Assembly: GCF_000372885.1 (NCBI RefSeq)
Contig: NZ_KB889967.1
Location: forward strand, 3,361,430-3,425,429
From: Methyloversatilis thermotolerans
GTDB taxonomy: Bacteria; Pseudomonadota; Gammaproteobacteria; Burkholderiales; Rhodocyclaceae
Length of the DNA: 64,000 nt
Direction: 5' to 3'
The notes under the pieces are model-generated. The model saw nothing but the letters and a program-made list of their open reading frames with translations. It had not been told where the DNA came from and ran no database searches. Positions 1-64,000 of the stretch are shown here, piece after piece (position 1 is the first letter of the stretch; every line of letters begins with the position of its first letter). Position numbers and translations under genes: made by a program.

Positions 1-472
1 CGCCCAGCATGGTGGTGACGCCGGACATGAGCGCCTCTTCGATCTGCTGCGGGCAGATGAAGTGGATGTGGCTGTCTATGCCGCCCGCGGTGACGATCAT
101 GCCTTCGCCGGCGATGATTTCGGTGCCGGGGCCGATCACGATGCCGACACCCGGCTGGATGTCCGGATTGCCGGCCTTGCCGAGGGCGGCGATGAAGCCG
201 TTCTTGATGCCGATGTCGGCCTTCACGACGCCCCAGTGATCGATGATGAGCGCATTCGTGATGACCGTATCCATCACGTCGGCGGCGCAGCGCTGGCTCT
301 GGCCCATGCCGTCGCGTATCACCTTGCCGCCGCCGAACTTCACCTCGTCGCCGTACACGGTGTAGTCGCGCTCGACTTCGACCCACAGCTCGGTGTCCGC
401 CAGCCGCAGGCGGTCGCCGGTGGTCGGGCCGAACATTTCCGCATAGGCCTGCCGGCTGATGCGTGTGCTCAT
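1..472 (-). CDS. ureC: Urease alpha subunit, N-terminal part (cut by window edge)
   Basis: Catalytic subunit of the nickel urease that splits urea into ammonia and carbamate in the cytoplasm. About 157 N-terminal residues of a protein usually near 570 are present; the rest lies left of the window. The segment shows the family N-terminus ([20 protein letters not shown]) and the first metal-ligand motif H-I-H at residues 135-137 within GGIDSHIHF. It is the last visible gene of a minus-strand operon ureD-ureA-orf-ureB-orf-ureC; ureE/F/G are expected beyond the edge. The start is the ATG at 470-472, 7 bases after the stop of the small gene upstream. Confidence 0.97.
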
Positions 473-479
473 GCGCGCG

Positions 480-695
480 TCAGTCCCTGAACATGCTGCG
501 CGAACGCGCGGCGCGACGGCGCATCCACAGGGCGCCCAGGCCACCGGCCACGGCGGCGGCGACCAGCAGCGCGATGTGGTCGGGCTCGCTCATCAGGTGC
601 AGCAGCGTGCTGCCGACATTGCCGTGATGCCCGCCCGGATGGGCAAGGGCGGCGCTGCTGGTGGCGAGGGCAATCAGGGGGGCGATCATCTTCAT
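480..695 (-). CDS. Small exported/membrane protein inside the urease operon
   Basis: Encodes 71 residues of unknown function. It has a hydrophobic N-terminus with a signal-peptide look (residues 1-18, ending ALA), then a His/Gly-rich patch HPGGHHG, a short polar stretch, a second hydrophobic helix at about residues 41-58 and an Arg-rich tail ([10 protein letters not shown]). A ribosome binding site GGAG precedes the ATG. It lies between ureB and ureC with short gaps, so co-transcription with urease is very likely. The His-rich segment could bind metal such as nickel, but that is only a guess. I do not recognise a named family. Confidence 0.7.
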
Positions 696-746
696 GTCGG
701 GTCTCCGGTGGTGTCATCCATGGTGGCGGGGTGGAGGCGGAAGGGA

Positions 747-1061
747 TCAGTCGAGCGGGCCCTGTATGCGGCCCTTGAATCCATAGACCTTGCGTTCGCC
801 GGCCAGCGCGACGAGCTGCACGGTGCGCAACTGTCCGGGTTCGAAGCGCACCGCGGTGCCGGCGGCGATGTCGAGCCGGAAGCCGCGTGCCGCCGCGCGG
901 TCGAAATCGAGCGCGTCATTGGTTTCAGCAAAGTGGTAATGCGATCCGACCTGTATCGGGCGGTCGCCGGTGTTGCGCACGTCCAGCGTCAATGTGGGCC
1001 GGTCGGCGTTCAGTTCGATGTCGCCGTCGGCGACCTGCATCTGTCCGGGTATCAGTGACAT
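747..1061 (-). CDS. ureB: Urease beta subunit
   Basis: Structural beta subunit of urease, assembling with UreA and UreC into the (alpha-beta-gamma)3 enzyme. The 104 residues match the usual length and show the family signature MSLIPGQ at the N-terminus, [11 protein letters not shown] at about residues 38-48 and the VxLVxxxGxRKVYGF segment near the C-terminus. It is preceded by a 92-residue unknown gene and followed by a 71-residue unknown gene, so the usual ureA-ureB-ureC order is kept but interrupted by two small genes. Confidence 0.97.
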
Positions 1062-1097
1062 GTCATCGGGGGCGTGGGAGTGTCAGTGGAGGCGCGC

Positions 1098-1376
1098 TCA
1101 ACCCGAACGCGCACCAAAACGGTAATCGCGGGCCGGCTTCATGCCCTCGGACGGTGCCGCGGGCTCGCGTCGGCGTTCGAGCATTTCGCGCACCAGCAGC
1201 AGGCTCACCAGGAGCTCTTCGTCGTCGGTGCGCTCCTCGATGTCGGCCAGCGTGCGCACACGATAGTCGAGATCGGTGCGCAATGCGTCGAGATTGACCG
1301 ACTCGCCCAGAGTGCGGCGCACGCCCAGCTTGAAACGCGCCAGCCGGCGCGCGAGCTCCATGTCGTCGTCACTCAC
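1098..1376 (-). CDS. Unknown protein between ureA and ureB
   Basis: Encodes 92 residues, soluble and charged, with no signal peptide or membrane segment. The middle part (about residues 40-70) is rich in Glu, Leu and Arg and probably helical. The likely start is GTG at 1376 with a GAGGG ribosome binding site; an ATG five codons inside is the alternative. It starts 9 bases after the end of ureA, which indicates co-transcription with the urease genes. I recognise no domain; a role tied to urease is inferred from position only. Confidence 0.65.
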   Translation of the reverse strand: MSDDDMELARRLARFKLGVRRTLGESVNLDALRTDLDYRVRTLADIEERTDDEELLVSLLLVREMLERRREPAAPSEGMKPARDYRFGARSG

Positions 1377-1385
1377 GGCGCGCCC

Positions 1386-1688
1386 TCACGGAATCGGATG
1401 ATGAACGGTGACCAGCTTGGTGCCATCCGGAAACGTGGCTTCCACCTGGATGTCGGGAATCATTTCCGGCACCCCTTCCATCACGTCGGCGCGCGTCAGC
1501 AGCGTGGTGCCATGGCTCATCAGTTCCGCCACGGTGCGGCCGTCGCGCGCACCTTCCATGATGGCGGCGGTGATGTAGGCGACCGCTTCCGGGTAATTGA
1601 GCCGGAGACCGCGCGCCTTGCGGCGCTCTGCCAGCAGCGCGGCGGTGAAGATGAGCAGCTTGTCCTTCTCGCGGGGTGTCAGTTCCAT
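1386..1688 (-). CDS. ureA: Urease gamma subunit
   Basis: Structural gamma subunit of urease, 100 residues, the standard length. The N-terminus [35 protein letters not shown] is diagnostic (quoted in part: [12 protein letters not shown]), followed by the [18 protein letters not shown] end typical of the family. It follows ureD by 19 bases on the same strand, consistent with a single transcript beginning at ureD. Function in urea nitrogen use is established for the family. Confidence 0.97.
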
Positions 1689-1707
1689 ATTGTTCTGTGT
1701 GTGCCCG

Positions 1708-2571
1708 TCAGGTGTTCCAGATGCGCGGCGTACGCGCAGGCCGTCCGGTCATGGCCGGACGTATCAGCGCCCAGAGATGCACGAACCATGCCCGGGCTTC
1801 CTGCGTACAGCCGCCACGATAGCGCGCAATCAGCATGCCGGGCAGACGGGTGACTCCGCAACTGCTCGCCTTGCCTGTCGGTGCCGGCACGGCGCGACAG
1901 CCGGCGAGCAGGGCGTCGTCGGCGTCGAAGCCGGCCGCGATCAGGCTGCCGAAAACCGGTGCGCCCGCCAGCCCCGCGGGCGAACCAAGCAGCGGACCGC
2001 CACCTTCCAGTCGCGCCTGTTCCAGCCATCGCGAGCGCCCGTCGATGCGGATGCGCGTATCCAGTGCAAGCGTGCCGGACGTGAAGCGTTCGCCGCTGGC
2101 GGTGCGGCCGAGGCACCACAGGTCCATGCCGATGAACAGCCCCCCCGTGTCGATGTCTATCGTCGCCGCGCTGTGCGCTCGCGCACCGTCGAACACGATG
2201 GATTCCTGCGGCAGCCATTCCACCATGGCACCGGCCGCCACCTTCAGCGAAAGGTCCGCGCGCGCCTGGCCGCCAGCGCTGCGGTACCACTTGGCGGCGC
2301 CCGGCGTGGTGACGAGGGCATGCGCGCCGCTGCCGGCGGCGATGTCCATCTGCAGCCGGTCACCGCCGGCGATGCCGCCCGGTGGATGCAGCAGCAAGGT
2401 GTGGCAGATGTCGCCACCCTCCGGGTAGAGCGGCTTCTGCACGCGCAGCGGACCGACGTGCATGCGGCGGGTGAGCACCGTGCGGCCGCCCTCGGCGGTG
2501 TAGCCCAGCGTGATGCCCGCCTGCCAGCCGGCTTCGTTGCCGACGGGTGCGGAAGAAAGTATCGATGTCAT
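1708..2571 (-). CDS. ureD: Urease accessory protein UreD
   Basis: UreD (UreH) binds apo-urease and, with UreF and UreG, mediates nickel insertion. The 287 residues show [37 protein letters not shown] and [12 protein letters not shown] motifs (given by key residues: [19 protein letters not shown]), then [11 protein letters not shown] and ESIVFDGA, all typical of UreD. The reading frame stays open far upstream only because of the high GC; the start chosen is the ATG at 2569-2571, where family similarity begins. It is the first gene of the urease operon and is divergent from the protease-like gene at 2731, with 159 bases between. Confidence 0.93.
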
Positions 2572-2650
2572 GTCGGGTTGGTCCGGCGATGGAACCGGGC
2601 CGGATGTCCAGGGTCTGTTGCTCGCGTGCGTGACTGCGGATCGACCGGCT

Positions 2651-2663
2651 GTCCGTACCGGAC
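2651..2663. promoter_or_regulatory. Short inverted repeat between ureD and the protease gene
   Basis: A perfect inverted repeat, arms GTCCG and CGGAC with a 3-base centre, sits in the 159-bp region between two divergent genes. Its position would suit an operator for either gene, but short GC-rich palindromes are expected by chance in DNA of this composition. I see no convincing -35/-10 pair around it. Confidence 0.2.
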
Positions 2664-2730
2664 GGTCGGACCCGCCGGGGCGAAGCAAGCACGACATGTG
2701 CCCAACCCGCAAGGAAAGAAAGTAGCCATC

Positions 2731-3564
2731 ATGAGGGAAGCGACACGCGGCCTGCTGTGGGCCTGCATGGTACTTGCGCCGGCAACCCCGTGGGCGGCCG
2801 ACACGACGACCGACATCCTGCAGCGCATTCCTGCCGCCGCGCGCACGGTGTTCCAGCTCTATGCCCAGGGTGAGCGCGGCACCTCCAGCGGCTCGGCGGT
2901 GGTGGTCGGTCCCGGTCTGCTCGCCACCAGTTGCCATGTGCTCAACGGTGCCACGCAGGCGGTGGTGCTGCAGACAGGCGATGCGCTGCCGGTCGCGCTG
3001 GTGGCTGCGGACTGGCGGCGCGACCTGTGCATCATGCGCTCCGACCAGATCGATGCGCGCGCCGCTCCGCTCATTCCGGCCAGCCAGGTGAACAAGAACG
3101 ACCCGGTGGTCAGCATGGGCTTCACCGCCGGGCGCTTTGCCTACGATCTGGGCGAGGTCACGCAGACTTATTCGATGGCGGGCAGTCGCGTGCTGCGCGG
3201 CAGCGCCGCCTTCGCCGCCGGCGCGTCGGGCGGCGGTCTGTTCGATGCCGAAGGACGGCTGGTGGGCATCCTTACCTTCTACAGGCTCAGCCGCGACAAG
3301 AGCATGTTCTTCGCCATCCCGGCCGATTGGGTACCCGAAGTGCTGGCACGCGGCATACAGCCTCGCCTGCCCGGCGTGCAGCCGTTCTGGGCCGACGCCC
3401 AGGATGCCCGTTTGCCCTTCCTGCAGGCGGTGCAGTACGAGTTCGAGGGGCGCTGGGATCGGCTCGCCGACCATGCGCGGGACTGGCTGGCGCGCGAGCC
3501 GGCTGCGCTCGAGGCGCAGGACACGCTGGATCTGGCGCTGAGCCGGGTCGGCGGCGCTCACTGA
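2731..3564 (+). CDS. Exported trypsin-like serine protease domain protein
   Basis: Encodes 277 residues: a signal peptide (about residues 1-22, ending PWAA) followed by a chymotrypsin/trypsin-fold domain. The catalytic triad can be placed as His in ATSCHVLNG, Asp in DWRRDLCIMR and Ser in GASGGGLFD, so an active periplasmic enzyme or protease-like protein is likely. There is no PDZ domain as in DegP; a C-terminal 80-residue stretch has short helical repeat character. The start is an ATG preceded by AAGGAAAG. It stands alone, divergent from urease; substrate unknown. Confidence 0.8.
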   Translation: MREATRGLLWACMVLAPATPWAADTTTDILQRIPAAARTVFQLYAQGERGTSSGSAVVVGPGLLATSCHVLNGATQAVVLQTGDALPVALVAADWRRDLCIMRSDQIDARAAPLIPASQVNKNDPVVSMGFTAGRFAYDLGEVTQTYSMAGSRVLRGSAAFAAGASGGGLFDAEGRLVGILTFYRLSRDKSMFFAIPADWVPEVLARGIQPRLPGVQPFWADAQDARLPFLQAVQYEFEGRWDRLADHARDWLAREPAALEAQDTLDLALSRVGGAH

Positions 3565-3577
3565 GCACGGCAGGCGC

Positions 3578-4705
3578 TCAGGCGCTCAGGCCGAAGCGCT
3601 GCTGTATGCCCTGTACGGCCGGCAGGGCGTCGCGCAATGCGCACACGCACACCGGGTCGAGCTTGCCCGCGTCGCGCATGCGGCCCAGTTCGTCGAAGGC
3701 ATCCTCGTTGTGCCAGGGCTTCTTGTACGGGCGCTCGGATGTGAGTGCGTCGAAAACGTCGGCGATGGTGACGATGCGCGCCTCCAGAGGAACGGCGTCG
3801 CCGCTCAGGCCGCGCGGGTAGCCACTGCCATCCATCCATTCGTGATGCGCGCCGACGATGTTGCGCAGGGTGGACAGATAGGGGGTCGTGGCGAGCCCGG
3901 CCTCCTGCATCACCTCGTCCACCAGTTTCACGCCGAGGTCCACATGACCTTGCATGATGGCGCGCTCGTCGTCGGCCAGCCGCCCGGGCTTGAGCAGGAT
4001 GCTGTCGGGTATGCCCACCTTGCCGATGTCGTGCAACGGGGCGAACAGATAGACATGCTCGACAAATTCGTCGTCGCGCCCGAACCGGGCCGCCACCCGT
4101 TGCGCGATCAGCCGCGAATAGCTCGCCATGCGGTCGAGATGGCGTCCGGTCTCGATGTCGCGCAAATGGGCCAGGCCGCGCGCGATCTTCACCATGCCCT
4201 CGACCGCGTGCGAAAGATTGAATACGTTCAGCACCGACAGCCGGCACAGTTGCACGTGAATCTGCAGCGCAGCCGGCAGCGAGCCGTCGAAGGCGGCCGG
4301 CTTGCGCGAATCGAAGAACAGGAAGCCGAGCAGCGCACCGGCCTGATAGAGCGGCACGGTATAGCTGCTGCGGTAACCGTGACCGAGCAGCCACAGCGTG
4401 TGTTCGCCGTGCGGAGCGGGCAGGCGGGTGAGGTCGCTGATGATACGGCTGGTCCGTCGCAGCGCCAGTTCCTCGAGCGAGGGTACCTCGCTGAGCAGCT
4501 TCTGGTAGCGGTCGAGCGGGTCGCTCACATCGCTGCTGTGCACATAGGTTTTCAGCAGCGCGTGCCGGGCGTCGTAGAGCGCGATGGCGATGCGGTGCAC
4601 CTGCGGATGACCTTGCCTGATCTGGTCATGCAGCCAGGCCATCTGCTCGGTCAGCGATGTGCCGCCGTCCTCACTCAATGCATCGAACGATACCTGTCGG
4701 GTCAT
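3578..4705 (-). CDS. GAF-like plus HD-GYP domain protein (predicted c-di-GMP phosphodiesterase)
   Basis: Encodes 375 residues. The N-terminal half resembles a GAF-type sensory domain; the C-terminal half is an HD-GYP domain with HDIGKVGIPD, HHEWMDGSGYPRGL and IVTIADVFDALTSERPYK, the motifs of phosphodiesterases that degrade cyclic di-GMP. All expected His/Asp metal ligands are visible, so activity is likely. Start chosen at ATG 4703-4705, where GAGGAC lies at good spacing; an upstream ATG at 4789 has no such site. It lies downstream of the mocA-like gene on the same strand after 84 bases, probably a separate unit. Confidence 0.9.
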   Translation of the reverse strand: MTRQVSFDALSEDGGTSLTEQMAWLHDQIRQGHPQVHRIAIALYDARHALLKTYVHSSDVSDPLDRYQKLLSEVPSLEELALRRTSRIISDLTRLPAPHGEHTLWLLGHGYRSSYTVPLYQAGALLGFLFFDSRKPAAFDGSLPAALQIHVQLCRLSVLNVFNLSHAVEGMVKIARGLAHLRDIETGRHLDRMASYSRLIAQRVAARFGRDDEFVEHVYLFAPLHDIGKVGIPDSILLKPGRLADDERAIMQGHVDLGVKLVDEVMQEAGLATTPYLSTLRNIVGAHHEWMDGSGYPRGLSGDAVPLEARIVTIADVFDALTSERPYKKPWHNEDAFDELGRMRDAGKLDPVCVCALRDALPAVQGIQQRFGLSA

Positions 4706-4789
4706 GTTCGGCGTGTCCTCGTGCAGCGGGGTTCGGGCTGCGGGTGCCAGCCGGGGCGGGTTTCCGGCTGATGCCGATGATAAGCGCAA

Positions 4790-5377
4790 TCAGCCGCGAC
4801 CGGACAGGGGTCGGGTCAGATCGGCAGGACGGTCCACGTCGCGCAGTACGCCGTCGTCCGGGCTGTCCACGCACACCACTTCATGCCCGGCGAGCAGGCT
4901 GCGCGCGCCCTGGTCGCCATCCAGTTCGCTCAACAGCGGATACCAGGCGGCGCCGAAAGCGGCCGGGTGGCCGCGTCGGCCGTCATGGAAGGCGGCGGCG
5001 AGGCGCAGCGGGTGGTCGATCGCACGGGCCACGCGGGCGATGGTATCGGGCGGCAGCCAGGGCATGTCGGCCAGCGCGACCAGCCAGCCGTCGGCCCCGG
5101 CGGTTTCGCGCACCGCGTGCGCCAGGGCCGAGCCCATGCCGCGCTCGGCGTCGTGGCTTTCCAGCACGCGGCAGCCGGCGTCGCGCAGCACTTCGGCCAG
5201 TGCGGCGTGGCCTGGCCGGATCACCGCGATGCTGCCGGGCAGCGCGCTGCACAGTGCGCGCGCAGCGTGCCAGGCGACGCTGCGGCCGTCAGCCAGCGCA
5301 GCCAGCAGCTTGCTGCTGCGGCCGCTCGGGTCGAAGCGCCGGCCGTAGCCGGCGGCGAGCAGGATGCCCTGCATCAT
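4790..5377 (-). CDS. MocA/MobA-like molybdenum cofactor nucleotidyltransferase
   Basis: Encodes 195 residues of the MobA-like NTP transferase fold. The N-terminus GILLAAGYGRRFDPSG is the nucleotide-binding signature LAAGxGxR, and VALADMPWLPPDT carries the metal-binding aspartate segment; GRRGHPAAFG is the typical G-hP-x-hF motif. Such proteins attach CMP (MocA) or GMP (MobA) to molybdopterin. Its place in a cluster with XdhC and xanthine-oxidase-family subunits favours the CTP-using MocA type, which makes the cytosine dinucleotide cofactor. The start is the first of two adjacent ATG codons. Confidence 0.85.
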   Translation of the reverse strand: MMQGILLAAGYGRRFDPSGRSSKLLAALADGRSVAWHAARALCSALPGSIAVIRPGHAALAEVLRDAGCRVLESHDAERGMGSALAHAVRETAGADGWLVALADMPWLPPDTIARVARAIDHPLRLAAAFHDGRRGHPAAFGAAWYPLLSELDGDQGARSLLAGHEVVCVDSPDDGVLRDVDRPADLTRPLSGRG

Positions 5378-5502
5378 CGGCCGATGTGCCGGCGACCGGG
5401 ATACGGCGTGCCGACGCGCCGGAACGATGACGGAGGGGGGGTGTCGTGTGCCCGGCGGACGCACGCCGTTGGTGCTCGAGTCCGCGCGGGCGGGCGCGAG
5501 AT

Positions 5503-6531
5503 TCAGTTCGGGCTGAGCGTGCACGACGACAGCGTGTCGGCGGCGATGTCGAGTGCAGCCCTGGCGTCGCGCACATTGAGAAGCGTGTCGGCGGCGGCGC
5601 CGTTCTTCATCGCCACCAGTTCCGCGGCGATGGATACCGCGATTTCGGCTGGCGTGCGACTGCCGATGTACAGCCCGGCCGGTCCGCGCAAGCGGTCGAT
5701 CTGCGCCTCGCCCAGGTCGAACTCCTTCAGCCGTTCCCGACGCGCATCATTGTTGCGCCGCGAGCCGAGCGCGGCGACGTAGAAGGCGGGCGATTTCAGC
5801 GCCTCCATCAGCGCCAGGTCATCGAGCTTGGGGTCGTGCGTGAGCGCGATCACCGCGGTGCGTGCGTCCGGCTGCATTGCGATCACCACATCGTCCGGCA
5901 TGCCACGCGTAAGCGTGGTGCCGGGCACTGACCATTCCTCGCTGTATTCCTCGCGCGGGTCGCACACGGTGACCGCGAAATCCAGCGTCTGTGCGATGCG
6001 GGCGAGGCTGGCGGACAGTTGTCCTGCGCCGATCAGCAGCAGCCGGTAGCGCGGTCCGAACACGCTGATCAGCGTGTGGCCGTCGAAATGCAGCGCCTGG
6101 TCGGCGTGGCCGGCGTGCAGCACGGCGCGGCCGCTGGCGAGGTCGAGCCGGCGGGTGAGCAGTTCGCCGCGGGCCAGCCGCGCCAGCAGCTCGTCGAGGG
6201 CGTCGGCGTCGGCGAGCGGTTCCAGCACCAGTTGCAGCGTGCCACCGCAGGGCAGGCCGAAGCGGCGTGCCTCATCCGCGCTGACGCCATAGCTCACCGC
6301 ATGCGCGCTGTGCGGCATGCCGTCACGACGCAAGCGGTGCATCAGATCGTCCTCGATGCAGCCGCCGGACACCGAACCGACCGCGCGGCCGTCCTCGCGC
6401 AGCGCCAGCAGCGCACCGGGCGGCCGCGGCGACGAGCCCCAGGTGCGCACCACGGTCGCCAGCATGACGCGGTGGCCGTCGCGCAACCAGTCGCGGGCGC
6501 GGGTCAGTACGTCGAGATCAAGGCTGTCCAT
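5503..6531 (-). CDS. XdhC/CoxI family molybdenum cofactor maturation protein
   Basis: Encodes 342 residues. XdhC-type proteins bind molybdenum cofactor, protect or sulfurate it and deliver it to xanthine-oxidase-family enzymes. The N-terminal XdhC/CoxI domain contains TWGSSPRPPGA and VSGGCIEDD; the C-terminal Rossmann domain starts at LLLIGAGQLSASLA (about residue 165). It sits between the large subunit gene at 6594 and the mocA-like gene, 62 bases below the former, and so is the expected chaperone for the two large subunits encoded upstream. Confidence 0.92.
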   Translation of the reverse strand: MDSLDLDVLTRARDWLRDGHRVMLATVVRTWGSSPRPPGALLALREDGRAVGSVSGGCIEDDLMHRLRRDGMPHSAHAVSYGVSADEARRFGLPCGGTLQLVLEPLADADALDELLARLARGELLTRRLDLASGRAVLHAGHADQALHFDGHTLISVFGPRYRLLLIGAGQLSASLARIAQTLDFAVTVCDPREEYSEEWSVPGTTLTRGMPDDVVIAMQPDARTAVIALTHDPKLDDLALMEALKSPAFYVAALGSRRNNDARRERLKEFDLGEAQIDRLRGPAGLYIGSRTPAEIAVSIAAELVAMKNGAAADTLLNVRDARAALDIAADTLSSCTLSPN

Positions 6532-6593
6532 AGGTCATTCCTTCATGACGCGGGCGGCGCGCGTGAGCGGCCGCCCGCGGGGGCACGCCCCGC

Positions 6594-8804
6594 TCAGGCC
6601 TGCAACTGTTCGCCGATCGGCAGCGTGTGGATGGCCTTGCCGGTGGCTGCGCGCAGCGCGCTCGCAAGCGCCGGGGCCAGCGGCGGTACGCCCGGTTCGC
6701 CGACGCCGGTGGGCGCGGCGGCCGACTTCACGATATGCACCTCGACCCTGGGCATTTCGTTGATGCGCAACACCGGGTAGTCGTTGAAATTCGACTGCTC
6801 GACCATGCCGTCCTTCAGCGTGATGGCGCCGGTCAGCGCAGCGGCGAGCGCGTAGCCGATGCCGCCCTCCATCTGCGCCTTGACCACGTCCGGATTCACG
6901 ACCACGCCGCAATCGACCGCGCACACCACGCGGTCGACCTTGAAGCTGCCGTCCTTCTGCACCGTCACCTCGACCACTTCGGCGACGAAGCTGTTGAACG
7001 ATTCATGCACCGCGACACCGCGGCCGCGCTTCGCACCGTCGGCGGCCGGCGCCAGCGGCTTGTTCCAGCCCGCCTTGTCGGCGGCCAGCTTGAGTACGCC
7101 AGCGTGGCGCGGATGCTTCTTCAGCAGCGCCAGGCGGTAGGCGACCGGGTCCTTGCCGGCGGCCAGCGCCAGCTCGTCGAGGAACAGTTCGGTCGCATAG
7201 GCGGTGTGCGTCGAACCGACCGAGCGCCACCACTGCACCGGTACCTTCACGTCGGCATTGGTGGTGTGCAGATCGACGTTCAGGTCGGGGATGGCGTAGG
7301 GCAGAGTGGCCGCTCCCTCGACCGAAGTGACGTCTACGCCATCCTTCACCAGCATGGGCTCGAATGCCGAGCCGGCGATGATGGACTGGCCGACGATGCG
7401 CTGCTGCCAGGCGATCGGCATGCCCGTCGCGTCGAGCGCGGCGCGCACGCGATGCAGATAGAGCGGGCGGTAGTAGCCGCCGCGCATGTCGTCTTCGCGG
7501 CTCCACACCAGCTTGACCGGCGCGCGGCCGTTGATCGCCTTGACGATCTGCGCAGTTTCCAGCAGGTAGTCCGACTGCGGGTTGGCGCGGCGGCCGAAGC
7601 TGCCGCCGGCATACACCATGTTCAGCTTCACGCGGTCAGCGTCGATGCCCAGCGTCTTGGCCAGCGCGAACTGATCGACGGTGTGCAGTTGCTCGCCGTT
7701 CCACACCTCGCATTGGCCGTTCTCCAGTTTCATGACGCAGTTCAGCGGCTCCATCGACGCGTGCGCCAGATAGGGGAACACGTACTCAGCCTCGATCACC
7801 TTGCCGGCCCTGGCCAGCGCGGCTTCGGCATTGCCGTCGTTGCGCGCGTTCAGGCCCGGCGTCTTCGCGCGCTCGCGGTAGTCGGCGACGATGGCATCGC
7901 TGCTGCCGCGCCAGGCCTTGGCCTCGTCCCACTCGACCTTGAGCGCGTCGCGCCCCTTCTTCGCGGTCCAGTAGTCGGTGGCGAGCACCGCCACGCCGTT
8001 CGGGATGACGACGACGTCGTTCACGCCCTTGATCGCGCGCGCGGCCTTGTCATCGACCGACTTGACGACGCCGCCGAAACGCGGCGGGTGGGCGACCACG
8101 GCGACCAGCATGCCGGGCAGCTTGATGTCCTGGGTGAAGATGGCGCGGCCGGTGGTCTTCGCCACGCTGTCCACACGCGGTGCGGCGCGGCCGATCAGGT
8201 TGAACTGCTTCGGATCCTTCAGCTTCACGTCCGCCGGCACCGGCCGTTGTGCCGCCGCCTCGGCCAGTTCGCCGAAGCCGGCCTTGCGGCCGCTGGCCGC
8301 GTGCGACACGACGCCGTTCTTCACCGTGATCTGCGACACCGGCACCTTCCACTGCTCCGCGGCCGCGGACACCAGCATCGCGCGCGCGGTGGCGCCCGCG
8401 CGGCGCATCTGTTCGTAGGAGTTGGCGATGGCGGTGCTGCCGCCGGTGCCCTGCGCCTTCCAGAACAGGTTGCTGTAGCGTTTCGCGTCGGCCGGCGCGC
8501 CTTCGACCGTCACGCGCGACCAGTCGGCGTCCAGTTCCTCGGCGACCAGTGTGGCCAGCCCGGTGTAGACACCCTGACCCATTTCCAGGTGCTTGGACAC
8601 CACGGTGACCGTGCCATCGGTGCCGATGCGCAGGAAGGCGTTCGGCGAGAATTCGCCGTCGACCATCGCGCTGCCGGCGTGGCCGGGCCCGCCGGTCTCG
8701 CCCAGCGCGACGGCCGGCGTCACGATGGCCAGCGCCAGGCCGGCGCCGCCCTTGAGGAAACCGCGGCGGGTGGTCTGCAATGCGTTTTCGATGCGGAAGA
8801 TCAT
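6594..8804 (-). CDS. Molybdopterin hydroxylase large subunit, IorB-like (copy A)
   Basis: Encodes 736 residues of the isoquinoline 1-oxidoreductase beta / aldehyde oxidase group in the xanthine oxidase family. A Tat-type signal (TTRRGFLKGGAGLALAI) at the N-terminus suggests export of the folded enzyme to the periplasm. GGSFGRRANPQSDY and the C-terminal PTGVGEPGVPPLAPA, which holds the presumed catalytic Glu, are visible. The start ATG has GAGGAG upstream. It follows the 2Fe-2S subunit gene by 23 bases. The family lacks an FAD subunit and usually passes electrons to a cytochrome. The substrate (aldehyde or N-heterocycle) cannot be told from sequence. Confidence 0.9.
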   Translation of the reverse strand: MIFRIENALQTTRRGFLKGGAGLALAIVTPAVALGETGGPGHAGSAMVDGEFSPNAFLRIGTDGTVTVVSKHLEMGQGVYTGLATLVAEELDADWSRVTVEGAPADAKRYSNLFWKAQGTGGSTAIANSYEQMRRAGATARAMLVSAAAEQWKVPVSQITVKNGVVSHAASGRKAGFGELAEAAAQRPVPADVKLKDPKQFNLIGRAAPRVDSVAKTTGRAIFTQDIKLPGMLVAVVAHPPRFGGVVKSVDDKAARAIKGVNDVVVIPNGVAVLATDYWTAKKGRDALKVEWDEAKAWRGSSDAIVADYRERAKTPGLNARNDGNAEAALARAGKVIEAEYVFPYLAHASMEPLNCVMKLENGQCEVWNGEQLHTVDQFALAKTLGIDADRVKLNMVYAGGSFGRRANPQSDYLLETAQIVKAINGRAPVKLVWSREDDMRGGYYRPLYLHRVRAALDATGMPIAWQQRIVGQSIIAGSAFEPMLVKDGVDVTSVEGAATLPYAIPDLNVDLHTTNADVKVPVQWWRSVGSTHTAYATELFLDELALAAGKDPVAYRLALLKKHPRHAGVLKLAADKAGWNKPLAPAADGAKRGRGVAVHESFNSFVAEVVEVTVQKDGSFKVDRVVCAVDCGVVVNPDVVKAQMEGGIGYALAAALTGAITLKDGMVEQSNFNDYPVLRINEMPRVEVHIVKSAAAPTGVGEPGVPPLAPALASALRAATGKAIHTLPIGEQLQA

Positions 8805-8827
8805 CTGTGCGCTCCTCGGGTATGCAC

Positions 8828-9286
8828 TCAGGCCAGCGTTTTCGCGGCTTCGTGGATGGCCGCGCGGATGCGCACATAGGTCGCGCAGCGGCACACGTTG
8901 CCGCTCATCGCGGCATCGATGTCGGCGTCGCTCGGCTTCGGATTCGAAGCGAGCAGCGCGGTGGCCGACATGATCTGGCCGGACTGGCAGTAACCGCACT
9001 GCACCACGTCCAGCTTCTGCCAGGCGGCCTGTACCGCAGCGCCGACCTTGGCCTCACCGACCGATTCGATGGTGGTGATCTTCTTGCCCTTGACCGCAGA
9101 CAAGGGCGTGACACAGGAGCGCGTGGCCTGCCCGTCGACATGCACGGTACAGGCACCACACATCGCGATACCACAGCCGAATTTGGTGCCGGTCATGTTC
9201 AGGCCGTCGCGCAGCGCCCACAGCAGCGGGGTGTCGTCCGGCATGTCGACGCTGACATCGCGTCCGTTCAGATTGATCGTTGCCAT
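8828..9286 (-). CDS. 2Fe-2S small subunit of molybdenum hydroxylase, IorA-like
   Basis: Encodes 152 residues with two iron-sulfur domains. The N-terminal plant-type ferredoxin domain has GCGIAMCGACTVHVDG and a later Cys in SCVTP; the C-terminal helical domain has CGYCQSGQIM and CRC, ligands of the second cluster. It carries electrons from the molybdopterin site to an external acceptor. It lies between two large-subunit genes (6594-8804 and 9367-11541) and is the only small subunit in the window, so it may serve both. It has no Tat signal of its own and would be co-exported with the large subunit. Confidence 0.95.
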   Translation of the reverse strand: MATINLNGRDVSVDMPDDTPLLWALRDGLNMTGTKFGCGIAMCGACTVHVDGQATRSCVTPLSAVKGKKITTIESVGEAKVGAAVQAAWQKLDVVQCGYCQSGQIMSATALLASNPKPSDADIDAAMSGNVCRCATYVRIRAAIHEAAKTLA

Positions 9287-9366
9287 GATTGAGCCCTCAT
9301 CGATGGCGGTCAGGCCGCCGGTGGTGGTTGGAATGTGCGGGCAGCGCCCGCAGTTCAAATGGAAAA

Positions 9367-11541
9367 TCAGGCCGTCGTCAGTTGCCCGGCGATGGGCAGC
9401 GTGCGGATGCGCTGGCCGGTGGCGGCGAACACCGCGTTGGCCAGCGCCGGAATGGCCAGCGATGTGCCCGGCTCGCCGACGCCGCCGGGCGCTTCGGCGC
9501 TGGACACGATATGGACTGCGATGTGCGGCATCTCGTTCATGCGCATCACGCGTGCATCGTGGAAATTGCTCTGCTGCACGCGGCCGTCGGCGAGCGTGAT
9601 TTCGCCCCACAGCGCGGCGCTGAGGCCGAATACGATGCCGCCTTCCATCTGCGCCGTGACGCTGAGCGGGTTGACCGCGAAGCCGCAGTCGATGACACAG
9701 GTGACGCGGCGCACGCGCACCTCGTTGTCGGCATTCACCTCGACTTCGGCGACCTGCGCAATGTAGCTGCCGAACACATGCATGACCGCCACGCCGCGCC
9801 CGGCACGCGTACCGGCTGCCGCCTTCAGCGGCGTGCCCCAGCCGGACTTTTCCGCGGCCAGGTCGAGTACGTGCCGCGTGCGCGCATCCTTGATCAGCGC
9901 GCGGCGGTAGGCCACCGCATCCTGTCCGGCCGCGGCCGCCAGTTCATCGATGAAACCTTCCACCACGAAACCGTTGCGGGTCGGGCCGACGCCGCGCCAG
10001 AAGGCGGTGGGCACCGCCGGTGGCTCCACCCGCTGGTACTCGACCTGCACGGCTGGAATGGCATAGGGCAGTTCCACCGCGCCATCGACCGCGTCGGGGT
10101 CCACGCCATCCTTGAAGGCGGGCGGGAAGAAGCGCGCCATGATGGAGGCGCCGGCGATGCGATGGGTCCACGCCAGCGGCATGCCCTTCGCGTCCACCGT
10201 GGCGGCGATGCGGTCCAGATAGGGCGGGCGGTACATGTCGTGCTGCACGTCCTCCTCGCGCGACCAGACGACCTTCACCGGTCCGCGCACCTGTTTGCCT
10301 ATGGCCACCGCCTGGGCGATGAAATCGACTTCGAGCCGGCGACCGAAGCCGCCACCCAGCAGGTGGTTGTGGATGCGTACCTGCTCCGGCTTCACACCGG
10401 CAGTCTGCGCCGCCACCGCCTGCGCGATGCCGGGGACCTGGGTGCCGACCCAGACATCCACGCCGTCCGCTTTCACGTCCACCGTACAGTTGATCGGTTC
10501 CATCGTGAGATGCGCCAGCATGGGCTGCCGGTACACCGCTTCGAAGTGGCGCGTGCCGGACTGCATGGCCGCCGCCGCATCGCCCGCCTTGTGCGCGATG
10601 GCGCCCGGGCCGGCCGACGACTTTTCCAGATGGGCGAAGATGGCCGCGCTATCCAGCTTCGCGTGCGCGCCGTCGTTCCAGCGCGGCTTGCAGGCGGCCA
10701 GACCCTGTTTGGCGGCCCACATGTGATCCGCCACCACCGCCACCGCATGGTCCAGCTTCACCACCTGGCGTACGCCCTTCACCTTCAACGCAGCCGCTTC
10801 GTCGACACCCGCCAGCGTGCCACCGAATACCGGCGAGGCGGCGACCGTCGCGATCTTCATGCCGGGCAGCGCGACGTCGATGCCGAAGCGTGCGCTGCCA
10901 TCCACCTTGCCGCGCGCATCGATGCGGCGCGTAGGGGTGCCCACCAGCCGGAAATCCCGTGGATCCTTCAGCGTGACGGTGGCAGGTACCGGCAGCGTGG
11001 CGGCGACATCCACCAGCTCGCCGTAGCCGGCGCGACGCGTGCCGCCGGTTTCCATCACGACGCCGTCACGCGCGGTCAGCCGCGATGGGGCGACCGCCCA
11101 CTTCTTCGCCGCCGCCTGGATCATCAGCATGCGTGCGGTGGCACCGGCTTCGCGCATCGGTTTCCAGGCGCCGCGTATCGAGGTCGAACCGCCGGTGACC
11201 TGGGCGCCGATGATGGGGTCGGCATAGCGTGGATCGGGTGGGGCATGCTCGAGCTTCACCGAATCCAGCGGCACTTCGAGCTCCTCGGCGATGAGCTGGG
11301 AAATGGCGGTGTACGTGCCCTGGCCCATTTCCACCTTGTGCATGACCAGGGTTACCACGCCGTCGCGGCCGATGCGGATGAAGGCGTTCGGCGCCAGCGC
11401 GGCGCCATCGGCCGCCAGCGCACGCGCACCCGGCAGCGTCAGTTCGATCAGCAGGCCGCCACCGGTGGCGGCGCTCAGTTTCAGGAAGGTGCGCCGGTTC
11501 AGGCCGGGACCGGAATCCGTCCTCGGTAGGGTCATCTGCAT
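9367..11541 (-). CDS. Molybdopterin hydroxylase large subunit, IorB-like (copy B)
   Basis: Encodes 724 residues, homologous throughout to the protein at 6594-8804 but clearly diverged. It has its own Tat signal ([15 protein letters not shown]), the cofactor motif [14 protein letters not shown] and the C-terminal [18 protein letters not shown] with the presumed catalytic Glu. The start ATG is preceded by AAGGAGGA at good spacing and is the first gene of the minus-strand cluster, divergent from the LysR gene at 11658. Having two complete large subunits around one small subunit suggests either two enzymes of different substrate range or a heterotrimeric complex. Confidence 0.9.
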
Positions 11542-11628
11542 GCGGGAATCCTCCTTGCTGTGCGGGGAGAGGGGGCACGAGGCCCGGGAGGCGGCGACAC
11601 AGTGCGCAACATAGCCCCTTTGTTTTTT

Positions 11629-11658
11629 TAGGTCGACTGGTTAATCTTTTAAGACCTA
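11629..11658. promoter_or_regulatory. Inverted repeat at the LysR start, candidate operator
   Basis: Perfect 6-bp arms TAGGTC (11629-11634) and GACCTA (11653-11658) enclose an AT-rich 18-bp centre, and the right arm overlaps the ATG of the LysR gene. AT-rich DNA is rare in this window, and the site lies between the LysR gene and its divergent presumed targets, the usual place for LysR-type binding and autoregulation. Binding is inferred. Confidence 0.45.
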
Positions 11659-12617
11659 TGAAGCAAAACTTAAAAATAGAGCCCACCCTCCTGCCGGCCT
11701 TCAGCGCTTTCGAATGCGTGGCGCGCCATGCCAGCTTCACGCGCGCGGCAGCCGAACTGGGCGTGTCGGCGTCGGCGCTGTCGCAGTCGGTGCGCACGCT
11801 GGAGCAGCGGCTGGGGGTGCGCTTGCTGACCCGCACCACGCGCAGCGTGTCGCTGACGGACGAGGGCGAACGTTTCTACGACGGCGTGCGCATCGGCCTG
11901 GACGAGTTTTCCGCTGCGCTGGAAGGTGTGGCGGCGTCGCGCGGGCGCGCCAGCGGCACTTTGCGCATCAATATGCCGCGGCCCGCCTATCGCGTGCTGA
12001 TCGCGCCGCATCTGGCCGGTTTTTCGGTGCGTCATCCGGACGTGAAACTGGAATTCGCCCTCGACGATGGCTTCGCCGACATCGTGGCCGGGCGCTTCGA
12101 TGCAGGCATGCGCATGAGCGAGGCGATCGAGGCGGACATGGTGGCGGTGCGCCTGGGCGGGCCCAACCGCATGATCACGGTGGCGGCGCCGGACTACCTG
12201 GCGCGCCGTCCCGCGCCCCTTTCGGTGGATGACCTCGGACGCCACGAGTGCGTGAGCTATCGTTTCGCGTCCAGCGGTCGCACCATGCGCTGGATGTTCC
12301 AGCGCGAAGGCCGGCCACTCGAGGTGGAAGTCGATGCGCGCTACATCGTCAACGATGCGGAAGTCGAGATCGATCTCGCCCGCCGCGGTCTGGCCATGGT
12401 GCAGACGCTGGAATCCCTGGTGTCGGACGATCTGGCGCAGGGCCGGCTGTGCGCGGTGCTGAGCGAGCACGCGACGCCCATGTCCGCGATCCATCTGTAT
12501 TTTCCGAGCCGTGCGCAGATGCCGCAGCGGCTGCGCGTATTCATCGACTACTTCCAGCAAGCGAACGAACCGGCGGTGCCCGAGACGGCGAGTCGCCTGA
12601 CCGCGAGCGTCGGCTAG
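11658..12617 (+). CDS. LysR-family transcriptional regulator
   Basis: Encodes 319 residues: a winged HTH at about residues 10-68 (AFECVARHASFTRAAAELGVSASALSQ) and a substrate-binding domain from about residue 95 to 300. The subgroup resembles DsdA/CrgA-type regulators with IVNDAEVEIDLARRGLAMVQ. It is divergent from the molybdenum hydroxylase cluster with 116 bases between starts and probably controls it and itself in response to a substrate or product. The inducer cannot be deduced. Confidence 0.93.
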   Translation: MKQNLKIEPTLLPAFSAFECVARHASFTRAAAELGVSASALSQSVRTLEQRLGVRLLTRTTRSVSLTDEGERFYDGVRIGLDEFSAALEGVAASRGRASGTLRINMPRPAYRVLIAPHLAGFSVRHPDVKLEFALDDGFADIVAGRFDAGMRMSEAIEADMVAVRLGGPNRMITVAAPDYLARRPAPLSVDDLGRHECVSYRFASSGRTMRWMFQREGRPLEVEVDARYIVNDAEVEIDLARRGLAMVQTLESLVSDDLAQGRLCAVLSEHATPMSAIHLYFPSRAQMPQRLRVFIDYFQQANEPAVPETASRLTASVG

Positions 12618-12726
12618 CGGCCATCCGCCACGTCCCGGCCGGCGTCCGGTCTGGCCGCGGATCGTGCAGCCGGCCATCCCGGCCGCGCAGGACCGGCGAC
12701 GGATCCGCGTGCGTGCCCCTTCATGA

Positions 12727-14400
12727 TCATCGTCCGCGCAGGCTGTCCAGCACGGCTTCGCCGAGCCGGCCGGTATCCGCCCGCGCCTGGCAGCGGCCGG
12801 CATCGAAGGCATGGCGCAGGCCGGCCGGTGCCGCCGGACCGATGTGCAGGCAATGCACCTCGGTACCGGCGCGGCGCGCTTCGCGCACCGCCTGTTTCAG
12901 ATCCTCCAGCAGATAGCGTGCGTCGTGTACGTCGATGTCGTGCGGCTCGCCGTCGGTGAGCACCAGCACGGCGGGGCGCACACCGACCGGGTGCGCGACC
13001 GCGTGCCGCAGCGCCGCACCGATGCGGGTCGAGCCATGGCTGCGCAGTCCGGCGGCGCGCGCGCGCACGCGCACGTCCAGTGCGTTCTCCCGCTCCGCCT
13101 TCAGATGCTGCACGCGCACGCGATGCCGGGTGTCCGATGCGAAGGCCCAGATGCGCACGACGTGTCCTTCGTCCTCCAGCACGCGCGCGGCCAGCAGGGC
13201 AGCCTCGCGCAGCGCATCCAGCAAGGGGCGTCCGTCTTCGCACGGGTGGCCGGTGGAGGCCGAGGCGTCGATCAGCAGCAGCAGGTCACGGCCGGCTCCG
13301 GCCGCGCGCGGCGCGCGATACAGGCGCGCCGGCGGCCGGGTACGCGCGCGCAGCGCGATGCCGGCCTCGACCAGCGCGTCGGTGTGCAGCACCTCGCCTT
13401 CGCGTTCGCGCCCGCTGCCAGGCCGACCGCCATGACACCGGACATCGCGTCGCGACAGGCGGCGCAGCGCGGGCGCCAGACGCGCCTTCAGCGCACGGCC
13501 ATCCGCTTCCAGCGGCCGGCTTTCGATCACCGTGCACCAGTCGGTGCGCGTGCGCTCGATCAGGCGGTCCCACTCCGGATACTTCAAGGTGCGCAGCGGC
13601 GCCTCGGCCCACAGCGCCGCCGCGCCGCCGTCGCCGTGTCCGGCTCCGGCGATGGCTTGCGGCGGGGGGCGTTCCGCCGTTCCATCGCCCTCACCGCCGC
13701 CATGGCTGTCGGCGTCCTCCCGCTCCAGTTCGCTGGCCGAGGGCGGCAGACTGTCGTCGCTGCTCCACAGATGGTGGTTGTCGTCGCGATAGGCCGGCTC
13801 CACACGCCAGCCGGCGGGATTGAAGTACAGGCGCATCTGGCCGATGTCGTTGCCGAGCAGCGAGGCCGCTTCGCGCAGCCGCTGCGGCGTGTCGAGCGCG
13901 AGCTGTCCGTGCGGGGTGAAGAACATGCGCCGCACCCTGGCGATCCAGGCGTGGCCGTCCTCATGCCGCGGATCGAACAGCGCGTGCGCCAGCCGCACCA
14001 GCAGCGCGTCGAAGCCCATGCCCCAGCTCGCGTCGGCGACATGAAAGGGCGCCCACAGCGCGCGCAGGCCGGGCAGTGCCTGCATCGCCAGCCACTCGAC
14101 GCGCGCGTCCTCCAGCGTTTCCAGCAACACCCGCTGTATCGGCTTGAGCTGCGCGCGCGGCTGCGGCGGCCCGCCCCACACGAGATGGGCGGCGGCATGC
14201 GCGGCGCGCGCCCGTGTCAGCGTCGCGGCAGCCGGCGGCAGGTGCAGCACCGGCCGCGTGCCGGCGCGCGACAGGATGGCGCGCGGCCGCTCGTCCTGCG
14301 TGGCCAGCGCAGCCAGCCGCGGCTGCACCGACCACAGGGCGGACAGATAGATGCCCAGCGCGCGCTGGCCCGTGAGCGATGCTTCAGGCGATGCAGGCAT
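12727..14400 (-). CDS. NorD/CbbO-type VWA domain protein
   Basis: Encodes 557 residues. The C-terminal von Willebrand A domain holds a MIDAS motif D-A-S-A-S at 378-382 and a later VLTDGEPHD. The N-terminal two thirds is the helical region shared by NorD, CbbO and related proteins, with an acidic, Gly/Pro-rich linker near residues 225-262. Such proteins pair with a MoxR-group AAA+ ATPase to activate a metal or multimeric enzyme. The gene overlaps the end of its ATPase partner by 17 bases. No nitric oxide reductase is nearby; the amidase gene upstream is the likely client, so calling it norD would mislead. Confidence 0.85.
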   Translation of the reverse strand: MPASPEASLTGQRALGIYLSALWSVQPRLAALATQDERPRAILSRAGTRPVLHLPPAAATLTRARAAHAAAHLVWGGPPQPRAQLKPIQRVLLETLEDARVEWLAMQALPGLRALWAPFHVADASWGMGFDALLVRLAHALFDPRHEDGHAWIARVRRMFFTPHGQLALDTPQRLREAASLLGNDIGQMRLYFNPAGWRVEPAYRDDNHHLWSSDDSLPPSASELEREDADSHGGGEGDGTAERPPPQAIAGAGHGDGGAAALWAEAPLRTLKYPEWDRLIERTRTDWCTVIESRPLEADGRALKARLAPALRRLSRRDVRCHGGRPGSGREREGEVLHTDALVEAGIALRARTRPPARLYRAPRAAGAGRDLLLLIDASASTGHPCEDGRPLLDALREAALLAARVLEDEGHVVRIWAFASDTRHRVRVQHLKAERENALDVRVRARAAGLRSHGSTRIGAALRHAVAHPVGVRPAVLVLTDGEPHDIDVHDARYLLEDLKQAVREARRAGTEVHCLHIGPAAPAGLRHAFDAGRCQARADTGRLGEAVLDSLRGR

Positions 14401-15226
14401 CGACCATGGCGGCCAGCGCCTGGCCCACCTCGGCGTCGTCCGACAGCGGCACCGCGATTGCCTGGCGGCAGGCTGTGCGCGGCGTCAGGCCCTCGGCGAT
14501 CAGCAGGCCGGCATGGATGAGCATGCGCGTGGAGGCGCCTTCGTCCAGTTCCTCGCCCGCCAGCCGGCGCGTGCCTTCGGCCAGACCGACCAGTTGTTGC
14601 GCGAGGGCGGCATCGACGCCGGATTCGTGCGTCACGATGGCGGCTTCGCGCGCGGCATCCGGGTAGCCGAACTCGAGCGCGGTGAAGCGCTGCCGCGTCG
14701 ATGCCTTCAAGGTCTTGTGCACGCCGTGATAGCCGGGGTTGTAGGACACCACCAGCCGGAAGTCCGGATGCGCGTGCAGCAGTTCGCCGGTGGCGGCCAG
14801 CGGCAACTGGCGTCGCGCATCGGTCAGCGGATGGATGAGCACCGTGGTGTCGGCGCGCGCCTCGACCAGTTCGTCCAGATAGCAGATCGCGCCATGCCGC
14901 ACCGCACGCGTGAGCGGCCCGTCCTGCCAGCGGGTGCCGTGACCGTCGAGCAGGAAGCGGCCTATCAGGTCGCCCGCCGACAGGTCTTCGTGGCAGGCCA
15001 CGGTGATCAGCGGCAGGCCGAGCTTCCACGCCATGTGCTCGATGAAGCGCGTCTTGCCGCAGCCGGTGGGCCCCTTGAGCATGAGCGGCAGGCCGCGCGC
15101 ATGCGCGGCCTCGAAGGCGGCGATCTCGTCGCCGACCGGCGCATACCAGGGTTCGTCCCGGATGCGCCAGTCGTCCAGCGGATGGGCGGCTGTGTCGCCC
15201 GATCCGGCGGTGTGCAGCGGCTTCAC
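14384..15226 (-). CDS. NorQ/CbbQ/AmiB-type MoxR-family AAA+ ATPase
   Basis: Encodes 280 residues. Walker A GPTGCGKT has its Lys at residue 58, a Walker B like CYLDELVEA follows, and SYNPGYHG is the sensor-1 region typical of CbbQ/NirQ/NorQ ATPases. The start is a GTG at 15224-15226 that overlaps the TGA of amiE (GTGA), so translation is coupled to the amidase. In Pseudomonas, amiE is followed by amiB, an ATPase described as a chaperone; this gene is probably equivalent, with the VWA gene after it as a second component. Confidence 0.85.
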
Positions 15227-16263
15227 TTGTGGCCGACGGTGGCCGGGTTGGGCAGACCTTCGATCGGGCATTCCTCGGTGCCCACCGTGCTGCGCGTGAA
15301 TGCCTCGACCGCCTTGCGTACGCCTTCCGGATCGTTCACCCACTTCGAGTAGAACTCGTAGGGGCAGGCCGCCACGCCCTTGTCGCCTTCGCGCGAATTG
15401 ATCAGGCCGGTGTAGCCGCGGTGCAGCAGCTTGAACAGGTGGTTTTCCGACTGACCGTTCTTGCGGAAGTCGCGGATGAGGCTCTTGGACAGTGCGGCGT
15501 ACTGCATGCCCATCTCTTCTTCGCCGCATTCGCCCAGCGTGCGGCCGTCGAAGCCGACGATGGCCGAATGGCCGAAGTAGGTATAGACGCCGTCGAAGCC
15601 GGCGGCATTGGCGACCGCCACATAGCAGTTGTTGGCGAAGGCCATGGCCTTCGCCATGGTCACCTGCTGGTCCTTGGCCGGATACATATAGCCCTGGCAG
15701 CGCACGATCAGTTCGGCGCCCTTCATCGCGCAGTCGCGCCAGATTTCCGGGTAGTTGCCGTCGTCGCAGATGATGAGGCTGACCTTCATGCCCTTGGGGC
15801 CATCCGACACATAGGTGCAGTCACCCGGATACCAGCCTTCGATCGGCACCCAGGGCATGATCTTGCGGTATTTCTGCACGATCTCGCCCTGGTCGTTCAT
15901 CAGGATGAGCGTGTTGTACGGCGCCTTGTTCGGATGTTCCTCATGGCGCTCGCCGGTCAGCGAGAACACGCCCCACACCTTGGCCTTCCTGCAGGCGGCG
16001 GCGAAGATGTCGGTTTCCTCGCCCGGGATGGCGGACGCGGTGTCGTACATTTCCTTCGAGTCATACATGATCCCGTGCGTGCTGTACTCGGGGAAGATGA
16101 CCAGGTCCAGCCCGGGCAGCCCGGCTTTCATGCCGACGATCATGTCGGCGATCTTGCGTGCGTTGTCCAGCACTTCTGCCTTGGTGTGCAGGCGCGGCAT
16201 CTTGTAATTGACGACCGCGACGCCGACTGTGTCCTTGCTGCTCGATATGTCCCCGTGGTGCAT
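15223..16263 (-). CDS. amiE: Aliphatic amidase
   Basis: Hydrolyses short aliphatic amides (acetamide, propionamide) to carboxylate and ammonia. The 346 residues match the family length exactly, and the nitrilase-superfamily triad falls at the known positions: Glu59 (FPEYSTHG), Lys134 (KYRKIMPW) and Cys166 ([11 protein letters not shown]). It heads a three-gene unit with the AAA+ ATPase (GTGA overlap) and VWA protein. A GGAGG site precedes the ATG. Together with urease at the left of the window, it points to use of organic nitrogen; propionamide hydrolysis would also feed the propionyl-CoA genes to the right, but this link is speculative. Confidence 0.96.
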
Positions 16264-16420
16264 TGTGGCCTCCGCTGCGTAAGGGTAGGGGTGACGGATG
16301 GAAGGGGTGGAACCCGTATGTCCAGGAACCGGCGAAAGGGACCTTCCATTCTGCGAATGTGCAGCGCGAGGCCAATACGGTGAACGACGTATCGGCGTCG
16401 GGGAACCCGCGGGCTTCGGT

Positions 16421-18112
16421 TCAGGTGTACGCGATGCGGACCGGCGCGGGCGGCGTGCGCTGGGCGATCAGCAGCGCGTCGGTCAGGTTGCCGGCGATGC
16501 GCTGTTCGCCGATCGCGTCGGCGAAACCGGAACGGCGGATCAGCGAGGCCGGCTGTGCGTTCAGGTCGCACAGGATGAGCGCCGCGCCGCGTCGGTCCAG
16601 CGTGCGGTGGAAGGTGCGCAGGATGTCCAGACCGGTGGTGTCGAGGTGGATCACCTTTTCCAGGTCCAGGATGACCGCGTCCGGATGCCCGTCCTGCATC
16701 AACATCAGGTTTTCCAGCTTGTTCGCGGCGCCGAAGAACAGCGCGCCGGACAGCCGCCAGGCCAGGATGCGCGGCGTGCCGTCGGGCCGGTTCAGGGCAT
16801 CGACGCCATAGTGCTCTTCCAGCGGCACGCGCTCGATGCGGGTGAGGTCGGACATGCGCCAGATGAAGAACAGGCTGGACAGCAGCATGCCCAGTTCCAC
16901 CGCCAGCGTGAGGTCGAATACCACGGTCACCAGAAAGGTGCCCAGCAGTATCGTGCGATAGCCGGCCGAATAGCGCTTCAGTTCGCCGGGCGCGAAGGCG
17001 TGCCATTCGCCCATATTGACTGCCACCACGACGACGATGGCGGACAGCGTGGCGAGCGGAATGTGCGCGGCCAGCGGTGCCGCCGCCAGCACGATGAGCA
17101 GCAGCACCGTCGCATGCACGATGCCGGCCACCGGGGTACGGCCGCCGGTGCGGATATTGGTCGCGGTGCGCGCGATCGCGCCGGTGGCGGCGAAGCCGCC
17201 GAACAGCGGCGCGGCCACGTTGGCGATGCCCTGGGCCATCAGTTCCTGGTTGGGGTCGTGCCGGTCGTCGATCTGGCTGTCCGCCACCCTTGCCGACAGC
17301 AGGGACTCGATGGCGCCCAGCAGCGCGATCGCCAGCGCCGGCGCGATCAGCTTGCCGAGCAGGCCGAGCGACAGCGCGGGCAGTCCGAAATCCGGCAGTT
17401 CGCGCGGAATGCCGCCGAAGCGGCTGCCTATGGTGTCCACCGGCAACTGCAGCAGCACGTTGGCGCCGGTGGCGATCACCAGCACGGCGAGCGGGCCCGG
17501 CAGGCGGCGCATCCACGCCAGGCGCACCGCCAGCCTGTTCCAGCCCAGCAGCACGGTGAGCGAGGCGAGCGCCACGGCGAGCGTGAGCGGATCCAGCGTG
17601 GGCAGGGCGGACCACAGCGCCTGCATCCGGGCGAAGAACTCGCCCGGCATGACGGCGATCTCGAGGCCGAGGAAATCCTTGATCTGCGACAGGAAGATGA
17701 CCACGGCGATGCCGTTGGTGAAGCCGATCACCACCGACAGCGGAATGAAGCGGATCATGCTGCCGAGCCGCAACGCGCCCAGCGCGAACAGCATGACGCC
17801 GGACATCATGGTGGCGACCAGCAGATTGGCCACACCGAAGTCGGCGACGATGCCATAGACGATGGGAATGAAGGCGCCGGTCGGGCCGCCTATCTGCACC
17901 CGCGAGCCGCCCAGCGCCGAAATGAGGAAGCCGGCGACGATGGCGGTCCAGATGCCGGTGGTGGGCGACATGCCGCTGGCGATCGCGAATGCCATCGCCA
18001 GCGGCAGCGCGAGCACGCCCACCGTGATGCCGGCCGACAGGTCGCCGGCGAAGGCGCCCTTGCCGTAGCCGGGCAGGGTGTCAAGAAGCTTGGGTCTGAA
18101 ACTGAAGGTCAT
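16421..18112 (-). CDS. SulP family anion transporter with STAS domain
   Basis: Encodes 563 residues: a multi-spanning transporter core (about residues 20-420, with the SulP signature region [21 protein letters not shown] in part) and a C-terminal cytoplasmic STAS domain from about residue 440 ([19 protein letters not shown]). The family moves sulfate, bicarbonate or dicarboxylates across the inner membrane. The ATG at 18110-18112 has GGAGA upstream. A GntR-family regulator lies 203 bases upstream on the same strand, but whether it controls this gene is not clear. Exact substrate unknown. Confidence 0.92.
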
Positions 18113-18315
18113 GATGTCTCCGCAATCGAATGAGGGGCGCTGCGCTGGGCGCAAGGCGGTGCGGAGACTGTGGCCCGTGCCCGGCATGACGCAGCACGAC
18201 CCAGCGTTTGGTCGCGGTCAGCGGCATGGCGGATCACCACGGGGATTCATGTACGGATTGTGTGCGCCGGCGGGCGGGCTTGTCCAGACCGTGCGCAGTG
18301 GACGACCGGGGCCGC

Positions 18316-18981
18316 TCAGCCGCTCAGCGCGCGGTGGCTGCTTTCGATGTGCTCCTGCATCGCGCGCCGGGCGGCTTCGCCGTCGCGCGCCTGCAGCGCG
18401 GCGAGCAGCGTGCGGTGTTCTTCCAGCGAGGCGACCAGCCGGCCTTCCAGGTAGAGCGAATCGTGGCGCTGCAGTTTCAGCACTGCGCGCAGGTCCTCGA
18501 TCATCTGCGCCATGCGGCGGTTGCCGGCGATGTGGTGGATGAACAGATGGAAGCGCTGGTTGGCGTCGAAGAAGCGGTCGATGTCGCGCGCGGTCGCGCT
18601 GTCCTCGAGCGCGGCGTGCAGGCCGGCCAGTTCGGCCAGATCGGCGTCGGAGGCGCGGCGCGCGGCCATGGCGGCGCATTCGCCTTCAAGCAGCGACATG
18701 ATGGGGTAGATCTCTTCCAGGTCGCCGCCGCTGATCTGCGCGACATAGCAGCCGCGCCGCGGCTTGAGCACCACCATGCCTTCGGTGGCCAGCACCTTGA
18801 GCGCCTCGCGCAGCGGCGTGCGTGAAATGCCGTACTGCTGCGCCAGCGCCTGTTCGTCTATCCATGCGCCGGGGGCGAGTGCATGGCTCTGGATGAGCCG
18901 GCGCAGCCGGTCGGCGACCTCGATATACAGGGCGCGGGGCGCGATGGCGTCGGCGGCGGGGTTCAGGGTTTCGCTGTTCAT
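18316..18981 (-). CDS. GntR family regulator, FCD subgroup
   Basis: Encodes 221 residues: winged HTH at about residues 15-80 (YGISRTPLREALKVLATEGMVVLKP) and an all-helical FCD ligand domain (about residues 90-215) with the metal/ligand residues expected in DANQRFHLFIHHIAGN and EEHRTLLAAL. It is divergent from the methylmalonyl-CoA mutase gene; a palindrome lies in the shared promoter region at 19124-19133. It is therefore a good candidate to repress the propionate module, with an acyl or organic acid as ligand. Control of the downstream SulP gene is also possible. Confidence 0.92.
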   Translation of the reverse strand: MNSETLNPAADAIAPRALYIEVADRLRRLIQSHALAPGAWIDEQALAQQYGISRTPLREALKVLATEGMVVLKPRRGCYVAQISGGDLEEIYPIMSLLEGECAAMAARRASDADLAELAGLHAALEDSATARDIDRFFDANQRFHLFIHHIAGNRRMAQMIEDLRAVLKLQRHDSLYLEGRLVASLEEHRTLLAALQARDGEAARRAMQEHIESSHRALSG

Positions 18982-19116
18982 GTGGGTCCGGAGCTTAACG
19001 CGGATGGACGGCGCTCACGCCGCTGTATCCGTTGGACGCGGCGGGGCGCGGTGTGCTGAGACACGCGCGGCCCGCCCTGTCGGATTCAGCACGGCTTCTC
19101 GCGCCGCAACATCCTC

Positions 19117-19146
19117 TTGCATTCATAATTATGGATAAAGTATTCT
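19117..19146 (+). promoter_or_regulatory. Predicted mutase promoter with palindromic operator
   Basis: TTGCAT (19117-19122) and TATTCT (19141-19146), 18 bases apart, resemble sigma-70 -35 and -10 boxes. The perfect 10-bp palindrome CATAATTATG (19124-19133) lies between them, where a repressor would block polymerase. The region is AT-rich against a GC-rich background and sits between the divergent GntR gene and the mutase gene. Which protein binds is inference. Confidence 0.5.
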
Positions 19147-19247
19147 CCGTTGCGCGCTGAGTCAAGCCGGCATCGTGCATGCCGCTGCTCCGGCGCCGAC
19201 CCGCAATACGCAAGTACAGCGCGCAAGTACAGCGCAAGGACAGAACC

Positions 19248-21401
19248 ATGGCCGACACCACCGGCAGCGCCCCTCCCGACTACGCAGCATGGCTCAAGGC
19301 CGCGGCGAAATCCGCGCCGGGCGGCGACCCGGCCAGGCTGGACTGGATCACGCCGGAAGGCCTGACCGTCAAGGCGCTGTATACGCGCGCCGATGTCGAC
19401 GGTCTGCCGCACGCCGACACGCTGCCCGGCTTTGCGCCCTTCGTGCGCGGTCCGCAGGCCACGATGTACGCGGCGCGGCCCTGGACCATACGTCAGTACG
19501 CCGGCTTCTCGACCGCGGAGGCGTCGAACGACTTCTATCGCAAGGCACTGGCGGCCGGCGCCCAGGGGGTGTCGGTGGCCTTCGATCTGGCCACCCACCG
19601 CGGCTACGACTCGGACAACCCCCGCGTGGTGGGCGATGTCGGCAAGGCCGGTGTGGCGATCGACAGCGTGGAAGACATGAAGCGCCTGTTCGACGGCATT
19701 CCGCTGGACAAGATCAGTGTGTCGATGACCATGAATGGCGCGGTGCTGCCGGTGCTGGCCGGCTTCATCGTTGCCGGCGAGGAACAGGGCGTGCCGCAGG
19801 CCCTGTTGTCCGGCACCATCCAGAACGACATCCTCAAGGAATTCATGGTGCGGAACACCTATATCTATCCGCCCCAGCCGTCGATGCGCATCGTTGCCGA
19901 CATCATCGAATACACCGCGCGCAATATGCCGCGCTTCAACTCCATCTCGATTTCCGGCTACCACATGCAGGAAGCGGGCGCGACCCAGGGCCTGGAACTG
20001 GCACTCACGCTGGCCGACGGCATGGAATACGTGCGCACCGCGATGGCGCGCGGCATGGACGTCGACGATTTCGCCGGGCGACTGAGCTTCTTTTTCGCCA
20101 TCGGCATGAACTTCTATCTGGAGGTGGCCAAGCTGCGCGCCGCACGGCTGCTGTGGAGCCGCATCATGGACGGCTTCGGCGCCAGGAGCGCCAAGTCGAA
20201 GATGCTGCGCACCCACTGCCAGACCTCGGGCTGGTCGCTGACCGAACAGGACCCGTACAACAACGTCGTGCGCACCACCGTGGAAGCGATGGCCGCCGTG
20301 TTCGGCGGCACGCAGTCGCTGCACACCAACAGCTTCGACGAGGCGATCGCGCTGCCCACCGAATTCTCGGCACGCATCGCGCGCAACACCCAGCTCATCC
20401 TGCAGGAAGAGACCCACATCACCAACGTGATCGATCCGTGGGCCGGCAGCTACATGATGGAAAAGCTGACCCAGGACATGGCCGACCACGCCTGGGCCAT
20501 CATCGAGGAAGTCGAACAGATGGGCGGCATGACCAGGGCGGTCGAATCCGGCTGGGCCAAGCTGCAGGTCGAGAAGTGCGCCACCGAGAAGCAGGCGCGC
20601 ATCGACTCCGGCCGCGACGTCATCGTCGGCGTGAACAAGTACAGGCTGGACAAGGAAGACGCACTCGATGTGCTGGTGATCGACAATGTCGCGGTGCGCG
20701 AGTCGCAGGTAGCGCAGCTCGCGCGCATCCGCGCCAGCCGTGACACCGCCGCGGTAAAGGCCGCGCTGGCGGCGCTGACTGCGGCGGCCGAGTCGGGCCA
20801 GGGCAATCTGCTCGAACTGTCGGTCGCCGCGATGCGCGCGCGTGCCACGGTGGGCGAGGTGTCGGACGCGCTGGAAAAGGTGTGGGGTCGTCACCGCGCG
20901 AGCACGCAGGCGGTGAGTGGCGTGTATCAGTCCGTGGTGGCCGACGACGAAGGATGGGGCGCGATGAAGGAGGAGGTCAGCCGGTTTGCCGAAGAGCAGG
21001 GCCGTCGCCCGCGCATCCTGATCGCCAAGCTGGGGCAGGACGGTCATGACCGCGGTGCCAAGGTGATCGCCACCGCGTTTGCCGACCTCGGCTTCGATGT
21101 CGACATCGCGCCGCTGTTCCAGACGCCGGAAGAGGCGGCGCGGCAGGCGATCGAAAATGACGTGCATGCGGTCGGTGTGTCGACGCTGGCGGCCGGCCAC
21201 AAGACGCTGGTGCCGCAACTGATCGATGCGCTGCGCGCCCAGGGCGCGGACGACATCGTGGTGGTGGTGGGCGGCGTCATTCCTGCGCAGGACTACGACG
21301 AGCTGTACGGCCACGGTGTGTCCTGCGTGTTCGGGCCGGGCACGCCGATTCCGAAGGCGGCTCAGGATACGCTGGCCGCGATCCGGGCGAAGGTCGCGTG
21401 A
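19248..21401 (+). CDS. scpA: Methylmalonyl-CoA mutase (adenosylcobalamin-dependent)
   Basis: Converts (R)-methylmalonyl-CoA to succinyl-CoA. The 717 residues comprise the CoA-binding barrel (about residues 30-560) and a C-terminal B12 domain with DGHDRGAKV, whose axial ligand is His600. The single full-length chain matches the homodimeric type (Sbm/ScpA) rather than the two-subunit mutA/mutB type. The start is the ATG with AAGGA upstream; an in-frame upstream ATG at 19179 lacks such a site. It overlaps the MeaB gene by GTGA, so enzyme and its chaperone are made together. Part of the propionyl-CoA route to the citric acid cycle. Confidence 0.95.
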
Positions 21402-22372
21402 TCGACGCGTCCGATCAGTCACTGATCGATGGCGTTCTGGCCGGCCGGCGCCGAGCGCTGGCCAAGGCCATCACGCTGATCGAATCGACCCGCGACGATC
21501 ACCGGCAACGCGCCGGCGAGGTGCTGCACGCACTGCTGCCGCGCACCGGCCGCTCGATCCGCATCGGCATTTCCGGCGTACCCGGCGTCGGCAAGTCCAC
21601 CTTCATCGAGGCGCTCGGCCTGTCGCTGATCGCACAAGGGCACAAGGTGGCGGTGCTGGCGATCGATCCGTCGTCGTCGCTCACCGGCGGCTCCATCCTT
21701 GGCGACAAGACGCGCATGGAGCATCTGTCGCAGAGTCTGGATGCCTTCATCCGTCCGTCACCGTCGGCCGGCAGTCTGGGCGGCGTGGCGGCGCGCACAC
21801 GCGAAGCCATGCTGGTGTGCGAGGCGGCCGGCTTCGACGTGGTCATCGTCGAAACGGTGGGCGTGGGTCAGTCGGAAACGGCGGTCGCCGGCATGACCGA
21901 CGTGTTCGTGCTGCTGCAACTGCCCAATGCCGGCGACGACCTGCAGGCGATCAAGAAGGGCATCGTCGAACTGGCGGATGTGGTCGTGTTCAACAAGGCC
22001 GATCTCGACCAAGCGGCGGCCGAACGCGCGATGCAGCAGATGACCGGTGCGCTGCACCTGCTGCGTGCCGCGTCGCCCGACTGGACGGTACCGGTGCTCA
22101 AGGCGTCGGCGGTGAAGCACGACGGGCTGGAGGATTTCTGGTCGGTCATCCTGCGCTATCGCAAGGTCATGCAGGCCACTGGCGCCTGGGAGGCGCGGCG
22201 CAGCCGGCAGGCGCTGGACTGGATGTGGGCCCTGGTTGACCAGGGCCTGCGCCATCGCTTCGAACATCATCCGGCGGTGCGAGCCGCGTTGCCGGATATC
22301 CGCGCGGCGGTCGCCGCAGGCACCCTGCCTGCATCCGCCGCCGCAATGAGGTTGCTGCAGGCAATGGAGTAA
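21398..22372 (+). CDS. meaB: MeaB/ArgK-type GTPase, mutase chaperone
   Basis: Encodes 324 residues of the G3E family P-loop GTPases that gate cofactor loading and protect methylmalonyl-CoA mutase from inactivation. Walker [10 protein letters not shown] has Lys66; [20 protein letters not shown] and NKADLD (guanine specificity) are diagnostic. The GTG start overlaps the TGA of the mutase gene. Often annotated as a lysine/arginine/ornithine transport ATPase, which is an old misnaming. Confidence 0.95.
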
Positions 22373-22412
22373 CACCGTGGCCCGGCGTGAGCCGGACAGC
22401 GGTGCATGAATT

Positions 22413-22457
22413 CGCCCTCTCCCCGCGGGAGAGGGTCGCGGTGAGGGGGGCAGCACG
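22413..22457 (-). repeat. REP-like dispersed palindrome, minus orientation
   Basis: The core is a perfect hairpin: CCCTCTCCC (22415-22423), 3-base loop, GGGAGAGGG (22427-22435), followed by TCGCGGTGAGGGGGGCAG. Read on the minus strand this is the CCCTCACC-type element common between genes in many GC-rich proteobacteria. A related copy in the opposite orientation lies at 24098-24138, so the two flank pccB. Confidence 0.6.
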
Positions 22458-22556
22458 CATCAGCGTGCGGGTCACCGCGCACCTGCCCGGACATGAGCAA
22501 GGGTTGAGGCGTGACGCGCACATATCGGTGTGCGGGTCGAACAGGAGGCAGACACG

Positions 22557-24089
22557 ATGCAGGACATCATCCGCAAGCTCGACGCAAAGCGCGACAAGGC
22601 CCGGCTGGGCGGCGGGCAGCGTCGTATCGAGGCGCAGCACGCGCGCGGCAAGCTCACTGCGCGCGAGCGCATCGAGGTGCTGCTGGACGAAGGCAGTTTC
22701 GAAGAGTGGGACATGTTCAAGGAGCATCGCTGCACCGATTTCGGCATGGCCGACGAATCGGTGCCGGGCGACGGTGTGGTGACCGGTTACGGCACCATCA
22801 ATGGCCGCCTCGTATTCGTGTTCTCGCAGGACTTCACGGTGTTCGGTGGTTCGCTGTCCGAGGCGCACGCCGAGAAGATATGCAAGGTGATGGATCAGGC
22901 GATGAAGGTCGGCGCGCCGGTGATCGGCCTCAATGACTCGGGCGGTGCGCGCATCCAGGAAGGCGTGGCGTCGCTCGGCGGCTATGCCGAGGTGTTCCAG
23001 CGCAATGTGATGGCCTCCGGCGTCATCCCGCAGATTTCGCTCATCATGGGGCCGTGCGCGGGCGGTGCCGTGTATTCGCCGTCCATGACCGACTTCATCT
23101 TCATGGTGCGCGATTCCAGCTACATGTTCGTCACGGGCCCGGAAGTGGTGAAGACGGTGACGCACGAGGAAGTGAGCGCCGAGGATCTGGGCGGCGCGAC
23201 CACCCACACGAGCAAGTCCGGCGTGGCCGACCTGGCCTTCGACAACGATGTCGACGCGCTCATGTACACGCGGCGCCTGTTCAACTACCTGCCGCTGTCC
23301 AATCGCGAGAAACCACCGGTCCGTCCGAGCAGCGACGCCGGGGACCGCCTCGACCCCAGCCTGGACACGCTGGTGCCGGCCAACGCGAACCAGCCCTACG
23401 ACATGAAGGAGCTCATCGTCAAGATGGTGGATGACGGCGACTTCTTCGAGATACAGCCGGACTACGCGAAGAACATCATTGTCGGCTTCGCCCGCATGGA
23501 AGGCAGCACGGTGGGCATCGTCGCCAACCAGCCGCTGGTGCTGGCGGGCTGCCTCGACATCAAGAGCTCGATCAAGGCGGCGCGTTTCGTGCGCTTCTGC
23601 GACGCCTTCAACATTCCGGTCATCACCCTGGTCGATGTGCCGGGCTTCATGCCGGGCACCGCACAGGAATATGGCGGAATCATCAAGCACGGCGCCAAGC
23701 TGCTGTACGCCTATGCCGAATGCACGGTACCCAAGGTGACCGTGATCACGCGCAAGGCCTATGGCGGCGCCTACGACGTGATGAGTTCCAAGCACCTGCG
23801 TGGCGACGTGAATTTCGCGTGGCCGAGCGCGGAAATCGCGGTGATGGGACCGAAGGGCGCGGTGGAAATCATCTTCCGCGACGAGAAGAACGATCCGCAA
23901 AAGATCGCCGCGCGCGAAGCCGAGTACCGCGAGAAGTTCGCCAACCCCTTCATTGCCGGCAAGCGCGGCTTCATCGACGACGTGATCATGCCGCGCGAGA
24001 CGCGCAAGCGCATCTGTCGTTCGCTGGCCATGCTGCGCGACAAGCAGATCGAGAACCCGTGGCGCAAGCACGGCAACATTCCGCTGTGA
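22557..24089 (+). CDS. pccB: Propionyl-CoA carboxylase beta chain (carboxyltransferase)
   Basis: Encodes 510 residues, the usual length. It transfers carboxyl from biotin to propionyl-CoA, forming (S)-methylmalonyl-CoA. The two crotonase-like halves show [40 protein letters not shown] in the N-half and [32 protein letters not shown] (in part), [10 protein letters not shown] in the C-half. The ATG follows AGGAGG; upstream in-frame codons are excluded by this site. Its partner pccA begins 588 bases downstream, an unusually long gap filled by tandem repeats. Confidence 0.96.
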
Positions 24090-24097
24090 GGCATGCA

Positions 24098-24138
24098 CCC
24101 TCACCCCCGACCCCTCTCCCGCTGATGCAGGAGAGGGG
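24098..24138 (+). repeat. REP-like dispersed palindrome, plus orientation
   Basis: Begins ACCCTCACCCCCGACC and continues into a perfect 9-bp stem, CCCCTCTCC (24111-24119) and GGAGAGGGG (24130-24138), with a 10-base loop. It is the same family as the element at 22413, inverted relative to it. It may also act as transcription terminator or RNA stabiliser for pccB, whose stop is 8 bases upstream. Confidence 0.6.
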
Positions 24139-24205
24139 AGTGGTGCGTGTTCGCTGCGCAATGCCATGACATGTTCCAGAACGTACGGATCGCAGGAGAC
24201 CTGCC

Positions 24206-24331
24206 ATGTTCAACAGGATGCTGATTGCCAACCGCGGCGCCTGGCAGCGCGGCCGCGCTGCGAACATCTCTTTTCGCCTGACACGCGCGGCGTGTGGAAT
24301 CGATCTCGCTGGGGAGGCTCGCCATGTCTGA
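24206..24331 (+). CDS. Repeat mini-ORF 1 (41 aa)
   Basis: ATG with AGGAGA upstream opens a 41-residue frame starting MFNRMLIANRGAWQRG, basic, no known domain. Its TGA (24329-24331) lies inside the second codon pair of mini-ORF 2, giving an 8-base overlap. The first ten residues imitate PccA; the rest do not. Translation is possible given the good ribosome binding site but unproven. Confidence 0.35.
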   Translation: MFNRMLIANRGAWQRGRAANISFRLTRAACGIDLAGEARHV

Positions 24332-24449
24332 CAGGATGCTGATCGCCAACCGCGGCGTGTGGCAGCGCGGTCGCGCTGCGAACATCCCTTTTCGCCTGAC
24401 ACGCGCGGCGTGTGGAATCGATTTCGCTGGGGAGGCTCGCCATGTCTGA
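24324..24449 (+). CDS. Repeat mini-ORF 2 (41 aa)
   Basis: Same length and layout as mini-ORF 1, starting MSDRMLIANRGVWQRG, with GGGGAGG ahead of the ATG. Because the unit is 118 bp (not a multiple of three) it is in the next frame, and its stop again overlaps the following start by 8 bases. It is the copy whose 18-bp palindrome has one central change. Confidence 0.35.
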   Translation: MSDRMLIANRGVWQRGRAANIPFRLTRAACGIDFAGEARHV

Positions 24450-24567
24450 CAGGATGCGGATCGCCAACCGCGGCGTCTGGCAGCGCGGCCGCGCTGCGAA
24501 CAACCCATTTCGCCTGACACGCGCGGCGTGTGGAATCGATCTCGCTGGGGAGGCTCGCCATGTCTGA
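24442..24567 (+). CDS. Repeat mini-ORF 3 (41 aa)
   Basis: Starts MSDRMRIANRGVWQRG; differs from its neighbours by Leu-to-Arg at residue 6 and Ile-Pro to Asn-Pro near residue 21. Ribosome binding site and 8-base overlap with the next start are kept. Confidence 0.35.
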   Translation: MSDRMRIANRGVWQRGRAANNPFRLTRAACGIDLAGEARHV

Positions 24568-24677
24568 CAGGATGCTGATCTCCAACCGCGGCGCCTGGCA
24601 GCGCGGCCGCGCTGCGAACAACCCATTTCGCCTGACACGCGAAGCGTGTGAAGGCGATCTCGCCGCGGGGAGCCACC

Positions 24678-24685
<8 letters not shown>
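24560..24685 (+). CDS. Repeat mini-ORF 4 (41 aa), overlapping the pccA start
   Basis: Starts MSDRMLISNRGAWQRG and ends REACEGDLAAGSHHV. Its TGA at 24683-24685 overlaps the first codons of pccA by 8 bases, so a ribosome finishing here could restart at pccA. The hairpin in this copy has a GAA loop (ACACGC-GAA-GCGTGT) with both stem arms unchanged. Confidence 0.35.
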
Positions 24686-26669
<1,984 letters not shown>

Positions 26670-26875
26670 GCGCGGTTCAGGCAGGCGTCCTGCGGCCGTT
26701 AACCTGAAGGAATGATGAACCAGACCCGGGAACCGCCGCGATCAATGAAGCCGCTCATCGGCAACGCCGACACCCTCTGCCATCGCATCGCTGCCCGGCC
26801 ATGGCCGCCCTGTCGGGTGTCCGGCTCAGGGGCCGCCCCGGCGGCGGCACTGCCCGACTGAGGTGACCGAAGCGG

Positions 26876-29758
26876 ATGGACAGGGCTGGACTGGATACCC
26901 TCGACCCGGTGGCCACGCGATTCACGCGTGCGCATGCATGGGGAAATCGTCGGCGCTGGCTGGCTATCGGTCTGCCCTGGTGCGCGCTGTGCGCCGGACT
27001 TCTGTTCACCGTGCTGCTGACCGTGTACGTGTCCATCCGCATGACGGAGGTCGACCGCGCCCGCTTCCTGCATGAGGTGGAACGTATCGAGGCGCGCATC
27101 GAGCGGCGCATGATCGCCCACGAATCGCTGCTGCGCGGCGCCGCAGGTCTGCTGCGCGCCAGCGATCATGTGTCGCGCGAGGACTGGAAGCGCTATACCG
27201 ACCAGCTCGAACTGCAGCGCAACTACCCGGGCTTGCAGGGTCTGGGCCTGTCACTGCGCATCCCGTCCAGCGACAGGCGTGCGCATGAGAGCACCGTGCG
27301 CGAGGAATATCCGCCCTATGCGATCCGGCCGGACACGGCGCGCGACGAGTATCACAGCATCGTCTATCTGGAGCCCATGGATGCGCGGAATCTGCGCGCC
27401 ATCGGCTACGACATGTACTCCGAACCCACGCGTGCCGAGGCCATGGCGCGTGCGCGCGACAATGGCGTGGCCGCGCTGTCCGGCCAGGTCGTACTCGTGC
27501 AGGAGGACGGGCGCGATGTGCAGCCCGGCTTTCTTCTCTATTACCCGGTCTATCGCCGCGACAGCGTGCCGGACAGCGCAGGGTCCCGGCGCGAGGCGCT
27601 GATCGGCTTCACCTACAGCCCTTTTCGCGCGCACGACCTGTTCGGCAACACCTTGCAGGCGTACAGCCGGGAACTGGGCATAGAGCTGTTCGACGGCGAC
27701 ACGCCATCGCCCGTGCGCAGACTTTTCCGCGCTGGTCCGGCCCCGGAAGGCGAGGCAGCGTTCACCGACCAGCGCGTTCTGCGGCTTGCCGGCCATCAAT
27801 GGACCTTGCTGACGCGTGCGCCGTCCGGCTTCGCCTCGGCGCGCCCGCTGCTGTGGTTGCTGCCGCTGGGTGGCGCGCTGCTGAGCGGTCTGCTGTTCCA
27901 TCTGCTGCGCCTGCTTACCCGTTCGCAGGAGGCCAGGCTGCAGGCGCAGATCAGCAGTCACGAACGGGCACGCAGCGAAAAGAGGCTGTCGGCGGTGCTG
28001 GATCACGCGCCCGATGGCATCGTCACGACCGACGAAAGCGGGCGCCTGCTGACCTTGAACCAGTCCGCGGTGAACATGTTCGGGCGCGATCCGTCCCGGC
28101 TCATCGGCCTGCCCCTGTCCCGCCTCATACCCGACCTGGATGCCGAATGCTTCCTGCGCTGGCGGAGCGAGGGGGCGGGCGCGGCGCGCTGGCAGTTCCG
28201 GGCGGAAATGTCGGCCGTGCGCAATGCGCGCCAGCATTTTCCGGTCATCGTGCTCGCCAGCCGTTTCGAGATGGACGGACGCATGAACTACACCTTGCTG
28301 CTGCACGACATGAGCGAACAGCAGGCGGCGCAGATGCGCATGCGTCTGCATGACCGTGCGCTGGAGTCGTCGGGAGAGGGTGTGGTGATACGCGATGTGC
28401 GCGATCCTGCCTACCCGGTCGTCTATGTCAATCCGGCACTCGAACGTATGATGAAACTGCGCGGCGAGGATCTGATCGGTCGCCCGTTCACGTTCTCCCG
28501 CGACGCGGATGAACGACATCCGGTCTACGACGATCTGCGCCGCGCGATCGCGCAGGACAGGACCTTGTCGACCACGGTGGAAGTGAGCCTGCCGTCCGGC
28601 GAGGTGCTGTGGCTGGCGCTGTCGAGCTCGCCGGTGCGCGACGTGACCGGGCGGGTGACGCACTACATCGACATCATCGGCGATGTCAGCGAGAGGGTGC
28701 GCTTCGAACGCACACTCATCCGCCGCACGCACCGGCTCAACGCCGTGTTCTCGCTGTCGCCGGATGGTTTCGTGACGATTGACGCGGGCGGGGTGATCAG
28801 CAACGTCAATCCCGCTTTCCTGCAGATGACCGGGCTGTCGGCGCCTGCGCTTCAGGGGCTGACCCTTGACGGCCTGGATCGTGCGATGTCCGCGCTGGCC
28901 GACCCTTCGCGGCGCTGGCCTCCCGTGGCGCAGGATGCGGCGCGGGATAGCGCCGATCACCTGTGGATGCGGATACCGGAGCCGCGTGTGCTGGAGCGAC
29001 GGGTGCGCATGGTGCGCGAGGGCCGGTCCGAGACGGTACTGTACTTTCGCGATGTCACCCAGCAGATCGAACTGGATCGCGTGAAGAGCGAATTCCTCGG
29101 CACAGCGGCGCACGAGCTGCGGTCGCCACTGGCATCGATATCGGGTTTCGCCGAGTTGCTTCTGAACCGCGAGTACGACGAAACCGCGCGCAAGCGCATG
29201 TACGGCATCATCCATCGCCAGTCGCGTCTGTTGGTGAACCTGGTGAACGACCTGCTCGATCTTGGACGCATCGAGGCTCGCGCAGGCAAGGATTTCCGCT
29301 ACGAGGAGGTGCCGCTCAAGTGGCTGGTGAGCGCCGCGCTGGAGAGCCTGGGTGCGATCGACGACACGCATCCGGTGGCGCTCGACCTGCCGGACAGCGA
29401 GCCCTGTGTGCGTGCCGACCGCGACAAGATGGTGCGCGTGCTGATCAATGTGCTCACCAACGCGTTCAAGTATTCGCCTCCAGGCAGCGAGGTCTGCATC
29501 GCGGTTGGCGAAGGCACGCGCGCCGGACGCGCCATGGCCGGCATATCGGTGCGCGACCACGGCATCGGCATGACGGAGGAACAGAAGGCGCGCATGTGCG
29601 AGCGCTTCTACCGTGCCGATCCCACCGGACCGGTGCCGGGCACAGGCCTTGGCATGGCGCTGGTGAAGGAGATCGTCGCGCTGCACGACGGTGACATCGA
29701 TGTCGACAGCGCGCCGGGCGAGGGGACGACGGTCACGCTGTGGCTGCCGTCCCGCTGA
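26876..29758 (+). CDS. CHASE/PAS sensor histidine kinase
   Basis: Encodes 960 residues. A membrane helix at about 29-53 is followed by a periplasmic CHASE domain (about 80-260), a second membrane region (about 323-347), three PAS domains (about 365-480, 490-610, 615-730), a HisKA domain with phospho-acceptor His746 (AAHELRSP) and an HATPase domain with N box LTNAFKYSP, G1 DHGIGM and G2 GTGLGMALV. There is no receiver domain and no response regulator nearby, so it is an orphan kinase. CHASE domains sense small extracellular molecules; the ligand is unknown. GAGG lies upstream of the ATG. Confidence 0.93.
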   Translation: MDRAGLDTLDPVATRFTRAHAWGNRRRWLAIGLPWCALCAGLLFTVLLTVYVSIRMTEVDRARFLHEVERIEARIERRMIAHESLLRGAAGLLRASDHVSREDWKRYTDQLELQRNYPGLQGLGLSLRIPSSDRRAHESTVREEYPPYAIRPDTARDEYHSIVYLEPMDARNLRAIGYDMYSEPTRAEAMARARDNGVAALSGQVVLVQEDGRDVQPGFLLYYPVYRRDSVPDSAGSRREALIGFTYSPFRAHDLFGNTLQAYSRELGIELFDGDTPSPVRRLFRAGPAPEGEAAFTDQRVLRLAGHQWTLLTRAPSGFASARPLLWLLPLGGALLSGLLFHLLRLLTRSQEARLQAQISSHERARSEKRLSAVLDHAPDGIVTTDESGRLLTLNQSAVNMFGRDPSRLIGLPLSRLIPDLDAECFLRWRSEGAGAARWQFRAEMSAVRNARQHFPVIVLASRFEMDGRMNYTLLLHDMSEQQAAQMRMRLHDRALESSGEGVVIRDVRDPAYPVVYVNPALERMMKLRGEDLIGRPFTFSRDADERHPVYDDLRRAIAQDRTLSTTVEVSLPSGEVLWLALSSSPVRDVTGRVTHYIDIIGDVSERVRFERTLIRRTHRLNAVFSLSPDGFVTIDAGGVISNVNPAFLQMTGLSAPALQGLTLDGLDRAMSALADPSRRWPPVAQDAARDSADHLWMRIPEPRVLERRVRMVREGRSETVLYFRDVTQQIELDRVKSEFLGTAAHELRSPLASISGFAELLLNREYDETARKRMYGIIHRQSRLLVNLVNDLLDLGRIEARAGKDFRYEEVPLKWLVSAALESLGAIDDTHPVALDLPDSEPCVRADRDKMVRVLINVLTNAFKYSPPGSEVCIAVGEGTRAGRAMAGISVRDHGIGMTEEQKARMCERFYRADPTGPVPGTGLGMALVKEIVALHDGDIDVDSAPGEGTTVTLWLPSR

Positions 29759-29776
29759 GCGCCGGTGCGCACCGCT

Positions 29777-30787
29777 TCAGGCGATCCGGATCACGACCTT
29801 GCCGAAGTGCGCCTGGCTCTCCAGGTGAGCCAGCGCGGCACGCGCCTCTTCGAAGGCGAATACGCGGTCGATCACCGGCCGCAGCCCGTGCAGCGAAATC
29901 ACCTTGTTCATCGCCTCGAACATGTCGCGCGAGCCGACGAACACGCCGCGCACCGTGGTCGTATTGAACAGTATCGGCAGCGGGTTGATGTCGCCGCCGG
30001 TCAGTACGCCGATCAGGTGTACCCAGCCACCGTGCCGCGCGGCGGCGATCGAGCGCTGCAGCGTGCCGGGTCCGCCGACCTCGACCACGTGATCCACGCC
30101 GGTACCGCCGGTGGCTTGCCTCACCTCGATGTCCCAGTCCGGATGGGTGCGGTAGTTGATCAGCACGTGCGCGCCCATGGACTGCACCTTGTCCAGCTTG
30201 GCGTCGCTCGACGACGTGGCGATGATGCGGGCGCCGGCCGCCCGCGCGAACTGCAGCGCGAACATCGACACGCCTCCGGTGCCCTGTATCAGCACCGTGT
30301 CGCCCGGGCGCAGCGCGACCGGACCTTCGAACAGCGCATTCCACGCGGTGAGCGCCGCGCAGGGCAGGGTGGCCGCTTCCTCGAAACTCAGGTGTTCGGG
30401 TATCGCGACCAGGGCCTCCTGCGGGAAGATGCGGTACTCGGTCAGCACACCCGGTGCCGTTCCACCCAGCGAAGCGGCGTAATGGGCCGGAAGCATGGGT
30501 CCGCCGAGCCAGGTTTCGAAAAAGGTGCCGATCACGCGCGCGCCGACCTTGAAGCGGTCGGCCCCCGGGCCGGCTTCGATCACTTCGCCGGCGCCATCGG
30601 AGCACGGAACGAGACCGCGCGATTCCATGCCGGGGTAGCGCCCGGTCACGATGAGGAGGTCGCGGTAATTGAGCGAAGCGGCGCGCATGCGCACCAGGAC
30701 CTGGCCGGGTCCGGGGCGTGGCACCGCGGATTCGAAAAGGGTCAGGCTGTCGGCATCGCAGTGCTCGCGGTAAGCGTGGTAGCGCAT
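29777..30787 (-). CDS. Zinc-type alcohol dehydrogenase / quinone oxidoreductase-like protein
   Basis: Encodes 336 residues of the medium-chain dehydrogenase superfamily: GroES-like N-terminal domain (SLNYRDLLIVTGRYP, PCSDGAGEV) and NAD(P)-binding domain (VLIQGTGGVSMFALQFARAAGARIIAT in part; motif GTGGVS). The usual catalytic zinc Cys/His set is not evident (PCSDGAG in place of GHE), so it is closer to the zinc-free quinone-reductase branch. The ATG has GAGGAC at proper spacing. It is divergent from the TIGR03790 gene at 30909. Substrate unknown. Confidence 0.88.
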   Translation of the reverse strand: MRYHAYREHCDADSLTLFESAVPRPGPGQVLVRMRAASLNYRDLLIVTGRYPGMESRGLVPCSDGAGEVIEAGPGADRFKVGARVIGTFFETWLGGPMLPAHYAASLGGTAPGVLTEYRIFPQEALVAIPEHLSFEEAATLPCAALTAWNALFEGPVALRPGDTVLIQGTGGVSMFALQFARAAGARIIATSSSDAKLDKVQSMGAHVLINYRTHPDWDIEVRQATGGTGVDHVVEVGGPGTLQRSIAAARHGGWVHLIGVLTGGDINPLPILFNTTTVRGVFVGSRDMFEAMNKVISLHGLRPVIDRVFAFEEARAALAHLESQAHFGKVVIRIA

Positions 30788-30908
30788 CGGGAACTGTCCT
30801 CGTGGGTTGTTCTTGATCGGGTTGCCATGCGGCAACATATCGTGCCACGTCCAGTTGCCGCCAGGTGCCGCTAGACTGTCGGCGTTCCTCCAGCAGCCCG
30901 TCGTCCGC

Positions 30909-32084
30909 ATGATCCGCATTCTTTGCCTTCTCTCCCTGCTGCTCGCGATCGGGCACGCCCATGCGCTCGGCCCCGCCGAACTCGCCGTCATCGTCAATGG
31001 TGCGGACCCGGACAGCGTGGACATTGCGCGCTATTACCGGGAGCGCAGGGGCATTCCCGAAGCCAACGTGATCACCGTCAATTTCCCGCACGACCGCGCC
31101 GCCTTGACGCGCGGCGAATTCGAGGACCTCTACCGCGACGTGGAAAGACGGTTGCCGCCGGGCATACAGGCCTTCGCACTTGCATGGACCCGCCCCTGGC
31201 GGGCCGGCTGCATGAGCATCACGTCGGCCTTTGCCTTCGGTTATGACGAAAGCTTCTGCTCGGCGAGCTGCGGCCCCACCCGCAGCAGCCGCTTCTACAA
31301 CGGAGGCGTCCACGCGCCCGAGGATGCGCTGATGCCGCGGCCGGCCATGTTGCTGGCTGGTGAATCGCGGCAGCAGGTGCATCAGCTCATCGACCGTGGC
31401 CTGGCATCCGATTTCACCTATCCGAAGGGCAGCGTCTACCTGGTGCGCACCGAGGACGCGGCGCGCAATGTGCGCGCGGTCACCTTCGATCAGACGGTGC
31501 AGATCATCAAGGGCCTGCATTTCGAGAATGTCCCTGCGGCAGACGCGCAGGGACGCCAGGACGTGCTCGGCTATTTCACCGGCGCGGTGCGCGTACCCGG
31601 CCTGGATACGCTGCATTTCCTGCCCGGCGCGCCGGCCGACCATCTGACTTCCTTCGGCGGGCAACTGCTGGACAACAAGTCGCAGATGAGTGCCCTCGAA
31701 TGGCTCAAGGCGGGCGCCACCGCCAGCTACGGGACGGTGGTCGAGCCCTGCAATCACCTGGGCAAGTTCCCCAATCCGGCATTGCTCATGAATGCCTATG
31801 CCAACGGCGAAACGCTGATCGAGGCCTACTGGCGCAGCGTGGCGTGGCCGGGCGAGGGGGTGTTCATCGGCGAGCCGCTCGCGCGCCCCTTCGGCACGCG
31901 TACCGTGCAGGAGGACGGTGCGTGGTGGGTCGAGGCCCACACGGCCGCCGGCCGGCGCGCAGTACTGGAAGTCGCGCCCAGCATCGTCGGTCCTTACCGG
32001 GCCGTGGGCGCCGCCATGCTGCCACCGGGCTACTCCCGGCAGAAGCTGCCGGTCAGGAGCGCGGGCGCGGTCCGGGTGCGCTGA
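30909..32084 (+). CDS. TIGR03790 family exported protein
   Basis: Encodes 391 residues with a signal peptide (about 1-20, ending AHA) and the features of the TIGR03790 family: ELAVIVNGADPDSVDIARYYRERRGIPEANV (in part) at the N-terminus and GATASYGTVVEPCNHLGKFPNPALLM near residue 280. The function of the family is not known to me. The Cys residues in SFCSASCG suggest periplasmic disulfides. Start placed at ATG 30909 because the signal peptide begins there. Its 3' end overlaps the convergent waaA gene by 32 bases. Confidence 0.8.
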   Translation: MIRILCLLSLLLAIGHAHALGPAELAVIVNGADPDSVDIARYYRERRGIPEANVITVNFPHDRAALTRGEFEDLYRDVERRLPPGIQAFALAWTRPWRAGCMSITSAFAFGYDESFCSASCGPTRSSRFYNGGVHAPEDALMPRPAMLLAGESRQQVHQLIDRGLASDFTYPKGSVYLVRTEDAARNVRAVTFDQTVQIIKGLHFENVPAADAQGRQDVLGYFTGAVRVPGLDTLHFLPGAPADHLTSFGGQLLDNKSQMSALEWLKAGATASYGTVVEPCNHLGKFPNPALLMNAYANGETLIEAYWRSVAWPGEGVFIGEPLARPFGTRTVQEDGAWWVEAHTAAGRRAVLEVAPSIVGPYRAVGAAMLPPGYSRQKLPVRSAGAVRVR

Positions 32085-33351
32085 TCGCACCCTCGCTTGA
32101 TCGGCGCAGCAGCGGTTCGATCGCCGCCATCGTGCGAGCGGTGGCGCCGCGGTGCGCGGCGGAGAAGGTGCGCCCGGCTTCGCCCATGGCGGCACGCCGT
32201 TGCGCGTCGCCGAGCAGGCGCACCGCCTGCGCCGCAGCCTCCGCCGTGTCGCGGGCACGCAGCGCGGCTCCGGCGGCAACGGCGTCCGCGGTGACCTGCT
32301 GGAAGTTGAATGTGTGCGGACCGACGATGACCGGGCAGCCGACCGCGCACGCCTCGATCAGATTCTGACCACCGAGCGGCAGCCAGCTGCCACCGATCAG
32401 GGCGATGTCGGCGAGCGCGTACCAGGCGGACATTTCGCCCATCGAGTCGCCCAGCCACAGGCGTGTGCCGGCAGCGGGCATTTCGCCGGCGCCGCGCCGG
32501 CACATGGAAATACCGCGGGCGCGCACCAGCGCCGCCACCTCGTCGAAGCGATCCGGATGGCGCGGTACCAGAGCGATCAGTACCTCGGCCGGAAGCACCG
32601 GCAACAGCGCATCCAGCAGCATCGTCTCTTCGCCGTCGCGGGTGCTGGCGAGCAGTACGACCGCACGCCGGGCCAGCGAGGCACGCCAATCGCTGCCCTG
32701 CCGCGTCTGCGATGCGGGCGGCGCCATGTCGAACTTCAGATTGCCCGCGACCGTGACCTGGCGGGCGCCGAGTGCCCGCAGGCGAACGGCGTCTGCATCG
32801 GTCTGCGCGATCACCTGAGCGAAAGTGCTGACGGCATGCCGGATGAAACCACCCAGCCTGGCATAGCCGCGGGCCGACCGGGCCGACAGTCGGGCGTTCG
32901 CGAGTACCACCGGTATGCCGGCACGCGCGGCTTCGTGCAACAGATTGGGCCAGATTTCGGTTTCCAGCACGATGCCGAGCTCCGGTTGCCAGCGGCGCAG
33001 GAAGGCGCGCTGCGCCCACGGCAGATCCCAGGGCAGCCAGGCGAGCATTACGCGACCATCGAACAGCGTTTCCGCCACGCCGCGACCGGCTGCGGTGGTC
33101 TGGCTCAACAGGATGACCGCGTCCGGCCGCTGGCGCTGCAGCGCTTCGATGAGCGGCTGTGCGGCACGGGTTTCTCCGACCGACACCGCATGGATCCATA
33201 TCACGGGCGAACCGATGGCGCGGGCGGACATGCCCAGTCGTTCCGCCATGTGCAGCCGGTACGCCGGTTCGCGACGCGACCGCCACAGCAGGCGCAGAAC
33301 GGCCAGCGGGAGCAGGCAGAGCCACAGCAGCGAATAGAGGGTGCGGGACAA
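32053..33351 (-). CDS. waaA: 3-deoxy-D-manno-octulosonic acid transferase
   Basis: Adds Kdo from CMP-Kdo to the lipid A precursor at the inner membrane. The 432 residues have an N-terminal membrane anchor (about 5-22) and two GT-B glycosyltransferase domains; IWIHAVSVGETRAA, ETEIWPNLLHEAARAGIPVVLANARLS (in part) and GGQNLIEACAVGCPVIVGPHTFNF (in part) are family hallmarks. The C-terminal end is slightly long and overlaps the opposing TIGR03790 gene. Divergent from the O-antigen initiation genes, which fits a lipopolysaccharide locus. Confidence 0.96.
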   Translation of the reverse strand: MSRTLYSLLWLCLLPLAVLRLLWRSRREPAYRLHMAERLGMSARAIGSPVIWIHAVSVGETRAAQPLIEALQRQRPDAVILLSQTTAAGRGVAETLFDGRVMLAWLPWDLPWAQRAFLRRWQPELGIVLETEIWPNLLHEAARAGIPVVLANARLSARSARGYARLGGFIRHAVSTFAQVIAQTDADAVRLRALGARQVTVAGNLKFDMAPPASQTRQGSDWRASLARRAVVLLASTRDGEETMLLDALLPVLPAEVLIALVPRHPDRFDEVAALVRARGISMCRRGAGEMPAAGTRLWLGDSMGEMSAWYALADIALIGGSWLPLGGQNLIEACAVGCPVIVGPHTFNFQQVTADAVAAGAALRARDTAEAAAQAVRLLGDAQRRAAMGEAGRTFSAAHRGATARTMAAIEPLLRRSSEGAISAPGPRPRS

Positions 33352-33516
33352 GGGGTTTGGCGACAGGTGGACGTGGGAGCGAAGGATAGCAATCCCGGTC
33401 CGCTCGCATGTCTTCCGGCCGCACCCGCGGGCCGCGAAGGACCCCGCCGCGGGGCTGGGCGCCGCCGGCGTGAGGCGCTAAGCTGCGCACCCGTCGCACC
33501 CGAGCAGGAGCGACCC

Positions 33517-34482
33517 ATGAGTGCGAGGACTGCAATGCGAGTACTGGTGACCGGGGCTTCGGGCTTCGTGGGACGCGCGCTGTGCCCAGTGCTGGCCGCG
33601 CAGGGCCACGAGGTGCTGCGCGCGATGCGCCGGCCGGACGGCCTGCCCGGCACGGTCGCAGCGGGTGACCTGGATGGGCCGGCCGAGTGGCTCAGGAAGG
33701 TGCCGCCGCCGGACGTGCTGGTGCATCTCGCCGCACGTGTGCACCAGATGCACGAGCGTGCCGATGAAGCGGAGTTGCTGCATCACCGCGCCAACTGCGA
33801 AGGTACGCTCGCACTGGCGCGGGTGGCACAGGACATGGGCGTGAAGCGCTTCGTGTTCGTGAGCAGCATCAAGGTCAGCGGCGAAGGGCGCCCCGGGCAG
33901 CCCTATCGCCCGGACGAGGCGCCGGCCCCCGCCGACGCCTACGGCCGGTCCAAGGCGGCCGCGGAAGCCGGCCTGCATGCGCTTGCCGCCGCCGGTCCGC
34001 TGGAGCTCGTCATCGTCCGCCCGCCTCTGGTCTATGGCAGGGAGGCTGCCGGCAATTTCCGCTCGCTTGCACGCGCGCTCGCCGGTGGGTGGCCCTTGCC
34101 GCTGGGCGCGCTCGATGGCAACCGGCGATCGCTCGTTGCGGTCGACAATCTGGCCGACTTCGTCGCGCTGTGCGTGACGCATGAGCGCGCGCCGGGACGG
34201 GTGTGGATGGTGAGCGACGACGAGGACGTATCGACCGCCGGCCTGGTGCGTCGCATGGGCGCAGCCATGGGCCGACCGGCCCGGCTGCTGACGGTACCGC
34301 GCGGGCTGCTCGATGTGCTGGCCGGTCTGCTTGGGCGCCGGGGCCTCATGCAGCGGCTCGCCGGCGATCTCACGGTCGATGTGTCGGACAGCAAGGCGCT
34401 GCTGGGGTGGCGTCCGGTCGTATCGCTCGACCAGGGACTGGCGCGCGCGCTGGCCCCTGCCCGGCAGGCAGACAGCCCCTGA
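33517..34482 (+). CDS. NAD-dependent epimerase/reductase of O-antigen synthesis (WbpV-like)
   Basis: Encodes 321 residues of the extended SDR family: VTGASGFVG nucleotide-binding motif at residues 11-19, HLAARVH, and catalytic Ser in SSIKVSG with YGRSK (Tyr and Lys). ATG chosen at 33517 with AGGAG upstream; MRVLVTG six codons in is the alternative. It is followed by a WbpL-like glycosyltransferase and a WbpM-like dehydratase. The order epimerase, initiating transferase, dehydratase matches wbpV-wbpL-wbpM of Pseudomonas O-antigen clusters, so it likely reduces a 4-keto sugar nucleotide used as the first sugar. Confidence 0.85.
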   Translation: MSARTAMRVLVTGASGFVGRALCPVLAAQGHEVLRAMRRPDGLPGTVAAGDLDGPAEWLRKVPPPDVLVHLAARVHQMHERADEAELLHHRANCEGTLALARVAQDMGVKRFVFVSSIKVSGEGRPGQPYRPDEAPAPADAYGRSKAAAEAGLHALAAAGPLELVIVRPPLVYGREAAGNFRSLARALAGGWPLPLGALDGNRRSLVAVDNLADFVALCVTHERAPGRVWMVSDDEDVSTAGLVRRMGAAMGRPARLLTVPRGLLDVLAGLLGRRGLMQRLAGDLTVDVSDSKALLGWRPVVSLDQGLARALAPARQADSP

Positions 34483-34587
34483 AACGACTGCTCACCAAGC
34501 GTACGCCGCAACTTTGCACGATGACATCGGGCGTGCATGCCGCACTTGCTAAAATGAATATTCCGTACGCCTTCCCCGACCTTGTCG

Positions 34588-35580
34588 ATGTCCATTGAAA
34601 TTCTTGCACCGGCTCTGGCCGCCTTCGTGCTGACCGGCGTCATCCTGCAGCTTGCGTTGCAGTGGGCGCGACATCTGCTGCCGGTGGATCAGCCAAACGA
34701 GCGATCGCTGCATGTGCGGCCGATACCGCGTTTCGGCGGACTGGCCATGCTCGCGGGCGGCGCGCTCGCCCTCGCCTGGGCAAACGGTGGAATCGCTTTT
34801 CCGCACTGGCTGTGGCCGCTTGCCGTGCTGGCTGCGGTGTCGCTCGCCGACGATTTCCTTTCCCTGCCCTTCCTGCCCCGGCTGCTGATCCAGCTCGCCG
34901 TGGCGACGGTCTTCGTCATGCAACTGCCGCTGCATGTCATGTGGGTCGTGCCGCTGGTGCTGGCCATGGTCTGGATGACCAATCTGTTCAATTTCATGGA
35001 TGGTTCCGACGGGCTGGCCGGCAGCATGGCGCTCACCGGCTTTGCCGCCTACGCGCTCGCGGCGGCGCTGGCCGGCGATGTCGAGATCTGCACGGTGTCG
35101 CTCGCCGTGTGCGGCGCGGCGCTCGCCTTCCTGCTGCGCAACCGCCATCCTGCAAGCGTATTCATGGGCGATGGCGGATCCATTCCGCTCGGCTTCCTGG
35201 CCGCCGCGGTCGGCCTGCTCGGTGTGGTGCGCGATATCTGGGCGCCCTGGTTTCCGCTGCTGGCCTTCCTGGTGTTCGTGCTGGATGCCACGGCCACGCT
35301 GGTACAGCGCGGCCTGCGTGGCGAGCGCGTCTGGCAGGCGCATCGCACGCATTATTACCAGCGTCTGGTGCGCATGGGTTTCGGCCACGCCGCGACCGCC
35401 AGACTTTACGCGGTGGCGATGACCGGTTGCGCGGCATCCGCTGTGCTGGCCCAGCAACTGCATCCCTGGGCGGGCTATCCGGTGCTGTTCGCGTGGACCG
35501 CACTGGCGGTGGCGTGGGGGCGCAGGCTGGACCGGCGCTGGGCCCATCATCAGTCCGAAGCTGCGGGGAGCGCATCTTGA
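34588..35580 (+). CDS. Undecaprenyl-phosphate glycosyl-1-phosphate transferase (WbpL/WecA family)
   Basis: Encodes 330 residues, an integral membrane enzyme with about ten helices. It transfers a sugar phosphate to undecaprenyl phosphate to start O-antigen assembly. Family motifs: VDQPNERSLH at the first cytoplasmic loop, LADDFLSLP (Asp pair), NLFNFMDGSDGLAGS (catalytic Asp) and the basic HRTHYYQRL loop near the C-terminus. ATG 34588 is preferred; a TTG two codons upstream is in frame. It ends two bases before the dehydratase gene. Confidence 0.9.
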   Translation: MSIEILAPALAAFVLTGVILQLALQWARHLLPVDQPNERSLHVRPIPRFGGLAMLAGGALALAWANGGIAFPHWLWPLAVLAAVSLADDFLSLPFLPRLLIQLAVATVFVMQLPLHVMWVVPLVLAMVWMTNLFNFMDGSDGLAGSMALTGFAAYALAAALAGDVEICTVSLAVCGAALAFLLRNRHPASVFMGDGGSIPLGFLAAAVGLLGVVRDIWAPWFPLLAFLVFVLDATATLVQRGLRGERVWQAHRTHYYQRLVRMGFGHAATARLYAVAMTGCAASAVLAQQLHPWAGYPVLFAWTALAVAWGRRLDRRWAHHQSEAAGSAS

Positions 35581-35582
35581 CC

Positions 35583-37469
35583 ATGAGCAGAGTGTCGCGT
35601 TCGGTAATCGTTTGCATCTGTGACATCGTGCTGGCGGCGAGCGCCTGGTATCTGGCCTACCTGCTGCGCTTCAATTTCAGCATACCGCCGGAGTACTTCC
35701 ATTCCTTCCTGGTCACCCTGCCCTGGGTGGTCCTGTCGCAGGCCGTCGTGTTCAGGCTGTTCGGGCTGTACCAGGGAATCTGGCGCTTCGCCAGCCTGCC
35801 TGACCTGCAGCGCCTGGTCAGGACGATAGGGGCGGCCTCGTTGTGCGCGCCGGTCATCGTGCTCATGATCATGCCGTCGGTCGTACCGCGCTCGGTGTAT
35901 GTGCTCGATCCCATACTGCTCATGCTGCTGATGGGCGGTGCACGTTTCGCTTACCGCGCCTGGCGCGAGCACCGTGAATTCGGCGCGCTGATGGCGACCG
36001 GCAAGCCGGTCCTGGTGCTCGGCACCGGGGAGTCCGCCGCCACGCTGTTGCGCGAGCTGTCGCGCTCCGGACAGTGGCGGGTGGTGGGGCTGCTCGACGA
36101 CAACCCCGCCAAGCGGCATCGCACGCTGTACGGACACAAGGTGCTCGGCACCCTGGGCGAGCTCGAACGCTTCGCGCGGGATCTCAAGGTATCGCACGCC
36201 ATCATCGCGATGCCCGGCGACTCGCACCAGCGCCGGCGCAACGCCGCCAATATGTGCGTGCGCGCGGGGGTGAAGCCGCTCACCGTGCCGTCGTTCGACG
36301 ACCTGATCAGCGGCAGGGTGGAAATCGCCACCGTGCGGGAAGTGCAGGTCGAGGATCTGCTTGGCCGCGATCCGGTGAAGATCGACGCGCCGCGGTTGCG
36401 CCTGCTGATCGAAGGGCAGGTGGTCATGGTGACCGGCGCAGGCGGGTCCATAGGCTCCGAACTGTGCCGCCAGATCGCGCGCTTCGCGCCGTCCATGATC
36501 GTGGCGTTCGAGCGCAGCGAGTACTTCCTGTATTCGCTCACCGAGGAGTTTTCCGAGCTGTTTCCGGACGTGCCGGTCGAGCCGGTGATCGGCGACGCGC
36601 GCGAGGAGGCGCGACTGCATGCGGTCATGCAGCGCTTCCGGCCGGTCGCCGTGTTCCATGCCGCCGCCTACAAGCACGTGCCGCTGATGGAAAGCGGCAA
36701 TGCGGTCGAAGCGGTACGCAACAACGTCGGCGGCACGCTGGCCGCAGCGCGGGCCGCGCAAGCCTGCGGTGTGGCGCGCTTCGTGCTGGTGTCGACCGAC
36801 AAGGCGGTGAATCCGGTGAACGTGATGGGTGCGACCAAGCGTCTGGCGGAAATGACCTGCCAGGCGCTGTCCGCGCGTGGCGGCAATACGCTGTTCAGTA
36901 CCGTGCGTTTCGGCAATGTGCTGGGCAGCGCCGGCAGCGTCATTCCCAAGTTCCAGGAACAGATCGCCCGCGGCGGTCCGGTCACGGTCACCCATCCGGA
37001 CATCATCCGCTATTTCATGTCCATACCCGAGGCGGCACAGCTCGTGCTGCAGGCGGCACTGATGGGCGACGGCGGCGAGATATTCGTGCTCGACATGGGC
37101 GAACCGGTGCGCATCGCCGAGCTTGCACGCGACATGATCCGCCTGTCCGGCGCCTCCGAGGCTGATGTGCGCATCGAGTTCACCGGCCTGCGGCCGGGCG
37201 AGAAGCTGTTCGAGGAACTGCTGGCGAGCGACGAAACGACACGTCCCACTCATCATCCCAAGGTGCGCATCGCGCGTGCGCGGCCGGTTGACGACGCGCT
37301 GTGGCTGGGCCGGCTGGAACGCTGGCTCGCCGGTCCGCTGCCGGACGCGCCGGCCGCTCTGCGCCTGGAGCTGGCTGGCTGGGTGCCCGAGTACCAGCCG
37401 CAGAACGACGGTCCCGCGCCGGGACCTGTCGTGCCGAACGATATGAACGCGGCGACGGGATCGGCATGA
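35583..37469 (+). CDS. Membrane-bound nucleotide-sugar 4,6-dehydratase (WbpM/CapD family)
   Basis: Encodes 628 residues. Four N-terminal membrane helices (about 1-125) precede a first Rossmann-like domain (VLVLGTGESAATLLREL) and a C-terminal SDR dehydratase domain (VTGAGGSIGSELCRQI). The catalytic segment STDKAVNPVNVMGATKR has Met where most SDR enzymes have Tyr, the Ser-Met-Lys arrangement reported for WbpM. It makes UDP-4-keto-6-deoxy sugars, the substrate for the epimerase/reductase gene at 33517. Its TGA overlaps the ATG of apaH. Confidence 0.93.
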   Translation: MSRVSRSVIVCICDIVLAASAWYLAYLLRFNFSIPPEYFHSFLVTLPWVVLSQAVVFRLFGLYQGIWRFASLPDLQRLVRTIGAASLCAPVIVLMIMPSVVPRSVYVLDPILLMLLMGGARFAYRAWREHREFGALMATGKPVLVLGTGESAATLLRELSRSGQWRVVGLLDDNPAKRHRTLYGHKVLGTLGELERFARDLKVSHAIIAMPGDSHQRRRNAANMCVRAGVKPLTVPSFDDLISGRVEIATVREVQVEDLLGRDPVKIDAPRLRLLIEGQVVMVTGAGGSIGSELCRQIARFAPSMIVAFERSEYFLYSLTEEFSELFPDVPVEPVIGDAREEARLHAVMQRFRPVAVFHAAAYKHVPLMESGNAVEAVRNNVGGTLAAARAAQACGVARFVLVSTDKAVNPVNVMGATKRLAEMTCQALSARGGNTLFSTVRFGNVLGSAGSVIPKFQEQIARGGPVTVTHPDIIRYFMSIPEAAQLVLQAALMGDGGEIFVLDMGEPVRIAELARDMIRLSGASEADVRIEFTGLRPGEKLFEELLASDETTRPTHHPKVRIARARPVDDALWLGRLERWLAGPLPDAPAALRLELAGWVPEYQPQNDGPAPGPVVPNDMNAATGSA

Positions 37470-38284
37470 GCACCTGGGCCATCGGCGACCTGCAAGGCTG
37501 TTTCGACCCGTTGCAGTCCCTGCTCGGGAAATGCGGCTTCGACCGCCGCCGCGACCGCCTGTGGTTCGTCGGCGATCTGGTCAATCGCGGGCCGAAGTCG
37601 CTGGAAACGCTGCGTTTCGTGCGCGATCTGGGCGATGCCGCGGTGACGGTGCTGGGCAATCACGACCTGTCGCTGCTCATGATCGCGGCCGGCCATGGCA
37701 AGAAGCACCGGCTGGATACCTTCGACCATGTGCTGGATGCCCCCGATCGCGACGAGCTGCTGGCCTGGTTGCGCGACCGTCCGATGATGCATGTGGAGGG
37801 GCGGTACGCCATGGTGCATGCGGGGCTGCTGCCGCAATGGACGGTCGACCAGGCGCAGACGCTGGCGCGTGAGGTCGAGGTGGCGCTGCAGGGGCCGGCG
37901 CACGACGAATTCATGTGCCACATGTGGGGCAGCGACCCGGCCGCGTGGGACGATGGACTCACCGGCTGGGACCGGCTGCGCGTGGCAGTCAACGCGTTTA
38001 CGCGCATGCGCTTCTGTACGCCGGATGGCCGCATGGAGTTCTCGCGCAAGGGCTCTCCCGACGAGCCGCCGCCCGGTCACCTGCCCTGGTTCTCGATTCC
38101 CGCTGCTGCATGGGCGCGCACCCACACCGTGGTGTGCGGCCACTGGTCGGCGCTCGGCTATCGTGACCAGCCGCCGCTGCTGTCGCTCGATTCGGGTTGC
38201 CTGTGGGGCGGCGCGCTGACGGCGGTGCGGCTCGAGGACGGACATGCGGTGCAGGTGGGCTGTGAGCGCTGCGCGCGCGATTGA
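37466..38284 (+). CDS. apaH: Symmetrical bis(5'-nucleosyl)-tetraphosphatase
   Basis: Splits Ap4A into two ADP. The 272 residues show metallophosphatase motifs AIGDLQGC, VGDLVNRGP, GNHD and VCGHW, with the ApaH-specific WFSIP end region. Translation is coupled to the upstream dehydratase (ATGA). ApaH is more often next to ksgA/pdxA, so joining it to an O-antigen unit is a local arrangement; nothing in the sequence suggests a role in polysaccharide synthesis. Confidence 0.95.
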   Translation: MSTWAIGDLQGCFDPLQSLLGKCGFDRRRDRLWFVGDLVNRGPKSLETLRFVRDLGDAAVTVLGNHDLSLLMIAAGHGKKHRLDTFDHVLDAPDRDELLAWLRDRPMMHVEGRYAMVHAGLLPQWTVDQAQTLAREVEVALQGPAHDEFMCHMWGSDPAAWDDGLTGWDRLRVAVNAFTRMRFCTPDGRMEFSRKGSPDEPPPGHLPWFSIPAAAWARTHTVVCGHWSALGYRDQPPLLSLDSGCLWGGALTAVRLEDGHAVQVGCERCARD

Positions 38285-38376
38285 ATCCGGTCGTGTCGTC
38301 GGCGGCCGCGCACGCGAAGCGGCGGCGGAGCCTTACCTGCGCATAGAATGCAGCCTCGACACGAAAAGGACGGACG

Positions 38377-38784
38377 ATGATCGGGCTGTTTCTGATAACC
38401 CACAGCAGCTATGGCGAGTCGCTGATCCAGTGTGCCTGCCATGTACTGAACAGCCGGCCCCCGCAGATGGTGCAGCTCGGGGTGTCCGGCCAGGACGATC
38501 CGCTGGATCTGCTGCCGATGGCCAAGCGATTGATGTCCGTGATCGACAGCGGTGAAGGGGTGTTGCTGTTGACGGACGTGTTTGGCGCCACGCCGGCCAA
38601 TCTGGCGCTCAAGCTGTGCGAGCGCGACCATGTCGAGGCGGTGGCAGGCGTGAACCTGCCCATGCTGCTGCGCACGCTCACCTACCGCGAGCGCGAGGAT
38701 CTGCACGGTCTGGTGAACAAGGCGGTCAGTGGCGGCCGCGATGGCGTGATGGCAATGAGGATGGGGCGCGATGCCAAGACGTGA
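38377..38784 (+). CDS. PTS EIIA component, mannose family
   Basis: Encodes 135 residues, cytoplasmic, with the phosphorylated His9 in LFLITHSSYGE and the family motif LLLTDVFGATPANLA. It receives phosphate from HPr. The gene overlaps the HPr gene by 14 bases, and EI follows directly. No EIIB or EIIC sugar permease is in the window; in betaproteobacteria such an EIIA is usually regulatory. The link to a specific partner, such as HPr kinase, cannot be seen here. Confidence 0.93.
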   Translation: MIGLFLITHSSYGESLIQCACHVLNSRPPQMVQLGVSGQDDPLDLLPMAKRLMSVIDSGEGVLLLTDVFGATPANLALKLCERDHVEAVAGVNLPMLLRTLTYREREDLHGLVNKAVSGGRDGVMAMRMGRDAKT

Positions 38785-39040
38785 TATCGAAATCACCAAC
38801 AAGCTGGGCCTGCACGCACGGGCTTCCGCCAAGCTCACGCAGATCGCAAGCCGTCATGCGTGCGATGTGTGGCTCGAACGCAATGGCCGTCGCATCAACG
38901 CCAAGAGCATCATGGGCGTCATGATGCTGGCCGCGGCCAAGGGTACGGTCGTCACGATAGAAACCGAAGGCACGGATGCCGACGCGGCGATGCAGGCGCT
39001 GGTCGCGCTGATCGAGGACAAGTTCGGCGAGGGAGAGTAA
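38771..39040 (+). CDS. ptsH: Phosphocarrier protein HPr
   Basis: Encodes 89 residues. The EI-phosphorylated His15 lies in LGLHARAS and Ser46 in KSIMGVMML, the site used by HPr kinase/phosphorylase in organisms that have it. It passes phosphate from EI to EIIA. The frame begins inside the 3' end of the EIIA gene and ends directly at the start of ptsI, so the three genes form one transcript. Confidence 0.96.
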   Translation: MPRRDIEITNKLGLHARASAKLTQIASRHACDVWLERNGRRINAKSIMGVMMLAAAKGTVVTIETEGTDADAAMQALVALIEDKFGEGE

Positions 39041-40789
39041 GTGGCCTTCATGCTGCACGGGCTGGCGGTGTCCGGTGGCATCGCGATCGGCCATGCCTAT
39101 CTGGTGTCGCACGCGACGCTCGAAGTGGCGCACTACACGCTGCCACCGCGCCGCGTGGATGACGAAGTCGGCCGCCTGGGCAAGGCGTTCGACACGGTCC
39201 GCGGCGAACTGAGCGAGCTGCGCAGCGGGCTGTTCGCCGACGGACCGGACGCGCGCAGCGAACTGCTGGCCTTCGTCGATCTGCACAGCATGATACTGGA
39301 CGACCCCATGCTGCTCGACGAGGCGGGCGAGTACATCCGTTCGCGCCGCTGCAATGCGGAGTGGGCGATCAAGGTGCAGATGGACCGTCTGGTCGAACAG
39401 TTCGAGGAGATCGACGACGCCTATCTGCGCAGCCGCAGCGCCGATGTGGTGCAGGTGGTGGAGCGCGTGCTCAAGGCGCTCGCCGGCAAGAGCCGCCGGC
39501 TCAGCGCGCGCCGTCGCGACACCGACAGCATCATCGTGGCGCACGATCTGTCGCCGGCCGACACCATACAGTTCAAGGCGCAGCGCATCGCCGCCTTCGT
39601 GACCGATCTCGGCGGCGCCACCTCGCACACCGCCATCGTCGCCCGCAGCCTGGCCATTCCCGCGCTGGTCGGCGCGCATCACGCCCGCACGCTCATCCGC
39701 GACGAGGATCTGCTGATCGTGGATGGCACGCGCGGGGTGCTCATCGTGAACCCGGACCAGCAGTTGCTGGACGAGTACCGGCTGCGCGCCCGCGAAATCG
39801 AGATCGAGCGCTCCAAGCTCAGGCACCTGACGCGCACCGAATCGACCACGCTGGATGGCGAATCGGTGCAACTGTTCGCCAACATCGAACTGCCGCAGGA
39901 CGTCGAGCAGGTGAAGGAGGTCGATGCTGACGGCATCGGCCTGTTCCGGACCGAATTCCTGTTTCTCAATCGCGACCTGCTGCCGGACGAGGACGAGCAG
40001 TTCGAGGCCTATCGCAGCGTGGTGCAGGCCATGAAGGGCAAGCCGGTGACCTTGCGCACGCTGGACATCGGGGCGGACAAGGCGCTGCGCGGTGCCGAGC
40101 GCAGTGAAGCGAATCCGGCGCTGGGTCTGCGCGCGATACGCTACTGTCTGGCCGAACCGCGCATGTTCGTCACCCAGTTGCGCGCCATCCTGCGTGCAGC
40201 CCACTATGGCAAGGTGCGCATCCTGCTGCCCATGGTGGCTTTCCAGCACGAGATCGAGTCGGCTCTGGCCATGATCGCACTGGCCAAACAACAGTTGCGC
40301 GATGCCAACCGCAAGTTCGACGAGCGGGTCGAGATCGGTGCCATGGTCGAGATTCCTGCGGCGGCGATGGCGCTCGGTACGCTCACCAACCAGTTCGACT
40401 TCCTGTCGATAGGCACCAACGACCTCATCCAGTACACACTGGCCATCGATCGCGCCGACGAGGCGGTCGCCCATCTGTACGACCCGCTGCATCCGGCCGT
40501 GCTGCGTCTTGTGCAGCAGGTGATCGCGCAGGGCAAGCGCGCGGGCATGCCGGTTGCGGTATGTGGCGAGATGGCTGGCGAGCCGCAGTTCGCGCGATTG
40601 CTGCTGGGCATGGGCCTGCGGCAGTTTTCCATGCATCCGTCGCAGTTGCTCGAGGTGAAGCGCGAAGTACTGCGCTGTGACTGCGGCGACATCGCGCCGC
40701 GTGTACAGAAGCTGCTGCGTTCGGACGATCCGGTGCGCATACGCGAACAACTGGACCGCATCAATGCGGGCAGCGCGGTCCAGCCGTGA
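39041..40789 (+). CDS. ptsI: PTS enzyme I (phosphoenolpyruvate-protein phosphotransferase)
   Basis: Encodes 582 residues; transfers phosphate from PEP to HPr. The swivel domain carries active His196 in [13 protein letters not shown]; the PEP-binding barrel has [27 protein letters not shown] and [15 protein letters not shown]. The start is GTG immediately after the HPr stop, matching the betaproteobacterial N-terminus ([16 protein letters not shown]); ATG three codons in is the alternative. It overlaps the next gene, ruvC, by GTGA if the GTG start of ruvC is used. Confidence 0.95.
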
Positions 40790-41337
40790 GCATGCAGGGC
40801 ATGCGGATACTGGGCATAGATCCCGGCCTGCGCATCACCGGCTTCGGCGTGCTCGAGGCGGAAGGGGCGACCTTGCGCTACATCGCCAGCGGCCGCATCA
40901 CGTCCGACCAGCGCGATCCGCTGCCGGCGCGTATCGCCACGCTTTTTTCCGGCATACGCGAGGTGGTGGACACCTGGCAGCCCACCCACGCCGCAGTGGA
41001 AATCGTATTCGTGAACGTCAATCCGCAATCGACGCTGCTGCTCGGTCAGGCGCGCGGCGCGGCACTGTCGGCGCTGACCGCCACCGCGTTGCCGGTGGCC
41101 GAATACACGGCGCTGCAGGTCAAGCAGGCGGTGGTTGGCCACGGCAAGGCGAACAAGGAACAGGTGCAGTACATGGTGGCCCGCCTGCTTGCGCTGGCGA
41201 GCGCGCCCGGTAGCGACGCGGCCGACGCGCTGGCGTGCGCCATCTGCCACGCCCATGCCGCACGCGGCATGGGGGCGATCGGTGGCCCGGGTGCGCGCCG
41301 CCGGGGCGGGCGTATCATCGCGCGTCGCCCGGCCTGA
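40786..41337 (+). CDS. ruvC: Holliday junction resolvase RuvC
   Basis: Endonuclease that cuts Holliday junctions. The 183 residues contain [16 protein letters not shown] (first catalytic Asp), [24 protein letters not shown] (in part) and [14 protein letters not shown] (last acidic pair). The start could be GTG 40786 (overlapping the ptsI stop), ATG 40792 or ATG 40801; the last matches most family members. ruvA follows after 56 bases. The Arg-rich tail ([13 protein letters not shown]) is a little longer than usual. Confidence 0.94.
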
Positions 41338-41393
41338 CCGGCCTTCGCCGCCTGTTCCGCTTTTTCCGCGTCCCCGACCACTCCGGAGTCCCT

Positions 41394-41969
41394 ATGATCG
41401 GTCGCCTCACCGGCTCCCTGCTGGAAAAGAATCCGCCGCGCATCCTGCTCGACGTGCAGGGCGTGGGCTATGAAGTCGATGTGCCGATGAGCACCTTCTA
41501 CAACCTGCCCGCCATCGGCGAGCGGGTGACACTGCACACGCATTTCGTCGTGCGCGAGGACGGACATTTCCTGTTCGGCTTCGGCGCACCGGCTGAGCTG
41601 GCCGCCTTCCGGCAACTGGTGAAAATCAGCGGCATCGGTCCGCGCATGGCACTGGCCGTGCTGTCCGGCATGTCGGTCGATGAACTGGCGCGCGTGGTGG
41701 CGATGCAGGAGGCGGGGCGGCTGACGAAGATTCCGGGCATCGGCAAGAAGACGGCCGAGCGGCTGCTGCTGGAGCTGCGCGACAAGCTGATGCCCTCCGT
41801 GTCGCTGGCTGCCGCGGTGGCGCCGGATGCCGGCGCCGACATCCTGAACGCCCTGATGGCGCTCGGGTACAGCGAGCGCGAAGCGCAGACGGCGCTGAAG
41901 ACCCTGCCCGAAGGCGTGGGCGTGTCCGATGGCATCAGGCTGGCGCTGAAGGCCCTGTCCCGGTCCTGA
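41394..41969 (+). CDS. ruvA: Holliday junction DNA helicase subunit RuvA
   Basis: Encodes 191 residues; tetramers bind Holliday junctions and load RuvB. The OB domain [28 protein letters not shown] (in part), two helix-hairpin-helix motifs ([30 protein letters not shown]) and the C-terminal RuvB-binding domain ([13 protein letters not shown]) are all present. GGAG precedes the ATG. RuvB is not next to it: the following gene is on the opposite strand. Confidence 0.96.
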
Positions 41970-42116
41970 ATCGGGGGCGGGGTCCGCCCGCGGCCCGTTC
42001 TGCCGCGATGCGGCGTTGGCGGGCGGTTCGGCATCGGTCGAGGCGTGATCGCGGACGGCGCCGGGTATGTGGCGCCGGCATCGGCCCCGCGCGGTTTCCG
42101 GCGGCCAGGCGCGCGG

Positions 42117-43253
42117 TCAGAACTCCAGCGTGTCGGCGAACTTCAGCGCGGCGAGCTGTGCCCGGTTCACCGCTTCGCTGCCCAGCCCGAGCGCGTGAGT
42201 CTGGGCGGCCAGCGCTTCGGCGCTGTCGCTTTCGCAGGCGCGCGCCAGTTCGAGGAAGGGCGTGTAGGCGCCGTCCTGTCCGAGCAGTGCGTCGCCGATG
42301 CGGTCCGGCAGCGTCATTTCCTCCAGTACCGATTCCATCGGCACACCGAGCAGCCGGTCCAGCAGCGAGAAGGCGCCGGTGATGAACAGATTGTCGTGTT
42401 CCTCGCGCGGAAAGAATTCTGCGCCGAGCACTTCCATGAGCCGGCCGCGGGCGATCGCCGCCTGCATCAGCGCCGGTGCCGACGGATCCTTGCTTGCGGT
42501 CACCAGCAGCAGCGACAGCCACTTGTTCAGCTTTTCGTAGCCGAGGATGACCACCGCGTGGCGGAAGGACTGCACCTGGCACATCAGGCCGAAGCCGGCT
42601 GAATTGATGTAGCGCAGCAGCTTGAAGGACAGCGCGACGTCCTGCTTCAACGCGTCCTCGATCTGTTTCGGATCGGCATTGCGACGCACCAGGTTCAGCA
42701 CGCGCACGATCTGCGCGTGGGCGGGTGCCAGCTTCTTGCCGCTGGCGAGCGCATTCTTGAAGAACCAGCCGGTGGCGCCGCCATAGCCATCCTTCACTGC
42801 GGCATCGAAACCGGTCGGATCTGTCAGGCCGGTGGCGAGCAGGATGCCCGGCACCTTGATGGTGACCGGTTGCACGCGTGCGTCGGCCATCACGAAGCGG
42901 AAGGACAGGCCACCCGGCAATTCGATGCCGGCCTTGTAGTCGGACAGCACCAGCGGCAGGCCGGACTGCGCGAGCTGGGTGACCGCATTCGCCGTGACCG
43001 GCTCGGCCATAGATTGTGCGCCCACTTCCAGCATGGCGCCTTCCGGCGCGATCCAGTCGGCCAGTGATGCATCCGGTGTGCAGCCGGCGAGACCGACGAA
43101 TACCGGGCGCGCCGGAGGCCAGTCCTCACCGATGCAATCGAGGGCCGCAACCGCAGCGGCACAGGTCGGCGCATGCACGCGCAGGCGGGTTGCGGTGATC
43201 GCGCGCTGCTTGTTGACGACGGGTTCCCGCGTGAAAAAGACGTGCTGATCCAT
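42117..43253 (-). CDS. HDOD domain protein with degenerate EAL-like N-terminus
   Basis: Encodes 378 residues. The C-terminal half is an HDOD domain (ALKQDVALSFKLLRYINSAGFGL in part) of the type used in signalling proteins. The N-terminal half resembles EAL domains of YuxH-like proteins (VFFTREPVVNKQ) but lacks the E-A-L catalytic signature, having ATRLR instead, so phosphodiesterase activity is unlikely. The ATG overlaps the stop of the ferredoxin-type reductase gene (TAATG), which implies joint translation. Probably a signalling adaptor; partner unknown. Confidence 0.85.
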   Translation of the reverse strand: MDQHVFFTREPVVNKQRAITATRLRVHAPTCAAAVAALDCIGEDWPPARPVFVGLAGCTPDASLADWIAPEGAMLEVGAQSMAEPVTANAVTQLAQSGLPLVLSDYKAGIELPGGLSFRFVMADARVQPVTIKVPGILLATGLTDPTGFDAAVKDGYGGATGWFFKNALASGKKLAPAHAQIVRVLNLVRRNADPKQIEDALKQDVALSFKLLRYINSAGFGLMCQVQSFRHAVVILGYEKLNKWLSLLLVTASKDPSAPALMQAAIARGRLMEVLGAEFFPREEHDNLFITGAFSLLDRLLGVPMESVLEEMTLPDRIGDALLGQDGAYTPFLELARACESDSAEALAAQTHALGLGSEAVNRAQLAALKFADTLEF

Positions 43254-44266
43254 TACGTTGAAAAGGTGAAGGAATCGGCGTGAAAGTGTTCTATCGGCAG
43301 CGCGCAGCGGCGAGTGAAGTCTTCCTTCGCTGCATCTATCATGCCGGGGCTGCCGCAGGCATAGAGCTGGTGGCCGGACAGATCAGGCAGATCGGCCATC
43401 ACCGCGTGGTGCACCAGACCGGTCCGGCCGGTCCAGGCGTCGTCTGCGGCCGGCTCCGACAGCACCGGGACGTAGCGGAAGCCGGGCAGGTCCGACTGCC
43501 AGCTCTCTGCCAGTTCGTTCATGTACAGATCCTTTTTCGTGCGTGCGCCCCAGTACAGGGTGATCGGCTGTGCGTAGCCGATCTTGATGGCATGTTCGAT
43601 CACCGCCTTCATCGGCGCGAAACCGGTGCCGCCTGCCAGCATGACCACCGGCCGCTCGACCTCCTCGCGCAGGAAGAAACTGCCATGCGGCCCTTCGAAG
43701 CGCAGGATGTCGCGTTCCTTCATGGTATTGAAAACATGGCCGGTGAAATGGCCGCCCGGCACTTCGCGTATGTGCAGCGTGATGAATTCATCGTCGTGCG
43801 GTGCGTTGGCGATGGAAAAACTGCGCCGCTTGCCGTCCTTCAGCAGGAAGTCGATGTACTGGCCGGCCAGGAATTGCAGCCGTTCGTTGGCCGGCAGCTT
43901 GAGCTTGAGCAGCATCACGTCGGGGGCAAGCCGGTGCATTTCCTGTACCCGTGTGGGCAGCGTGCGCACCGCGATATCCTTCAGGCCGCCCACTTCGCGG
44001 CATTCGAGCACCAGGTCGGAACAGGCTTTCGCGACGCAGAACAGCGCATAGCCCTGGGTCTTTTCCTGCTCGCTCAGCTTGCCCGCCTGATAGTGGCCGT
44101 AATCCACGGTGCCGGACAGGATTTTCCCCTTGCACGAGCCGCAGGCGCCGTTCCGGCAGCCATAGGGCAGATTGAAGCCGGCGGCGAGGGCCGCATCGAG
44201 CAGGCGGGTTTCGTCATCGATGCTGAAGCTGTGCTGACTGGGCTGGATGGTGACCTGGTAAGACAT
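43253..44266 (-). CDS. 2Fe-2S ferredoxin:NAD(P)H oxidoreductase (AscD-like)
   Basis: Encodes 337 residues: N-terminal plant-type ferredoxin domain (PYGCRNGACGSCKGK, last Cys in ALFCVAKAC), FAD domain (RSFSIANAP) and NAD domain (LAGGTGFAPMKAVIEHA, CGSPGMIDAA). Such proteins move electrons from NAD(P)H through FAD and 2Fe-2S to an oxygenase or dehydratase; annotation as CDP-6-deoxy-glucoseen reductase is common but rarely tested. The gene starts 22 bases from the divergent gene at 44289 and ends coupled to the HDOD gene. No oxygenase partner is visible. Confidence 0.9.
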   Translation of the reverse strand: MSYQVTIQPSQHSFSIDDETRLLDAALAAGFNLPYGCRNGACGSCKGKILSGTVDYGHYQAGKLSEQEKTQGYALFCVAKACSDLVLECREVGGLKDIAVRTLPTRVQEMHRLAPDVMLLKLKLPANERLQFLAGQYIDFLLKDGKRRSFSIANAPHDDEFITLHIREVPGGHFTGHVFNTMKERDILRFEGPHGSFFLREEVERPVVMLAGGTGFAPMKAVIEHAIKIGYAQPITLYWGARTKKDLYMNELAESWQSDLPGFRYVPVLSEPAADDAWTGRTGLVHHAVMADLPDLSGHQLYACGSPGMIDAAKEDFTRRCALPIEHFHADSFTFST

Positions 44267-44288
44267 GGCTGCGTGAGACAATCCGGTT

Positions 44289-45224
44289 ATGAACAGGGTG
44301 AAACGGCCGCGAACGGCGCCGAACACATGGTGCGGCCCGCGCGCAAGACTGCTGATTGTAGGCTGTGGCGATGTCGCGCGTCGCGCGCTGCCCTGGCTCG
44401 CGCCGCGCATGCGGGTATTGGCGGCGGTCCGATCGGACGCCGCTGCCGCAGCATTGCGCCCACTGGGCGTGCGTTGCATACGGGCCGACCTCGACGACCG
44501 GCGCAGCCTGCGGCGCATTGCATCGCTTGCGCCCCGGGTCTGGCACTTCGCGCCACCGCCCGCTGCCGGCGGTCCGCATGACCCGCGCAGCCGGGCGCTG
44601 GTGGCTGCCCTGCTCGCGTCGCGTCGGGTGCGCCGGCTCTGTTACATCAGCACCAGTGGCGTCTATGGCGATTGCGCCGGCGCCGTGGTGCCGGAGACGC
44701 GGCCGCTGCGGCCCGTCAGCGCGCGCGGCCGGCGCCGGGTCGACGCCGAGCGCGCGGTGCGCTGCCTTGCCCGTCGTGGCGTCGCGGCGTCCATCCTGCG
44801 CGCGCCCGGCATCTACGGGCCGGACCGCCTGCCGCTGGAGCGTCTGCAACGTGGTGATCCGGTGCTGCGGGATGAGGACGATGTGCATACCAATCACATC
44901 GATGCCGCCGACCTGGCCCGGCTGGCCTGGGCGGCGCTGCACCGTGCGCGCGGAGGGCGCAGTTACAATGCGTCGGACGACACCCGTTTGCGCATGGCCG
45001 ACTACTACGACCGCGTGGCCGATGCCTGCGGCCTGCCGCGCCCGCCGCGCGTGAGCCGGGCCGAAGCGGCACAGAAGCTGTCGCCGATGACCCTGTCCTT
45101 CATGGCCGAATCCCGCATCCTCGACAATCGCCGCATGAAGCGCGAACTGCGTATCCGGCTGGCCCGGCCCGATGTCGACGCGGTGCTCGCGGCCTTCCTT
45201 CACGATCCGAGGATTTCCCGATGA
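44289..45224 (+). CDS. NAD(P)-binding epimerase-like protein (YeeZ-like)
   Basis: Encodes 311 residues of an atypical SDR. The Rossmann motif RLLIVGCGDVARRAL is shorter than the classic GxxGxxG and lies at about residues 20-34. YISTSGVYGDC and NHIDAADLARLAW match YeeZ-type proteins. The typical YxxxK catalytic pair is not clear. Its stop overlaps the next ATG (ATGA), coupling it to hemJ. The Arg-rich N-terminus is odd, and an internal start is possible. Function unknown. Confidence 0.78.
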   Translation: MNRVKRPRTAPNTWCGPRARLLIVGCGDVARRALPWLAPRMRVLAAVRSDAAAAALRPLGVRCIRADLDDRRSLRRIASLAPRVWHFAPPPAAGGPHDPRSRALVAALLASRRVRRLCYISTSGVYGDCAGAVVPETRPLRPVSARGRRRVDAERAVRCLARRGVAASILRAPGIYGPDRLPLERLQRGDPVLRDEDDVHTNHIDAADLARLAWAALHRARGGRSYNASDDTRLRMADYYDRVADACGLPRPPRVSRAEAAQKLSPMTLSFMAESRILDNRRMKRELRIRLARPDVDAVLAAFLHDPRISR

Positions 45225-45655
45225 CCAGCAGCTATCTCTGGACCAAGGCCCTGCACATCGTATTCGTCACCAGTTGGTTCGCCGGCCTGTTCTACCTGCC
45301 GCGCATCTTCGTGAATCTTGCCATGCTCGGGCCGGACGAGGTGGCGGTGCGCGACCGGCTGCTGCTGATGGCGCGCAAGCTGCTGCGCTTCATGGGTCCG
45401 CTGGCCGGGCTGGCGGTCGGTTTCGGCCTGTGGCTGTGGCTGTGGCTGGGTGAAGGCATAGGCGGCGGCTGGATGCATGCCAAGCTCACCCTGGTTCTGC
45501 TGCTGGTGGGCTATCACCACTACTGTGCGCGCCTGCTGCGCGATTTCGAGGCCGGCCGCAACACGCGCAGCCATGTCTGGTACCGCTGGTTCAACGAGGT
45601 TCCGGTGCTCGTGCTGCTGCTCGTGGTGGTGCTGGTCGTGCTCAAGCCTTTCTGA
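45221..45655 (+). CDS. hemJ: Protoporphyrinogen IX oxidase HemJ (CopD-like membrane protein)
   Basis: Encodes 144 residues with four predicted membrane helices. Conserved residues of HemJ are seen: His12 in KALHIVF, RIFV after the first helix, and H-A-K-L in the third segment (GGWMHAKLTLVL). It performs the penultimate step of heme synthesis in organisms without HemG/HemY. The ATG overlaps the stop of the upstream gene. The length and motifs favour HemJ over CopD. Confidence 0.88.
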   Translation: MTSSYLWTKALHIVFVTSWFAGLFYLPRIFVNLAMLGPDEVAVRDRLLLMARKLLRFMGPLAGLAVGFGLWLWLWLGEGIGGGWMHAKLTLVLLLVGYHHYCARLLRDFEAGRNTRSHVWYRWFNEVPVLVLLLVVVLVVLKPF

Positions 45656-45658
45656 TCC

Positions 45659-46897
45659 ATGAACCCATCGAATCCTCCCAGGCCAGGCGTGCGCGCCGTG
45701 CGCCGTGTCGTCCGTGACGAACCCGAGCTGCAGGCCGGCCAGCATTTCTTCGCACCCTGTCCGCGCGGCCTGGAACAGGTACTGGCTGACGAACTGAGCA
45801 GACTGGGCGCGGCCGAGGTGAAGGGCGTGCCCGGCGGCGTCGGCTTTTCCGGTGACTGGAAGCTCGCCTGCACGGTGAATCTGGAAAGCCGCATCGCCAC
45901 CCGCGTGCTGTGGCGCGTCGGCCAGGGCCCCTACCGCAAGGAAGACGACATCTTCAAGCTGGCCTACGGCCTGCCCTGGGAGCGCTGGTTCAGCCCCAAG
46001 CGCACGCTGCGCGTCTACACCACCGCGGTGCGCTCGCCGCTGAAGAGCGTCGATTTCGTGACGCTGCGCGTGAAGGACGCGATCTGCGACCGCATGCGCG
46101 AACAGACCCGGCAGCGGCCGAGCATAGATACGGCCAACCCGGACGTGCGCGCCCACGTTTTCCTGACCGATCGCGAAGCCACGCTCTATCTCGACACCTC
46201 GGGCGAGCCGCTGTACAAGCGCGGCTTCAAGGTGGCTGCGGTCGAGGCGCCGATCAAGGAAAACCTCGCGGCCGGCATCATCATGCTGTCCGGCTGGGAC
46301 AGGGAGGAGCCCTTTTTCGACCCGATGTGCGGCAGCGGCACCTTCCTGATCGAGGCGGCGCAGATGGCGCTCGACATCGCGCCCGGCCTGGGGCGCAGTT
46401 TCGCCTTCGAAAAGCTCACGCCCTTCAGCCCCGCGGTGTGGCACACCGTGCGCGATGCCGCCGCCGCCCGTGCCCAGCCGCCGCGCGAACTGCCCATCTT
46501 CGGCTCCGACATTTCCGGGCGTGAACTGGCGCGCACCAAGGAGAATCTGCAGGCGGCGAAGCTGCCCTGGGTGGTGAAGGTGGAAGGTGCGGACCTGCTG
46601 CAGCGTGACCCGCCTGCCGAGCGTGGCGTCATGGTGACCAACCCGCCTTATGGTGTGCGACTGGAAGACCAGACCGCGCTGCAGGCCTTCTACCCCAGGC
46701 TGGGTGATCTGCTGAAGCGGCGCTATGCCGGCTGGCGCTGCCTGTTCATCACCGCCGATCCGGACTTCCCGAAGCTGATCAAACTGAAAGCCAGCCGGCG
46801 CACGCCGCTGTACAACGGCGCGCTGGAATGCCGGCTGTTCGAGTACCGCATGGTCGAAGGCAGCCTGCGCGCACGCAAGGACAGCGCAGAACCCTGA
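45659..46897 (+). CDS. rlmL: THUMP domain 23S rRNA guanine-N2 methyltransferase (RlmL type)
   Basis: Encodes 412 residues: an N-terminal ferredoxin-like/THUMP RNA-binding region (about 30-190) and a Rossmann methyltransferase domain with FDPMCGSGTFLIEAA for SAM binding and the catalytic NPPYG motif. It is expected to make m2G2445 in 23S rRNA. The C-terminal RlmK domain found in the enterobacterial fusion is missing, as in other bacteria. It follows hemJ by three bases. Confidence 0.9.
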   Translation: MNPSNPPRPGVRAVRRVVRDEPELQAGQHFFAPCPRGLEQVLADELSRLGAAEVKGVPGGVGFSGDWKLACTVNLESRIATRVLWRVGQGPYRKEDDIFKLAYGLPWERWFSPKRTLRVYTTAVRSPLKSVDFVTLRVKDAICDRMREQTRQRPSIDTANPDVRAHVFLTDREATLYLDTSGEPLYKRGFKVAAVEAPIKENLAAGIIMLSGWDREEPFFDPMCGSGTFLIEAAQMALDIAPGLGRSFAFEKLTPFSPAVWHTVRDAAAARAQPPRELPIFGSDISGRELARTKENLQAAKLPWVVKVEGADLLQRDPPAERGVMVTNPPYGVRLEDQTALQAFYPRLGDLLKRRYAGWRCLFITADPDFPKLIKLKASRRTPLYNGALECRLFEYRMVEGSLRARKDSAEP

Positions 46898-46957
46898 GTA
46901 CGGCGGCCGGTCGGAGGACGACACGGTGAGACGACGCACCGGAATGGAGGACGACAG

Positions 46958-47332
46958 ATGAGAATCCTGCTTGCCGCATGCCTGATGACCGTGACTGTCG
47001 GCGCCATCGCCACTACGCCGGATGCTGCGGCGCCGGACGTGCGCGACTGGACTGTCGCCGGTCGACTTGGACTGATGCAGTTCATCGTCGTGCCGGAGGG
47101 CTCGGCGCGTGACCGCGATTACTACAACCGGGTGATCGAACAGAGCTGCGGCAAGGAAGAGACCTGCTTCCTGCGCTTCTTCACCAACAGCACCGGCGCC
47201 ACCCCGGCGGTGCCCTTGCCGGATGCCATACTGGCCGAGCCGACCGCCATGTTCCAGCGCTCGGTCAAGCAGTTGCGCGAACAGTTCCAGTGGAGCTGCC
47301 GATTGCAGCTTGCCGAAGCAAGCTGCTTCTGA
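46958..47332 (+). CDS. Small exported protein of unknown function
   Basis: Encodes 124 residues with a signal peptide (about 1-18) and four Cys in the mature part (ESC..EETC..WSC..ASCF), which could form two disulfides in the periplasm. GGAGGACGAC lies just upstream of the ATG. No family recognised. It lies 60 bases after rlmL and could be read through from it. Confidence 0.65.
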   Translation: MRILLAACLMTVTVGAIATTPDAAAPDVRDWTVAGRLGLMQFIVVPEGSARDRDYYNRVIEQSCGKEETCFLRFFTNSTGATPAVPLPDAILAEPTAMFQRSVKQLREQFQWSCRLQLAEASCF

Positions 47333-47393
47333 ACGCAGGCGCCACGGCGCCGCTTTGCGCGCGAAGCGAAATATTTTGCGTTGCAACATCCCG

Positions 47394-47407
47394 TTGATGC
47401 ATGTCAA
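47394..47407 (+). promoter_or_regulatory. FNR/Anr-like binding site upstream of cytochrome c gene
   Basis: TTGAT-GCAT-GTCAA matches the FNR/Anr consensus TTGAT-N4-ATCAA at 9 of 10 fixed bases. A weak -10 (TAGCGT, 47429-47434) is placed so that transcription would start near 47441-47442, putting the site centre at about -41.5, the standard class II activation position. This suggests oxygen- or NO-dependent activation of the cytochrome. Confidence 0.6.
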
Positions 47408-47491
47408 TCCGCTGTCCGCGGCTGCGTCTAGCGTAATGGCATGAACCGGCCGGCGCGCCGGAAGGCATTCCATCCGTCACGGGAGATCATC

Positions 47492-47890
47492 GTGAGCACG
47501 CTACGTCGTTCTGTCGCCCTCCATTCGCTTTCCGCGCTCGCCATCGCCATCGCGGGTGCGGCTTCCGCCGCCGATCCCGAGGTCGACGCCGCCATGCTCG
47601 GGCTGGCCGCGCGCAGCGGCTGCACCGCCTGCCACAGTGTCGAGCCGAAGCAGGACGCCGATGGCCGCACGCCGGTCGGCCCGCCCTGGCGCGACGTCGC
47701 GGCGCGCTACTACGGGGTGAAGGACGCGCAGAAACAGCTCGTGCAGACCGTGCTGAAGGGCTCCAGTCCATACGACAGCCACTGGAAGGGCAGGGCGGCC
47801 GGGCTGGCCATGCCACCCAATGCGGTGGCGATCAGCGAACGCGACGCGAACCGGCTGGTGGGCTGGATACTGTCCATGGATGTCCGCTGA
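47492..47890 (+). CDS. Class I cytochrome c (c551/c552-like)
   Basis: Encodes 132 residues: signal peptide (about 1-27, ending ASAA), heme-binding GCTACHS and a likely axial Met in AMPPN. A periplasmic single-heme electron carrier. The GTG at 47492 is chosen because it has CGGGAG upstream and starts a normal signal peptide; the in-frame ATG at 47441 would add 17 polar residues and coincides with the predicted transcription start. An FNR/Anr-like site lies upstream. Partner enzyme unknown; a nearby candidate for accepting electrons from Tat-exported molybdenum hydroxylases is speculative. Confidence 0.85.
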   Translation: MSTLRRSVALHSLSALAIAIAGAASAADPEVDAAMLGLAARSGCTACHSVEPKQDADGRTPVGPPWRDVAARYYGVKDAQKQLVQTVLKGSSPYDSHWKGRAAGLAMPPNAVAISERDANRLVGWILSMDVR

Positions 47891-47903
47891 ACTTGACTTG
47901 CAC

Positions 47904-47926
47904 CCCGCACCCCCTTAAGGTGCGGG
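47904..47926 (+). terminator. Hairpin after the cytochrome gene
   Basis: Perfect 8-bp stem CCCGCACC / GGTGCGGG with loop CCCTTAA, starting 14 bases after the cytochrome stop. It lacks a U run, so it may act as an RNA stabiliser or a weak terminator. Confidence 0.45.
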
Positions 47927-47937
47927 TCCGCGCCGAT

Positions 47938-47968
47938 TTGAGCCTCCAGCTTGCGGGCGCGTTATAAA
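47938..47968 (+). promoter_or_regulatory. Predicted metH promoter
   Basis: TTGAGC (47938-47943) and TATAAA (47963-47968), or TTATAA one base left, are spaced 18-19 bases. The AT-rich -10 stands out. Transcription would begin near 47975, directly ahead of the folded leader at 47977-48030. Confidence 0.45.
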
Positions 47969-47976
47969 TGCCGCTA

Positions 47977-48030
47977 AAGCGAGCTGCCCGACCCGTCAGC
48001 GCGCTTTCCGCGTTGGCGGGTTTCTCGCTT
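47977..48030 (+). ncRNA. Structured 5' leader of metH (unassigned)
   Basis: An outer 7-bp stem AAGCGAG / CTCGCTT (47977-47983 and 48024-48030) encloses an internal loop (8 and 3 bases) and an inner 12-bp stem, 47992-48003 with 48009-48020, closed by a 5-base loop; all 12 inner pairs form if G-U is allowed. I do not see the SAH riboswitch core (GAGGAGCGCUGC and GGCGCU) or a cobalamin B12 box. It may be a new cis element or a simple stabilising hairpin. Confidence 0.45.
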
Positions 48031-48080
48031 CTGCGTCCGCCCTTTCCTGTCATCACGGGTCCCGCTCCACGGAGACAGCG

Positions 48081-51764
<3,684 letters not shown>

Positions 51765-51808
51765 ACGCTGAATCCGCGGCGAGGTGCTCCTCGCTGTCGG
51801 TCCTGCCG

Positions 51809-52345
51809 ATGCAGCATCCAGCACAGAGCGATGCGGTGACCGTCGTGCGGCCAATGCGCCCGGACGACCTGCCCGAGGTGTTGCGGCTGCAGGCCGCAGC
51901 GTACGCCATGGCCGGCTTCGCCCCCGAAAGCGCTGCGGTCTTCCTCGATCGCATCGCTGTTGCGCCCGCGTACTGCCTGGTCGCGCAAGCGCGCGGACAC
52001 CGCTTGCTCGGCTATCTGGTGTCCCACCCCTGGCACGGCGACGAACCGCCCAAGCTGGACGCAGTGCTGCGGCGACTGCCTGCCTGTCCTGCGCTGTGGT
52101 ATCTGCACGACTGTGCGATCGACGAAGTTGCGCGCGGCCTGGGCATCGCCGGCGCACTGTATGACTGCGCACTGGCGACCGCACAGCGTGGCGGCCTGCG
52201 CAAGGGGGCGCTGGTGGCGGTGGCCGGTGCCGCGTCCTACTGGCAGCGCCGCGGCTATCGCGCCGAGCCGCACCGTGCGCAGCCGCTCACCGGCTATGGC
52301 CCCGGCGCCTGCTACATGAGTCGCGCGCTGCACGGCGCGGCATGA
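51809..52345 (+). CDS. GNAT family N-acetyltransferase
   Basis: Encodes 178 residues of the GNAT fold: TVVRPMRPDDLPEVLRLQAAAY start, YLVSHPW strand, and the acetyl-CoA site in LHDCAIDEVARGLGIAGALYD (in part; the R-G-L-G-I-A segment). SYWQRRGY is the usual end motif. It lies 44 bases after metH on the same strand. Substrate (protein or small molecule) unknown. Confidence 0.85.
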   Translation: MQHPAQSDAVTVVRPMRPDDLPEVLRLQAAAYAMAGFAPESAAVFLDRIAVAPAYCLVAQARGHRLLGYLVSHPWHGDEPPKLDAVLRRLPACPALWYLHDCAIDEVARGLGIAGALYDCALATAQRGGLRKGALVAVAGAASYWQRRGYRAEPHRAQPLTGYGPGACYMSRALHGAA

Positions 52346-52550
52346 GCAGACCACCTGAACCTGCGCTGCGGCACACCGCGATTACCCGCTCGTTCCGGAC
52401 CACCCACCCGGCTCATCCGCTGTGCATTCCGGATGCGGCCAGATACGCCTTGAAATGCCTGGAGTCACGGACCGTCAGCCCGGCGTCGGACCGCCTTGCT
52501 CCGGGCACACCGGGATTCGCACGCGGCTGGCGGTGCCGCGTCGACCGACC

Positions 52551-52838
52551 CTAGCGGTTGGCGCTGGCCGCTGCGCGGTCCTGCTCGCACTTCTGGATGG
52601 ACGAAGTGCGCGCGGCGCCGTACAGCGGTTTGCCGTCCGCACTCACCGCGGCGGCTTCGCAGTCGTTGCGCGGTGCCAGTTCGCGTTCACATTTGCGCAG
52701 GAAGGAAATCTTGGCGGCGCCGGACAGCGGTTTGCCGTTCTTGTCGACGGCGCGCGCTTCACATGCCGTCACTTCGGCACCCCAGGCGGTGCCGCTGGCG
52801 CACACGGCGACCAGGATTGCTGTGATCACGGTTTTCAT
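52551..52838 (-). CDS. Small exported protein with duplicated Cys motif (PsiF-like repeat)
   Basis: Encodes 95 residues: signal peptide (about 1-20) then two similar units, CEARAVDKNGKPLSGAAK and CEAAAVSADGKPLYGAAR, each followed by a K-C end (FLRKCERE, SIQKCEQD). The pattern C-x-A-x(n)-G-K-x-L-x-G-A-A-x(n)-K-C recalls PsiF repeats of phosphate-starvation proteins, but the match is only partial. GGGAG precedes the ATG. Periplasmic; function unknown. Confidence 0.65.
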   Translation of the reverse strand: MKTVITAILVAVCASGTAWGAEVTACEARAVDKNGKPLSGAAKISFLRKCERELAPRNDCEAAAVSADGKPLYGAARTSSIQKCEQDRAAASANR

Positions 52839-52867
52839 CGGAGGTCTCCCGGTGGAACGAAAGCGCA

Positions 52868-53563
52868 TCATGCCTCATTGCCGGGCTCGGCATCGACTGT
52901 TTCCCGGCGAGCCGTGCGCGGCCGCCGGCGCAGCCAGTCGAAGGTCTGGCCGATTTCGGCTGGCGGCAGATCGGTGCTGCTCGCATCGGCGAACACATCC
53001 TCGCCGTCCAGCCAGGCGGCCAGCGGATCCGGATGCACCAGCGCGATGCGCAATGCCGGATCGAGTTCGCAGCGCATCCAGGCATAGCCCGCGTCGCGCA
53101 GCGCGGCCTGCAGCGCGTCCTGCACCAGGCTGCGCACCACCTGATGCGCCAGCGTGCCGGTCGCGCCGCAGCGACAGCCGCTGCGACAGGTCAGGGGTTT
53201 CACCCCCTCGATCGAACAGGCGCCGGCGATGGCGAAGGCACAGCTCGCGCCGCGCTCTGCCTCGCGGGCATCCATGCGCCGCAGCAGTGCGTCGCGCTGG
53301 GCGACATCGAGCGAACGCAGATGATGCGCGATGGACAGCACCTCCGGAGGGGTTGCGCGCAGTGCCGAGCGACAACAGGACGTCGCCGTGGCGTGACCGG
53401 TTTCCGCGGCGAGACGTTCGCACAACGCACGCTCGAAATGTTCGACCGCGTTGTCCAGCAGGGCCTGTGGCAGGCTGTCCTGGCCCTCATGCTCGGCGAT
53501 TACCGCGTCGAAACGGGCTCTTTGCGCATTCAGGAAGCGCAGGTTGTCATCTTCAGCATGCAT
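52868..53563 (-). CDS. Cys-rich conserved protein of unknown function
   Basis: Encodes 231 residues. A cluster of cysteines (SCCRSA near residue 62; ASCAFAIAGACSIEGVKPLTCRSGCRCG around 108-135, given in part) suggests a metal site like the Zn/Fe-chelating YkgJ group. No signal peptide. It ends 29 bases upstream of the start of the small exported gene on the same strand. Start taken at ATG 53561-53563; an upstream in-frame start is possible but adds a low-complexity tail. Confidence 0.65.
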   Translation of the reverse strand: MHAEDDNLRFLNAQRARFDAVIAEHEGQDSLPQALLDNAVEHFERALCERLAAETGHATATSCCRSALRATPPEVLSIAHHLRSLDVAQRDALLRRMDAREAERGASCAFAIAGACSIEGVKPLTCRSGCRCGATGTLAHQVVRSLVQDALQAALRDAGYAWMRCELDPALRIALVHPDPLAAWLDGEDVFADASSTDLPPAEIGQTFDWLRRRPRTARRETVDAEPGNEA

Positions 53564-53650
53564 GGTCGGGGACGGTGGACGGATGGCGGGATGACCTACT
53601 GTACGCGTGCCGCATTGCCGTGGTTTGACCTGTCGCAAAAGCAACGCGGC

Positions 53651-55024
<1,374 letters not shown>

Positions 55025-55028
55025 GCCG

Positions 55029-55778
55029 TCATGACCGCAGTGCAAGTGCCAGCCAGCCCAGCCACTCGTGCAGCGCCCAGGCGGACTGCTGCAAGGCACG
55101 TGTGCCCGGCAGCAGATCGGTCAAGGTGTCGTCGCCCGGGCGCCGGATCAGGGTCGGCATGGGCACCGGGTCCAGCCCGGCGCGCCGGAACTCGGCGAGC
55201 GAGCGCCGCATGTGCATCGCGTGAGTCACCAGGGCGACGCGGTGGATGCCCGCTTCACCCAGCATGGCCGCCGACATGCGCGCGTTGTCCGCAGTATCGC
55301 GCGAGGTCGATTCAATCCAGCGCACGCGGATGCCGAAATCCTGCATGGCTTCGGCCATCAGCACGCCCTCGGGGCGGCCACCCCATACGACGCCGCCGCT
55401 CACCAGCACCGGCAGTCCGGACTGTTTCGCCAGCCGGGCACCGGCGCGCACGCGCTCGAGCGCCCAGCCATTGACGGTATCGCCGCCGTAGTCGACCAGA
55501 TTGTCCTGTATGCCCGCGCCCAGCACCACGATGGCGGCCGCGCCGGCCGGGACGCCGGGCAAGGTGTCGTCGGCATAGGTGCTGCGTTCCAGCCGGCCGG
55601 ACAGCATCGGTGTGCTCAAGGCATACAGCAGGGCGAGCCCGACCGATGCCAGCACCATGCCGCTGCGCCGGCGCCAGCGCGACAGCAGCAGGCCGGCCGC
55701 GATCAGCAGCAGCAGGCTGGCTGGCGGCAGCACCATGAAGGACAGGAGCTTCTTCAGCAGGAAGGACAGGGAATCCAT
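55029..55778 (-). CDS. YdcF/ElyC family membrane protein (DUF218)
   Basis: Encodes 249 residues: two N-terminal membrane helices (about 10-33 and 38-56) and a DUF218 domain (about 80-215) with IVVLGAGIQDN, VLVSGGVVWGGRPEG, ESTSRDTADNA and VTHAMHMRRS. E. coli ElyC and SanA of this family affect envelope integrity and peptidoglycan/ECA precursor balance; exact activity is unclear. Divergent from the DUF2802 gene with 95 bases between starts. Confidence 0.88.
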   Translation of the reverse strand: MDSLSFLLKKLLSFMVLPPASLLLLIAAGLLLSRWRRRSGMVLASVGLALLYALSTPMLSGRLERSTYADDTLPGVPAGAAAIVVLGAGIQDNLVDYGGDTVNGWALERVRAGARLAKQSGLPVLVSGGVVWGGRPEGVLMAEAMQDFGIRVRWIESTSRDTADNARMSAAMLGEAGIHRVALVTHAMHMRRSLAEFRRAGLDPVPMPTLIRRPGDDTLTDLLPGTRALQQSAWALHEWLGWLALALRS

Positions 55779-55873
55779 GGTCGGCGCGGCCTTGCGAAAA
55801 GCCGTATTATCCCGGCCATTGTTGCGCGCGCGTGGACTGTCGTCCTGCGCACGTCGATTTCGCGGAGAGGGGT

Positions 55874-56338
55874 TTGATCGATCTGTCGGCCATCGGCTGG
55901 AAAGAAGCGGCGCTGATTGCGCTGATCATCCTCGCGGCCTACATGGGGTACGCCCTGATGCGCCTGTCCATGCTGAATGCGCGGCAGCGCGACGAGGTGG
56001 CCATCGCGCCGCAGGAAGCGGTCGCTCCGCCGCCCCCGCCCCCGCCGCCCGTCGATCTGCAGGCCGAGCTCGACGCCCTGTTCGATGCCCGGCTTGCGCC
56101 GTTGATGCAGGCGATCGAAACGCGGCTCGACCTGATCGAGGACAGGCTGGATGGCGTCGGTCGCCGCATCGAAACCGTCAACCAGTTGCCGCCGGTCGCG
56201 CCACAGTACAGCGAGGCGCTGTCGCTCGCGGCACGCGGCTATTCGGCCCAGGACATCGCGGAACAGTGCGGCATGTCGGTCGGCGAAGCCGAACTGGTAC
56301 TCAATCTTGCGCACAGTCGGGATACGGGGGAACGATGA
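55874..56338 (+). CDS. DUF2802 family membrane-anchored protein
   Basis: Encodes 154 residues from a TTG start, chosen because GGAGAGG lies at correct spacing and the predicted membrane helix (about 10-32) then sits at the N-terminus; the in-frame ATG at 55832 has no such site. A Pro run (residues about 54-62) leads into a coiled helix and a C-terminal HTH-like DUF2802 segment (AARGYSAQDIAEQCGMSVGEAELVLNL, in part). Its TGA overlaps the ATG of the SPOR gene. Members often sit near flagellar or cell-envelope genes. Confidence 0.75.
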   Translation: MIDLSAIGWKEAALIALIILAAYMGYALMRLSMLNARQRDEVAIAPQEAVAPPPPPPPPVDLQAELDALFDARLAPLMQAIETRLDLIEDRLDGVGRRIETVNQLPPVAPQYSEALSLAARGYSAQDIAEQCGMSVGEAELVLNLAHSRDTGER

Positions 56339-57129
56339 TGGCGACCGGTACAGCCGATCATGCGGGACGTGACGACGACGCATCGGCCCAGCGCAGCGCG
56401 CTGCTGCGAAGGGTGGCGGTTGCCGGCGGACTGATCGCCGCGCTGATCGGTGGTCTGGCTCTGTTCGAAGCCAGCCGCCAGCCGGCCGGGGACTTGGAGC
56501 CGCCGGAACCGCCGAGGGTCGCGCCCGCGAAGCCTGCCGAGCCGGCACCGGCTGAGCCGGCGCCGCCGCCCCCGGCCGAGGAAACGCCGGCGGTCGACGC
56601 CGGACCGGCGGCGCTGCAGGACGCGCCACCGCCGCTGCCGGACGCGGATGCCCGGACCGCGGAGACGCCCGCACCGGCGTCCGACGCGCCGCCGCCCGCG
56701 GATGCAGGCCCGGCGGCCAAACCGCGTCGTGCGAGCGGCCCGTCTGCCCGCGCCTCGGAAACGCCGGTCGCGGCCGTGCCCGAAGAGACCGCCCGGCCCG
56801 GGGCACCCGCCGCCTTCGCACCTGCAGCACCGCCCGCTCCGACAGCGCAGACAGTGCCGGACACGCCCCCTGCTGCGGCGCGCCCGCTGTCGCGGCCGGC
56901 GCCCGCGCCTGCCGGCTACATCGTCCAGGTCGGCGTGTTCAGCAATGTCGCCAATGCCGAGGAGGTGCGGGCAAAGCTCGCGCTCAACGGGATTCCGGCG
57001 CAGATCGAGGCGCGGGTGCAGGTCGGCCCCTTCCGGACGCGCGCCGAAGCGGACCAGGCACGCGCCCGGCTGAAGGCCCTGGGAATGGAAGCCGCCGCGC
57101 CGGCGCCGGCGCGCGCTCCTGCACGCTGA
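56335..57129 (+). CDS. SPOR domain membrane protein
   Basis: Encodes 264 residues: membrane helix (about 25-46), a long Pro/Ala-rich linker (about 50-190) and a C-terminal SPOR domain (about 192-252; YIVQVGVFSNVANAEEV, VGPFRTRAEADQARARL). SPOR domains bind denuded peptidoglycan at division sites, so the protein likely spans the periplasm with its linker. ATGA overlap couples it to the DUF2802 gene. The linker is very GC-rich, but its frame is kept. Confidence 0.85.
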   Translation: MMATGTADHAGRDDDASAQRSALLRRVAVAGGLIAALIGGLALFEASRQPAGDLEPPEPPRVAPAKPAEPAPAEPAPPPPAEETPAVDAGPAALQDAPPPLPDADARTAETPAPASDAPPPADAGPAAKPRRASGPSARASETPVAAVPEETARPGAPAAFAPAAPPAPTAQTVPDTPPAAARPLSRPAPAPAGYIVQVGVFSNVANAEEVRAKLALNGIPAQIEARVQVGPFRTRAEADQARARLKALGMEAAAPAPARAPAR

Positions 57130-57389
57130 ATCCGTCGACCCGCAGAACCGGAATGGCATGGCGCCATCCCCGGACCGGGGTGGGCCGGCGATCATGCGGC
57201 GCCGGGCGCGCGAGCCGGTTGTCGTGTTCGACGAAGCGGGCCGCGTGAGCCTGGCGGCCGAACCGGCCACGCCGCATTCCCTTGCACTGCCGACGCGCCC
57301 GGCCGGACGGGAATCCGCGATAATCCGGGGCTCACCGGCTCGGCACAGACCGCGCCGCCAGGTTTTCCATCCCACCCCGGAGACTTCGC

Positions 57390-57770
57390 ATGTCGCGCAC
57401 CATCGTATCCACTCCAGACGCCCCCGCAGCCATCGGCACCTATTCGCAGGCGGTCAAGGTCGGCAGCACCGTCTACATGTCGGGCCAGATCGGTCTCGAT
57501 CCCGCCACCATGACCATGGCCGATGGCATCGACGCGCAGATCGCACGCGTGTTCGACAACCTGAAGGCGGTCGCCGCTGCGGCCGGTGCGACGCTGGATG
57601 ATGCGGTCAAGGTGAACGTGTTCCTGACCGACCTGGGCAATTTCGCCAAGGTGAACGAGGCGATGACCCGCTATTTCAAGGAGCCGTTTCCGGCGCGTGC
57701 GGCCATCGGCGTGGCCGCGCTGCCGCGCGGCGCGCTGGTCGAGGTCGATGCGGTGCTGGTGATCGACTGA
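57390..57770 (+). CDS. ridA: RidA family enamine/imine deaminase
   Basis: Encodes 126 residues. Removes reactive 2-aminoacrylate formed by PLP enzymes. Family marks: [20 protein letters not shown], the active Arg in [13 protein letters not shown] and VEVDAVLVI at the end. GGAG lies eight bases before the ATG. The 260 bases upstream hold no gene I can support. recG follows 42 bases downstream. Confidence 0.95.
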
Positions 57771-57812
57771 CCCGCTCGCGGCGTACCGCTCCGCCATTGA
57801 CCGTCGCCACCG

Positions 57813-59849
57813 GTGACTACCCGCAGCGAAGCGCTGGCCGAGGCGCTGGACAGGATGGGCCTGGGCTCGGATGCCGCGCTCGTGCTGCACTTTCCGCTGC
57901 GCTACGAGGACGAGACCCGCATCACGCCGGTGGCGCTGGCGCGCGCCGGCCAGCCGGTGCAGGTCGAAGTCGAAGTGACGCAGTGCGAAGTGAAGTTCCG
58001 TCCGCGCCGGCAACTGGTGGTGACCGCCGCCGATGACAGCGGCACGGTGACGCTGCGCTTCTTCAACTTCTATCCATCGCAGCAGAAACAACTGGCGCCG
58101 GGCAAGCGGGTACGCCTGTTCGGCGACATCAATCCGGGCTTCTTCGGCGCGGAAATGCTGCATCCGCGCGTGCGCAGCGTGGGCGAGGACTCGCCGTTGC
58201 CGGACCGGCTGACGCCGGTCTATCCCGCCACCGCCGGGCTGTCCCAGGCGAATCTGCGCCGCGCCATCGACGATGCCCTGGAGCGCACCGATCTGAGCGA
58301 CAGCCTGCCGGACGCCTTGCGCCGTCACTATGCGCTGGTGCCTTTCGGCGCTGCCGTTCAGGCCTTGCATCGTCCACGTCCCGGCGAATCGCTGCGCGAT
58401 CTCGACGAACGGCTGGCGCCGGCCTGGCGGCGCATCAAGTTCGACGAACTGCTGGCGCAGCAACTGAGCCTGAAGCGCGCGCACGCGGCGCGGCGTGATC
58501 GCGATGCGCCGGTGCTGCCGCAGCCGGTGGATGGCGCCGGCACGCTGATCGAGCGCTTCCTGGCCGGCCTGCCGTTCGCGCTGACCGGCGCGCAGACGCG
58601 CGCCTGGATCGAGATTGCCGCCGATCTGGCGCAGCACTGGCCGATGCAGAGGCTGTTGCAGGGCGATGTCGGCTCCGGCAAGACAGTGGTGGCCGCGCTG
58701 GCCTGCCTGCGTGCGGTCGAGGCCGGCTATCAGGCCGCCTTCATGGCGCCGACCGAAATCCTGGCCGAGCAGCACTACCGCAAGCTGGCCGAGTGGCTCG
58801 CGCCGCTGGGCGTGCAGGTGGCCTGGCTGTCCGGCAGCCTGAAGGCGCGCGACAAGCGCGCAATGAAGGAGGCGATCGCCAGCGGCGCGGCGCCGGTGGC
58901 GGTCGGCACTCATGCGCTGATCGAGGATGCGGTCGATTTCGCGCGCCTGGGCGTGGCGGTGATCGACGAGCAGCACCGCTTCGGCGTGCGCCAGCGGCTG
59001 GCGCTGCGCGCCAAGGCCGGCGATGTGAGCCCGCACCAGTTGATGATGAGCGCCACGCCCATCCCGCGCACCCTGGCCATGAGCTATTACGCCGATCTCG
59101 ACGTGTCGGTGATCGACCAACTGCCACCCGGGCGCACGCCGGTACTGACCAAGCTCATCGCCGCCGCGCGCCGCGATCAGGTGGTTTCGCGCGTGCGCGA
59201 TGCGTGTGCGGCCGGGGCCCAGGCCTACTGGGTATGTCCGCTGATCGAGGAATCGGAAACGCTGCAGTTGCAGACCGCGCTGGATACCCATGCGCAACTC
59301 GTGGCCGCGTGCCCGGAACTGGCCGTGGGGCTGGTGCACGGCCGCATGAAGCCGGACGAGAAAGCGGCCGTGATGGCCGGTTTCGTCGCCGGCGACACGC
59401 ATCTTCTGGTGGCGACCACGGTGATCGAGGTGGGCGTCGATGTGCCCAATGCCAGCCTCATGGTGATCGAGCATGCGGAACGTTTCGGCCTGTCGCAGTT
59501 GCACCAGTTGCGCGGACGGGTCGGTCGCGGCAGTCGCGAATCGGCCTGCGTGCTGCTGTACGAGGGACCGCTGTCACAGACCGCGCGCGAACGCCTGCGC
59601 GTCATCCATGCCTACACCGACGGCTTCATGATCGCCGCCGAGGATCTCAAGCTGCGCGGTCCGGGCGAGTTCATCGGCAGCCGCCAGTCCGGTCAGCCGC
59701 TGCTGCGCTTTGCCGATCTGGTGGTCGACGAGGGGCTGGTGGAACAGGCGCGCGAGGCGGCCGACACCCTGCTGCGCGACCATGTCGCCGCCGCCGATCT
59801 GCATCTTTCCCGCTGGCTGGCCGGGCGGGAGGATCTGCTCAAGGCATGA
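57813..59849 (+). CDS. recG: ATP-dependent DNA helicase RecG
   Basis: Encodes 678 residues; remodels stalled forks and Holliday junctions. The N-terminal wedge/OB domain (about 55-150; VTLRFFNFYPSQQKQLAPGKRVRLFG in part) is followed by superfamily 2 helicase domains: Walker A GDVGSGKT with Lys290, DEQHRFGVRQR, MSATPIPRTLAM and the GRVGRGSRESACVLLY motif. The start is GTG at 57813. Third recombination gene in the window, with ruvC and ruvA. Confidence 0.96.
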   Translation: MTTRSEALAEALDRMGLGSDAALVLHFPLRYEDETRITPVALARAGQPVQVEVEVTQCEVKFRPRRQLVVTAADDSGTVTLRFFNFYPSQQKQLAPGKRVRLFGDINPGFFGAEMLHPRVRSVGEDSPLPDRLTPVYPATAGLSQANLRRAIDDALERTDLSDSLPDALRRHYALVPFGAAVQALHRPRPGESLRDLDERLAPAWRRIKFDELLAQQLSLKRAHAARRDRDAPVLPQPVDGAGTLIERFLAGLPFALTGAQTRAWIEIAADLAQHWPMQRLLQGDVGSGKTVVAALACLRAVEAGYQAAFMAPTEILAEQHYRKLAEWLAPLGVQVAWLSGSLKARDKRAMKEAIASGAAPVAVGTHALIEDAVDFARLGVAVIDEQHRFGVRQRLALRAKAGDVSPHQLMMSATPIPRTLAMSYYADLDVSVIDQLPPGRTPVLTKLIAAARRDQVVSRVRDACAAGAQAYWVCPLIEESETLQLQTALDTHAQLVAACPELAVGLVHGRMKPDEKAAVMAGFVAGDTHLLVATTVIEVGVDVPNASLMVIEHAERFGLSQLHQLRGRVGRGSRESACVLLYEGPLSQTARERLRVIHAYTDGFMIAAEDLKLRGPGEFIGSRQSGQPLLRFADLVVDEGLVEQAREAADTLLRDHVAAADLHLSRWLAGREDLLKA

Positions 59850-59900
59850 AGAGGGGAGGCGCGCGGTCCTCCCCGACTGCCCCGATGCCGGATGCGGGCC

Positions 59901-61367
59901 TCAGCCGCGCATGCGGCGACGCGCCACCACGCCCAGCAGACTCAGGCCGGCCAGGAACATGACATGGCTTTCCGGCTCGGGTACCGCGGTGATCTGTATC
60001 GTGCGGTCGATACCGTCGGCCGGATGCTGCACATTCACATAGGCCACGTTGGGATTGAACTTGTCGAAGTACAGTCCGGTGAGTTCCGAGCCCGGCGTAC
60101 CGTTCGATGCCCAGCGCGCAAGCCCCTCGCCTTCGTCCAGCAGGTCACCGTCCTTGTTGATGTCCCTGGCGAACCAGATGTCGTCATCGACCGCGCCATC
60201 GCGATCCTCGATCAGGTAGATGTTGCCGTTCGCGTCGATGGCCAGATTGTCCGCATTGCGCAGGGCGCCGCCGACCGGCTGCCCGGTGGCCAGATCGATG
60301 GTCGATGCGTCTGCGAACAGATTCACCGCACCGCTTTCGACATCTATCGTATAGACGCGGCTGCGACCATCTCCGCTGTTGCCGTTGCTGTCGGAATCCG
60401 TGGTCGTGAAGTACAGCATCTGCGTACCGTCTGCGCGGGTCTGCACTTCCAGGTCCTCCGGCCGGTTGTAGCCGGTCGCGCCCACCAGATCGGCCGCGAC
60501 GCGTCCGTCGAGCGAGAAGTTGCCGCCGCCCATATTGAGCATCGCCGAGAACGTTTCGCCGGTGGGCGTGCCGCTGGCGGTGGTGATCGCCACCCACTGC
60601 GCCGCACCCGTGATGGCCGGACCATTGTTGCCTTCGAACTGGCCGCCTGCGCCGACCTTCAGCGCGAAGGTCTGGCCCTTGCTGAAGTACTCGTCACCCG
60701 TGCTCGCATCGGGATTCGCGGACACATACTTGTAGATCGAACCGCCATTCAGTTCGTCGATGAAGTAGAAGCTGTTGTGCCGGTCGAAAGCCAGACCTTC
60801 GTGCGACACGCGAGGGATGACGTTGCGCTGGACGAATTCGCCGCCGTTCGCGCCGGCGCTGGTGGCATTCGTGATTTCGAACAGCCGGCCCTTGCTGCTG
60901 CCGTTGCCCCAGGATTCCTCGGCGGTGAGATAGCTGCCCCAGGGAGTCCAGCGCGAGGCATCGCCAGAAACGAAGCCCTGGGTGCCGGGCGCCACGAGGG
61001 TGACGGTGCGCGTGGCGTAGTTCTCGTCCCACAGGTCGATGCGCTGTACCCCGCCCTGACCGGTCTCGAACGGCATGAACAGATAGCGTCCCGCATCCGG
61101 GCCGCTTTCGTTCGCGGTGATCATGTCCCAGTTGCCGGAGTTCGAGTTCGGCGTCGTCAGGTTCTGTGTCGCACGGTCGGCGATGGTTTTCTGCGAAAAG
61201 TTCGGCGACGACAGCGTGAGCGGCGCGGCGGGCATGGCGGTAGGGCCCGCGGAGACCGGCAGCGGCGTGAAATTGTCGAAGTGGGTGAGGTCTGCGGCCA
61301 GAACCTGTGGGGCGTTGACGCCCATCAGGCCCATGGCGGCGGCTATGGCAAGCTTGCGAGTATGCAT
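59901..61367 (-). CDS. PhoX-like (DUF839) PEP-CTERM protein
   Basis: Encodes 488 residues: signal peptide (about 1-24, ending VLA), a large beta-propeller-like domain of the PhoX/DUF839 type (ANESGPDAGRYLFMPFE, WGSYLTAEESWG, SHEGLAFDRHNSFYFIDE, NRPEDLEV, NADNLAIDANGNIYLIEDRDG in part) and a PEP-CTERM tail: VPEPES, a hydrophobic helix and RRRMRG. PEP-CTERM proteins are processed by exosortase and released or anchored outside. PhoX relatives are calcium/iron phosphatases, but activity here is not shown; Asp-rich loops (DINKDGDLLDEGE) could bind calcium. Confidence 0.88.
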   Translation of the reverse strand: MHTRKLAIAAAMGLMGVNAPQVLAADLTHFDNFTPLPVSAGPTAMPAAPLTLSSPNFSQKTIADRATQNLTTPNSNSGNWDMITANESGPDAGRYLFMPFETGQGGVQRIDLWDENYATRTVTLVAPGTQGFVSGDASRWTPWGSYLTAEESWGNGSSKGRLFEITNATSAGANGGEFVQRNVIPRVSHEGLAFDRHNSFYFIDELNGGSIYKYVSANPDASTGDEYFSKGQTFALKVGAGGQFEGNNGPAITGAAQWVAITTASGTPTGETFSAMLNMGGGNFSLDGRVAADLVGATGYNRPEDLEVQTRADGTQMLYFTTTDSDSNGNSGDGRSRVYTIDVESGAVNLFADASTIDLATGQPVGGALRNADNLAIDANGNIYLIEDRDGAVDDDIWFARDINKDGDLLDEGEGLARWASNGTPGSELTGLYFDKFNPNVAYVNVQHPADGIDRTIQITAVPEPESHVMFLAGLSLLGVVARRRMRG

Positions 61368-61385
61368 GTCTGACTCCCTGTGTCG

Positions 61386-61402
61386 CCCTGCACGGTGCAG
61401 GG
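61386..61402. promoter_or_regulatory. Palindrome in the leader of the PEP-CTERM gene
   Basis: CCCTGCAC, one base, GTGCAGGG: a near-perfect 17-base palindrome centred 27 bases upstream of the start at 61367. It could be an operator or an mRNA hairpin next to the ribosome binding site. No link to a known regulator. Confidence 0.35.
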
Positions 61403-61481
61403 TGAGCGCAGGGTAGTCAGTCCGTGTTCATGTCATGTGATCATCATCCTGGCCCCGGCTGGTCCGAATGGCGCATGAAAG

Positions 61482-61497
61482 ATTAAGCGCCATTAAT
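61482..61497. promoter_or_regulatory. AT-rich inverted repeat upstream of the PEP-CTERM gene
   Basis: ATTAA-6-TTAAT in a GC-rich background, 115-130 bases upstream of the PEP-CTERM start and just beyond the end of the DUF2721 gene. It may belong to the promoter; I could not find a sigma-54 -24/-12 pair with correct spacing. Confidence 0.25.
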
Positions 61498-61521
61498 GAC
61501 AACGGCGATATGCCGTGCTGG

Positions 61522-61962
61522 TCAGCGGTTGGCATGGGTGGCGGTGGCGACCGCGACGAATACCTCCCGCAGGAACAGGCCGAGCGAGGAAATGAGCGCC
61601 AGCATGGCGAGCACGAACAGCACGGCGAGCAGGCCGGACAGCACCACGGTGAACAGTACGCCGAAGAAGGCGCAGGCCACGACCAGGCAGACCAGCAGCG
61701 CGGCGGCGACCGCGAACAGGATGGCCAGGTAGATGAGCTTGGCACGCCGCGACAGCAGTTCGAGCTCGGTCGCATTGCTCATGGTTTCATCCTCGCACTG
61801 CTGACCGCCGCGTGCGAGCACGACGCGGCGACGATCGATCACGCGGCCCAGCCGGTTGTTCAGTGTCGTGATGAGCGTGGCGATCGCCGTGAGCAGGAAC
61901 ACCGGTGCCACGGCCAGGCCGATGGCGTGCGTGATCGTGTCTATCGTCGTCTGCAGCAACAT
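61522..61962 (-). CDS. DUF2721 family membrane protein
   Basis: Encodes 146 residues with three membrane helices (about 10-32, 78-102, 106-130). The segment APVFLLTAIATLITTLNNRLGRVIDR (in part) is typical of DUF2721. Function unknown. The frame is open far upstream, but the family N-terminus begins at the ATG 61960-61962, although its ribosome binding site is weak. It starts 17 bases after the end of rlmJ on the same strand and is probably co-transcribed with it. Confidence 0.82.
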   Translation of the reverse strand: MLLQTTIDTITHAIGLAVAPVFLLTAIATLITTLNNRLGRVIDRRRVVLARGGQQCEDETMSNATELELLSRRAKLIYLAILFAVAAALLVCLVVACAFFGVLFTVVLSGLLAVLFVLAMLALISSLGLFLREVFVAVATATHANR

Positions 61963-61979
61963 GGATACCGGCCAGGAGT

Positions 61980-62825
61980 TCAGGGGATATGGAATTCCAG
62001 TTCGTACTTCGCGCCGGCGTCGCTGCCCAGCCGTTCGACCAGCCACGGCATGACGGATTTCAGCGTGGCGGGCAGCGTCCATGGCGGATTGATGATGAAC
62101 AGCCCGCTGCCGAGCATGCCGAAGCCATCCGGCGAAGGCGTGCGCGTGGTCAGCGAAACATGCAGCCAGCTGTCGACCTTCATGCGCTTGAATTTCGCCG
62201 GCAGATCGCGCGATTCCATCCTCTGCAACTGCGGATACCACACGCAGTAGGTGCCGGTCGGAAAGCGGGCCGCCGCATCGCGCAGCGTTTCGAAGGTGTA
62301 GCGATAGTCCTCGCGCATTTCGTAAGGCGGATCGATCAGCACCAGCGCGCGTCGCGGCTGCGGCGGCAGCAGTGACCTCAGATTGGAGAAGCCATCCAGC
62401 TTCTCCAGCCGCACGCTGCGTCCTGCGCCGGCGAAGTTCTCGCCGAGCAGGCGGTAGTCGGTGCTGTGCAGCTCGAACAGCTTCATCCTGTCCTGCTCGC
62501 GCAGCAGTGCGCGGGCGATCATCGGCGAACCGGGGTAGGCGCGCAGTGCGTCTCCGTCATTGAATGCGCGCACGACGTCCACATAGGTGCCCAGCGCCGC
62601 GGGCAGGTCCGGTGCATTCCAGAGACGACCGATGCCCTGCGCGTACTCGGCGTTCTTGGCAGCGTAGCCGCTGTCCAGCGCGTAGGCACCGGCACCCGCG
62701 TGCGTGTCGATATACCAGTAGGGTTTGTCCTTCTGGTTCAGGTACTGGAGCAGTTCGACCAGCACGAAGTGCTTGAGCACGTCGGCCGGATTGCCTGCGT
62801 GGAAGGCGTGGCGGTAGCTGAGCAT
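61980..62825 (-). CDS. rlmJ: 23S rRNA adenine-2030 N6-methyltransferase RlmJ
   Basis: Encodes 281 residues. The N-terminus MLSYRHAFHAGNPADVLKH and the YIDTHAGAGAYAL SAM-binding segment are diagnostic, with LIDPPYEM as catalytic D-P-P-Y motif and GSGLFIINPPW near the end. Makes m6A2030 in 23S rRNA. The frame stays open upstream, but the conserved Met at 62825 is the start. It is one of two rRNA methyltransferases in the window. Confidence 0.95.
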   Translation of the reverse strand: MLSYRHAFHAGNPADVLKHFVLVELLQYLNQKDKPYWYIDTHAGAGAYALDSGYAAKNAEYAQGIGRLWNAPDLPAALGTYVDVVRAFNDGDALRAYPGSPMIARALLREQDRMKLFELHSTDYRLLGENFAGAGRSVRLEKLDGFSNLRSLLPPQPRRALVLIDPPYEMREDYRYTFETLRDAAARFPTGTYCVWYPQLQRMESRDLPAKFKRMKVDSWLHVSLTTRTPSPDGFGMLGSGLFIINPPWTLPATLKSVMPWLVERLGSDAGAKYELEFHIP

Positions 62826-62892
62826 GGGGGCGCGTAGGAAGGGCGAGCGCAAGTATACGCCGGGTGTGCGGGAATCGCCGCCGCGGCCGGAT

Positions 62893-64000
62893 TCAGGCGG
62901 CGATCGGCTCGCTCTGACCGGCAAGTCGGGCCTGGTTGCGGCCGTTGCGCTTGGCGGCGTACAGCGCCTGATCGGCTGCCTGCATCAGTTCGGACGGCGT
63001 CCTGCCCTGCTGCGGATAGAGCGCGATGCCTGTCGATATCGTGATCGAACCCAGTGCACTGCCATGGAAGGACAGTTCCAGCGCCTCGACCGCCGTGCGC
63101 AGCGTTTCAGCGCGGGCAAGTGCGACCTCGCGCTCGGCTTCCGACAGTACCAGCGTGAATTCCTCGCCGCCGTAGCGGGCGGCGATATCGGATTCGCGGG
63201 CGTGTTCGCGCAGCAATCGTCCGACCGCGCGCAGCACCGTGTCGCCCGCTTCGTGGCCGTGTCTGTCGTTGAATTGCTTGAAGTGATCGACATCGATCAT
63301 GAATACCGCGATCGACTGTCCCTTGCGCTGTGCGAGGGCGCACTCGCGTGCCAGCGACTCTTCCAGGTAGCGGCGGTTGAACAGGCCGGTCAGCGCGTCG
63401 CGTACCGACTGCTGCCGCAGCGTTTCGCGCAACTGCAGGTTGCCGATGGACAGTGCCACCTGTTCCAGCGTCTGCGCCATGTGGCTTTCGGCATGCAACC
63501 CCGTTGCGCTGCAGCCATGCAGCGTGATCAGGCCGATGACTTCTCCATGGGCGGTGATCGGCAGGCAGCGGCTGTCGGCGACATCCTGCGGGTGAAGATG
63601 TCCGCAGCATGTCGGGCCGGCCACCTCAGGCTGGTCGTAGGGCTGACCGCGACGCAGGCCCCAGCAGTCCCCGGGTTCGAAGAATTCCTCGTGCATCCGG
63701 TTGCCCCACTGACAGGCCAGACGCAACTGGTTGCGCGAGGATGCCGTCAGGTAGAGTGCGCCGGAAGAGGCATCGAATACGGTGGGCAGGTAATGGTTGA
63801 GCAGCGCCATGGCTTCGTCCAGGTCGCGCGAGGACTGCATGAAGCGCCCGAGTTCGGACAGCGCATGGCTGTGCTCGCTCTGTCTGGCCGCACGATCGAG
63901 CGCCTGGCGCAGTTCGGCATTGCGCGACTGCAGTTCGGCTTCCGCCTCGGCGTTCCGCTGTGCGGTGCTGCGCACCAGCCAGGCCACCAGTGCCACCAGC
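62893..64000 (-). CDS. GAF-GGDEF diguanylate cyclase, N-terminus beyond window
   Basis: About 369 C-terminal residues are present; the frame is still open at the right edge, and the first visible residues (LVALVAWLV) look like the end of a membrane helix. A coiled stretch (AEAEAELQSRNAELRQAL) leads into a GAF domain (about 45-195 of the visible part) and a GGDEF domain with RYGGEEFTLVL. The allosteric I-site R-E-S-D lies five residues before GGEEF. It makes cyclic di-GMP, the signal degraded by the HD-GYP protein at 3578. Confidence 0.93.
   Translation of the reverse strand, partial: LVALVAWLVRSTAQRNAEAEAELQSRNAELRQALDRAARQSEHSHALSELGRFMQSSRDLDEAMALLNHYLPTVFDASSGALYLTASSRNQLRLACQWGNRMHEEFFEPGDCWGLRRGQPYDQPEVAGPTCCGHLHPQDVADSRCLPITAHGEVIGLITLHGCSATGLHAESHMAQTLEQVALSIGNLQLRETLRQQSVRDALTGLFNRRYLEESLARECALAQRKGQSIAVFMIDVDHFKQFNDRHGHEAGDTVLRAVGRLLREHARESDIAARYGGEEFTLVLSEAEREVALARAETLRTAVEALELSFHGSALGSITISTGIALYPQQGRTPSELMQAADQALYAAKRNGRNQARLAGQSEPIAA

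Follow-up and report, generated by a model that had tools for sequence, protein, structure and literature searches.

A putative intercistronic leader of Burkholderiales biotin-carboxylase genes, present as four tandem units before pccA of Methyloversatilis thermotolerans

Biotin carboxylases act in fatty-acid synthesis (accC), in propionate breakdown (pccA) and in leucine breakdown (mccA), and how the doses of carboxylase subunits are matched is an old question. In leader-peptide attenuators of the trp and erm type, a small leader ORF acts on a hairpin and thereby controls the downstream gene. The element that we describe here, located between pccB and pccA of Methyloversatilis thermotolerans, likewise places a small leader ORF and a hairpin before a gene, but it has no terminator-like site in a consensus scan, its leader mimics the gene itself, and no codon run or drug-stall motif was noticed. 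REP and MITE repeats are short, palindromic, patchy, variable in number and dispersed; our element shares the first four of these traits, but its strong matches lie at biotin-carboxylase starts and are not scattered.

For the translational coupling of overlapping genes, the review PMC12548453 reports that the -8 spacing is enriched and names two models, RNA unfolding and termination-reinitiation. The same -8 stop/start overlap, structure at the downstream start and short distance occur at our locus; it differs in that the upstream frame, instead of being a normal gene, is a mini-ORF that copies the first 11 codons of the downstream gene and lies in a conserved structured unit. Synthetic short ORFs, engineered upstream of a target and encoding nonsense peptides, raise initiation at that target by bringing ribosomes (PMC13255528). 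Here, too, a short ORF lies just upstream of the target, but, unlike in those designs, the peptide begins with a conserved stretch and a covarying helix covers the start of the target. Searches of an open-licence literature library listed no description of such an element, two of them being broad and covered by the top of their listings, and Rfam gave no match over the array at gathering and none at E<=1 in six carrier loci. We file the element as a variant of translational-coupling leaders, one with neither an Rfam match nor a literature description that we could find.

The window, the whole stretch of 64,000 nt of the M. thermotolerans genome that was analysed, contains the array and its flanking genes as follows.

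22530..24089, + strand: pccB-like carboxyltransferase gene, 5' of the array (ORF; best NCBIfam match mmdA, below cut-off, 800.8 vs 998.8 bits)
24171..24205, + strand: shortened, decayed start copy (MFQNVRIAGD...) 5' of unit 1, like a form in genus-mate G008 (L025)
24206..24323, + strand: unit 1, with mini-ORF 24206-24331 (MFNRMLIANRG...) (ORF, pccA likeness, covariance-model match)
24324..24441, + strand: unit 2, with mini-ORF 24324-24449 (MSDRMLIANRG...) (ORF, pccA likeness, covariance-model match)
24442..24559, + strand: unit 3, with mini-ORF 24442-24567 (MSDRMRIANRG...) (ORF, pccA likeness, covariance-model match)
24560..24677, + strand: unit 4, adjoining pccA, with mini-ORF 24560-24685 (MSDRMLISNRG...), whose stop lies 8 nt into the pccA start (best own-genome model match, E 1.2e-15)
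24678..26669, + strand: pccA-like biotin-carboxylase (alpha) subunit gene (ORF; NCBIfam PRK08591.1, 633 bits, above cut-off)

The four 118-nt units lie head to tail at 24206-24677, with pccB on the 5' side and pccA on the 3' side. TRF delimited the array as 24213-24711 (period 118, 4.2 copies, 91% matches, score 800), and in pairwise comparison the units were identical at 98-112 of 118 positions (83-95%). Every unit carries a ribosome binding site followed by ATG and eleven pccA-like codons, and in all four the likeness to pccA ends past codon 11 ('NRG'). Each holds a 41-codon frame whose TGA shares 8 nt with the following start, the last one with that of pccA (24678); the unit length departs from a multiple of three since each 126-nt frame reaches 8 nt into the next one. 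An earlier note on this DNA had described four tandem 118-bp units that imitate the pccA start, depart from it at the same codon and are chained by overlapping stops and starts, and on each of these points the array is real and as described. An assembly artefact, which the note had considered, is disfavoured because the four copies differ from one another and sit inside a 4.12-Mb contig. The note had also proposed a genome search for other copies: the good BLAST matches to the unit were those of the array only, with the next match at E 0.01, and a family covariance model gave four matches in this genome, all within the array, so neither method revealed a convincing further copy. Between pccB and the array, at window 24111-24138, we also observed a REP-like inverted repeat (cccctctcc ... 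ggagagggg).

The pcc gene names rest on context, because the mmdA match is below cut-off and the alpha subunit matches PRK08591.1, the model of the acetyl-CoA carboxylase biotin carboxylase subunit. Methylmalonyl-CoA mutase and MeaB genes, both exceeding their NCBIfam cut-offs, lie upstream. A consensus scan indicated no promoter or terminator in the pccB-pccA gap and 0 terminator-like hairpins with a T run at 24000-24900.

The pccB-pccA gap was compared among relatives, as the earlier note had suggested. In the genus, 11 of 13 gaps were readable, and the number of full units was zero in G001 and G010 (46-nt forms), G004 (67 nt) and G008 (start copies without an interior), one in G003, G005, G007, G009 and G012, two in G011 and four in the window genome. 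The 46- and 67-nt forms lack most of the interior, yet their frame still ends 8 nt inside the gene (+8). In the gap of G008 (L025), REP-like inverted repeats occupy the position of the unit interior. A further family sample comprised 80 selected stretches, of which 76 were analysable: in 45 of these the gap was <=30 nt, and 13 had one unit, 11 recognised by motif and two by eye (L160 and L169). Named carriers are Azoarcus sp. TTM-91 (L032), a Burkholderiales MAG (L050) and Curvibacter lanceolatus (L040), which has a second copy of the element before another carboxylase gene (L114); Acidovorax temperans (L038) has a degenerate element. The outcome was divided, in that the unit itself recurs, which argues against a functionless duplication, and its number varies within the genus (0, 1, 2, 4). 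Two relatives without the element (L048 and L142) have in this gap a small cysteine-rich ORF sharing a GDCCVFCSYG stretch. Others (L157, L168, L175, L194, L198 and more) have other inverted repeats of ~70-130 nt there, suggesting that the junction tolerates or attracts inserts.

A first covariance model was built from the interior only (copied codons excluded, up to the gene start) and matched 55 of 249 sampled family genomes at E<=0.01; since 194 of the 249 have no match, the element is dispensable. At E<=1.1e-6 it marked 71 places in the family, referred to here as strong matches. A second covariance model matched 25 of 399 genomes of the order and, among 369 genomes of the class, solely the window's own. 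For 66 of the 71 strong matches, a biotin-carboxylase start (pccA-, mccA- or accC-like) was present in the fetched stretch, the carboxylase motif having been sought anywhere in it, with most starts directly 3' of the unit. Of the other five, three were truncated at contig ends, a fourth was not fetched, and the fifth (L256) had no carboxylase coding. At L256 (G017:C20, contig end), the element and a start codon are followed by none, which may reflect a broken gene or an assembly join. Eight family matches were weak (E >1e-3): seven were read and none had a carboxylase start behind it, and the eighth lies on the opposite strand inside the accC start of L249, where it makes up 1 of the 72 rows of alignment A4 (model R2). 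All 24 order loci that were read precede a biotin-carboxylase start; the order locus L291 missed the motif filter and reads MFKKILIANRGEITCR.

Three operon contexts recur: pccB/pccA-like, enoyl-CoA-hydratase-like gene/mccA-like, and accB/accC, in which the unit is mostly 121 nt long. The labels pccA, mccA and accC come from motifs and the upstream gene, not from trees, and several rows labelled 'pccA?', in which the preceding gene is enoyl-CoA-hydratase-like, are probably mccA. Tandem pairs were found in G011, G102, G095, G105, G142, G150, G302 and G531, and four units is the largest number among the loci examined. In our best reading of these sequences, the unit appears to be a conserved intercistronic leader of Burkholderiales biotin-carboxylase genes. 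That it is a young tandem duplication without function, as the earlier note had allowed, or an artefact of assembly is extremely improbable: copy number does vary widely within the genus and the window units are 83-95% alike, but the unit recurs across the order before biotin-carboxylase genes, the four copies differ within their 4.12-Mb contig, and both covariation and codon constraint are present, as described below. This contradicts the idea for the unit and not for its number; the copy number in the window genome may be a young tandem duplication without function, and copy number as such may be neutral.

The unit next to pccA contains the following structural elements.

24598..24615, + strand: hairpin P1 of unit 4, an 18-nt palindrome in the genus (from the sequence)
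24635..24649, + strand: hairpin P2 of unit 4 (6 of 6 pairs changed on both sides across relatives)
24653..24668, + strand: P3 5' arm, complementary to pccA nt 27-42 (complementarity, fold, covariation)
24704..24719, + strand: P3 3' arm, in pccA codons 9-14 (complementarity, fold, covariation)

The P3 5' arm is an exact 16-nt complement of its target in pccA (fold -52.6 kcal/mol, z -3.7), and the register of P1 in the genus differs from that of other carriers. Covariation amounted to 62 double-change cells in 25 sequences, compared with 17.8 when shuffled and <=11 when slid, and to 116 in 39 sequences, compared with 29.9 and <=22; the 116 include 17 and 9 double changes in a three-pair hairpin, P1b. 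In the 39-sequence set, an alignment (A5) of selected loci that excludes the window's genus, all six P2 pairs and 6 of 16 P3 pairs had double changes. Because row L297 of A5 comes from the leading unit of an array, the 3' arm in that row belongs to a start copy.

The P3 arm also suits its own gene better than those of other loci, at -40.0 vs -35.7 kcal/mol when swapped for 17 accC-like loci and -41.7 vs -37.3 kcal/mol for 35 others, with 0 of 5000 permutations in either set, figures that overstate independence because the loci are related. P3 is weaker at some loci (-29.8 in L252, -26.6 in L297). Within the window array, the inner arms gave -41.3, -38.7 and -41.3 against pccA and the last arm -48.6; in L030 the inner arm gave -38.8 and the last -52.4. 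Among the 8 arrays compared, the last arm gave the best fit to the gene in 4; the inner arm or arms fitted as well in 3 and better in 1 (L279/L300). Competition between start copy and gene for the P3 arm was rejected as the main switch, as the arm fits the gene better at 40 of 52 loci and the copy at 2, with 10 ties.

The predicted cost of opening positions -18..+15 was 18.6 kcal/mol at element-bearing gene starts (65 rows, 61 distinct loci), 10.6 kcal/mol at copied starts and 9.2 kcal/mol at 76 starts without the element; these controls are pccA-type only (46 family stretches, 30 named loci), and the element genes include accC and mccA. With the arm held single-stranded, the prediction for the gene start was 3.7 kcal/mol. 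For the window, the predicted costs were 21.9 kcal/mol at pccA and 9.4-14.5 kcal/mol at the copies. By prediction and covariation, the downstream start is closed by a structure lying in the path of upstream translation. The ribosome decoy that the earlier note had envisaged did not gain from this, for the copied starts are simply predicted to be more open than the real one.

The mini-ORF is usually 41-42 codons long and copies the first 11 codons of the enzyme. It was counted at 52 of 56 model-located loci (the start window missed L256, L272, L214 and the first unit of L216), and its start codon was kept in 52 of 52. The stop lies at +8 in 41 of the 52 and elsewhere in 11, between -18 and +19 and in some cases 5' of the gene start. 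Unit lengths of 1 mod 3 are favoured (45 of 52), yet the loci are related, and this carries little weight as a sign of selection on indels to preserve the frame, which we did not retain. Codon 2 is TTT in 45 and TTC in 6 of the real genes, compared with TTT in 19 and TTC in 29 of the copies (Fisher p 6e-7); in these sequences, the synonymous codon that makes the stop, TTT, is preferred where the stop is needed. A stop in the mini-ORF frame was found close behind the start in 56 of 65 element genes vs 14 of 76 others.

Between a copy and its own gene, 152 codons differ synonymously and 32 otherwise, a nonsynonymous share of 0.17 vs ~0.58 expected under a simple neutral model. For these counts and those of codon 2, copies were placed by the model and are free of the motif bias noted below. 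Between units of different loci, the copied codons changed 170, 169 and 1248 times at positions 1, 2 and 3; the corresponding interior counts were 178/217/226 in P1, 600/132/229 in the linker, 498/505/495 in P2 and 860/582/573 in the P3 arm. A third-position excess is absent from all four interior parts, on which ground we rejected the interior as a conserved protein, and the frame is therefore not kept as protein throughout. These patterns suggest that the first eleven codons are maintained for their peptide, being kept codon by codon, and the remainder for its RNA; recombination with working start copies of other genes could be the source of part of the codon pattern.

The strong compensatory change in P2 and P1b with conserved loops, the occurrence in three carboxylase operon types and the interior without third-position excess would also fit a structured RNA whose small hairpins bind a protein or ligand, with P3 as a riboswitch-like or autogenous expression platform and the mini-ORF secondary. 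We consider this very unlikely, given that the start copy is conserved codon by codon, that the 46- and 67-nt genus forms keep a frame ending at +8 despite lacking most of the interior, and that Rfam has no match.

Another account is that the unit is a recombination-spread, partly selfish element whose terminal start copies serve as homology arms. It would pass from one paralogous biotin-carboxylase gene to another and from strain to strain, and precise deletion would remove it; the chief role of the start copy and the overlap would be to leave the host gene usable. The patchy presence of the unit and the 0, 1, 2 or 4 full units within the genus agree with this. Of seven genomes with elements at two genes, G215 has pccA and mccA elements that are sisters (0.91 identical, rank 1 both ways) and G013 has pccA and accC elements that rank first both ways, which likewise speaks for such copying; the other five were mixed or absent. 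Copy and own gene also change partly in concert, the copy resembling its own gene more than other genes of the same type (26.2 vs 23.6 of 30 nt) in a sample of 61 loci that favours conserved copies because they were chosen by motif. We nevertheless hold the account to be unlikely: no strong match lies off biotin-carboxylase genes but the broken context L256, the accC elements form a single clade, and a passenger needs neither arm-gene covariation nor codon constraint. Scatter of the REP/MITE type to unrelated sites was not found either, 66 of 71 strong matches being at biotin-carboxylase starts. Genome-wide homogenisation between paralogs was rejected, being clear only in G215 and suggestive in G013 among the 7 genomes. 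Plasmid-borne copies were rejected as well: the matches in 185 records each spanned no more than 80% of the query and, in the 15 hits listed, hardly reached past the carboxylase start. The patchiness, the changes in unit number and the sister elements of G215 suggest that carboxylase genes gain and lose the unit and pass copies of it to one another, and the start copies may be both a relic of recombination and a substrate for it.

Conservation, gene specificity, overlap, covariation and codon-level constraint of the start copy can be read directly from the alignments; from them we infer mini-ORF translation, melting, reinitiation, an effect on dosage and a mode of multiplication. The unit is likely a translational-coupling leader, in which ribosomes on the mini-ORF would open the hairpin and start the enzyme gene. 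P3, formed by the unit end and gene codons 9-14, is predicted to enclose the gene's ribosome binding site and start, so that direct entry of ribosomes there should be inefficient. The start of the mini-ORF, close to the end of the upstream gene, is predicted to be more open. A ribosome on the mini-ORF would cross and melt the P3 5' arm and stop on the codon that overlaps the gene start by 8 nt, where the same ribosome or a new 30S subunit could initiate. The mini-ORF probably has to be read before the hidden start of the enzyme is usable. The leader would make carboxylase synthesis depend on ribosomes coming from upstream and could set how much carboxylase is made per partner subunit. In the window genome, unequal crossing over between start copies probably multiplied the leader to its four linked units. 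Three features strengthen the translational relay that the earlier note had put forward: the conserved 8-nt overlap, the preference of real genes for TTT and the covarying hairpin that covers their start.

The copied peptide may, moreover, be sensed as a nascent chain. About 30 residues are held in the ribosome exit tunnel, and a mini-ORF of 41-42 codons would leave just the copied N-terminus (MFxKILIANRGDQ) outside when the ribosome reaches the overlapping stop. A binder of that N-terminus, such as free carboxylase, the partner subunit or a folding factor, could capture the exposed chain and alter release or reinitiation, so that synthesis would follow the amount of unassembled enzyme. If true, such a sensor would account for the codon-by-codon copy of the start, the freedom at the protein level elsewhere and the mostly held length. 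The 17- and 24-codon forms in genus-mates count against it, and we think it quite unlikely.

As a putative leader common to accC, pccA and mccA operon types across one order, the unit offers a concrete, testable device for setting subunit dose, and a single genus supplies natural variants that have zero, one, two or four full units. Gene finders can wrongly place the start of a gene in these operons at the mini-ORF. Two further features of the window were observed away from the array. Rfam 5' ureB sRNA matched at window 35-318 (125 bits), possibly as mere conserved urease coding sequence. A SAM_alpha (SAM-II) riboswitch match at window 47920-47998 (42.9 bits, above the gathering score) lies directly upstream of a 1227-aa ORF at 48081-51764, which by eye looks like the methionine synthase gene metH.
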